The notes below the pieces were generated by a model. That model saw only the letters and a list, made by a program, of their open reading frames with translations. It had not been told where the DNA came from and did no database searches. The position numbers and the translations under genes were made by a program. Below, piece after piece: positions 1-43,568 of a stretch of 43,568 nucleotides of DNA. The stretch's first letter is position 1; each line of letters starts with the position of its first letter. This stretch comes from an archaeon GW2011_AR19 (GTDB lineage: Archaea > Nanobdellota > Nanobdellia > Pacearchaeales > GW2011-AR1), in the NCBI GenBank assembly GCA_000806015.1, contig JWKY01000001.1, positions 1 through 43,568 of the forward strand. Reading direction: 5' to 3'.

Positions 1-1
1 C

Positions 2-1111
2 GTTGATACAAATACTCTTGGAACTTATATTGTAACTTATGATGTTGATGATTCAAATGGAAATTCTGCAACACAGGTTACAAGAACTGTTAATGTTGTA
101 GATACAACTATCTCCGTTATTACCTTACTCGGAAATCCTGTAGAAACTATTGAAGCATTTACTCCTTATCTTGATGATGGTGCTACAGCAAACGATAATT
201 ATGATGGAGATATTACAACAAATATTGTTACTATAAATCTTGTTGATGTTAATGTTGTCGGTGTTTATATTGTAACTTATGATGTTGCGGATAGTTCTGG
301 AAATAATGCTGTTCAAGTTACAAGAATTGTTAATGTTGTAGATACAATTGCCCCAGTATTAACAAACATTGCTTCTTCTGCCACATCTTCATCAGCAACA
401 ATAACTTGGACAACAAATGAAAATGCAAATTCAACAACTTATTATGGAACAACAAATGCCACAACTTCTATTCAAAGTTTAGGTGATTCTGTAACAAGTC
501 ACTCAATTAGTTTGTCAAGTTTGTTAGCTTCAACATTTTATTATTTTAATGTAAGTTCCTGCGACGCTGCTGGAAATTGCGCTGTTTCAACTCAATACCA
601 TTTCACAACTTCTGCTATTGACAACGGAAATGGCGGCGGAGGAAGCGGTGGCGGGGGTGGAGGAAGCGGAAGCTCTTCTATAAAATATTACACATGTTCA
701 AAATGGAATGAATGGTCTGCATGCAGTGATAGCAAACAAACAAGAATTTGTTCAGAAAAAATAATCACAACTTCGCAAAAAGGAGTTATTGAATCTAAAT
801 TCAATGCAACAGAAACACAAACTTGTACAGCGTCGGTTTTAACCCCAACAGGCTCAGCAGTTGAAGAAAGTGAATCAAATGAGGTTTCGCCTGTGGAAGA
901 AGCAACTCCCGGATTTTTTGGAAGAATAACTGGCGCTATAACAGGCGCAGCAACTGGTTTAACTAAATCAAAAGGCGGAAAAGTTTCTTTAATTGTTCTC
1001 GGAATTTTAGCTCTGGCTTGGTTATTATTAGCCATTAGCAGAAGAATGAATAGAAAAGATGCAGCAAGAAGAATCAAAATAATTCATAAAAGTGATTTGG
1101 GGAAGAAATAA
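2..1111 (+). CDS. Surface protein, 5'-truncated by window edge: DUF5011/HYR-like Ig repeats, FN3-like domain, Gly/Ser linker, TSP1-like Cys/Trp motif, C-terminal TM helix with basic tail
   Basis: Frame 2 is open from base 2 ([34 protein letters not shown]... repeated); linker [54 protein letters not shown] + [11 protein letters not shown]. Confidence 0.75.
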
Positions 1112-1146
1112 TTCTTTTGAATATTTTCAGAAGGGCGAGAAAATCT

Positions 1147-2061
1147 TTATTTCTGCTGGATATTTACATTAATGATAAATGATGCTGTCTCACTTTCGTA
1201 AAGTTTAACCCCATTTGTTTGTTGTAGAAAATGCATTTCTCGATTATATAATTCCCAAATTAGTGACCACAATTTACTTTCTTTATTTATTAATTCTGCA
1301 TTAAGTTTTAAAACATCGTGAGCTTCTTTAAAGTCAATAACCTTTCCATGTGATTTATAGACCTTACCTTCAGATAATGATTTTGCCACTTTACTTGCTT
1401 GTTTATTTTTTCCCTTGAACATGTATTTTTTTAACCATTTTTCGGCAAAAGTTCTTGAATGAGATATTGCATTTTCACAGATTTGAATTACTTCTGGTCT
1501 TAATTGAGCTAGTAACGGAATATACATATTGACAGGATCGGGACTTTTCTTATCTTTGATTCTATCCCTTATCTTCTCAAGCCCTCCCAAAAATGCCTGT
1601 GCGGGAATTGAAGATTGACCAACAATTATTTGAGGATCAATTGGTCCCAATTCGGATAAATAACCCATTAGTATCTTATCGCTACCCAACGCAATCATTG
1701 TTGCTGCACTTTTTGCTTGATTAGGAATTATTACATTAAACTCTTCTGTAAACCTTTCCCTACACATCATTAATAATTTTTCCGCAGCATTAGGCTCTCC
1801 ACCATTACTAACAATCATCAAATCGGCTTTATTAGAATTTGCTGATCTCAATAAATCTTCAAAAGGTTGAACATCTTCAGATCTAATCATTCGTAAATTA
1901 TTGATTTCAGGAATATTAATCGGAAAATTTGCTGAAGCATAGCAAATTAATTTCCGTTTTGTAATCTTTTGTATTTCTTTTATTAAATCCTGTCTGATTT
2001 TAATATGGTCCTTATGATTCCATTCATCCAAGATTTTTTGAAAGATTGTGTCGTTACTCAT
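1147..2061 (-). CDS. Serine dehydrogenase proteinase (SDH_sah, ClpP/crotonase-like fold) family protein
   Basis: Motifs DLMIVSNGGEPNAAEKL, IPNQAKSAATMIALGSDKILMGYLSELGPIDPQI. Confidence 0.7.
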   Translation of the reverse strand: MSNDTIFQKILDEWNHKDHIKIRQDLIKEIQKITKRKLICYASANFPINIPEINNLRMIRSEDVQPFEDLLRSANSNKADLMIVSNGGEPNAAEKLLMMCRERFTEEFNVIIPNQAKSAATMIALGSDKILMGYLSELGPIDPQIIVGQSSIPAQAFLGGLEKIRDRIKDKKSPDPVNMYIPLLAQLRPEVIQICENAISHSRTFAEKWLKKYMFKGKNKQASKVAKSLSEGKVYKSHGKVIDFKEAHDVLKLNAELINKESKLWSLIWELYNREMHFLQQTNGVKLYESETASFIINVNIQQK

Positions 2062-2071
2062 TTAAAGACCT

Positions 2072-2209
2072 CTAAGAATTACTACTGATTTCTCCTTTAA
2101 CAATATATTTTAATTCTTCAACCCTAATTTGCTTTATAATCTCTGTAAATTCTTCTATTTCTTTCTTCTTATCGTTGCTTAAATCCTTATAAAATTTTGA
2201 TAAACTCAT
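2072..2209 (-). CDS. Small hypothetical protein (45 aa) just upstream of the SDH-like gene
   Basis: Open frame MSLSKFYKDLSNDKKKEIEEFTEIIKQIRVEELKYIVKGEISSNS*, below the ORF-track cutoff. Confidence 0.35.
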   Translation of the reverse strand: MSLSKFYKDLSNDKKKEIEEFTEIIKQIRVEELKYIVKGEISSNS

Positions 2210-2384
2210 ATTAAAATATAATCCTACATATTATTTAAATGTAGTGATTTTGAACAGATTTTCTCGCTTTGATTGTTGTTCTTGAGGTATCGCTTTATTC
2301 TTTTTATGAAACTTAGCTTAAAATTTTTACGGCGATAACTTTCTTTTAGCGGAGCAGTATTTTTAATTTTTCTCAATAACTCAC

Positions 2385-2510
2385 CACTTGCGTGGCTCGG
2401 ATTTACTTATGATTTCTACCAAGACAGCTTAATTCAATTATTTTATTGACTATTTCTCAAACTTTTCCAACACGACATTTTTCTTAATTTCTGCGAAAGC
2501 AGGTATTTTA
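2385..2510 (-). repeat. Dispersed repeat family 2, inverted intergenic copy
   Basis: Reverse complement shares GTCGTGTTGGAAAAGTT and GTAGAAATCATAAGTAAATCCGAG-type blocks with 12003-12155. Confidence 0.6.
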
Positions 2511-2619
2511 ATTATTTTAATCGTTTTTCCCGCCGTATTTATTCATTATTGTTATAACAGCTTTTTAATACGATAATTTTTTGATAAAATTTAAATACTC
2601 TTACATTTATTTTAAGATT

Positions 2620-3123
2620 ATGACTAAAACAACTAAAAAAATTTCAATTACTGCAATCTTAATCATATTTGGAACAATAGTTTTAGTAATTTTAACTTGG
2701 CCAAGATTAAGTTTACAGACAAAGTTTGATGGCGGACAATCTAATTTTCAAATTTATAATCCAGATACCGCAAAATTAACAGTTAGTGTATGGAACAGGG
2801 GAGGAGCAATTTCGGATTGGAAAATAATAACTCCAGAAAGTTGTGTTTCTGCTAAAGTGGGTGGTAATATTACTTGCACACATGAAGGTTTTGGTGGAAT
2901 CACACCCTGTACGTTTGCGATATGTTCTCCTACAAAAGTGCAAGAGATAGGTCCTACTGACATAATGAGTTTCAAATTTAACGAACCTTATCCTAAAAAT
3001 TTTACATTTACGTTAGATGTTCAATCTTCATTTAGTTTCATACCAATAGCAACAATGAACGAAACTTATTATTGTAATTTGAATGGAGATAATGTAGATT
3101 CTTATAATTGTTCAAAAATTTAA
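2620..3123 (+). CDS. Hypothetical membrane-anchored/exported protein
   Basis: ATG at 2620 (MTKTTKKISITAILIIFGTIVLVILTWP); N-terminal TM and extracytoplasmic Cys-containing domain. Confidence 0.5.
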   Translation: MTKTTKKISITAILIIFGTIVLVILTWPRLSLQTKFDGGQSNFQIYNPDTAKLTVSVWNRGGAISDWKIITPESCVSAKVGGNITCTHEGFGGITPCTFAICSPTKVQEIGPTDIMSFKFNEPYPKNFTFTLDVQSSFSFIPIATMNETYYCNLNGDNVDSYNCSKI

Positions 3124-3227
3124 ATTTTACAGCAATAAAAAATTTCTTAAGCAAAGCGTCATGGATTTATCCTGGTGCGAAGCCAATAAATATTTGCGAA
3201 GCAAGAAATTATAGTATTAGTTTTTTG

Positions 3228-3476
3228 TTATTTATTTTTAAAAAATTCCAAACCTTTTTCTGTTATTTTTATTTGAAAATAAAATCTGCCATTTCTCTCA
3301 TGATTTTCTATTTTCTTAATTTCAACAAAACCAAATTTTTCTAATTCTTCACAATTGGATTTTATTGTTTCAAATCCAGTATTAATTTTTCTTTCTAATT
3401 GCGCGTAACTCATGGGATTTGATTTTAAATGCTTCAATATCTTTTCTTTTATTTCAAATGAAGAACGCTTAGACAT
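3228..3476 (-). CDS. Winged-helix DNA-binding protein
   Basis: EIKEKILKHLKSNPMSYAQLERKINTGFETIKSNCEELEKFGFVEIKK.. RFYFQIKITEKG. Confidence 0.6.
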   Translation of the reverse strand: MSKRSSFEIKEKILKHLKSNPMSYAQLERKINTGFETIKSNCEELEKFGFVEIKKIENHERNGRFYFQIKITEKGLEFFKNK

Positions 3477-3535
3477 ACTATAGATAAAGAGTAAGTTTTA
3501 AATAGAGTAACTCATAATATCATAGTAAGTAAAAA

Positions 3536-4405
3536 ATGAATAAAAACAATTATATTTGGATTGGAATTGCTGTTGTTGTCGTTATTATTATTTTTATTGT
3601 ATTAATGAATAATTCTTCAACATTTACTAAAAAAGTTTTACCAGAGGATATTCAAATTTCCGATTTTCGTTATGAAGACAAAGATGGAACAAGCCTTCCT
3701 TTTTATATCTATGATGAAAATGAAGGAATTAGAACAAATGCTAAAATAACTATTTCTACAAATAGAAATGATTTATATTTAATGGTTTATGACAATACCC
3801 ATAAATTATTGTTTTATTCTGAAAATCCTGAAAGATATGACGGAAAATTAAATGTTGGAGAAAATGAAATAATCATTTTTAATAATTTTTATTTATCTTC
3901 TTTATCTCAAAGACCAGAATTAAAATTTTGTGTTTCAACAAAAGCGGGGTATGATTATGATTTACAAGATACTATTTTAAAAGATGCTGTTTGTAAAACA
4001 AAGATTTTTGATAGTCCAGAATTCAAATATGAAATTTTTCCTAATCCAATAATAATTACTATAAGTAAAAGTAGTGAAATACTTGATGATTTTCCAACCC
4101 AAACCTTAATGATAAAAAATATCGGTGAGAATTATGCTCCAACTTGGATATTGATTACAGATACAAACCCAAGTTCAAATGTCGCCCCAATGTATTATGC
4201 AGAGAAAATTGACGATAATAATAAATGTGATCATTGCATTAAACCGGGAGATACAGCTGAATTTAAGATAACTACGGTCATTGGAGGCGGTCTCCCAATT
4301 GGAACTTATGAGACTCAAGGATTTATTTATGGATATAATATAGAAAAATTAAACACAGAAACTATCTTAAAACAATTTACTTTAAAAACAATTGTTAATC
4401 CTTAA
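3536..4405 (+). CDS. Hypothetical membrane-anchored exported protein
   Basis: 289-aa ORF, N-terminal TM WIGIAVVVVIIIFIVLM, beta-rich remainder. Confidence 0.55.
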   Translation: MNKNNYIWIGIAVVVVIIIFIVLMNNSSTFTKKVLPEDIQISDFRYEDKDGTSLPFYIYDENEGIRTNAKITISTNRNDLYLMVYDNTHKLLFYSENPERYDGKLNVGENEIIIFNNFYLSSLSQRPELKFCVSTKAGYDYDLQDTILKDAVCKTKIFDSPEFKYEIFPNPIIITISKSSEILDDFPTQTLMIKNIGENYAPTWILITDTNPSSNVAPMYYAEKIDDNNKCDHCIKPGDTAEFKITTVIGGGLPIGTYETQGFIYGYNIEKLNTETILKQFTLKTIVNP

Positions 4406-4506
4406 CTAATATTTTACTATCTTCTAGAATAAAGATGAGTGGATATTCCCATGATTATCTCAAACAAAACAAAGAGATTTTTTTACTAACCCTCATGAAA
4501 AGTATT

Positions 4507-5187
4507 TTATTTTAATTCAACACTATAAGCAAGAATTTTTTCAAAATTATTTGATTTTACAAGATTGAATACTCCATTTTCTTTTTTATATTCACAAAAA
4601 AATGATTGTGAAATTACATTATCTTTCAACCTCTTTCTCTCTTTTTTTAAATAAAAATAATTCAATTTAAATTCGGCTGAATCAAGAGCGGAATTAGTTA
4701 ATTCAACATTTAAATTTTCTACATCAAAATTGAATTGTTCATTGTCTTTGTACTCTATAGGAACTAAAATATAAACCATTCCTTGTTTTTCTATTTCATC
4801 TTTATTTCCATTTTTTAATTGAGTTATATTAACATTTTGATAAGACCATTTCCAAGAAAACTGAGTGGGAATTTTTCCATAATTTGCGATTCCAATATTT
4901 AAAGGAATTGAGATATCTTCTTCTAACTTATCAGGGCAATGCCATCCAGAAATATACGCTTGAGGTAAATAGGAACCTTCTATTGCTTGAGTTTGTTTAT
5001 TCATAGAAGAAAAGGTGAGAAATCCGGATACTACAATAGCTGTTGTTAAAACAACCATCCAAAAATTGTTCTTTTTCCAAAACCTTTCTGTTTTCGCTTT
5101 TTTATCAACAATCTTCTGGATTTCTTTTTTTAATTGTTCTTTGGTAAATTGAACCCCTTTTTGTTTTGAACTATCTTTTTTTCCCAT
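4507..5187 (-). CDS. Hypothetical membrane protein
   Basis: MGKKDSSKQKG..., one TM (MVVLTTAIVVSGFLTF); start at 5187 avoids overlap with the RuBisCO gene. Confidence 0.5.
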   Translation of the reverse strand: MGKKDSSKQKGVQFTKEQLKKEIQKIVDKKAKTERFWKKNNFWMVVLTTAIVVSGFLTFSSMNKQTQAIEGSYLPQAYISGWHCPDKLEEDISIPLNIGIANYGKIPTQFSWKWSYQNVNITQLKNGNKDEIEKQGMVYILVPIEYKDNEQFNFDVENLNVELTNSALDSAEFKLNYFYLKKERKRLKDNVISQSFFCEYKKENGVFNLVKSNNFEKILAYSVELK

Positions 5188-5206
5188 TTTAATATTTTCC
5201 CTAAAA

Positions 5207-6628
5207 TTAATAAACAACCCTCGGTCCGTATCCCCAAAGTTTTACTGCAGAAGCTAATTCTGAATTTGGATTTTCTTTGACAAATTTTTTTAAAGGAATT
5301 TTTTTATAATAAATATCTCTTGCCTGTTCAATCGCTTTTACTCCTGCTTCTATTCCATCTGGATGACCCAACAAACCCCCTCCGCATTGTATAATAATAT
5401 CGTCTCCTAATTTATTTAAAACTTCTTCAAAATCTCCTGGATGCAATCCGCCTGACGCAGTCATCCAAATAGGTTTAATGTGATGCCAGTTTTGCCCCAA
5501 CGACGGAATTTTATTGTGCGGCTTGAGCTCTTTGGTTTGTAAAACATCTTTTATATAAATTGCTTCTCCATAATCTTCCATTTTTGCCAAAGGACTTCCG
5601 CCATGCAAAGAATCAACTCCTAACAACCGAAATAATTTTGCCAGCAAAATCATTGAAATAGAAAAACCAAATAATTTTCCGTCGCCATGAACTCCTGGAG
5701 AATTATCTCTTGTTATAAATCCGTGCATTGCTCTGTGAGCGTGAATTGCAAGCCCGAGATTTTTTCTCCTTATTGTATCAACAGCTGCAAAACCAGTTGT
5801 AACAACATCAAGCATCATAAAAATTCCCCCATTTTCTTTAATCAGTTTTGCTCTTCGCAGAACTTCGTCAATATTTGAATGAGTTGTATTGCAAAGATAA
5901 AATTTTTTATTTCCTGTCTTTTGTTCTGCTTTTTTTAATTCATTCAAAACTAATCTGCATCTTTCATCAAATTTATTAAAAAATAAATTTGTAAGATTTT
6001 CATCATCTTTAATTCCGTCATAAGTTCCATTTTCTGAATTAAATAAAATTTTCGCAAGTTCTGCCTGTTCTTTTGCTGTTCTTCCGATTTTCGGTTTTGG
6101 AACGGTGCAGACTAAACACTCTTTTGGTTTTTTTAATAATTTTCTAATTCCAGAAACTCCAAATCTCGGGCCTGGAAAAGCATTAATCATTTTTTTAGGA
6201 AATCTTATATCATAAACTCTCATTGCAGAAACCATTTTCATTCCGGCAATATTCCCGACAATTCCGGCAAGCAGGCCGGAAATATTATCTAATTCAAAAA
6301 GTTCAATAGGATACGCAACTTTAAACATTTTTTTTTCATAATCCAAATCAAAAGCCAAAGCCCTAAACTTTTCTGCCATTTTTATTCCTGAATCTTTTCC
6401 AGAATAAACTTTTGTCCAAGTTCCCGTGGAAGATTCTGCAGCAACAGTCCCGGCAGCGTCTTCAAAAAGTTTGTCTATTTTTTTCTGCCCTTTTTTCAGA
6501 TGATGATATTTAGCTTCTTTAACCGCTGTTTCATCAAGTTCTATTTTTAACAAAGTAATTACATAATTCTCATCAGGATTTTTTGGTTTCCATCCTCTTT
6601 TTGCAACATAATTAAATTGTACTGCCAT
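5207..6628 (-). CDS. rbcL: Ribulose-1,5-bisphosphate carboxylase/oxygenase large subunit, form III-type
   Basis: TVPKPKIG, GIKDDEN (carbamylated Lys motif), AIHAHRAMHG, ASGGLHPGDF, QCGGGLLGHPDG. Confidence 0.95.
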   Translation of the reverse strand: MAVQFNYVAKRGWKPKNPDENYVITLLKIELDETAVKEAKYHHLKKGQKKIDKLFEDAAGTVAAESSTGTWTKVYSGKDSGIKMAEKFRALAFDLDYEKKMFKVAYPIELFELDNISGLLAGIVGNIAGMKMVSAMRVYDIRFPKKMINAFPGPRFGVSGIRKLLKKPKECLVCTVPKPKIGRTAKEQAELAKILFNSENGTYDGIKDDENLTNLFFNKFDERCRLVLNELKKAEQKTGNKKFYLCNTTHSNIDEVLRRAKLIKENGGIFMMLDVVTTGFAAVDTIRRKNLGLAIHAHRAMHGFITRDNSPGVHGDGKLFGFSISMILLAKLFRLLGVDSLHGGSPLAKMEDYGEAIYIKDVLQTKELKPHNKIPSLGQNWHHIKPIWMTASGGLHPGDFEEVLNKLGDDIIIQCGGGLLGHPDGIEAGVKAIEQARDIYYKKIPLKKFVKENPNSELASAVKLWGYGPRVVY

Positions 6629-6659
6629 ATTTGTCTCTTTTTATTTTTAAGTTTATTAT

Positions 6660-7994
<1,335 letters not shown>

Positions 7995-8056
7995 GATTCA
8001 AGTAAGAAGAAGAGATTTAAAAAACTACTCTTGATAAAATTCTGGTTAGCTAAAAA

Positions 8057-8605
8057 TTATTTTATCGTCAAATCAACACCTACAGTAGAAGCGTATTGAA
8101 GTCCATTATTTTTAACATCAAGTGAATATCTTATCTGGCAAAGGGGAGCTGTTTCAGGAATATTAAATTTAACAAGAATTGCATCCTCTAATTTACTTCC
8201 AGAAATAAGATTTATGCCTGTGCCTGTTTTACCAAGAACTATTAAACTCTCTGCTTGTTCTTCTGATAATTGACAACCAGAACTAATTTCTCCAACTGAA
8301 ACAATATAAGAAAAAGAACCATCTGTTTGTTCTTTATTCATAATAGAAAATCCAAATCCTCCGCTGTCCCCCTTCTTTATAGTTATCGTTCTTTCTTTAG
8401 GATACACAACAACGCTTTTATCTTCTTCTGAAAATAATTGGTCTATCTCGCTCTGTATTTTTGTATCTACTTGATCAATCGCGCTCGTCCCCGTCTTGAA
8501 AATTTTCTGCACTAAAAAAATTCCCAATACTAAAACACTCATAAGCAAAACAATCGTTACAATTGTTCCGACACTCATTTCCATTGCGCCGATTTTATTT
8601 TTCAT
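8057..8605 (-). CDS. Membrane protein with archaeal pilin-like N-terminus
   Basis: MKNKIGAMEMSVGTIVTIVLLMSVLVLGIFLVQKIF followed by soluble domain. Confidence 0.45.
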   Translation of the reverse strand: MKNKIGAMEMSVGTIVTIVLLMSVLVLGIFLVQKIFKTGTSAIDQVDTKIQSEIDQLFSEEDKSVVVYPKERTITIKKGDSGGFGFSIMNKEQTDGSFSYIVSVGEISSGCQLSEEQAESLIVLGKTGTGINLISGSKLEDAILVKFNIPETAPLCQIRYSLDVKNNGLQYASTVGVDLTIK

Positions 8606-8606
8606 T

Positions 8607-8885
8607 TTATTGTACAGAAGGGATAAGAGAGGATATTTGACCTGCTTTTAATAATAAAAATAAACTAGCTGCAAAAAGCACTACGCTAACAATAATTCCT
8701 ATAATGTTGAGTTTTTTTGATAAATTTGAAAGAGTTGTTTTTTGTTTTCTGCTTTGAACTAAACCAATTATCCCAAGAGTTAATCCAATTAAAGGACTAA
8801 AAAAAGCCATGACTATACTTACAATTCCAAAGACATAGCTTGTCAAAGGAAAATTTATTTTATCGAGACTATCTTTAACCACCAT
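8607..8885 (-). CDS. Small DUF4190-like membrane protein
   Basis: FGIVSIVMAFFSPLIGLTLGIIGLVQSRKQ... second TM pair. Confidence 0.5.
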   Translation of the reverse strand: MVVKDSLDKINFPLTSYVFGIVSIVMAFFSPLIGLTLGIIGLVQSRKQKTTLSNLSKKLNIIGIIVSVVLFAASLFLLLKAGQISSLIPSVQ

Positions 8886-8942
8886 CTTTTTATATTCGTA
8901 TTAATGAAAGTTGTTTTATAAATGTTTTTGAAATTTGGGAAT

Positions 8943-9662
8943 TTATTTCTTTTCTTTTTTTACTTCTTTTTTTTCTTCTTTTGATTTTCCTTCTTTCTTT
9001 TCTTCTACTTTGCTCTCAGCAGGCTTGATTTCTCCTGGTTTAACTTCAGCGCCTTCCACTTTTCCAGCCGCTGCTTCAGCAGCTTCTTTAGCAGCTTGTT
9101 CCTGTTTAATTAAATCTTCCTGCTGTTTCTTTACTTTTAAGAAATATTCATCAAGATCTTTTCTTTTTTCGGGCGAAGTTTCTGTCAAGCCTTTTTTTAT
9201 TTCTTCAGCGAACTTGCCTTCATCAATTAATTGCCCAACTTCTGAAGCCGAATTGTTTTCAACAAGAACTCCTAAGCTGACACAAGTTCCGATTATTGTT
9301 TTAACTGATGATTTCAAATCTTTGCAAAGTAAATCGTTTTGTTTGGTTTTTGCAATAGAAATAATCTGCTCAATAGATGCGTTCGCAATTTTTTGTTTTT
9401 TTTGAAGACCAGAGCCTTTGTCAAGCCCTAATTCTTTTTTTAATAATTCTGAAACAGGCGGAGAAGATACAAAAACTTCAATTTTTTTTGTTGAAGGGTC
9501 TACAGATAATTCTACAGGAACTTTTAATCCTTTAAAATTTTTTGTTGCATCATTTACCTGCTGGATTATCTGTCCGACGTTTAATCCTAAGGGGCCAATT
9601 TTTTGAGCCAGAGCTGGACCGGGCTGCATTGCTCCACCTTCAACTAAAAGTTTAATTTGCAT
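8943..9662 (-). CDS. rpl11: Ribosomal protein L11 with long Lys/Glu/Ala-rich C-terminal extension
   Basis: LLVEGGAMQPGPALAQKIGPLGLNVGQIIQQVNDAT; tail EEKKEGKSKEEKKEVKKEKK. Confidence 0.95.
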   Translation of the reverse strand: MQIKLLVEGGAMQPGPALAQKIGPLGLNVGQIIQQVNDATKNFKGLKVPVELSVDPSTKKIEVFVSSPPVSELLKKELGLDKGSGLQKKQKIANASIEQIISIAKTKQNDLLCKDLKSSVKTIIGTCVSLGVLVENNSASEVGQLIDEGKFAEEIKKGLTETSPEKRKDLDEYFLKVKKQQEDLIKQEQAAKEAAEAAAGKVEGAEVKPGEIKPAESKVEEKKEGKSKEEKKEVKKEKK

Positions 9663-9664
9663 TT

Positions 9665-10114
9665 TTATTTTTCTCCTTCCTCTCTTCTTATAACTTTAAC
9701 ATTATCTATTTTAACTGTAACTGGAAGCGGAACAACCGCGCCAAGCAAACTTACGACTACTACTTCTTTTTGCTTATCTATTCTTATAACTTTTGCTTTT
9801 TCTTTTTTAAATGGTTCTGCAATTATCTCAACAAAATCTCCTTCACGTATTGAAATATCTTCCATAGAAGGTTTTATCATATTTCCTATTTCTTCGTAAC
9901 TGATAGTCTTTCCAATAATTCCCTTGACATAAGGCAGATTAAAAACTGCTTCCTCTGCTGAATCTCTGTCTTCAGCTTCTAAAAGAACATATCCTCTTAA
10001 GCCGTGCGGTCTTGAAATAGAATATACTTTAATATTCTTTTTTTCTGCTCTATCTGAAATCATATCGAGGGCTCTTTCTTCTTTGTTTGTTGTAACTTTT
10101 ATAATGAAAATCAT
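9665..10114 (-). CDS. spt5: Transcription elongation factor Spt5/NusG
   Basis: NGN domain plus KOW (IREGDFVEIIAEPFKKEKAKVIRID); adjacent to L11 and SecE. Confidence 0.93.
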   Translation of the reverse strand: MIFIIKVTTNKEERALDMISDRAEKKNIKVYSISRPHGLRGYVLLEAEDRDSAEEAVFNLPYVKGIIGKTISYEEIGNMIKPSMEDISIREGDFVEIIAEPFKKEKAKVIRIDKQKEVVVVSLLGAVVPLPVTVKIDNVKVIRREEGEK

Positions 10115-10196
10115 TTATTTAGCTCCGTCTAAATCTTAATTATCTAAGAAATAGATATTAGTATTTAAAATTAGAGGTTTATAAGCCTTTAGTTTA

Positions 10197-10490
10197 TTAT
10201 TCTAATTTTTTATCTTCAGCAAGTTTATGAAGATATTCTCTTTCAAATAAATTAAGCTTATTGATATTTATTTCTTCAGATACAAAGTCATTTACCCATA
10301 ATTTTGATTTATTTTCAAGACCATAATTTTTAAATTTTTTAATATATAAATCATCTTCTTCTTTAAATAAAATAGTATGGGGCAAAAGTAAACGAGAATA
10401 AGACATTCCCAAATATACTCCTTTTGTTAAAGTAAGAATACTGCTATTCATAATTGCATAAATTCTTCCTAGAACTAATTTTTCAATCAT
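10197..10490 (-). CDS. Hypothetical protein
   Basis: 97-aa ORF between secE and spt5, no recognised motif. Confidence 0.4.
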   Translation of the reverse strand: MIEKLVLGRIYAIMNSSILTLTKGVYLGMSYSRLLLPHTILFKEEDDLYIKKFKNYGLENKSKLWVNDFVSEEININKLNLFEREYLHKLAEDKKLE

Positions 10491-10502
10491 TTTTATAATT
10501 TT

Positions 10503-10670
10503 TTATGTAAATGCCTTCATGACTAAAGCAATTATAAATCCTATAAACCCGAGAATTAAAATTCCGATTGCCGAGACTTTTGCAACTTTTTCAAATTCTT
10601 CTTTTGTGGGTTTTTTTAAAGTATGCCAGACACGGACGCATTTGCTGAAAAAAGATTTTATTGATTCCAT
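10503..10670 (-). CDS. secE: Preprotein translocase subunit SecE (Sec61 gamma)
   Basis: MESIKSFFSKCVRVWHTLKKPTKEEFEKVAKVSAIGILILGFIGFIIALVMKAFT*; archaeal ftsZ-secE-spt5-L11 order; absent from ORF track (<60 aa). Confidence 0.88.
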   Translation of the reverse strand: MESIKSFFSKCVRVWHTLKKPTKEEFEKVAKVSAIGILILGFIGFIIALVMKAFT

Positions 10671-10726
10671 GATTAAATTAGAAAGGCAGGGTTTTTAAGA
10701 TATTCGGAAAATAAAAAATATTCAAA

Positions 10727-11593
10727 TTAATAAATCTCCTCAACTTTCTTTAATAATTTTTTCTTTCTTTTCTTTAGTTTTTCTGGAGCATCTAAAAAAT
10801 TTTCTTCAGAAATAATGCCATCGCCGGATTTTAGTTCAAGTTCTTTTCTTGCGTTTCCTGCAACTTCTCCTCCTTGTTTAGCTGCAAATTTATTTTCATC
10901 AAAGCCTTTTGCATCTTTAGTTTTTGCAATTCTTGTTGTTGCAGCTTCGCCTAACATAGTAAAAATTAATTCCAAATCATCCATATGGTCTCTTAAATTT
11001 TCCCTGTTTAATTTTTTTAATTTTTTATATTCTTCAATACTTTTCCCGAATGTTGCCTGACTTATTTCATTTGTTAAAATTGCAAATTCAATTTCCTCTT
11101 TGATTCCCCTATTTTTCCACTCATCTGTTAATTCCTGTCTTATTGCGATTCCCCTTAATCTTTTTTCAATCCAATCTTTTGAATATCCTTTTTGTTCATA
11201 TAATTGTTTCATTCTTTCCTGAGCTAATTCAGGATTTTCAATTTCCTGAACTCTTTCATAACCAATTTTTGCAAGCCATCTTTTAAACGGCTCTGCTTTT
11301 TTAGACGGGACTGACTGAATTATTCTAAAAATTCCTTCTGTGTCTGCGCAATCTGTCAAATATTCTTTTCCATCTCCTGATTTTAATTTCAGTTGCCGAC
11401 AAAATGTCGATAACTCAATCTCGCTTGATTCTAATTCTCTCTTTTTTAATCTATACCAGTAATCATTCGGGTCCGTACTTTCAGTTAAAACTTCTATAAT
11501 ATCAATAATAGAAAAAAACCATTTATCATCAACAAGTTTTCTTCTTATTGCTTTTCCTTTGAAAATTGCTATATGGGTTTCATTTTTTTCCAT
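10727..11593 (-). CDS. BRO-N / DNA-damage-inducible protein D (DinD)-like protein
   Basis: IAIFKGKAIRRKLVDDKWFFSIIDIIEVLTES...YLTDCADTEGIFRIIQSVPSKKAEPFKRWLAKIGYERVQEIENPE. Confidence 0.8.
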   Translation of the reverse strand: MEKNETHIAIFKGKAIRRKLVDDKWFFSIIDIIEVLTESTDPNDYWYRLKKRELESSEIELSTFCRQLKLKSGDGKEYLTDCADTEGIFRIIQSVPSKKAEPFKRWLAKIGYERVQEIENPELAQERMKQLYEQKGYSKDWIEKRLRGIAIRQELTDEWKNRGIKEEIEFAILTNEISQATFGKSIEEYKKLKKLNRENLRDHMDDLELIFTMLGEAATTRIAKTKDAKGFDENKFAAKQGGEVAGNARKELELKSGDGIISEENFLDAPEKLKKRKKKLLKKVEEIY

Positions 11594-11634
11594 GATAGAT
11601 TAAAAGAATAAGAGTTTAAAATTATATTGTTAAA

Positions 11635-11943
11635 TTATTTAGTTTCTGATTTTATCCAATCTGCATATTCTTTATTAGACTCAACATTTATCTTCATGAT
11701 ACAAGGAATTTTGTATGGATGAATCTTCTTTATTTCTGATTTAACTTTTTCCCAATTTTCTTTTTTTGTTTTAAAAATTGAAATAATTTCGTTGCACTCG
11801 ACAATTTTCCCAGTCCAGCATGAAGTTGCTTTAATCGGAAAAATATTTGCACATGCGATTAGTCTTTTTTTAAGCAAATGTTGAACAGCCTTATTCGCTT
11901 CTTTTATATTCGGATAAGTTACATAAATTAGTATAAACCCCAT
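11635..11943 (-). CDS. cutA: Divalent cation tolerance protein CutA
   Basis: YVTYPNIKEANKAVQHLLKKRLIACANIFPIKATSCWTGKIVECNEIISIFKT. Confidence 0.92.
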   Translation of the reverse strand: MGFILIYVTYPNIKEANKAVQHLLKKRLIACANIFPIKATSCWTGKIVECNEIISIFKTKKENWEKVKSEIKKIHPYKIPCIMKINVESNKEYADWIKSETK

Positions 11944-12002
11944 AATTTTATTAAAGAAAGGAGAGTTTTAAACATTGTGGGAAATTAAATTTATTTGTTT
12001 CT

Positions 12003-12155
12003 GAAATACTTGCTCACTTCGTTCGCAGAGATTAAAAAAATTGTCGTGTTGGAAAAGTTCATGTTATTCTTAGAAAATAAATGAATTAACACGCAAAGCC
12101 CGTTTCAGTAGAAATTATAAATAAATCCGAGTGGAGCGAGGAGTAATTCTAAAAA
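12003..12155 (+). repeat. Dispersed repeat family 2, intergenic copy homologous to reverse complement of about 2385-2510
   Basis: TCGCAGAGATTAAAAAAATTGTCGTGTTGGAAAAGTT vs TCGCAGAAATTAAGAAAAATGTCGTGTTGGAAAAGTT; also AAATCCGAG blocks. Confidence 0.65.
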
Positions 12156-12161
12156 CAAAAA

Positions 12162-13277
12162 TCATTCAAAAAATTCAATTCCAAGTTCCTCTTCAATTTC
12201 TTTGTGTTTTAAAGATTCGGTAGAATCTCTGCCCCCGGAAATTTGCGCGCTTTTGACTCCTGTAACAATTAATAAAACTCTGATGGATTTATCAAGGTCT
12301 TCTGAAATCTGCGCTCCGCCGATTAATTTAGCCTCGGGATTTAATTTATTTCCAACTGTTTCAATTATTAATTTATATTCATCTAAACTCATATCCGGTC
12401 CTCCGAAAACATTGACAAGCGCCCCGGTAGCATTAGATATATCAACATCTAAAAGAGGATTGTCCATTGCTTTTTCAACTGCTTCTATTGCTCTGTCTGC
12501 AGTATCGGACTCTCCCATTCCAATTAATGAAACTCCGCCGTTGGTCATTACTGCCCGGATATCTGCAAAATCTAAATTCACAAGTCCGTTTGTTGTTACA
12601 AGTTCAGTAATTCCTTTAACTGCATTTGTAAGAATCTCGTCGGCAATTTTAAAAGCGGTCTGCAAAGGCAATTTAGGGGCTAATTCAAGAAGTTTGTCAT
12701 TGGGGATGATAATTAAAGTATCAACAAAAGATTCTAATTTTTCTAATCCAATCATGGCATTTTCAATTCTCTTTTGTCCCTCTATTGTAAAAGGCAGAGT
12801 AACGACGCCAATTACCAAAGCGCCATTTTTTTTCGCGATTTTAGCAATTTCCGGGGCAGCTCCTGTTCCGGTTCCGCCTCCTAAACCGCAAGTTATGAAA
12901 ATCATGTCGCTTCCAGAGAGTTTTTTCTTTATTTCAGACATTGATTCTTTAGCTGCTTCTTCTCCAATTCTGGGATTGCTTCCTGCGCCAAGCCCTTGAG
13001 TCAATTCCTTGCCAATAAGAATTTTATGGTCTGCATCCGTATATAATAAATCCTGAGCATCAGTATTAATCGCAATTAACTCTCCTCCCTTAATTCCGAT
13101 TTCTTTCATTCTGTTCAAAGAATTATTTCCGCCTCCGCCGACTCCAATAATTTTAATTTTAGCGACTTGTTTTTTCAAAATTTCAGCTAACTCCTTGTCA
13201 ATTTCTTTGACTTCTGAACTAACCTTAAGATCTGCAGATGTTACTCTGCTATCCCTTTCTGAATATGATTGTTCCAT
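12162..13277 (-). CDS. ftsZ: Cell division protein FtsZ
   Basis: IIGVGGGGNNSLNRM, ITCGLGGGTGTGAAPEIAK, INTDAQDL, NLDFADIRAVM. Confidence 0.97.
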   Translation of the reverse strand: MEQSYSERDSRVTSADLKVSSEVKEIDKELAEILKKQVAKIKIIGVGGGGNNSLNRMKEIGIKGGELIAINTDAQDLLYTDADHKILIGKELTQGLGAGSNPRIGEEAAKESMSEIKKKLSGSDMIFITCGLGGGTGTGAAPEIAKIAKKNGALVIGVVTLPFTIEGQKRIENAMIGLEKLESFVDTLIIIPNDKLLELAPKLPLQTAFKIADEILTNAVKGITELVTTNGLVNLDFADIRAVMTNGGVSLIGMGESDTADRAIEAVEKAMDNPLLDVDISNATGALVNVFGGPDMSLDEYKLIIETVGNKLNPEAKLIGGAQISEDLDKSIRVLLIVTGVKSAQISGGRDSTESLKHKEIEEELGIEFFE

Positions 13278-13333
13278 GATTAAAAAAAGTTAATTTCATT
13301 TAAAAAAATATCTATAATGGAATGATACGATTT

Positions 13334-14044
13334 TTAAATTTCTTTTTCAATTTTTTCAGTTAAATTATATGAAAGTTTAACATAATAAGAAATTTCTTCT
13401 TTTGATAATGGTTTTTTATCATTATAATAATTGGTTAAATTTTTTAAATCTTCAGTCATTTCTTTAGAAAATTCAAGATTTTTAAAACATTCATCAAAAT
13501 CATATACGTAGCTTTTGTTCTTGAAATAATTTAAAACCTGCAATTTTCTCCTAATATGGAACATTAAATATTTCGTTGCTGTGAATTCTTTCCAGTTTGG
13601 AAGAAGTTTTTCTAAGTCAACTTTATCTTTTTCTTCAGTGTGCAGTTTGGTTATTCCCCTTTTTGGAGGATTTTTTAAAAGATATTTTTTAAGAGATTTA
13701 AATTCCGGCGTAGAATATAAAATTCTGCTCCCTTTTTCAGAAGCCAAAGCCCAATAAGTAGACCAGCTCTTTCCTGAAACTAAATTTTCTTTTGCATATT
13801 TCAAATCCATTAAATTTTGAATGCTTAAATTTTTTTCAGTTCTCTCTTCAAATACTCGCTTTTTCTCTTCATCTAAATTTAGATTTTCCTTTTTCTTTAA
13901 AAGCACAATTGTATCAATATCTGATTTTCCTTCAACATATTTTCCTGTAACAACGGAACCAAATAGGACAACTGAAGCAAGATTATCTTTGTATCTACTA
14001 ACAAAATAATTTTTTATTTTTTTAAGTGAATTTTCTAAGAGCAT
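13334..14044 (-). CDS. Nucleotidyltransferase (NTP_transf_2/MNT-like) domain protein
   Basis: VVLFGSVVTGKYVEGKSDIDTIVLL. Confidence 0.75.
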   Translation of the reverse strand: MLLENSLKKIKNYFVSRYKDNLASVVLFGSVVTGKYVEGKSDIDTIVLLKKKENLNLDEEKKRVFEERTEKNLSIQNLMDLKYAKENLVSGKSWSTYWALASEKGSRILYSTPEFKSLKKYLLKNPPKRGITKLHTEEKDKVDLEKLLPNWKEFTATKYLMFHIRRKLQVLNYFKNKSYVYDFDECFKNLEFSKEMTEDLKNLTNYYNDKKPLSKEEISYYVKLSYNLTEKIEKEI

Positions 14045-15012
14045 ATTGCGTTATAAAAAGCATTTGTGTCGTTTTCTAATTCCTCTGGACCAGGCAATCT
14101 ATCATTAAGTCTATTAAACGGCTCACAACTTTTATAGACGTTTAAAGAATCGCCCTTTTTTAAGGGTTTATAATACTGAATTAATGTTCCTTCGGTTTTA
14201 ACTCCATTTTTGCATAATTTTTCCATCCCTTTGAAATCTTTTTGTCTTAATTTATCTGCAAATTCCCCTGAAAAAAGAATTGATTCTAAACCATCTGAAT
14301 AAATAATTAAATGTTCATTTGGTTTTATTTCTTGTGTCGCTGTTCTGACATAGTTCATCGCTGTTTCTTCGCCAGTTAAAACTCCAAATGAATGTTCTTC
14401 TGAAGGATTATTTCTATAATCTCCTCTTACAATTCTTCTTGCTTCTGGATTTCTCCAATCTATTGATTGAAGTCTTTTATCCTGCCAAATATATTTGTCG
14501 TGTTTATCTGGACCTTGATTTTCTGTTCTAAATTTTAAATTTCCTTTTTCATCAAAAATAGCAACCCCGCAATCTGTTAAAAAACCAAGATAAACCACGC
14601 CATCATCTAATGATACTCCAGAAGCAACACAACCAGCAAAATCTCTTAAAACATAATCTGGTTCTGGCATATTTTGAGCATTCCATTCTTCAATTCTTTT
14701 ATTTGCTTCTTCAAAAGCTGTTCTTATTGCTTTTTCATTTCTGTTTGCTAATTCATAATCTCTTAAAATCAAAGGAAAAGTTTGCGTAAAAATGTTTGAT
14801 GCAATTTTTGCGGGGCTTGGTCTTGGATATCCGAAAGCAAAATTAATTTTTCCTTTTAATGTTTTCATATCTGGTAAAAATTCATAAGGGTCTCTTGTTA
14901 TACCGTCGGCAACAGCGAAAATTTCATTTTCAGAGTCAATACTAAATGAATCTTCTGTTGGCATTAAAGCAATTTTCTTCTTTTGATTTGTAGCAATGAA
15001 TCCATTTGTCAT
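14035..15012 (-). CDS. PP2C-like protein phosphatase domain protein
   Basis: TEDSFSIDSENEIFAVADGITRDP ... GFLTDCGVAIFDEKG ... EHLIIYSDGLE. Confidence 0.6.
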   Translation of the reverse strand: MTNGFIATNQKKKIALMPTEDSFSIDSENEIFAVADGITRDPYEFLPDMKTLKGKINFAFGYPRPSPAKIASNIFTQTFPLILRDYELANRNEKAIRTAFEEANKRIEEWNAQNMPEPDYVLRDFAGCVASGVSLDDGVVYLGFLTDCGVAIFDEKGNLKFRTENQGPDKHDKYIWQDKRLQSIDWRNPEARRIVRGDYRNNPSEEHSFGVLTGEETAMNYVRTATQEIKPNEHLIIYSDGLESILFSGEFADKLRQKDFKGMEKLCKNGVKTEGTLIQYYKPLKKGDSLNVYKSCEPFNRLNDRLPGPEELENDTNAFYNAICS

Positions 15013-15131
15013 ATTGTAAATAAAGATCCTTAGTTTATAAACTTTTCTACTTTGAAGGGGTTACTAATTATGGAATTTTATCCATTTAAAATAATCATTA
15101 AGTTTTTATATTTGGATTATCCCTTTAAATT

Positions 15132-15839
15132 ATGAATAAAAGAATTTTTGGATTATTCTTGTTTATAACTTCTTTAACGATATTGTTTTACAAAATAAAT
15201 TTTAATTTAACTGGAAATCTTATAAGAAATTATTTTCAAGAAAGTACTTTAATCCATATTCTTGGTTTCTCTTTGTTATTTGTTTCATTAATTCTGTTTT
15301 TATACAGAAAAAATTTGGATGCAGTAATAATTCCCACAGGACCAAGCATAGATGAAGGTTTTGAAAGAGCTCATAAAACGGGAGAGTATTATGAAAAAGG
15401 AAACAAAATAAAATATTTTGTGATTAGTGGCGAAGATAAAAAACATTCATCAAAAGTTCAAAGAGATACAATTTATAGAGAATTAAGACGACATAATATA
15501 AAGTCGTCTAAAATAAAAATTGAAAATAAATCGCATGATACTTTAGAAAATGTAATTTATTCTATGAAAAAATTAAAAAATGCCAAAAGAATTGGGATTG
15601 TTTCATATCCTCAACATTTGAATAGATTTGAGTATATTATTAAAAAAGCAAAAGAAGAAGGAATAATTGACAAAAACATAAAAATTGAAAAGATACCTAT
15701 AAAACAAAATGCAAATGAATTTTTTTATGGAATAATCGCAAACTTAAAAGAGAGATATAGATTAAGACACGGGATAAAAGAAGCTGAAAGACATAAAACG
15801 GGCAAATTTGGTCAATTTATTAAGAAGTTGATTGATTAG
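15132..15839 (+). CDS. DUF218/YdcF-like protein with N-terminal TM segments
   Basis: AVIIPTGPSIDEGFERAHKTGEYY... YFVISGED... SHDTLENVIYSMK... IGIVSYPQHLNR. Confidence 0.65.
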   Translation: MNKRIFGLFLFITSLTILFYKINFNLTGNLIRNYFQESTLIHILGFSLLFVSLILFLYRKNLDAVIIPTGPSIDEGFERAHKTGEYYEKGNKIKYFVISGEDKKHSSKVQRDTIYRELRRHNIKSSKIKIENKSHDTLENVIYSMKKLKNAKRIGIVSYPQHLNRFEYIIKKAKEEGIIDKNIKIEKIPIKQNANEFFYGIIANLKERYRLRHGIKEAERHKTGKFGQFIKKLID

Positions 15840-16536
15840 TTTTTTCATCTTTCTTAGGTTGCTTAATATCTTTATCCTCTTTAATTTCCAACTCCATGCC
15901 GAAAATTTCCTTGAATTTTTCTTTAAAAATTCCAACAAAAATTTTAAGTTGTTTATCTGATTCCGGAATTTCATAAATCACTTTTTTATTATCTTGAGCA
16001 ACAGCAAATTTAAAATCCTGTTTGAAAATAAAGCTGTTAAATGCTTTGATTTTCTCTTCAATATCCTGAATTATTTTTTTTACATTTATTTCATAAATAA
16101 CTTCTTTTCCCGCAAGAGGATGATTAAAATCAACCAAAACTCTGCCGCCGGAAACAGAAAGAACTTTTCCCATTTTTCCGTCAAAATTCAGCGCTGCGCC
16201 CTGAACAGGATTTATTTTGTGCTGAAAAAAAACTTTTATAGGAATCATTTTAACTAATTCGCGGAGCCGTTTTCCAAAAGCTTTTTCAGAAGAAAGTTCA
16301 ATTTTATGTTTTCCAATTTCTTTTCCAATAAGATAATCATCAACGCCTCCAAGAAACATTCCTTCACCAAGACAATAGATAAGAGGTTTTGTTTCATGGG
16401 AATGGTCGTTTTTGTGCCCTTGAGAAACATGTAATTTATCTAATTCTTCTTTTATGTTAGAATCAAAAATATCGCCGGTGTCTTTGATTATTCCGGTAAA
16501 TTCTATTTCAATAAAATCTTTTTTTTGCAATGTCAT
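15820..16536 (-). CDS. FKBP-type peptidyl-prolyl isomerase (SlyD-like)
   Basis: KKDFIEIEFTGIIKDTGDIFDSN...PLIYCLGEGMFLGGVDDYLIGKEIGKHKIELSSEKAFGKR...VDFNHPLAGKEVIYEI. Confidence 0.92.
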   Translation of the reverse strand: MTLQKKDFIEIEFTGIIKDTGDIFDSNIKEELDKLHVSQGHKNDHSHETKPLIYCLGEGMFLGGVDDYLIGKEIGKHKIELSSEKAFGKRLRELVKMIPIKVFFQHKINPVQGAALNFDGKMGKVLSVSGGRVLVDFNHPLAGKEVIYEINVKKIIQDIEEKIKAFNSFIFKQDFKFAVAQDNKKVIYEIPESDKQLKIFVGIFKEKFKEIFGMELEIKEDKDIKQPKKDEKTNQSTS

Positions 16537-16587
16537 ATAAAAAAGTAATTCACAACTTTTATAAATCTATTTCTTCTGATTATTTTT

Positions 16588-16980
16588 ATGGTATTAAAAA
16601 TTATTAACGCTACTGAGGCAAAATCGGGCGCTAATATTATTATTGACGGAGTTCCCTGCACTGTAAGAAGTATGGATGTTTCTAAAACCGGAAAGCACGG
16701 ACATTCTAAATGCAGATTTGAAGCTATTGGAATAATCAGCGGACAAAAGAAAGTTTTTGTAATGCCCGGGCATGATAGAATAGAAGTTCCGTTGGTTGAA
16801 AAGAAAAAAGGCCAGATACTTTCTAAATTAGACGGGAAAGTCAGTCTTATGGATTTAGAGAGTTTTGAAACAATTGAAGTTCCATGCCCTGATAAAGAGG
16901 TTTTTGAAGAATTAGAAGAAAACGGAAACTGTGAATATTGGAATGTTGAAGGCGAGAAAATTGTAAAAAGAAAGCTTTAA
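16588..16980 (+). CDS. eif5A: Translation initiation factor 5A (aIF5A)
   Basis: MDVSKTGKHGHSKCRFEAIGI hypusination-site loop. Confidence 0.96.
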   Translation: MVLKIINATEAKSGANIIIDGVPCTVRSMDVSKTGKHGHSKCRFEAIGIISGQKKVFVMPGHDRIEVPLVEKKKGQILSKLDGKVSLMDLESFETIEVPCPDKEVFEELEENGNCEYWNVEGEKIVKRKL

Positions 16981-17023
16981 TAATTAAATAATAAATTGAA
17001 AAAGGAAATAAATATAATAAAAA

Positions 17024-17185
17024 ATGGCAAAAATACCGGAAGCGCAAAACAGGCTTTTTAAAAATATTTTTATATGCAAGGAATGTAAAATAAGAATAAA
17101 ATCAGACTCTCAAAGAATTTTAAAAGGAAGAGTTAAATGCAGAAAATGCGGCAGAAAGGCATTTAGACCGATAAAAAAGAAATAA
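17024..17185 (+). CDS. rpl40e: Ribosomal protein L40e
   Basis: MAKIPEAQNRLFKNIFICKECKIRIKSDSQRILKGRVKCRKCGRKAFRPIKKK*; two CxxC pairs; missed by ORF track. Confidence 0.93.
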   Translation: MAKIPEAQNRLFKNIFICKECKIRIKSDSQRILKGRVKCRKCGRKAFRPIKKK

Positions 17186-17197
17186 AATTGAAATAAA

Positions 17198-17266
17198 AAA
17201 GAAAATTAAAAATTTTCATAGATACAAAACAGGAAATTTTGCATAAAGAAAATTAAAGATTTTCAT
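17198..17266 (+). repeat. Element family 1, short copy: AGATACAAAACAGGAAATTTTGCAT flanked by 22-bp direct duplications
   Basis: 17198-17219 vs 17245-17266 (21/22); 17221-17254 is identical over 34 nt to 36913-36946. Confidence 0.75.
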
Positions 17267-17357
17267 GTTTTCTTCATTTCATTCAAAAAAAAGAAAATTA
17301 AAATCTATCAATCACTTTTTAAACCATTTTAACTAATTAAATTAAAGGAAATAAAAA

Positions 17358-18770
17358 ATGAGTTTTATTAAATACGATATAATTATCTTAAGTTTGTTTG
17401 TATTATTTGTTTCTCTTTTTTTATACAGAAATAGAAAAAATTTGAAAAAAGAAGGATTATTATTTTTATATAAAGCTAAATGGGGAATAACCCTCATTGA
17501 TAAAACTGCAAAAAAATTTCCAAAAGTCTTAAAATTTCTTAGCCATATTTCTATCGGAGTTGGTTATTTATTGATGGCGGGAATGCTGTATTTGTTTGGA
17601 AAAATTGTATACTTGTATATAGTATATCCCTCGATTGTTAGAGAAATAAAAATTCCTCCGATAATGCCTTTGATTCCTTACATTGATAAAATAGTTCCGA
17701 ATGCCCTCGGATTGCCGCCTTTTTATTTTGTATACTTTATAATTATTCTCGCAATAATTGCAATAAGCCATGAATTTGCTCATGGAATTTTTATGAGACG
17801 TTATAATATTCATATAAAATCCACCGGATTCGGGTTTTTTCCTTTTTTCCTGCCGGTATTTTTAGCGGCATTTGTTGAGCAGGACGAGAAAAGTATGGTA
17901 AAGGCAAGCAAATTCCAGCAGAAAGCTGTTTTAGCTGCAGGAACTTTTGCAAATATTTTAACTGCCATCTTGTTTTTCGGAATATTAATTTTATTTTTCT
18001 CTTTTGCTTTTAATCCGTCAGGAGTTGTTTTTGATAATTATGCTTATACTGCCGTTGGGGTTGGGGCAATTTCAATAGTAAACAATACTCCAATAGAAAA
18101 TGCAAATTACGAAAAAATTTTAGAATTAACAAATGAAAAAGGATTTACAAAAATCCAAACTAGCGAAGAAGACTATTTGATAACTAAGGATTTTTTAGAA
18201 CTTCAAAAAAATAACTCGGAATTTATTGCTGTTTATTTTGATGCCCCTGCAATTAATGCTGAACTAACGGGGGCTATTTTAGAAATTGAAGATTCAAAAA
18301 TTCAAAGTTTGGAAGATTTAAGCAAAACTCTTGAAAAATATTCTTCCGGAGACAAAGTAAATATTAAAACAAATGAAGGAGAATATCAAATTATCCTCGA
18401 TGAAAATCCAGAAACGGGAAAAGCTTGGTTAGGAATAAATTTTAATAATCTTGAGAGAAGCAGTGTCTTTGGAAAATTTATGAATTTTTTAACTTCATTT
18501 AAGAAACCTCACGTGTTTTATGAACCTGCGTTTAGAACAAGTAAATTTATTTATGATTTTATTTGGTGGCTTGTTTTAATTAGTTTAAGTGTTGCGTTAG
18601 TCAATATGCTCCCAATGGGAATCTTCGACGGCGGAAGATTTTTTTATCTGACAATGTGGCAAATTACTGGAAGCGAAAAAAAAGCAAAGAGATGGTTTGC
18701 ATTTGTAACTTATTTTTTACTGGGATTATTATTTGTATTAATGTTCTTTTGGGCTACTTCCTTTTTCTGA
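17358..18770 (+). CDS. Site-2 protease (M50 family) with internal PDZ-like domain
   Basis: SHEFAHGIF (HExxH), NMLPMGIFDGGR; multiple TM helices. Confidence 0.92.
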   Translation: MSFIKYDIIILSLFVLFVSLFLYRNRKNLKKEGLLFLYKAKWGITLIDKTAKKFPKVLKFLSHISIGVGYLLMAGMLYLFGKIVYLYIVYPSIVREIKIPPIMPLIPYIDKIVPNALGLPPFYFVYFIIILAIIAISHEFAHGIFMRRYNIHIKSTGFGFFPFFLPVFLAAFVEQDEKSMVKASKFQQKAVLAAGTFANILTAILFFGILILFFSFAFNPSGVVFDNYAYTAVGVGAISIVNNTPIENANYEKILELTNEKGFTKIQTSEEDYLITKDFLELQKNNSEFIAVYFDAPAINAELTGAILEIEDSKIQSLEDLSKTLEKYSSGDKVNIKTNEGEYQIILDENPETGKAWLGINFNNLERSSVFGKFMNFLTSFKKPHVFYEPAFRTSKFIYDFIWWLVLISLSVALVNMLPMGIFDGGRFFYLTMWQITGSEKKAKRWFAFVTYFLLGLLFVLMFFWATSFF

Positions 18771-18850
18771 CAAAAAAATTAAATTATCAAAAGATATTTA
18801 AACTTAATATACATATTATTAATATAAATTAAAAAGAGGTTAAAAAAAAT

Positions 18851-18904
18851 ATGGCAAAAAAGAAAGCTGCGAAGAAAAAAGCAGGAAAAAAGAAGAAAAG
18901 ATAA
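18851..18904 (+). CDS. Lysine-rich 17-aa basic microprotein
   Basis: ATG...TAA encodes MAKKKAAKKKAGKKKKR, preceded by AGAGGT-like RBS and AT-rich promoter-like sequence. Confidence 0.55.
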   Translation: MAKKKAAKKKAGKKKKR

Positions 18905-19193
18905 TTTTCTTTAATAATTTAATTTTTTTATTTTTTATATATATTTTTATTTTTTAAATAGTTCCCGATTAATGGTTTTTCCGTTGGCTCCGGAAGAAAT
19001 TTAGTTATCTGGGCGGGGTTGAGATTACTCCGTCGAAACCAGATGAAGTTATTGCTGAAGAGATTATTTTGAATAATCAAATAAAGTGAAATTCCTAATT
19101 CTTTATTTATCCCGACCAATTTAAGCTTATAAAGATTTAAATTTAATTGTAAAATTCTTTATATAAACTTGTTAAAACTTTTATTTCCTGCTT

Positions 19194-19241
19194 AGCTTAT
19201 TATTTGTTTTAATGTTCTTCTGGGTGTTTAGTTTTTTATAA
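19194..19241 (+). pseudogene. Possible remnant of the 3' end of an S2P paralog
   Basis: SLLFVLMFFWVFSFL* resembles the S2P C-terminus GLLFVLMFFWATSFF* at 18770; no upstream gene body. Confidence 0.45.
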
Positions 19242-19249
19242 AAAAATTT

Positions 19250-19573
19250 TTAGATTAAACAATATCTAACAGAATAATTTTCTTTTGCAACTCTTTTCAT
19301 ATCTGCGCTATCTTCAAAACTAGATTGATAACGTTCATACCTTAAATTTGCGTCTAAAGAACGAATTAAATCATAAAAATCGCTAGCTTTTTTTTCGCCT
19401 AATTTTGCAACAACTATTTTTCCAGAAGGCAATTTTATTCTATCTGGAGAAAAGGGTAAATCCATTGTCCAGGCAGGAAAAAATTTGAAACCATTTTTTT
19501 CAAAATTGTCTAATCTTTTAAATATTTCTTCAGAAGACAAATTATCTAAATCTTCATCCATTTTATAAATCAA
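19250..19573 (-). CDS. Hypothetical protein
   Basis: 107-aa ORF overlapping the start of the next gene by 11 nt. Confidence 0.45.
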   Translation of the reverse strand: MIYKMDEDLDNLSSEEIFKRLDNFEKNGFKFFPAWTMDLPFSPDRIKLPSGKIVVAKLGEKKASDFYDLIRSLDANLRYERYQSSFEDSADMKRVAKENYSVRYCLI

Positions 19574-19913
19574 TAACCCCGTCTTTTGTCAGCGCAGCAA
19601 ATCTTATTCCGGCGGGCAAATTAAGCAGAGCAGAAATTAAAGCCATGTGCTCTTTTCCGTCGCCAGAGGCAATGCTTAAAGCAACTTCTGTGCCTGCAAT
19701 TTTTCCTTTAAGAGCTTTAGAAAAATCGTCCCTTAAATCTCTAATGTTTTTATTTAAACCAACTTTAATAAATTCAAAGTTTTTTTCGTGCTTGAATTGT
19801 TTTGCAAAATCATCTCCTAAAATAATTACTTTGTCCCACTCTCCAAATTTTATTAATCCTGAAACCTGCGCCCAAGTTCCTTCTCCTTTTGAAAGTAAAG
19901 CTATTAGTTCCAT
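19563..19913 (-). CDS. Conserved archaeal hypothetical protein; Rossmann-like, possibly CARF-like
   Basis: MELIALLSKGEGTWAQVSGLIKFGEWDKVIILGDDFAKQF...VALSIASGDGKEHMALISALLNLPAGIRF. Confidence 0.5.
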   Translation of the reverse strand: MELIALLSKGEGTWAQVSGLIKFGEWDKVIILGDDFAKQFKHEKNFEFIKVGLNKNIRDLRDDFSKALKGKIAGTEVALSIASGDGKEHMALISALLNLPAGIRFAALTKDGVIDL

Positions 19914-20070
19914 TTTAACTCAAAATTTATTTTATTTTTAAGCATTACTATAATCTAAAATACAATAAGATTTATAAATCTCCAAAATTTAAAGAATTTG
20001 TCGTTTGAACCATATCGTTGACACATATATTCTATGGTGTTGACGCATGATTTGGGAGACAATTTTAATC

Positions 20071-20703
20071 ATGGCGGAACTAAAGGAACAATTAAAACAA
20101 GCTCTAACAGAATTAAGAGCAGAAAAGGAAAGAAAATTTGACCAGACTGTTGATTTAATTGTAAATTTGCAAAAGTTTGATGTAAAGAAAAATCCAGTCA
20201 ACACTTTTGTTTCTGTTCCGTATAAAATTAAAGAGAAAAAAATTGCAGGATTCTTGGAAGTGAAAAATAAAAATTTTGACACAATTACTCTGGACCAATT
20301 CAAAAAATACACAGATAAAAAAGAATTAAAAAAAATTGCAAAAAATTATGACTTTTTTATTGCCCAGCCAAGCACCATGCCGAAGGTTGCGACTACTTTT
20401 GGAAGAGTTTTGGGTCCTTTGGGAAAAATGCCATCCCCCCAATTAGGAATTATTTTAAATACCGATGATAAAACAATAAACGAGTTAAAAGAAAAAATAA
20501 ATTCCAGCATAAAAATAAGAACAAAAGATGCTAGCATTAAAGTTCCTATTGGAAAACAAAGCATGGAAGATGAAAAAATTATTGAAAATGTTTTGGCTGT
20601 TTACAATTCTCTTTTAAAAAATCTGTCAAAAGGAAAGGAAAATATAAAAAATATTGAGATTAAATTCACAATGACTAAACCTAAGAAAATTATTTTAAAA
20701 TGA
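20071..20703 (+). CDS. rpl1: Ribosomal protein L1
   Basis: MAELKEQLKQAL...FGRVLGPLGKMPSPQLG; start moved from 20047. Confidence 0.95.
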   Translation: MAELKEQLKQALTELRAEKERKFDQTVDLIVNLQKFDVKKNPVNTFVSVPYKIKEKKIAGFLEVKNKNFDTITLDQFKKYTDKKELKKIAKNYDFFIAQPSTMPKVATTFGRVLGPLGKMPSPQLGIILNTDDKTINELKEKINSSIKIRTKDASIKVPIGKQSMEDEKIIENVLAVYNSLLKNLSKGKENIKNIEIKFTMTKPKKIILK

Positions 20704-20837
20704 AACAGGAACAAAAAATAGGAAATTTTTTGACAAACTCGCCAAAGCGTTGTCGAGTTAAAGGAAAGGAAAATATAAAAAATATTGAGATTAAATTCAC
20801 AATGACTAAACCTAAAAAAATTATTTTAAAATGAAAC
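20629..20837 (+). repeat. 78-bp direct duplication of the rpl1 3' end/rplP0 start junction (copies 20629-20706 and 20760-20837, 1 mismatch, period 131)
   Basis: AAAGGAAAGGAAAATATAAAAAATATTGAG...TTTTAAAATGAAAC twice. Confidence 0.95.
20708..20763 (+). repeat. Element family 1, full-length copy A between rpl1 and rplP0
   Basis: GGAACAAAAAATAGGAAATTTTTTGACAAACTCGCCAAAGCGTTGTCGAGTTAAAG; 49/56 identical to reverse complement of 31471-31526. Confidence 0.85.
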
Positions 20838-21814
20838 GAGTATACCCTAAGGAAGGGCATAAACAAAAAATCCAAATTGCAGAAGAATTGCCTAAAAAAA
20901 TTTCAGAGATTAAAATAAAAACAGTCGAAGAACTTGAAAATTTAATTAAAAATAAAAGAACAATATTAATCTCGTCCATAAAAAATATTCCCGCGTCACA
21001 ACTTCAAGAGATTGTTAAAAAACTTAGAGGCAAGGCCATTGTTAAAGTTCCAAAGAAAAATTTGATTTTTAGGGTGTTAGACAATTCAAAACAATTGGAT
21101 AAAGAAATTGAAAAACTAAGAGGAAAAATAAATGAAAGTTTTGCGATTTTATTCTCTGACTTAGATAGTTTTGAACTTGCCGGCGAATTAGTTAGAAATC
21201 AAAGCCCTGCAAAAGCAAAAACAGGGCAGATTACAGACAAAGACCTTGAAATCCCCGAGGGACCTACTGAATTAATACCTGGTCCAGCAGTAAGTGAATT
21301 AAGCGCTTTAGGAATTAAAATCCAAATTGAAAAAGGAAAAATCACAATAAAAGAGCCGAAAATTATTGTTAAAAAGGGCGAAAAAATTTCTCAGGGCGCA
21401 GCAGAGATATTAAATAAATTAGATATCAAACCATTCAAAGTAGGATTTATTCCAATATGTTCTTTTGATACTAAAGAAAAAATATTTTATTCAGAAATAA
21501 AAATAGATAAAGAAGGAGCAATAGAACAGCTTAAAACAGCTTATTCAAGAGCTCTGCCATTTGCTGTAGAAATTGGATATTCAACAAAAGATACAATTAA
21601 ATTCTTAATTAGCAGAGCCGGGATGCATGAAAAAGCTCTGGAAAAATTATCATCATCAAATAACTCACGACCTCACTCGGTAATTGAAGAAAATAATTTG
21701 TCCTCCGTGAAATCGCTCTACTCACGACCTCACTCGGTAATTGAAGAAAATAATTTGTCCTCCGTGAAATCGCTCGCTCCCAACGAAAATAAATCTGACG
21801 GAGAGGAAAAATAA
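20831..21814 (+). CDS. rplP0: Ribosomal protein L10 (acidic P0)
   Basis: IKNIPASQLQEIVKKLRGKA, GPTELIPGPAVSELSALGIKIQIEKGKITI. Confidence 0.95.
   Translation: MKRVYPKEGHKQKIQIAEELPKKISEIKIKTVEELENLIKNKRTILISSIKNIPASQLQEIVKKLRGKAIVKVPKKNLIFRVLDNSKQLDKEIEKLRGKINESFAILFSDLDSFELAGELVRNQSPAKAKTGQITDKDLEIPEGPTELIPGPAVSELSALGIKIQIEKGKITIKEPKIIVKKGEKISQGAAEILNKLDIKPFKVGFIPICSFDTKEKIFYSEIKIDKEGAIEQLKTAYSRALPFAVEIGYSTKDTIKFLISRAGMHEKALEKLSSSNNSRPHSVIEENNLSSVKSLYSRPHSVIEENNLSSVKSLAPNENKSDGEEK
21664..21775 (+). repeat. 57-bp in-frame tandem duplication in the L10 tail (repeat family 2)
   Basis: CTCACGACCTCACTCGGTAATTGAAGAAAATAATTTGTCCTCCGTGAAATCGCTC twice; encodes SRPHSVIEENNLSSVKSL x2. Confidence 0.95.
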
Positions 21815-21995
21815 ATGGAATATGTATACGGTGCATTGCTTTTGCACAAGCTCGGAAAAGAAGTCAGTGAAGAGAATGTGAAAAAAGTTGTTGCGGCTGC
21901 CGGCGAAAACGCATAAAGCAGAGAAGAAAGAAGAAAAGCCAAAAGAAGAGAAACACGAAGCTGCAGCAGAAGGATTGTCGGCGTTGTTTGGATAA
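21815..21995 (+). pseudogene. rpl12: Ribosomal protein L12 (P1) reading frame, internally deleted and frameshifted
   Basis: [33 protein letters not shown] then, in another frame, KAEKKEEKPKEEKHEAAAEGLSALFG*; canonical N- and C-termini but middle missing. Confidence 0.8.
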
Positions 21996-22065
21996 TTTAA
22001 TTTTTATTTAACGCTGGCAATCTTTTTCACAGAAGTAGTTTGACTTCTGAATAATCTCAATTAAA

Positions 22066-22206
22066 ATGAACAAAATAGAATTTCTTAAATCGACGTCAAT
22101 ATTATTTTTCTTAGCAATACTTTTCAGCCAGACAAGTTCAAAAATCTGGATTTTATTTTTAAGCATTGGACTAATCTTTGGAGTGTTTTGGTTTTTTAAA
22201 GAGTAG
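22066..22206 (+). CDS. Small membrane protein (46 aa)
   Basis: MNKIEFLKSTSILFFLAILFSQTSSKIWILFLSIGLIFGVFWFFKE*; two hydrophobic segments. Confidence 0.5.
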   Translation: MNKIEFLKSTSILFFLAILFSQTSSKIWILFLSIGLIFGVFWFFKE

Positions 22207-22244
22207 TTATAAACATTTATAATAATCAAATTTATTTTTATTCT

Positions 22245-24188
22245 ATGGCATGGAACCTCTACGAAAACAATAAACTTCTTCCGCCTCTGAAATTTTCAAA
22301 TGGGAAAACGCAAGAAGACATAGTAAAAGAAGTTTTGAATTCTATAAAAGATGGGGAAAAAATAATTTTTATTCATGGAGTTTGCGGAACAGGAAAGTCG
22401 GCAATTGCGTTAAATCTCGCAAAAGAGCTTGGGAAATCTTCAATTGTTGTTCCAATAAAAAATCTTCAGATGCAGTATAAAAAAGATTATGAAAGCGAAA
22501 AATATCTGCTGAAAAATAACGGCGAGAGATTAAAAATCAGCGTAATAACAGGACGGCAAAACCACAAATGCAAATTTCTTGAAGAAAACAAAGATGCAAT
22601 TCCAAAAATAAAAAAAGAAGTAAATGCAAAATTGCACGATATATTTTTTGGAAAAAAAGATGAATTTGAGAAGAATTTTGGAGATGATGAATCTGCAGAT
22701 AATAAATATCTGCCCTGTAAAATTGAAATAAAAGAAAAGAATATTCATAAAATAAAAAAATATTTAGCGCAAAACAGCGATATAAATGTAAAAAACTTTT
22801 CCCAACTTAAAGATGTTAAAAGAGTATCTGTTGCAGGCGCATGTCCATATTGGAGCCCTGTTCTTCCAATAAAATACGAACTTGGTGGAAAAAGTTTTGT
22901 GAAGGCAAATAAAAGAAGATATTTAGGGCTAAAAGATACAGAGTTTGTTTTTTATCAAAGAGAGCCGGGATGCAAGTTTTACGAGCAGTTTAATTTTTAT
23001 ATTGACTCGGACGCGATTATTTTTAATTCAGAAAAATACAAAATTGAATCAGCATTAAACAGAAAGCCAATGACTGAAGTTGAAATAATTGACGAATGCG
23101 ACGAATTTCTTGATAAATTCTCAAATAATAAAACAATAAATCTTGACAGAATGCAAAATTCATTAAATCAAATATTTGAAATAGAAGAAGGAGATGAAAT
23201 AATTCTCAATGAATTAAGAGAGATAATAAAAAAATTAAAAAATAACAAACCCGCAGAAAATTATGCGGAACAAATCCTCCCTTTAAAACAAACTGCAATC
23301 TATGATTTATTTATGAGCTTATTAAAAAATCCTGATTTTATTTATAAAATAGATGACGAAAATTATTTGTTTGATGTTTATGAAAGCGCAAAAATGTTTG
23401 AAGATTTTTTAGATGAGAGTTATGTTACATTCACAAAAAAAGATGAAGCAATAACAGCGCACATTGTAACAATTAATTTAGCTAAAAAATTTAAAGAAAT
23501 GGCTGACAAAAACAAAATAATTGTTCTTATGTCCGGGACTTTGCATTCTGAAGAAGTTTTAAAAGATATTTTTGGAATTGAGCAATTTAAAATAATTGAA
23601 GCGGAAACGCAGCAGCAAGGTCAAATTACTATAAAAAGAACAGGATTGGAAATGGATTGCAAGTATGCTAATTTTTCAACCGGAAAAAATAATCATAAAG
23701 ATTATTTTCTTGCTTTAGACAAATGCATTGAAGTTGCAAAAAAACCTGTTTTAGTCCATGTAAACAGCTTTGCAGATTTGCCGGATGAAATTGAAAAAGA
23801 AAATTTAAACCTTAAAAATTTAATCAGCAGAGAAAAATTAAAAGAAATTCAGGAGGAAGATAATTCCGGGAAATTAATTGAACAATTCAAGACGGGCAAG
23901 ACAGATATTTTATTTTCAACCCGCGCATCAAGAGGCATAGATTTTCCCGGAGAACAATGCAATAGTATTATTTTTACAAAATATCCAAATCCAAATGTAA
24001 AAGATGTTTTTTGGAAAATATTAAATAAAACTAAACCGCATCAATACTGGAAATTCTACAGAGACAAAGCCCGACGAGATTTATTGCAGAAAATTTACAG
24101 AGGATTAAGATTTAAAGACGACCATATTTATTTGTTAAGTCCCGATAGCAGAGTTCTTGAGGCTTTTGAGAAGAAAAACAGATATTGA
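22245..24188 (+). CDS. Rad3/XPD-like superfamily 2 helicase with putative Fe-S cysteines
   Basis: IFIHGVCGTGKSAIAL (Walker A), IIDECDEFLD (Walker B), VLMSGTLHSEE, TRASRGIDFPGEQC; Cys in NHKCKF, LPCKI, GACPYW, GCKFYEQF. Confidence 0.8.
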   Translation: MAWNLYENNKLLPPLKFSNGKTQEDIVKEVLNSIKDGEKIIFIHGVCGTGKSAIALNLAKELGKSSIVVPIKNLQMQYKKDYESEKYLLKNNGERLKISVITGRQNHKCKFLEENKDAIPKIKKEVNAKLHDIFFGKKDEFEKNFGDDESADNKYLPCKIEIKEKNIHKIKKYLAQNSDINVKNFSQLKDVKRVSVAGACPYWSPVLPIKYELGGKSFVKANKRRYLGLKDTEFVFYQREPGCKFYEQFNFYIDSDAIIFNSEKYKIESALNRKPMTEVEIIDECDEFLDKFSNNKTINLDRMQNSLNQIFEIEEGDEIILNELREIIKKLKNNKPAENYAEQILPLKQTAIYDLFMSLLKNPDFIYKIDDENYLFDVYESAKMFEDFLDESYVTFTKKDEAITAHIVTINLAKKFKEMADKNKIIVLMSGTLHSEEVLKDIFGIEQFKIIEAETQQQGQITIKRTGLEMDCKYANFSTGKNNHKDYFLALDKCIEVAKKPVLVHVNSFADLPDEIEKENLNLKNLISREKLKEIQEEDNSGKLIEQFKTGKTDILFSTRASRGIDFPGEQCNSIIFTKYPNPNVKDVFWKILNKTKPHQYWKFYRDKARRDLLQKIYRGLRFKDDHIYLLSPDSRVLEAFEKKNRY

Positions 24189-24220
24189 AATATTTTAGAA
24201 TTCTCTAAAAATATTTAAAC

Positions 24221-24234
24221 ACGATAAATATCGT
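24221..24234. promoter_or_regulatory. Palindrome ACGATaaatATCGT just upstream of the HTH-10 regulator
   Basis: Perfect 5-bp arms, 6 bp before ATG 24241. Confidence 0.3.
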
Positions 24235-24240
24235 ATTATT

Positions 24241-24882
24241 ATGTGGACAGCAAAGATAAAATTTAATGAAGAAAAAACTCTTATAGGAAATAAAGCGGTA
24301 AAACATGGTGTTAATCTGTTTGTTTTTGCATTGTCATTTTTTTATGAAAATAATTGGATAATTGTTCATATAACTGGGAATATTATTGGAGAAAAAGAAC
24401 AAATAGATAAGTTCGTTAAGGATTTAAAAAAAGAATCGCGGGTTAAAGAATTTGAATTAAACGGAAATTTTTTTGTAGGAACAATAAAAGAACCAATTTT
24501 TGCAAAATACATTTATAATAAGAATATAATTCAAATTGCTCCCGCCTTAATAACAGACACAGGTTATGAGATTCTTAATATAGGGAGTTTTGAGAAAAAG
24601 TATTTGGAAAAACTTATTGATTTGTTTGAAAGAAAATTTGATGGTCAATTATTGTCAATTCAGAATAAAAAAATAAAATCTATTTCTGCAATTAAAGTTG
24701 CTCCTGAACTGACTGAAAAACAAAAGCAAGCGATAGAGCTGGCAATTAAAAGAGGATATTATACTTCTCCAAGAAAAATTAGTTTGCAAGAACTTGCTAA
24801 AATTTCTAAGCTGAGCTTTTCTACCTTTCAGGTTCATTTGAGAAAAGCCGAAGAAAAGTTGATTCCGTTTTATTTTGAATAA
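24241..24882 (+). CDS. Bacterio-opsin activator-type HTH-10 transcriptional regulator
   Basis: LTEKQKQAIELAIKRGYYTSPRKISLQELAKISKLSFSTFQVHLRKAEEKLI. Confidence 0.8.
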   Translation: MWTAKIKFNEEKTLIGNKAVKHGVNLFVFALSFFYENNWIIVHITGNIIGEKEQIDKFVKDLKKESRVKEFELNGNFFVGTIKEPIFAKYIYNKNIIQIAPALITDTGYEILNIGSFEKKYLEKLIDLFERKFDGQLLSIQNKKIKSISAIKVAPELTEKQKQAIELAIKRGYYTSPRKISLQELAKISKLSFSTFQVHLRKAEEKLIPFYFE

Positions 24883-24897
24883 GCGATACACATCGCT
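24882..24897 (+). terminator. Hairpin overlapping/after the HTH-10 stop codon
   Basis: AGCGATacacATCGCT perfect 6-bp stem. Confidence 0.4.
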
Positions 24898-24932
24898 ATA
24901 AAGTTTATCTATTTTTTAGTAAATAATTCTTT

Positions 24933-25412
24933 ATGGAAAAAATCCAACAAATAACTTTAGATACTATGCTTGAATCCTACAAACCAGAATTTAGGTATTT
25001 AGTAAAAGCCAAATTTCAATATCCTTACGCGGAAGGAATTTTTAAAATTCCTAAAACCGCTTATGGTATAGAAGGAAAAGATACAGGGCATTTTACACTC
25101 ATAGAACTTGGCTTTTGTTATAATCAATTAGCTTACACTTTTTTTGCAGAAGCTTTTGAAAAAGGATTAATTAAAGAGGTTGAAAAATCAAGTTTGAAAA
25201 AAACAAAAGAATACCAACTTCATAGTTCTTTTATTATTGGACTGGACAACGTAAAATTCTGGAAACAAATTAATCCAAAAAAATTTCAAGGTCAGATTAA
25301 ATTAGAAAAAATAATACAAAAAAGAAAAGATTTAATTTTCTTTAAAACATCTTATGACTTTGAGAACGGCAAAGCTACAGGAGAAATTAATTTAGCTTTC
25401 TTAAAAAAATAA
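24933..25412 (+). CDS. FcoT-like (hotdog thioesterase-like) protein
   Basis: DTGHFTLIELGFCYNQLAYTFFAEA resembles FcoT family core. Confidence 0.45.
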   Translation: MEKIQQITLDTMLESYKPEFRYLVKAKFQYPYAEGIFKIPKTAYGIEGKDTGHFTLIELGFCYNQLAYTFFAEAFEKGLIKEVEKSSLKKTKEYQLHSSFIIGLDNVKFWKQINPKKFQGQIKLEKIIQKRKDLIFFKTSYDFENGKATGEINLAFLKK

Positions 25413-25502
25413 TCCTTAAAATCCCTAAAAATTAAATAGCTAATTGCAAAAAACGCCCGCCAGGAGGCTCGCGACCCCGATTTCTATTTTTTATAAATGC
25501 CT

Positions 25503-25620
25503 TCTACTCACGACCTCGCACGGGTTATTAATTAATTTTATTTTCTCCCTACCACGAAGTCGCTCGGGATTGATTTAAATCAAAGTCGCTTTACTCAAGC
25601 TTTGTAAAGTCGTTATTAAT
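25503..25620. repeat. Repeat family 2 copy near tRNA-Ser
   Basis: CTACTCACGACCTC identical to L10 tandem unit; CGAAGTCGCTCGGGATT block. Confidence 0.5.
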
Positions 25621-25718
25621 TTAAAATGTTTGCCGCTTCCCAAAACTCTCGGTCGAACCAAGGTTCTCATCCTGGATTTTTTGAAAAATCAAAATTTGTT
25701 TCACAAATTAATTCCAAA

Positions 25719-25799
25719 CGCCCCCGCCAGGAATCGAACCTGGAAGCCCTTGCGGGCCCAGCTCTCAAGGCTGGTGCACTACCATTATGCGACAGAGGC
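25719..25799 (-). tRNA. tRNA-Ser (anticodon TGA)
   Basis: GCCTCTG...CCAGC CTTGAGA GCTGG, variable arm GCCCGCAAGGGC, T-arm CCAGGTTCGATTCCTGG, CGGGGGC. Confidence 0.95.
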
Positions 25800-25800
25800 A

Positions 25801-26049
25801 TTACGCGATCTCAAGAGGTTTACCGCCTTTATCAAGAACCTGATAATTTATCCTCGGTTTTTCTTTAAGAATAGGCGCTTCTTTAGCCATTTCTTTTTGA
25901 GCTTCATTTAAAGATTCTTCGACAATAACTCTGGAATATCCCTGATTAATTAAAGCCCATTTAAGACTATCCGTTGTATATCCTTTTTTTAAATTTTTCT
26001 TAAAGTATTCTACTAATTGTTCTTTAGAACCTTTTCTAATGCTTGTCAT
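25801..26049 (-). CDS. Hypothetical protein
   Basis: 82-aa ORF MTSIRKGSKEQLVEYFKKNLKKGYTTDSLKWALINQGYSRVIVEESLNEAQ. Confidence 0.55.
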   Translation of the reverse strand: MTSIRKGSKEQLVEYFKKNLKKGYTTDSLKWALINQGYSRVIVEESLNEAQKEMAKEAPILKEKPRINYQVLDKGGKPLEIA

Positions 26050-26090
26050 GGAAAAAATAAAAATCCCTCATTTAAATTCTTTGCTATATC

Positions 26091-27572
26091 CTATTTTATA
26101 AGCACTACTTCATTTTTAAAATAGAATTTAACAGCTTCATTGAGTCTTGATTCGGATTCAGAATAGATAGTTAAGAGCTTTTCATTTTTTTTAATCTTAC
26201 TATCTTTATGCACATCTAAATAAATTCCTGCAGATTTATCCGTCGGACAGCCAGCAATTCTTGCAAGTAAATTAATTGCTTTATTATTTATTTTTAAGAT
26301 TTTTCCTGTTTTGTTTGCGAATAAATTACGCTTGAATTTTCCAGGAATTAATTTTTTTATTGCGCCGCCTTGAGCCTGAATAATTTGTTTAAATTTTTTA
26401 TATGCTTCTCCCGAGCTTAAAATTTCTTCAGCCTTTTTAATTCCCTGACCAGTTTTTGCTTTTTTAGTCATTTCTAAAAGTTTTCCGGCAAGAAATACTG
26501 ATTTCTTTTTTAGATCTTCTGGACCTTGCTGAGCAGGATCAAGAACTTTTAAAATATCAATCATCTCTAAAGCAGGGCCTATTCCATTTCCAATAGGCTG
26601 ATCTCCTTTAGTTAAAACGACCTCTAATTTTTTTTTGAAATATTTGCCTATTTGTTTAAACTTCTTTTTTAATCTGACAGCTTCTGATAAACTAACTTTT
26701 GCGTTTTCTCCGTAGGGAATATCTATTAAAATATATTTGCTTCCTACAGCAAGTTTTTTAGATATTATAGACGCTAACAACTGCGATTCGGGATCTATTC
26801 TCAAAGCCTTTTCCACAACAATTATTTTAGAATCTGCTGGAACCATCCCCAACCCTTCTCCCCAAACCATACAGGCATTAGTTTTTTTTATTATTTCTTT
26901 TATTTTATTTATTGAAAATTCAACACGCGCCAAAGTTTCTACTACGTCTGATGTGCCTGCAGAAGTTGTTATCGCCCTTGAAGAAGTCTTTGGAAATATT
27001 AATCCTGCTGAAGCGCAGATAGAAACAACTATCGGGGTGGTTCTATTCCCGGGAATTCCCCCTATAGAATGTTTATCAATTATAAATTTGTCTTTTAATT
27101 TTAAAGTTTTCCCTGTTTTTAAGATGGCTTTAATTAAAAAAATATTTTCTTTAAAATTCATACCTTTATCATACATCGCTGAAACAAAAAGCGCGATTTC
27201 TGCTTCTGAAAGAGAATTATTTGCGATGTCATTAATTATTGATTCAATTTCTTTTTGAGATAATCTTTTATTGTTCAATTTTTTCTTAATAAAAATTAAA
27301 CTATTTACCATTGGAGATAAAATGACTTCAATAAATTGCCCTTTCTTTAAATTTAATTTTTCTTTAAGTTCTAAAGAAACTAAAATTTCATTTTCAGCTA
27401 CTATTTCTTCAATTACATCAACAATAGCGGAAATCTCCCTTGCCGGTTTGGAAATAGTTTTTAGAAAAACCCTATCTTTGCTATAAACTCCCAAACTTTC
27501 TGCAGTTTTATTATTTAACATTACTACGGGAAATCCTGCAGACCATTTTAAAAATTTAATTTTTAATTTCAT
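26091..27572 (-). CDS. deoA: AMP phosphorylase
   Basis: DKHSIGGIPGNRTTPIVVSICASAGLIFPKTSSRAITTSAGTSDVVETLARVEF; archaeal N-terminal domain. Confidence 0.93.
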   Translation of the reverse strand: MKLKIKFLKWSAGFPVVMLNNKTAESLGVYSKDRVFLKTISKPAREISAIVDVIEEIVAENEILVSLELKEKLNLKKGQFIEVILSPMVNSLIFIKKKLNNKRLSQKEIESIINDIANNSLSEAEIALFVSAMYDKGMNFKENIFLIKAILKTGKTLKLKDKFIIDKHSIGGIPGNRTTPIVVSICASAGLIFPKTSSRAITTSAGTSDVVETLARVEFSINKIKEIIKKTNACMVWGEGLGMVPADSKIIVVEKALRIDPESQLLASIISKKLAVGSKYILIDIPYGENAKVSLSEAVRLKKKFKQIGKYFKKKLEVVLTKGDQPIGNGIGPALEMIDILKVLDPAQQGPEDLKKKSVFLAGKLLEMTKKAKTGQGIKKAEEILSSGEAYKKFKQIIQAQGGAIKKLIPGKFKRNLFANKTGKILKINNKAINLLARIAGCPTDKSAGIYLDVHKDSKIKKNEKLLTIYSESESRLNEAVKFYFKNEVVLIK

Positions 27573-27627
27573 TTGAATTTTCTTTATAAAAAAGAAGAAT
27601 ATCTTATTTAAAAATTTTCGTAAACAT

Positions 27628-27772
27628 CGGCTCTGTTGAAAATGTTTTGAATTCGTAACTTTCTTTGGCTCGGATATTAAAAATTAAAGGGCGGGTCTCG
27701 TCTGAAAGACGAGTTTGAGTGGGAATTTGGAATTCAAAACGAAATATAAAAAATAGATTTTCAACAGAGCCG
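27628..27772. mobile_element. MITE-like element, 145 bp, 16-bp perfect terminal inverted repeats
   Basis: CGGCTCTGTTGAAAAT...ATTTTCAACAGAGCCG; subterminal GTTTTGAATTC/GAATTCAAAAC; flanks TAAACATC/TAAACCTC; internal hairpin CTCGTCTgaaAGACGAG. Confidence 0.8.
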
Positions 27773-27792
27773 TAAACCTCCAAATAACAAAA

Positions 27793-28896
27793 TTATTCAT
27801 TCGGTTGAATTATCTCAGAGCAATAATCTTCTGCTTTGAATTTCTTTCCTTTCTCAACCATCTCTGTAAATTTAGGAAAATTAATCCAACATTTTTTTTT
27901 CAAAGATTTTTTCATAAGCAAAATTGCTCTTGACGGAATATGTTCCCGCATATATTCATATTCCGGAAGTTTTTCTAATAAATTTTTCATGAATTCTTTC
28001 ATATCTTCCATTTGAGGCATGTTTTCTACTTTATAATGCCCCTGGCTTGCGCCAACCCAAACATAAGATTTTAATTCAACAAAATCAGGGTTTCCTTTTT
28101 TGATTAATTCAACATATCCCCCGACATCGCACATATTTTCATTTTTTATCATCGTCAACCTAATGCATGTTCTGTAATCTCTTGTTTTTAGCAAATCTAA
28201 ACATTCCAACATCCTTTCCCAGAAATCAGAAAATAATGGTCTGTCAATTTTTTTCATAAGTTTCTTGTTTGGCGCATCAATGCTCAAATATAATTGCGTA
28301 ACTTTGTCAATTTTTTTAATTTGTTCAGGATACTGGGAATTTGTAACTAAAAAAGTTGAGATTTTTCTTTTATGAAATGCTTTTAATATTTCATTTATTA
28401 ATGGATAAGTAATCGGCTCACCGGTTAAAGAAAGCGCAACATGGCGGACATTTTTCATTTCTGAAATTGCTTTTTTATTATGTTTTTCAAATCCCATCCC
28501 TTTAAATCCCTGTAATAATTTAATGTGCTCGTCAATTGAATGATTAATTATATGCTCTGGAGAATCTATTGGACCATACCATTCTGAAGCAACAGGAGCT
28601 TTTTGTCCTCGCCAGCAAAATTTGCATCTTGAAGCGCAGAACATTGAAGTAGTCATTTGCAGACATTGATGCGAACGAATTCCATAAAAAATAAATTTAT
28701 AACATCCGCCTTTTCCCCGTATCATGTTTCTTGTCCACTCGCAAATTTTAACAGCGGAATGATTGCCGACTAAACGATAGCCTTGTTTTTTTAAAGAATT
28801 TTGCTGATTTGAAGTTAATTGGGTTTCTAATTGTTGTCCTAATTCTGGAGATTGAATTACTTTTAAAGAAATTTTATTTTTTAATTTATTTTCCAT
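27793..28896 (-). CDS. taw1: tRNA 4-demethylwyosine synthase (TYW1/Taw1), radical SAM
   Basis: SMFCASRCKFCWRGQKAPVASEWYGPIDSPEHII, VALSLTGEPITYP, LSIDAPNKKLMKKIDRPL. Confidence 0.95.
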   Translation of the reverse strand: MENKLKNKISLKVIQSPELGQQLETQLTSNQQNSLKKQGYRLVGNHSAVKICEWTRNMIRGKGGCYKFIFYGIRSHQCLQMTTSMFCASRCKFCWRGQKAPVASEWYGPIDSPEHIINHSIDEHIKLLQGFKGMGFEKHNKKAISEMKNVRHVALSLTGEPITYPLINEILKAFHKRKISTFLVTNSQYPEQIKKIDKVTQLYLSIDAPNKKLMKKIDRPLFSDFWERMLECLDLLKTRDYRTCIRLTMIKNENMCDVGGYVELIKKGNPDFVELKSYVWVGASQGHYKVENMPQMEDMKEFMKNLLEKLPEYEYMREHIPSRAILLMKKSLKKKCWINFPKFTEMVEKGKKFKAEDYCSEIIQPNE

Positions 28897-29678
28897 TTTT
28901 CAATTTCTTCCAAAGCCTTAATCGGATTAAAAGCTTCTTTGATATTAATCAAAGGTTTTTCTATATTCACAATGTCATCAGTTCCAATTCTTGGACATGC
29001 AGTATTTACCCAGCATTGTATAAAAGGATAATTTTCTAATTGAGCCAAATTTATGTTATTATCAATAAAGATGTATGCTTTTTTCCCCCGTTCTTTTAAT
29101 TTTTCTTTTAAATTTTTAGCTGAATTAAAATATTGCTGTCCGGGTTTTATTGTCACTAAAATTCCTATTGTTTGGGAATTTATAAAAAGTTTTAAATTTC
29201 TTTTCTTTTTTTGAATTTGTTTTTCTATATCTTTTTTATTTATTTCTTTAATCTGATTTGAAATTGGATCAAAAATTATCACTGGTTTAAAATTCTCTTT
29301 TTTTTCTTTTATTTGTGAAAGCAAAAGCGCTTTTGGATGAAATAACCCATCGCCGACATATAAAACAGCGTCTGAATTTTCAATAATTTTGTCTTGAAAA
29401 GAATCTTCATAACAATCGCACCCTAAAATCTGCGCGTTTTCATTTGTTCTTTTTGCTTTTGTAATATTAACTTTAATTTTATTTTTTTCCAGCTCTTTAA
29501 GAAAATCTTTCAAATCAGTAAATTGAACTGAAGCAAAAAGCGCAACTGATTTAATTTTCTTTTTTTTAAAATATTCTTTTAACTCTTTTGTTAAATTAAT
29601 TTTTCCTTCCCATTTAGCGTCTATTAAAAATAAGCGGGGCATTTTACCAATTCTCCTTGTTAAATCTATTGTGTCCAA
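28881..29678 (-). CDS. dph2: Diphthamide biosynthesis protein Dph2, C-terminal part of split gene
   Basis: LGCDCYEDSF, DAVLYVGDGLFHPKALLL, CWVNTACPRIGTDD; probable start ATG at MPRLFLID just after the stop of the N-terminal ORF. Confidence 0.82.
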   Translation of the reverse strand: MDTIDLTRRIGKMPRLFLIDAKWEGKINLTKELKEYFKKKKIKSVALFASVQFTDLKDFLKELEKNKIKVNITKAKRTNENAQILGCDCYEDSFQDKIIENSDAVLYVGDGLFHPKALLLSQIKEKKENFKPVIIFDPISNQIKEINKKDIEKQIQKKKRNLKLFINSQTIGILVTIKPGQQYFNSAKNLKEKLKERGKKAYIFIDNNINLAQLENYPFIQCWVNTACPRIGTDDIVNIEKPLINIKEAFNPIKALEEIEKWKIN

Positions 29679-29904
29679 ATTGAATTATCAAATCAATATC
29701 AAGAGAATTTAATCCAAGCGGAAGATCACACGCTCCGAAACAATCTCCAAACCAAATAAATGCTTTTGCATTAGTTTTTGTTTCTATAAGCTCAACTATT
29801 TCATTTGAGCGATTTTTTAAGCCATCTGGCAGCTGAAGTAAAACTTGTTTTGCTTTTGTTTTTTCTATTTCTTTAATTAATTTTTCTAATTCTAAATTAT
29901 ACAT
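29644..29904 (-). CDS. dph2: Diphthamide biosynthesis protein Dph2, N-terminal part of split gene
   Basis: VLLQLPDGLKNRSNEIVELIE, WFGDCFGACDLPLG, DLIIQFGHNRF. Confidence 0.82.
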   Translation of the reverse strand: MYNLELEKLIKEIEKTKAKQVLLQLPDGLKNRSNEIVELIETKTNAKAFIWFGDCFGACDLPLGLNSLDIDLIIQFGHNRFNKENW

Positions 29905-29956
29905 AAAAAGAATTCGGTTAAGGGATTTTTAAGGTTTAGGTTTTGAAAGAGTTATT

Positions 29957-30520
29957 TTATTTATCTTCAAATACGCCGATATCAATAGTTCCCTCTGGTG
30001 GAAAATAAGAATTTGTACACTTAGTAGTATAGCTAAAATGATCCGCCAATATCTTTTCTTTTTCTTTAGAGGGACTTTCTAGAAATTTTGATGCATAATC
30101 TATCATTAATTCTTCATTTTTAACCCATTCTTTTGCTTCAGAGATGCTTAAATCCCTTCCCATTTCCATGGTAAATGTGCTGTCTTCATAAATTTTGCTT
30201 TTTTCAAAAAAAGAGATGTATTCTTCAAGGGCTTTTTTAGACAAAGGAAGATATTCCAAAAAAATATTAAAACAGGGTAAATCGTTTTTCTCCCTTAATA
30301 TGCATTTATTAAGATTAATTCTTGCATGATTATAGTTCTCTGTAGCAAGGTCTTGTAGACTATCCAATTGGTTGCCTTGGTTTATAAATTTTTTAAGTGG
30401 ATTTATTTTATATGCCGTATCTTTATTATAATTTTTCTGCCAATAACTTACATTTCCAAAAATTCCTAATCCTCCTAATCCAATTAGTCCTGCCACAAAA
30501 TAATTTTTTATGGTTTTCAT
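29957..30520 (-). CDS. Hypothetical exported protein
   Basis: 187-aa ORF with N-terminal hydrophobic segment NYFVAGLIGLGGLGIFG. Confidence 0.45.
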   Translation of the reverse strand: MKTIKNYFVAGLIGLGGLGIFGNVSYWQKNYNKDTAYKINPLKKFINQGNQLDSLQDLATENYNHARINLNKCILREKNDLPCFNIFLEYLPLSKKALEEYISFFEKSKIYEDSTFTMEMGRDLSISEAKEWVKNEELMIDYASKFLESPSKEKEKILADHFSYTTKCTNSYFPPEGTIDIGVFEDK

Positions 30521-30604
30521 CTCTTTTTTAGCATTGCCTAATTTATAAACCTTTCTAGTTTGTCTTAATTTTATAATTACAAAGTTTTTTTAAGAAAAAT
30601 TTAT

Positions 30605-30627
30605 AAACTATAGTTTTTCTATAGTTT
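30605..30627. promoter_or_regulatory. Putative toxin-antitoxin operator
   Basis: Perfect inverted repeat AAACTATAG-TTTTT-CTATAGTTT ending 1 nt before the antitoxin ATG. Confidence 0.6.
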
Positions 30628-30628
30628 A

Positions 30629-30877
30629 ATGGTCACAACAATACAGCTGAATGAAGATGTAAAAAAACGTCTGGAATTTTTAAAAGAAAAAAAAGGGGAC
30701 ACTTATGAAAAGGTTATTGTTAAGCTTATTGATGAAAAAGAAACAGACAAAAAAAGAATTGAGAGATTAATAATTGAAGGATGCAGGGAAATGGCTGAAG
30801 ATAGTTTAAAAATCGCTAAAGAATGGGAAGGAACTTTAATGGATGGTCTTGATAAAAATGAAAAATGGGATTTTTGA
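30629..30877 (+). CDS. Antitoxin, ribbon-helix-helix-like
   Basis: MVTTIQLNEDVKKRLEFLKEKKGDTYEKVIVKLID; overlaps MazF gene. Confidence 0.75.
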   Translation: MVTTIQLNEDVKKRLEFLKEKKGDTYEKVIVKLIDEKETDKKRIERLIIEGCREMAEDSLKIAKEWEGTLMDGLDKNEKWDF

Positions 30878-31212
30878 GAAGAGGAGATATCGTTTTAGCA
30901 AATTTAGAACCCATTAAAGGTCATGAGCAAGGAGGAATTAGGCCAGTTTTGATAATTCAGGATGATAGATTTAACAAATTCAGTCCAACAATAATCGTTG
31001 CGTCAATAACCTCTAAGATTTATACCCGGGAATTCCCGCAAAATGTTGAAATTGAACCCTCCAAATATGGATTGAAATTAAAGTCAACCGTTCTATTAAA
31101 TCAAATAAGAACAATTGATAAATCAAGAATTATTAAAAAAATTTCTTCTTTAGATAGAGAAATAATGAGGAAGGTGGATCTTGCTTTGAAAATTAGTTTG
31201 GATTTAGAATAA
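30865..31212 (+). CDS. mazF: MazF/PemK-type endoribonuclease toxin
   Basis: RRGDIVLANLEPIKGHEQGGIRPVLIIQDDRFNKFSPTIIVASITS...LNQIRTIDKSRI. Confidence 0.92.
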   Translation: MGFLRRGDIVLANLEPIKGHEQGGIRPVLIIQDDRFNKFSPTIIVASITSKIYTREFPQNVEIEPSKYGLKLKSTVLLNQIRTIDKSRIIKKISSLDREIMRKVDLALKISLDLE

Positions 31213-31213
31213 T

Positions 31214-31909
31214 CTATTTAAAACTTTTTCCGCACCCGCATTCTTTTTGGGCATTTGGATTATTGAATTTAAAACCAGATTCATTTAAATTATCCACAAA
31301 ATCAATTTCAATCCCGTCTAACATTTCAATTCCGTTTTTAGCTACAGAAATGTCTATTCCCGATTTTTTAAAATTTAAATCTGATTTTATCGGCTTGTTT
31401 ATTATTTCAAGATTATAGACAAAACCAGAACAGCCTCCCGAAAGAACAGATATTCTTAAAATTCCGCTTTCTTTAAGTCGACCACGCTTAGGCGATTTTG
31501 TCAAAAAACTTCCCGTTTTTTGTTCCTTTTCTTTTTCCTGCTTCAAAAGATGTTTTATTTTTTCTATCGCTGTTCTTGTAAATTTTAATGAAAAGTTTTT
31601 TATATTTTTTGGTTCAGATTTTAAATTTTTTTCTAAGACTTCATTTATTTGTTTAACAAGCTTGTTTAAATCAGCTTCGGAATATCCGTGCCCTAAAACT
31701 CCCTGCTCTAATGTTTCAAAAGCAGACGCTCCGCATCCAACACAATGAATTCCAAAATCAATCATAATTTCTGAGAGCAATTGCGCTTTTTCTGGATTTT
31801 CTGCAAGAATTTCTGCAATGAGCATATTTTTGGTTATTTTTTGGGTTTGTGTTTGTTGAATTTGTTTTTTCATTTTATTATTTTTTAGCTTCTTTAAAAA
31901 ATTCTTCAA
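31214..31909 (-). CDS. DUF1858-like domain fused to HesB/IscA Fe-S assembly domain
   Basis: [57 protein letters not shown] ... CGCGKSF. Confidence 0.88.
31471..31526 (-). repeat. Element family 1, full-length copy B, in-frame inside the HesB domain
   Basis: GGAACAAAAAACGGGAAGTTTTTTGACAAAATCGCCTAAGCGTGGTCGACTTAAAG; encodes [18 protein letters not shown]. Confidence 0.85.
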
Positions 31910-32486
31910 CCTTTTCCCAATTTACAACATTCCACCAATTTTTTATATATTCTGGTCTTCGATTTTGATATTTCAAGTAATATGCATGCTCCCAAACATC
32001 CAAACCTAAAATAGGAATTTTTCCTTCCATCAAAGGCGAATCCTGGTTTTTTGTAAAAATAATTTCTAATTTTTTATTGCTGTTTATAACTAACCATGCC
32101 CAACCGCTTCCAAAAACTTTCAGAGCAACGTCGGTAAATTGCTTTTTGAATTCTTCTAAGCTTCCAAACTTTGAATTAATTTCTTTTGCTAATTGTTTTT
32201 CTGGCTTTCCTCCAGCCTTTGACCCCATAATCTCCCAAAATAAAGAATGATTAGCATAACCTCCTCCATGATTGATTACTGCCTGTTTTATTTTTTCCGG
32301 AACTTTGCTAATATTTTCCATCAATTCGTTAATTTCCATATTTGCAAATTCTGTTCCGTTGATTGCTTCATTTAATTTATCTACATAAGTTTGATGATGC
32401 TTGGTATAATGGATTTCCATTGTTTTAGCGTCTATATATGGTTCTAATGCGTCAAAAGAGTAGAGTAACTTCGGTAATTTAAACAT
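31878..32486 (-). CDS. sod: Superoxide dismutase, Fe/Mn family
   Basis: [84 protein letters not shown]. Confidence 0.96.
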
Positions 32487-32562
32487 TTTATCTTAACTAT
32501 TGTTAATAAAGAGGATATATAAATTTTTTGACTTAATTAAAAAATCATTAAAAATATTTTAA

Positions 32563-32637
32563 CGCCCGAGATAGGATTTGAACCTATGACAACCAGGTTA
32601 GGAACCTGATGCTCTATCCAGACTGAGCTACTCGGGC
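32563..32637 (-). tRNA. tRNA-Arg (anticodon CCT)
   Basis: GCCCGAGTAGCTCAGTCTGGATAGAGCATCAGGTTCCTAACCTGGTTGTCATAGGTTCAAATCCTATCTCGGGC. Confidence 0.95.
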
Positions 32638-32639
32638 TT

Positions 32640-32812
32640 TTTTTCTGTTTTAATTTTAGCGAAGGATGAATATCCAGCGAGCGACTTCGCGAATTTTGTT
32701 ATCTTCTTGTGAGCGAGGTCGGGAGTAGAGAGATTACACGGAGGATGTTCTTTTCCTATTTATTTCTTTTTATCAATCCGAGCGTGGTCTCGAGTTGAGC
32801 TACTCGGGCAAA
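32640..32812. repeat. Repeat family 2 material between tRNA-Arg and tRNA-Leu, ending in a 14-nt copy of the tRNA-Arg 5' end
   Basis: TGAGCTACTCGGGC at 32624-32637 and 32796-32809; 32711-32745 matches (31/35) the reverse complement of 21701-21735. Confidence 0.7.
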
Positions 32813-32822
32813 AATTAATTTA

Positions 32823-32906
32823 TGTGGGTGCTAGGATTCGAACCTAGGTAAGCACTAAGCTATCAGATTTTGAGTCTGACCCGTTTGACCGCTCCGGCAC
32901 ACCCAC
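32823..32906 (-). tRNA. tRNA-Leu (anticodon CAA)
   Basis: GTGGGTGTGCCGGAGCGGTCAAACGGG TCAGA CTCAAAA TCTGA TAGCTTAGTGCTTA CCTAGGTTCGAATCCTAGCACCCAC. Confidence 0.95.
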
Positions 32907-32979
32907 TTAAAAAAATTAAGTTTAAGAACATTTTAAAACTTATCATAAAAAATATAAAGCATGAATTTTATTTTTTATT

Positions 32980-33366
32980 ATGGAAAAAAATTGGCAAAAA
33001 ATAATTTTGGATTTAAACTTGACAAAAGAAGAAAGAATTCAAGCAGCATTTCATTTAGAAAATGCAGGCGACGATGAATCTATTAGAATAATGGGAAAGG
33101 CATTATTTAGCGAACCTTCTCCGATTGTGAGGCATGAAATCGCTTTTTCTTTAGGAGAATCTTGTAATCCAAAATTAGCATCTGAATACTTAATGAAAGC
33201 TATTGAAGAAGATGAAAATATTTTTGTCAGACATGAAGCAATTTTAGCTTTAGCAACTTTGGGGAAAAAAGAGTTTATTCCATTTATTAAAAAATATATT
33301 AATTCTCCCGAATTAGAAATAGCTGAATCTGCAGAAATTGCTTTGCAAAGATTAGAACAAACTTGA
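32980..33366 (+). CDS. HEAT-repeat protein resembling one half of deoxyhypusine hydroxylase
   Basis: Two HE motifs: RHEIAFSLGE and VRHEAILALATLG; ends EIAESAEIALQRLEQ. Confidence 0.7.
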   Translation: MEKNWQKIILDLNLTKEERIQAAFHLENAGDDESIRIMGKALFSEPSPIVRHEIAFSLGESCNPKLASEYLMKAIEEDENIFVRHEAILALATLGKKEFIPFIKKYINSPELEIAESAEIALQRLEQT

Positions 33367-33408
33367 TTTTAGAAAGTTTTAAAAGTCTTAAAATCTCTAA
33401 TTTTTTGA

Positions 33409-33518
33409 AGACGGTCTTAGTAATCGTGTAATACCTGATCTCATTCCGAACTCAGAAGTCAAGACGATTACGCTGCCTGTGTTAGTGGCCGACAAGCTGC
33501 GAAGCAGCAGTGCCGTCT
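33409..33518 (+). rRNA. 5S ribosomal RNA
   Basis: AGACGGTC...CCTGATCTCATTCCGAACTCAGAAGTCAAG...GCCGTCT; terminal helix AGACGG/CCGTCT. Confidence 0.9.
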
Positions 33519-33534
33519 CACTTGTTTATTTTTT

Positions 33535-33837
33535 ATGAAAAATATTTCAAAAAAAGATGCCGAAAGAATGATTGAAGATTTTTTCTTAGATATTAAAAAC
33601 AAAAATTCCAGATTCTCGCAAGCTCGGTCTGGCCAAACTAAAAGTTTAGCAAAGCAAGTGAAAAAAATTAAATCTCTTGCAATGAATAAAAAAATTCTCT
33701 TGAAAGAAAAAAGAAAATTATTCTGCCAGAAATGTTTAATGCCTTATTCGGGAAATGAAAAAATTAGAATAAATAATAAAATAAAAAGTATTGAGTGTAC
33801 GAATTGCGGTGGAATTAATAGGTGGAAGATTAAATAA
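33535..33837 (+). CDS. rnp4: Ribonuclease P protein component 4 (Rpp21/Rnp4)
   Basis: SLAMNKKILLKEKRKLFCQKCLMPYS...ECTNCGGINRWKIK. Confidence 0.88.
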   Translation: MKNISKKDAERMIEDFFLDIKNKNSRFSQARSGQTKSLAKQVKKIKSLAMNKKILLKEKRKLFCQKCLMPYSGNEKIRINNKIKSIECTNCGGINRWKIK

Positions 33838-33846
33838 TTAATTTTT

Positions 33847-34044
33847 TTACGATTTCTTAAACTTACTAACCAATTCAAGGGTATCAACCTGGCCTAAAAA
33901 AACTGATCTGCAGCACATTCTTTCCAACCCAAGTTCATCAAGAACTTTTTTTTGATTTTCTCCAGATGCCACTCTCTGTTTGAATTGCTCCCACAAATGA
34001 CCCACTGGCTTTCCGCACCCGAAGCACCTCACTGGAATTATCAT
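33847..34044 (-). CDS. rpoN: DNA-directed RNA polymerase subunit N
   Basis: MIIPVRCFGCGKPVGHLWEQF...LDELGLERMCCRSVFLG. Confidence 0.96.
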   Translation of the reverse strand: MIIPVRCFGCGKPVGHLWEQFKQRVASGENQKKVLDELGLERMCCRSVFLGQVDTLELVSKFKKS

Positions 34045-34168
34045 CTAATTAATCTTTCAAATTAGTTTTTAAAACTTGTGATAGATTGTTTTTGAAAAGG
34101 TATCTTTTAAGATGCGGACATTTTTTCAAAAAAATCCCCGAAGGGCGACAGCTTCTATTTGAAGTGCT

Positions 34169-34190
34169 AAAATTCGTATTTGCGAATTTT
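34169..34190. other. Perfect 8-bp hairpin AAAATTCG-TATTTG-CGAATTTT
   Basis: Inverted repeat in intergenic region; could be a terminator or operator. Confidence 0.4.
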
Positions 34191-34255
34191 TGACTTATTC
34201 CATTTAATGCAAATATTTAAAAAGAATTTAAATTTAAGATTTAATTAAAAAGAAG

Positions 34256-34441
34256 ATGATAAAAAGATGCGTTTATTGCAGGCAAGATATTCAAGATAAA
34301 AGAGCTATAGATGTTTGTGACAAATGTGGGTTTGGTGTTTGGGGTCAGAAAATGTTTAAAACAATTCTTCAAGGCATGGATAATGCAAATGAAAGAGGAG
34401 ATTTGTGTTTAAATCATGAAATTCCTGAGAATAAAAATTAG
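34256..34441 (+). CDS. Small zinc-ribbon protein
   Basis: CVYCRQDI...DVCDKCGFGVWGQKMF. Confidence 0.65.
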   Translation: MIKRCVYCRQDIQDKRAIDVCDKCGFGVWGQKMFKTILQGMDNANERGDLCLNHEIPENKN

Positions 34442-34511
34442 ATTTATAATTCTAAAAACTAAGGGATAGGTTTTTAAATTAGTTCTTTTTTGATATTTAT
34501 AGAGTATTAAA

Positions 34512-34796
34512 ATGACTAAAAGAAAAAAAATTAGAGAACAGGGAAAAATCAAATTTAGCTGGGCTTTTCAGGAATTTAATCAAGGGGACGTTGTTTCAGT
34601 CGTTAGGGAAAAATCAAAATCTGCAAACTTCCCTAAAAGAATTCAAGGACGGTGCGGAGTTATTGAAGAAAAACGCGGGAGATCGTTTATCGTCAGAATA
34701 AATGACTTAGAAAAAGAGAAAAAATTTATAATTAATCCCTTGCATCTAAAAAGACTTATGATGAACTCAAACCTGCTTCAAGAGGTAAAAAAATAA
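34512..34796 (+). CDS. rpl21e: Ribosomal protein L21e
   Basis: FQEFNQGDVVSVV...FPKRIQGRCGVIEEKRGRSFIVRI. Confidence 0.9.
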   Translation: MTKRKKIREQGKIKFSWAFQEFNQGDVVSVVREKSKSANFPKRIQGRCGVIEEKRGRSFIVRINDLEKEKKFIINPLHLKRLMMNSNLLQEVKK

Positions 34797-35092
34797 TGAC
34801 AATTCAATACACCCCCTTAAGCGCGTCAGAATCAAAAGAATATTTGGGAAAAGAACAGGAAAATTTAAAGAGTTTTGTTGGGAAATTTACAAAATTAAAT
34901 TTAAAACAAGCAAAAGATTTTAGAAAAGAATTAGAAGAATTAAATTTAATTAAAATAAATGCAAAGCATATTTCAAAAATAATCGATCTTCTGCCAACTA
35001 ATCAAGAAGAGATAAATAAGATATTCACAGATATTAGTCTGGACGAAAATGAGACAAAAAAAATTATTGATGTGGTTAACAAATTTGAATAA
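34796..35092 (+). CDS. rpoF: DNA-directed RNA polymerase subunit F (Rpb4)
   Basis: Position between L21e and DUF655; KHISKIIDLLPTNQEEINKIFTD. Confidence 0.88.
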   Translation: MTIQYTPLSASESKEYLGKEQENLKSFVGKFTKLNLKQAKDFRKELEELNLIKINAKHISKIIDLLPTNQEEINKIFTDISLDENETKKIIDVVNKFE

Positions 35093-35145
35093 TAAAAATG
35101 AAAATAAATATAAATTTTCCATTTCTTCAAAAAGAAATGCGAAAA

Positions 35146-35227
35146 TTTCAGGAGAAAAAATAAATGAAAGCAAAAATAGGAAATTTTTTCATGCATTCAT
35201 TTTTTCAGGAGAAAAAATAAATGAAAG
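35146..35227 (+). repeat. Element family 1, core copy flanked by 25-bp perfect direct duplications
   Basis: TTTCAGGAGAAAAAATAAATGAAAG at 35146-35170 and 35203-35227; insert CAAAAATAGGAAATTTTTTC... Confidence 0.85.
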
Positions 35228-35760
35228 ACGAAACTGCAATAGTGCTGGAATATTTACCCAATGGTTATCCATTAGAAAGAAAAACGATGCCCTTAGCCCA
35301 AGCTATAGGAGAGAATAATTTTACCCTTCTAGAACTAGTCCCCCGAAGAGGAATTACATTAGAACCGGGAGAAAATGTTTATATTGGTCAGGGAAAAAGA
35401 GACAAAATATATTATATCCTTGGAAAATTATCGCAAGAAAAATTAACTGAATCTGCAAAACAACAATTAGAAGAATTTATAAAGAAAGTTGTTGAAAAAA
35501 AAGAACAAGAATTTGTAGATTTTTTTAATAAGTCAGAAGCAATTAATAAAAGATTCCATCAAATAGAGCTGCTCCCGGGATTAGGAAAAAAACATATGCA
35601 AGAAATAATTAAACAAAGACAAGAAAGTCCTTTTAAATCATTTGAAGATTTAAAAAAAAGAGTTCCAAATTTGCCTGATCCCAAAAGAACAATTGAAAAA
35701 AGGATGTTTAAAGAATTAACACAACCAGAAAGACATAATCTTTTCATAAAAGAAAATTAA
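35221..35760 (+). CDS. DUF655 family archaeal protein
   Basis: AIVLEYLPNGYP...LLELVPRRGITLEPGENVYIGQGKRDKI...LPGLGKKHMQEII; L21e-RpoF-DUF655 order. Confidence 0.9.
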   Translation: MKDETAIVLEYLPNGYPLERKTMPLAQAIGENNFTLLELVPRRGITLEPGENVYIGQGKRDKIYYILGKLSQEKLTESAKQQLEEFIKKVVEKKEQEFVDFFNKSEAINKRFHQIELLPGLGKKHMQEIIKQRQESPFKSFEDLKKRVPNLPDPKRTIEKRMFKELTQPERHNLFIKEN

Positions 35761-35761
35761 A

Positions 35762-36355
35762 ATGACAGAACAAAAAATAAAAAATGAGAATAATTCACCT
35801 TCTCAAAAAGAAAATCAAAACAAACAAAAAAGAGAAGGCGGGGAATTTTCTCATTCATACTCACCGGAAGAAAGCCGGATTAGGGAAAGAATTGTGAGAA
35901 TTATGCAAAAAGATATAGAGGGGGGAATGGAAATTTATCCTGGTTTAACAAAAATAAAGGGGATTTCCTGGAGTTTATCAAATGCTATTTGTAAAAAAAT
36001 TGGAATGGATAAAACGAAAAAAATAGGTTCATTGACAGAATCTGAAATAAAAAAAATTGGAGATTTTTTAAAAAATCCGGACATCCCTAAATATCTAAAG
36101 AATAGGCAAAAAGATTTTGAAACTGGCGAAGACGAACATTTAACGGGTTCTAATTTGGAGTTAAAAAAAGATTTTGATATTAAAAGATTAAAAAAAATAA
36201 AATCCTATAAGGGATATAGACATGTATCTGGACTTCCTGTGAGAGGCCAGAGAACAAGAGCTCATTTCAGAAAAAACAGGAAAAAAGCGGCAGGAATTAA
36301 AAAGAAAAGCAAAGAAGGAGCAATAATAAAAAATTTTGGAAGCATTAAAAAATGA
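35762..36355 (+). CDS. rps13: Ribosomal protein S13
   Basis: LTKIKGISWSLSNAICKKIGMDKTKKIGSLTE...GYRHVSGLPVRGQRTRAHFRK; N-terminal extension. Confidence 0.93.
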   Translation: MTEQKIKNENNSPSQKENQNKQKREGGEFSHSYSPEESRIRERIVRIMQKDIEGGMEIYPGLTKIKGISWSLSNAICKKIGMDKTKKIGSLTESEIKKIGDFLKNPDIPKYLKNRQKDFETGEDEHLTGSNLELKKDFDIKRLKKIKSYKGYRHVSGLPVRGQRTRAHFRKNRKKAAGIKKKSKEGAIIKNFGSIKK

Positions 36356-36951
36356 AAAGAAAACATAAATTATATTCAAATCCAAAAAGGCCTTTTGATA
36401 AAAAAAGAATCGACGAGGAAAAAGAAATAAAAGAAGAATTTGGATTGAAAAATAAAAAAGAAATTTGGAAAGCAGAAGCAAAAGTTAAATTGATAAGAAA
36501 GAAAGCCAGAAATCTAATTAAAAGTTCTCCCGAACAAAAAAAGAGATTGTTTGATCAATTAAACAAAATTGGATTGAAAGCTGATTCGCTTACAGATGCT
36601 TTTGCTATAAATATAAAATCCTATTTAGAAAGAAGATTACAAACTGTTGTTTTTAAAAGAAGATTGGCCAATACGATAAAAGAAGCAAGACAAAAAATAG
36701 TTCATAAAAAAGTTTTAATAGATGGAAAAGTTATCAACAAACCCTCATATATTGTTCCCATTAAATTAGAAGATAAAATAACGCTCAAAGAAAAAACCGC
36801 TTCATCAAAAAGCGCTTCTGCAGAAGCTCCAAAGATGCAAACAGAAGCCGCTGAAGAAAAAACATACCCTAAGGAAGGGCATAAAGATACAAAACAGGAA
36901 ATTTTGCATAACGATACAAAACAGGAAATTTTGCATAAAGAAAATTCATGA
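36352..36951 (+). CDS. rps4: Ribosomal protein S4
   Basis: YLERRLQTVVFKRRLANTIKEARQKIVHKKVLIDGKVINKPSYIV. Confidence 0.95.
   Translation: MKRKHKLYSNPKRPFDKKRIDEEKEIKEEFGLKNKKEIWKAEAKVKLIRKKARNLIKSSPEQKKRLFDQLNKIGLKADSLTDAFAINIKSYLERRLQTVVFKRRLANTIKEARQKIVHKKVLIDGKVINKPSYIVPIKLEDKITLKEKTASSKSASAEAPKMQTEAAEEKTYPKEGHKDTKQEILHNDTKQEILHKENS
36886..36946 (+). repeat. 27-bp tandem duplication in the S4 C-terminus (element family 1 core)
   Basis: GATACAAAACAGGAAATTTTGCATAA at 36886 and 36913; second copy identical over 34 nt to 17221-17254. Confidence 0.9.
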
Positions 36952-37550
36952 AAAATAAAAAAACAAAAGAAAAAAGTCCGTCTTTACTAGACGCTGGAAA
37001 ACCAGATTCATCTTCCGAAAAGGGAATCGAAACTGAAAGGCTCAGAGCAAAAAGCTCAAACCTCGTTCACGATGGAACGCGAACGAAAGAAATTCAGCCC
37101 GAAAGTTTTGCAGCTCCAGATACGGAAGAAAAAGATCAGACTAAAAGTAAAACAGAAGAAGAAATAAAAAAAACTAGAGAGATAGAAGCCATCGTGCATA
37201 TTTATTCATCATATAATAACACGATTGCCCATGTTACAGATATGTCTGGCAGGACGATTACCAAAGTTTCTGGAGGAATGGTTACTAAACACAGCAGACT
37301 AAAAGCAAATCCAACTATTGCGATGTTTATTGCTAAAAGAATTTCTGAAAAGATGAAAGAAGAAAAAATTAAAAATTTATATATAAGAAATAGAGCAAAA
37401 ACCGGAAATCCTACTCCTGGACCAGGCGCAAATGCAATAGTAAAAAGTTTATCCAGAGAAGGATTCAGAATAATAAATATTCTTGATAATACAAGAATTC
37501 CAAGAGGCGGTCCAAAGAAAAAAGGAGGAAGAAGAGGAAGGAGACCTTAG
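36948..37550 (+). CDS. rps11: Ribosomal protein S11 with about 75-aa N-terminal extension
   Basis: EAIVHIYSSYNNTIAHVTDMSGRTITKVSGGM...TPGPGANAIVKSLSREGFRI. Confidence 0.95.
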   Translation: MKNKKTKEKSPSLLDAGKPDSSSEKGIETERLRAKSSNLVHDGTRTKEIQPESFAAPDTEEKDQTKSKTEEEIKKTREIEAIVHIYSSYNNTIAHVTDMSGRTITKVSGGMVTKHSRLKANPTIAMFIAKRISEKMKEEKIKNLYIRNRAKTGNPTPGPGANAIVKSLSREGFRIINILDNTRIPRGGPKKKGGRRGRRP

Positions 37551-37591
37551 TTAACAAATAACTTTAAAAAACACTTTCAATAAACATTAAT

Positions 37592-38293
37592 ATGGAAATC
37601 ATAAAGAAAAAGGCAGACAAATTAAGTTTTTCAGCTGAGCTTGAAGATAGCTTGGCAAATGCAATTAGAAGATATGTTAATCAAATCCCCGTCGTAGCTG
37701 TTGATGAAATTGAAATTTCAAAAAATGATTCTGCATTATACGACGAAACTCTTGCGCACAGAATTGGACTAATCCCCTTAAAAGCAAAAAAACAAACCGG
37801 GAAAATGAAATTGGAATCAAAAAAAGAAGGAATTGTTTATTCCGGCGAATTAAAAGGAGATGCAGAAGTTGTTTATGATAAAATTCCAATTACGCTGTTG
37901 GATAAAAATCAGGAATTAGAAATAAAAGCCACGCTAAAATCCGGAACCGGTTCTGAACATGCCAAATTTTCCCCGGGATTAATGTTCTTTAGGAAAAGTT
38001 GTGAAATTAAAATGGATAAAAAATTTAAAGATAAAATTAAAGAAATTTGTCCTAACGCAAATATTAAAGAAAGTGGAAATCAAATAATTATTTTTGATGA
38101 TAAAGAAGAAGAAATCTCAGATGTTTGCGGGGGTATTGCTGAAAAAGCCGGCGAAAAACCAGAAATAAAAGAAAATTCTGAAATGATAATTAAGTTAGAA
38201 AGTTTTGGCCAAATTTCTCCTGAAGCAATTTTTGAGAAATCAATTGAGGCGTTGAGAAAAGATTTGAATGATGTTTCTAAGAAGTTGAAATAA
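37592..38293 (+). CDS. rpoD: DNA-directed RNA polymerase subunit D
   Basis: ALANAIRRYVNQIPVVAVDEIEI-type motif (SLANAIRRYVNQIPVVAVDEIEI), ETLAHRIGLIPL. Confidence 0.95.
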   Translation: MEIIKKKADKLSFSAELEDSLANAIRRYVNQIPVVAVDEIEISKNDSALYDETLAHRIGLIPLKAKKQTGKMKLESKKEGIVYSGELKGDAEVVYDKIPITLLDKNQELEIKATLKSGTGSEHAKFSPGLMFFRKSCEIKMDKKFKDKIKEICPNANIKESGNQIIIFDDKEEEISDVCGGIAEKAGEKPEIKENSEMIIKLESFGQISPEAIFEKSIEALRKDLNDVSKKLK

Positions 38294-38364
38294 ATCCTAG
38301 TTAGTAGTAATTATTAAATTACAACAATAGAGGGGTTTATAAATTATTGATTTGTAAAAAGATT

Positions 38365-38748
38365 ATGTTAAGTCAGAATACATATTCGTTTTTTAAAGGG
38401 CTGTCTATCTTTTCTTTAATTTGTTTTATCCCTGCGTTTGGTATTGAAAGATGCGTCACTTTAAGCAAAACGCAAAGAAATCATAGCCATAATCATTATC
38501 AAAAAAATCCTTCTCATAATTCTTGTTCCAGTAATTATGGAAAAAATGTAAAATCAGATAATGCTTTTGATTATACTGAAAAAACAAGATTATTGAAAAA
38601 GTTATCTGATGCTAATAATGATTATGTTCTTAGTAAGGGCGAACGAAAAAAAATGTATGAAATGTGTGAGATTACTGATAAACCTGTAGGATATATTTTA
38701 ACAGAGAAAGATCTTGAAAAAGGAATTGTAAATTATCTAAAAAAATAG
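38365..38748 (+). CDS. Hypothetical exported protein
   Basis: ATG at 38365; hydrophobic N-terminus GLSIFSLICFIPAFG. Confidence 0.4.
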   Translation: MLSQNTYSFFKGLSIFSLICFIPAFGIERCVTLSKTQRNHSHNHYQKNPSHNSCSSNYGKNVKSDNAFDYTEKTRLLKKLSDANNDYVLSKGERKKMYEMCEITDKPVGYILTEKDLEKGIVNYLKK

Positions 38749-38755
38749 GTTCATT

Positions 38756-38850
38756 GTGGGCTCTGATTGGGCTTACCTCGGCTGCAATTGCAGTTCGTCT
38801 CATGCGTATTCCTATCTTGGGGTGCGTCCTTGTAAGGCTGGGCTCGCTTG
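38756..38850. other. GC-richer intergenic island with perfect palindrome CTGCAATTGCAG
   Basis: Base composition clearly differs from flanks; palindrome at 38782-38793. Confidence 0.4.
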
Positions 38851-38944
38851 AAAAAGGAGCAATAGTTTTAATTTAATTGATAGACTCTTAAAGGATATTT
38901 AATCAAAGAAATACTTTTAAAAGCCATTTCAATTCTATATTTTA

Positions 38945-39832
38945 ATGACAGAAGAAATTCAACAGACAAAAAATTGGCATGATAAATATTATAAAATTTT
39001 ATTAATAATTCCTGCAATTTTAATTATTTTCTCCTTTATTTATATGATAAATTTTTATAATCAAAATGGAGATTTTATTAAAAAAGATATTTCATTAACA
39101 GGCGGAACTTCAGTTACCCTTTATGAAAAATTAGATGTTCTTGAATTAAAGCAGGGATTGCAGGACAAATTACAGGATGTAAATATTCGGGAGATTTATG
39201 ATTTAATTACTCAAGAGCAAAAAGCGGTGATTATTGAAACAACTTCCAACGCTGAACAGACTAAAAGTGTTTTAGAGGCTTATCTAAAATATGAATTAAC
39301 CGACGAGAACAGCAGTTTTGAATTTACCGGCTCAAGTTTAAGCGAGGGTTTTTACAAGCAATTATTAATTGCAATTTTAATCTCATTTGTTGCTATGGGA
39401 ATTGTTATCTTTATAATTTTCAGAACATTTGTGCCGTCTATCGCCGTGATAGCTGCGGCTTTTGCAGATATTTTAATGACTTTAGTTGCAGTTAATATTT
39501 TAGGCATTGAAGTTTCAACCGCAGGCATTGTTGCTTTCTTAATGCTGATTGGATATTCTGTTGATACAGATATTTTGCTGACATCAAGAGTTTTAAAACG
39601 CGAAGGCGATTCACTAAACAAAAAAATTTTTGATTCTTTTAAAACAGGAATGACAATGACTCTCACAGCTTTATTCTCTGTTTTAGTGGCTTTTTTTATT
39701 GTAAAATCATTTTCAAATCTGCTTGCCCAGATTTTTACTATTCTAGCAATTGGTCTAGTATTTGACATCTTTAACACCTGGGTGACTAATGTTTCAATAA
39801 TTAAATGGTATATGAAAAACAAACATGGCTAA
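38945..39832 (+). CDS. secF: Protein-export membrane protein SecF
   Basis: DISLTGGTSVTLYE, IFRTFVPSIAVIAAAFADILMTL, GYSVDTDILLTSRVLK. Confidence 0.92.
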   Translation: MTEEIQQTKNWHDKYYKILLIIPAILIIFSFIYMINFYNQNGDFIKKDISLTGGTSVTLYEKLDVLELKQGLQDKLQDVNIREIYDLITQEQKAVIIETTSNAEQTKSVLEAYLKYELTDENSSFEFTGSSLSEGFYKQLLIAILISFVAMGIVIFIIFRTFVPSIAVIAAAFADILMTLVAVNILGIEVSTAGIVAFLMLIGYSVDTDILLTSRVLKREGDSLNKKIFDSFKTGMTMTLTALFSVLVAFFIVKSFSNLLAQIFTILAIGLVFDIFNTWVTNVSIIKWYMKNKHG

Positions 39833-41378
39833 ATTAACTTTCAAAATCTGGATACTAATAATCGTTTTGATATTATCTTTGATTTCAATTTTTGGATTGC
39901 CTCCTTCTTTTTTAGAAAAGGGAATTTTAATTACGGGCGTTGAGCAAAATTCAAGCGCCTTTGAGCAAGGATTAAGGCAGGGGCAGATAATAACTGCAAT
40001 AGACGGAAAATCGGTTGAAAGTATTGATGATTTTTCAAAGATTATTCAGGAAAAATATCCTTCTGAAGAAGGCTCACCAGAGTCATCCCTTGGGGGGAAA
40101 GAAATTAAAACAATTATCCAGACAAAGGATTCTCAAATAATTTTCTTTTCCAAACAAGCTCCGGAAATAACTTTTTCAAATATTCCAAAAACAAAACTTA
40201 AAGCGGGGTTGGATATTTCCGGGGGAGCAAGAGCAGTGGTTCAGGCTCAGGATAAAAAACTTTCAAAAGAAGAAGTTAATGATTTAGTTGCAATTACAAA
40301 TAATCGTTTTAATGTTTATGGGATTTCTGATATAAAAGTAAACCCTGTTTCAGATTTAGCTGGAAATAATTTTATGCTTATTGAAATTGCCGGCGCGACA
40401 CCAAAAGATTTAAAGCAATTAATTGAACAGCAGGGAAAATTTGAAGCAAAAATCGGAAATGAAACTGTTTTTATCGGCGGAGAGAGAGATGTAGCATCTG
40501 TCTGCAGAAATGATGCAACCTGCGCAGCAATAACTGCCTGTAATGATTTTAATGGGGGAAGCATCTGCAATTTTCAATTTTCAATTTATTTAAGCAATCT
40601 TGCCGCAGAAAAACATGCAGATGTTACAAAAAAATTAGGCATAAATGAATCTGCTCCGGAATATCTTTCAAAACCTCTTGACCTTTATGTAGACGACAAA
40701 CTTGTGGATACATTATTAATCAGCAAAGACCTTCAGGGCCGTGTTACAACGCAAATTTCTATTTCCGGATCCGGAATTGGAGAGACAGAAGAGGAAGCAT
40801 ATTCTATAGCAAAAGAAAATATGAATAAATTGCAGACTATTTTAATTACAGGAAGTCTGCCGTATAAATTAGAAATTGTTAAATTGGATACGATATCTCC
40901 GATTTTAGGAAAACAATTTATAAAAATTATTCTGCTGGCGGGATTAGGCGCGTTGCTTGCAGTTGCGATTGTAATTTTTGTCAGATACAGAAAATTCAAA
41001 GAATCAATAGCGTTATTACTGACGAGCTTTTCAGAAATTATTATTATTTTAGGGATTGCGTCAATGATTGATTGGAACTTGGATTTGCTGAGCATTGCAG
41101 GAATTTTAGCAGTAGTCGGAACCGGGATTGACCAGCAGATCATTATTTTAGACGAGTCAAAACAAAGAGTTAGTTTAAGTGTAAAAGAAAAATTGAAGAG
41201 AGCTTTTACAATTATTTTAAGCGCTTATTTTACAGCATTGGTTTCTTTGCTTCCTCTTTTATGGGCAGGCGCAGGTTTGTTAAAAGGTTTCGCAATCACA
41301 ACAATTATCGGCATCACAATCGGGATTTTAATAACAAGACCAGCTTTTACGGATATTGTTAAAAATATTGAGGAGTAA
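39825..41378 (+). CDS. secD: Protein-export membrane protein SecD with N-terminal PDZ-like domain
   Basis: LKAGLDISGGARAVVQ, VVGTGIDQQIIILDESKQR; PDZ-like GVEQNSSAFEQGLRQGQIITAIDGKSVESIDDF. Confidence 0.92.
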   Translation: MAKLTFKIWILIIVLILSLISIFGLPPSFLEKGILITGVEQNSSAFEQGLRQGQIITAIDGKSVESIDDFSKIIQEKYPSEEGSPESSLGGKEIKTIIQTKDSQIIFFSKQAPEITFSNIPKTKLKAGLDISGGARAVVQAQDKKLSKEEVNDLVAITNNRFNVYGISDIKVNPVSDLAGNNFMLIEIAGATPKDLKQLIEQQGKFEAKIGNETVFIGGERDVASVCRNDATCAAITACNDFNGGSICNFQFSIYLSNLAAEKHADVTKKLGINESAPEYLSKPLDLYVDDKLVDTLLISKDLQGRVTTQISISGSGIGETEEEAYSIAKENMNKLQTILITGSLPYKLEIVKLDTISPILGKQFIKIILLAGLGALLAVAIVIFVRYRKFKESIALLLTSFSEIIIILGIASMIDWNLDLLSIAGILAVVGTGIDQQIIILDESKQRVSLSVKEKLKRAFTIILSAYFTALVSLLPLLWAGAGLLKGFAITTIIGITIGILITRPAFTDIVKNIEE

Positions 41379-41380
41379 AA

Positions 41381-41833
41381 ATGCTTCCAAAATATCACAT
41401 TATTCTAGGATTTTTCTTTTCTTTAATTTTATTTTTAATTTTTCCTTTTATTGGGCTGTTGGGATTTTTGATAATTTTTGTTTCTTCAGTATTAATAGAT
41501 GCAGATATCTATTTATATTATGTTTTTACTAAAAAAAATTTTAATTTAATAAATGCAATGAAATATTATTCAAAAAAAAGAAAAGAAGTTTTATTATTAC
41601 CTATGGAACAAAGAGCCAAAAAACAAGGAAATATAAGAATATTTCATGGAATAGAAGTTCTGCTGATTCTTTTTCTCTTAGGATTTTTTATAAATAAAAT
41701 CTTTTTATTTATTTTTATTGGATTTAGTTTTCATTTATTTTTGGATATAGTTGAACAGATTCATTATGGGTTTAGAATTTCTAAGATTTCTTTAATTTTT
41801 GATTTTGTTAAAAAAATTAATGAAAAATCTTAA
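41381..41833 (+). CDS. Integral membrane protein, possibly DUF457-like
   Basis: Multiple TM segments; DADIYLYYV, RIFHGIEVLL, FHLFLDIVEQI. Confidence 0.45.
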   Translation: MLPKYHIILGFFFSLILFLIFPFIGLLGFLIIFVSSVLIDADIYLYYVFTKKNFNLINAMKYYSKKRKEVLLLPMEQRAKKQGNIRIFHGIEVLLILFLLGFFINKIFLFIFIGFSFHLFLDIVEQIHYGFRISKISLIFDFVKKINEKS

Positions 41834-41881
41834 TTTTTCTTGGGTGTATGATTTTATAAAGTTAAAAGCTTAATTCTTTTT

Positions 41882-43225
41882 ATGCTAAAAAAAGGAAGAA
41901 AGTTTATTAAAGAAGAAAAAAAAGATATAAAAGAAATTTATAGAAGATTTTGGAAAAGAGATTTTTCCGGAAATACAGGTCAAGCAATTAAAAATAGCGC
42001 ATACAGCTTTTCAACAACTCTTGTTCAAAAAATAGGCGCCATAATTTTTACAATAATAATTGCAAGATTATTAATGCCGGAACTTTTCGGATTATACAGT
42101 CTTGCTCTTACTACAATAGGACTTTTTGCAATTATTTCGGATTTGGGAATCAGTTCGACTTTAATTAGATTCTTTTCAAAGGAACTTGCTAAAAATAAAC
42201 CCAATACCCTGGGTTATTACAACCATTTATTAAAAATAAAATTTCTTTTAACTTTCTTTGCTTCTTTAATTTTAATTTTATCATCCTACTGGATAGCAAG
42301 TATATATTATGATAAGCCAATTTTTTATGCTCTTTTAGCCGGGGGATTATATCTTTTTATAACAAGTTTTTTAAGTTTTTTTGAGTCAATTTATCAATCC
42401 TTTAATAACTTTAAAAAATCTTTAATGAGAGAATCTATTTTTCAAGTATTAAGATTAATCATTATCCCATTAATTATAATTTTTTCTTTAAAATTTTCTG
42501 AGAATGTCTTATTGTTAAACATCCTCTTAGGGCTTTCTTTTTGTTATTTGATTGCTTTAATCTTTTTATTTATTAAAAGACCTATTTTATCAGGAAAAAA
42601 CTTAAATAAAGAACAAAAAAAACAGGTAAATAAATTTATATTGCCTTTGACTGCAATTGCTCTTTCAGGAATTTTTTTTGTGAGTATTGACAAAATTATG
42701 CTGGGTCATTTTGTCAGCGCAGAATTTATAGGTTATTATGCTGCAGCTTTTTCTTTAATAGGCGCGGTAATGGGTTTTTTAAGTTTTTCAGGAGCTTTAT
42801 TTCCTATCTTTTCTAGATTGGGGGGGAAAAAATTAAAAAAAGGCCTCAGAAAGTCTGTTAAAATGGTTTTGCTTGCTTCTTTTATTATAATTTTAATAAC
42901 CCTTATTTTCTCGCCTTTAATAATTAAAATTATTTATGGCACCCAGTACTCTTTATCCACTAATCTTTTAAGATTATTAGCTATATTAATAATTTCAGAA
43001 CCCCTAGCAGCAATTTACTCAAATTATTATGTTGCAATAGGAAAAACTGGAAAAATGGTAAAGTTATTAATTTCAGCAGCTTTATTGAACATAATCTTAA
43101 ATTATGTCTTCATTATTACATTGTTACCAAGAGGAAATTTAGCTGCAGTTTTCGGAGCAGTTATTGCAACCTTAATTAGCAGGTATCTTTTTTTATTTGG
43201 ACTTATCGTTTTTAGAAAAAAATAA
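41882..43225 (+). CDS. Oligosaccharide flippase (Wzx/RfbX-type)
   Basis: SAYSFSTTLVQKIGAIIFTIIIARLLMPELFGLYSLALTTIGLFAIISDLGISSTLIRFFSKE; about 12 TM. Confidence 0.88.
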   Translation: MLKKGRKFIKEEKKDIKEIYRRFWKRDFSGNTGQAIKNSAYSFSTTLVQKIGAIIFTIIIARLLMPELFGLYSLALTTIGLFAIISDLGISSTLIRFFSKELAKNKPNTLGYYNHLLKIKFLLTFFASLILILSSYWIASIYYDKPIFYALLAGGLYLFITSFLSFFESIYQSFNNFKKSLMRESIFQVLRLIIIPLIIIFSLKFSENVLLLNILLGLSFCYLIALIFLFIKRPILSGKNLNKEQKKQVNKFILPLTAIALSGIFFVSIDKIMLGHFVSAEFIGYYAAAFSLIGAVMGFLSFSGALFPIFSRLGGKKLKKGLRKSVKMVLLASFIIILITLIFSPLIIKIIYGTQYSLSTNLLRLLAILIISEPLAAIYSNYYVAIGKTGKMVKLLISAALLNIILNYVFIITLLPRGNLAAVFGAVIATLISRYLFLFGLIVFRKK

Positions 43226-43233
43226 TTTTGACA

Positions 43234-43568
43234 TTATTCACAGTCATATAATTCTCTTCTTTCTATAATTAAAGCAGAATTTTCAAAATTTTTTACTTTA
43301 CTATAACATTCTATAACTTGTTTTGAATTTAATAATTCATAAACTGGAAAAGTAACAATCTTTTTTAAAATTTCTGTAAAATCTTGAGTATGCTGTGCTC
43401 CAGGAGTTAATGGTTTTTTCGCACCAACATTCGCTCTAATGATTACAGGAGTTTTAAATTGTTCATAAGACATTTTTTCAATCTTATCCAGATGATTAAC
43501 AATAGCGTCTAAACTATTAAGAATAAAATCATGTCTTTCAAAGAAAACTACCGGTTTATATCCTTCTA
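43234..43568 (-). CDS. Transketolase/E1-beta-like TPP-dependent enzyme, truncated by window edge
   Basis: EGYKPVVFFERHDFILNSLDAIVNHLDKIEKMSYEQFKTPVIIRANVGAKKPLTPGAQHTQDFTEI. Confidence 0.7.
   Translation of the reverse strand, partial: EGYKPVVFFERHDFILNSLDAIVNHLDKIEKMSYEQFKTPVIIRANVGAKKPLTPGAQHTQDFTEILKKIVTFPVYELLNSKQVIECYSKVKNFENSALIIERRELYDCE

What the first reader, a model, noticed from the sequence alone, without database searches (positions are those of the whole stretch)
20708..20763. Dispersed in-frame element shared between the rpl1/rplP0 junction and a HesB-domain gene 11 kb away
20708-20763 and the reverse complement of 31471-31526 match at 49 of 56 positions without gaps. Both are read in the same frame: EQKIGNFLTNSPKRCRVK vs [18 protein letters not shown]. 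The two genes are unrelated, so this is not gene homology. It resembles in concept the Rickettsia palindromic elements that insert in-frame into protein genes; I know of no archaeal counterpart but cannot check. This is the best candidate here for an undescribed system.
Basis: seen in the sequence. Interest (0 to 1): 0.9.

Follow-up and report, generated by a model that had tools for sequence, protein, structure and literature searches.

The report
Translated hopping hairpins in archaeal genes
A tiny DNA element of about 57 letters, folding into two hairpins, has copied itself into dozens of unrelated genes of a group of dwarf archaea (Pacearchaeota), usually in a way that keeps the host gene readable and adds a short peptide to the protein, even in DNA polymerases and ribosome-linked genes.

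Summary
In detail: 20708-20763 and the reverse complement of 31471-31526 match at 49/56. They are two copies of a dispersed family (62 covariance-model hits at E<=1 in the 678-kb genome, 34 at E<=0.01; 46 and 32 in two congeners). Each copy is a double hairpin of about 53 nt, supported by strong covariation. Insertion-free orthologs exist in both congeners for both window copies. Copies are flanked by target duplications of variable length (7-78 bp) that begin at RRAG, mostly AAAG, directly after the element. All 36 copies lying in long ORFs are in sense orientation. All seven internal filled/empty pairs differ by a multiple of 3 nt. Hosts include SufB, an Obg-like GTPase, PolB, PolC-DP2 and a DEAD helicase. 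The second hairpin is shared patchily across one Pacearchaeota family. No Y1/RAYT transposase or reverse transcriptase was found in the carrier genomes tested. It is not an RPE, and coding palindromes were already reported in an archaeon (Methanocaldococcus jannaschii). I file it as a new family, a new variant of a known kind. Preferred copying mechanism: template switching with re-entry at RRAG; an RNA-templated (SINE-like) route is not excluded.

The parts
20629..20706 (+). left copy of the target duplication (rpl1 tail + stop + first bases of rplP0), 78 bp
   Evidence: 77/78 identity with the right copy; single copy in G001 and G002
20707..20759 (+). element copy 1, core (53 nt, type C)
   Evidence: CM hit E 7.5e-15; absent from both congeners
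20712..20732 (+). hairpin 1 of copy 1 (stem 20712-20719 / 20725-20732, loop AGGAA)
20736..20759 (+). hairpin 2 of copy 1 (stem 20736-20745 / 20750-20759)
   Evidence: covariation across genera
20760..20837 (+). right copy of the target duplication, begins with AAAG
20700..20834 (+). 44-codon ORF created by the insertion (MKQEQKIGNFLTNSPKRCRVK...)
   Evidence: sequence, coordinates counted by hand; not shown to be expressed
31475..31527 (-). element copy 2, core, in frame inside the HesB/SufA-like (Fe-S_biosyn) gene 31214-31909
   Evidence: 57-nt insertion relative to G001 and G002; Pfam
31528..31534 (-). left 7-bp direct repeat AAAGAAA of copy 2
   Evidence: low-complexity site; the duplication could be read differently
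31468..31474 (-). right 7-bp direct repeat AAAGAAA of copy 2
35166..35227 (+). third, diverged copy (type D; ATGAAAG at both ends) at the start codon of the DUF655-like gene 35221-35760 (gene name from memory)
   Evidence: CM E 1.6e-5; start codon occurs once in G001
20842..20870 (+). small YPKEGHK hairpin unit, extra N-terminal codons of rplP0, absent from G001
36864..36932 (+). YPKEGHK unit followed by two 27-nt CAAAACAGGAAATTTTG hairpins in frame at the end of rps4

Best explanation
This is a non-autonomous mobile element of Pacearchaeota: a ~53-nt double hairpin ((G)GAAC-hairpin 1-hairpin 2-TT) that copies itself to new sites. The new copy joins the target immediately 5' of an RRAG motif (mostly AAAG) at its 3' end and at a variable point 7-78 nt further along at its 5' end, so the target between the two points is duplicated. 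SHOWN: mobility, boundaries, variable RRAG-anchored duplications, double-hairpin covariation, in-frame insertion. INFERRED: copying happens by template switching of a nascent DNA strand ending in ...CTTT. It anneals to the AAAG that follows an existing copy, copies the hairpins, and jumps back to the original template at a varying point. The carrier encodes no recognisable Y1 transposase or reverse transcriptase. Survivors are those that leave host genes usable: inserts of 3n length with the element's open frame in register (two subfamilies are open in different frames), or duplications that restore both flanking genes. The encoded peptide (e.g. EQKTGNFLTNSPKRGRVK) is most likely a tolerated surface or linker insertion with no function of its own.
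For: Copies. Structure: 8 pairs with two-sided changes in 11 copies, 0/500 shuffles; hairpin 2 across 26 sequences from many genera: 97.6% of cells paired, 6 of 8 pairs with two-sided changes. Empty sites for both window copies in two congeners and for many others. Duplications of 78, 35, 22, 20, 19, 12, 9 and 7 bp, each starting AAAG, AGAG or GGAG right after the core; empty sites with a single copy for the 78-, 35-, 20- and 19-bp cases. Last four bases of 107 hits: AAAG in 71. Frame: 7/7 internal filled/empty loci differ by 3n nt; all 36 copies in ORFs >=150 aa are sense, though AAAG occurs on the antisense strand at 30% of sites. Essential hosts. Two copies in PolB of G001 and G002 but absent from seven other PolBs. 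No Y1 or RT.
Against: No intermediate or copying event was observed. The genomes are MAGs, two of the three being about 75% complete, so a missing enzyme could lie in the gaps. Duplications of 7-12 bp lie in A-rich sequence and some may be chance. Covariation could arise by template-switch 'correction' of quasipalindromes rather than by selection for a fold. ORF counts are conditioned on the ORF being open through the element, so out-of-frame insertions that destroyed a gene would be undercounted; the seven empty-site pairs do not suffer from this equally but are few.
Confidence: 0.5

Rival explanations
1. RNA-templated, SINE-like element: the target strand is nicked at RRAG, its CTTT 3' end primes reverse transcription of an element RNA ending in AAAG, and second-strand joining at a variable distance gives the variable duplication. 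RT activity would come from elsewhere, for example the partner cell or an unassembled gene.
For: Variable-length duplications of 7-78 bp with one fixed end directly after the element 3' end, and 0-4 extra bases at the 5' junction, are the footprint expected of target-primed reverse transcription. The 3' hairpin is the most conserved part. Copies run with transcription: of 53 intergenic copies 30 lie between two genes of their own direction and 5 against.
Against: No RVT_1 match at E<=1 in four carrier genomes, one of them 93% complete. No poly(A) tail or systematic 5' truncation seen. Orientation bias may follow the strand bias of AAAG plus selection.
Confidence: 0.2
2. Transposase-mobilised miniature element (REP, PATE or MITE-like): a Y1/HUH or other nuclease acting in trans recognises the two hairpins and the flanking AAAG.
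For: Two hairpins plus a conserved terminal tetranucleotide recall the ends of IS200/IS605 elements and REPs (general knowledge; PMC3733652). Some relatives with a few copies encode Y1 transposases: G016, G048, G050, G053.
Against: The richest carriers G000, G001, G002 and G034 have none. IS200/IS605 insertion makes no target duplication (general knowledge); here duplications vary up to 78 bp. No terminal inverted repeats.
Confidence: 0.25
3. The insert is removed after transcription (bulge-helix-bulge splicing) or skipped by the ribosome, so it never reaches the protein.
For: Strong hairpins; inserts lie inside conserved domains of essential proteins.
Against: Neither process needs 3n length or an open frame, yet all seven internal cases are 3n and nested inserts stay open. 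In type T copies the TGA of the second frame is changed with its stem partner, and that frame is the one used.
Confidence: 0.04
4. Chance similarity, shared linker or gene homology, or assembly artefact.
For: Both window copies encode K-rich peptides of similar sequence.
Against: Copies on most contigs, in three genomes of the genus and in independent MAG studies; also outside genes; clean empty sites.
Confidence: 0.01

Closest known systems
Rickettsia palindromic elements (RPE)
   Same: Short palindromic repeats that insert in frame into unrelated protein genes and are translated (PMC10969869).
   Different: RPEs are about 105-150 bp with long stem-loops and end in CGTC (PMC2229807, PMC3733652). 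Here the core is ~53 nt with two separate hairpins, duplications start at RRAG and vary in length, and the hosts are archaea.
MJRE palindromic repeats of Methanocaldococcus jannaschii (Suyama et al. 2005)
   Same: Archaeal palindromic repeats with coding potential, some fused into protein genes (cited in PMC2229807).
   Different: The paper is not held, so sequences were not compared. From memory most lie between genes, are older, and no filled/empty pairs were shown.
YPAL/RU-2 of Yersinia
   Same: Internal inverted repeats, no usual terminal motif, target duplications of varying size (3-26 bp), empty and filled sites known (PMC2229807).
   Different: 168 bp, mostly intergenic, bacterial; no RRAG anchor or double hairpin described in the passages read.
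REP/BIME sequences with RAYT transposases; IS200/IS605-derived PATEs
   Same: Tiny hairpin elements with a terminal tetranucleotide.
   Different: No GTAG tag, no Y1 transposase in the main carriers, target duplications present.
Mitochondrial double-hairpin elements (Allomyces, sponges)
   Same: Mobile elements made of tandem hairpins whose stems vary by complementary changes (PMC2800124).
   Different: Organellar, mainly intergenic; the Allomyces elements are reported to lack flanking duplications.
SINEs / target-primed retroelements
   Same: Variable-length duplications with one fixed end next to the element 3' end.
   Different: No reverse transcriptase, A-tail or polymerase III-type promoter found.

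Membership tests
Rickettsia palindromic elements | in-frame insertion into unrelated protein genes | tested here: met
Rickettsia palindromic elements | about 105-150 bp, one long stem-loop | tested here: not met
   53-nt core, two hairpins
Rickettsia palindromic elements | CGTC terminal tetranucleotide (PMC3733652) | tested here: not met
   3' ends are AAAG in 71/107 and variants; 5' end (G)GAAC or GAAAGC
REP with RAYT | GTAG tag beside the hairpin | tested here: not met
   copies listed
REP with RAYT; IS200/IS605 PATE | Y1 transposase in the genome | tested here: not met
   PF01797 absent from G000, G001, G002, G034; MAGs 75-93% complete
classical MITE | terminal inverted repeats and target duplication of fixed length | tested here: not met
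   no TIR; duplications 7-78 bp
YPAL-type element | target duplication of varying length | tested here: met
YPAL-type element | 168-bp Yersinia consensus | not tested
   length already differs
MJRE (M. jannaschii) | sequence and structure of the MJRE groups | not tested
   paper not held
SINE / TPRT element | variable target duplication adjoining the element 3' end | tested here: met
SINE / TPRT element | reverse transcriptase available | tested here: not met
   PF00078 absent from four carriers; supply by another cell not testable
Rfam RNA families | match to a curated family | tested here: not met
   only tRNAs and 5S rRNA in window, L086, L088

The most novel reading that the evidence does not exclude
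An archaeal SINE-like element: a 53-nt RNA of two hairpins is copied into DNA by priming at RRAG sites with enzymes supplied in trans (possibly by the partner cell), and has diversified into subfamilies open in different reading frames that decorate essential proteins, including the DNA polymerases that may copy it.
Probability: 0.15. Interest if true: 0.9.

Novelty: new variant of a known kind. Interest (0 to 1): 0.66.

Why it matters
Genes in these reduced genomes of dependent archaea are being lengthened by a minute element that keeps them readable, including replicative polymerases and iron-sulphur assembly genes. It is a natural series of tolerated peptide insertions, a source of lineage-specific protein extensions that annotation would otherwise read as odd domains. 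The variable RRAG-anchored duplications make the open question of how small palindromic repeats spread without a known transposase directly testable.

Tried and rejected
Gene homology or shared linker: rejected by copies outside genes and by empty sites. Assembly artefact: rejected by independent MAGs. IS200/IS605 or RAYT mobilisation: first favoured because of the hairpins and the tetranucleotide, weakened by absent Y1 genes and by long duplications. The idea that hairpin 2's outer arm is taken from the target: rejected, because in HesB and the L148 case the arm does not occur in the empty site. Viral origin: no match to the core pattern in viral contigs. A direct-repeat scan with slid controls was confounded by tandem arrays and by sub-repeats of the long duplications, so I relied on individually inspected cases with empty sites. 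The structure prediction of the HesB protein was poor (pLDDT 55, four sequences); it places the insert in a coil between a helix and a strand, which is only suggestive.

Full report
WHAT WAS CHECKED. The reported 56-nt match (20708-20763 against the reverse complement of 31471-31526) is present and is 49/56 identical without gaps. The window belongs to contig C1 of a 678-kb, 20-contig assembly that is 74.5% complete. A 76-nt query finds 15 places at E<1e-5 in that genome.

ANATOMY. Eleven full copies align over 57 columns. Each is two hairpins in tandem: CAAAAAA-C-AGGAA-A-TTTTTTG, then AACTCG-C-CCA-AGCG-TGG-T-CGAGTT, followed by AAAG. Eight of 17 pairs show changes on both sides that keep the pair, and 0 of 500 shuffles reach the observed score. 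Subfamilies differ mainly in the stems: type C (CAAAAAA..TTTTTTG), type T (TGAAAAAC..GTTTTTCA), type D (ATGAAAGCAAAAA..TTTTTTCATT), and several forms of hairpin 2. In relatives of other genera hairpin 1 is a quite different hairpin, while hairpin 2 keeps CGYCCAAGCGTGGYC with varying outer arms. Across 26 such sequences 97.6% of cells pair and six of eight pairs vary on both sides. This covariation proves that complementarity is maintained. It does not say whether by selection or by template-switch correction of imperfect palindromes.

DISTRIBUTION. The full model R1 finds 34, 46 and 32 copies (E<=0.01) in G000, G001 and G002 of one genus, 11 in G034, and few or none in about 90 other relatives. 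The hairpin-2 model R2 finds matches in 24 of 190 genomes, 23 of them in one family, with up to 26 copies in G095. An exact degenerate pattern of the core over 85,462 species genomes gave 30 stretches, 27 in Pacearchaeota, Nanoarchaeota or Woesearchaeota MAGs (one labelled only 'archaeon') from several studies, and three bacterial stretches that look like chance. Viral contigs gave none.

MOBILITY. The HesB insert is absent from the orthologs in G001 and G002, which are otherwise about 80-84% identical; the difference is exactly 57 nt. At the rpl1/rplP0 junction both congeners have a single rpl1 tail and no element. In the window the core is flanked by two 78-bp copies (77/78) of the rpl1 tail and rplP0 start. 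G034 has what looks like its own type-D insertion at the same start codon. Many other filled/empty pairs exist.

FOOTPRINT. The window example is not unique. Flanking direct repeats of 35 (perfect), 22 (perfect), 20 (perfect), 19 (17 identical), 12, 9 and 7 bp were found. The right copy always begins AAAG, AGAG or GGAG directly after the core; the left copy ends 0-4 nt before GGAAC. For the 78-, 35-, 20- and 19-bp cases a relative has a single copy of the repeat. Type D copies are flanked by ATGAAAG(C) or AATTAAAG, several at start codons. The fixed end is therefore the 3' end at RRAG and the variable end is the 5' end. This is the footprint expected of strand-switching copying or of target-primed reverse transcription, not of a transposase with fixed stagger.

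READING FRAME. Of 107 copies in the stretches read, 36 lie within ORFs of at least 150 aa beyond the element, all in sense orientation. AAAG occurs 7289 times on the sense and 3124 times on the antisense strand of long ORFs. If targets followed that ratio, no antisense copy among 36 would have a chance of about 0.7^36, or 3e-6, before selection is considered. Type C copies are used in the frame EQKTGNFLTNSPKRGRVK and type T copies in another (NEKQEVFQQTRPSVVEL). In type T the TGA that would stop this frame in type C is changed together with its stem partner. The seven internal filled/empty loci differ by 54, 57 or 72 nt. Nested inserts keep the frame too; the in-gene hits of 53, 56, 59, 71, 74, 77, 104 and 116 nt are all 2 modulo 3, as the 56-nt match of a 57-nt unit is. 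In G095 tandem arrays of 45-nt units are in frame in a 329-aa ORF.

HOSTS. Pfam identifies SufB, an Obg/YGR210-like GTPase, a group 1 glycosyltransferase, the Fe-S_biosyn protein, a methyltransferase, a class I tRNA synthetase (three copies), a DEAD helicase, an M50 peptidase, class II ribonucleotide reductase, L31e, S4-domain protein, PolC-DP2 (inside its central domain) and PolB. In PolB two copies are shared by G001 and G002 but absent from PolB of seven other genomes including G000, with the frame open throughout.

MODULARITY. Other small hairpins nest in the element. The YPKEGHK unit (TACCCTAAGGAAGGGCATAAA) sits in the AGGAA loop of hairpin 1 in many of 25 local occurrences, and inside its own loop in others. 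Inserts of about 45-60 nt sit in hairpin 2. Loops containing AGGA seem to be favoured sites; this was noticed, not tested statistically.

MACHINERY. PF01797 (Y1) is absent from G000, G001, G002 and G034, though present in some relatives with few copies. PF00078 (RT) is absent from all four. Completeness is 75-93%, so absence in all four is unlikely but not excluded. I therefore prefer host-driven template switching with re-entry by AAAG microhomology. I put about 0.4-0.5 on it, against 0.2 for an RNA route and 0.25 for an unseen nuclease. That the family is mobile and stays in frame I put at about 0.95.

RELATION TO KNOWN KINDS. Functionally it works like Rickettsia palindromic elements (PMC10969869). 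It fails their length and CGTC end (PMC3733652; PMC2229807). Coding palindromes in an archaeon were reported for M. jannaschii by Suyama et al. 2005 (cited in PMC2229807), and varying duplications of 3-26 bp are known for Yersinia YPAL. Double-hairpin mobile elements are known in mitochondria (PMC2800124). Searches of the open literature for DPANN or Pacearchaeota counterparts returned nothing relevant; subscription papers could not be searched. I therefore call it a new variant of a known kind.

Noticed in passing
window 21663-21776: Perfect 57-bp tandem duplication inside rplP0 (SRPHSVIEENNLSSVKSL twice). The unit resembles the 45-60-nt inserts found nested in hairpin 2 elsewhere, so it is probably another palindromic family.
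   Followed up: partly
window 36864-36951: C-terminal tail of rps4 is built from a YPKEGHK hairpin unit and two 27-nt CAAAACAGGAAATTTTG hairpin units, all in frame (TYPKEGHKDTKQEILHNDTKQEILH).
   Followed up: partly
window 35146-35227: 25-bp exact direct repeat spaced 57 nt around the type D copy at the start of the DUF655-like gene: partial tandem structure.
   Followed up: no
window 36948-37150: rps11 has an unusually long N-terminal extension (SPSLLDAGKPDSSSEKGIETERLRAKSS...) that may be built of inserted units.
   Followed up: no
L205 (G034 rpl1 locus): An apparently independent type D element at the ATGAAA start of rplP0 in another genus: same junction, different insertion.
   Followed up: partly
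L237 (G095:C220:2395-2512), L238: In-frame tandem arrays of 45-nt and 42-nt units of the hairpin-2 core (ESLPKRGQTKEIVAE repeated).
   Followed up: partly
A3 columns 7 and 18: The Y.Y mismatch in hairpin 2 tends to swap as C.U to U.C together, as if a specific mismatch were maintained.
   Followed up: no
L128:12184 and L086:13408 versus L152: G000 and G001 carry different element variants at the same ATGAAAGC start codon that is empty in G002.
   Followed up: partly
L134:4263, L135:13531, L130:15900: Some insertions sit right before GAGGTGA-like ribosome-binding sites (AAAG|GAGGTG), so they may change translation initiation.
   Followed up: no
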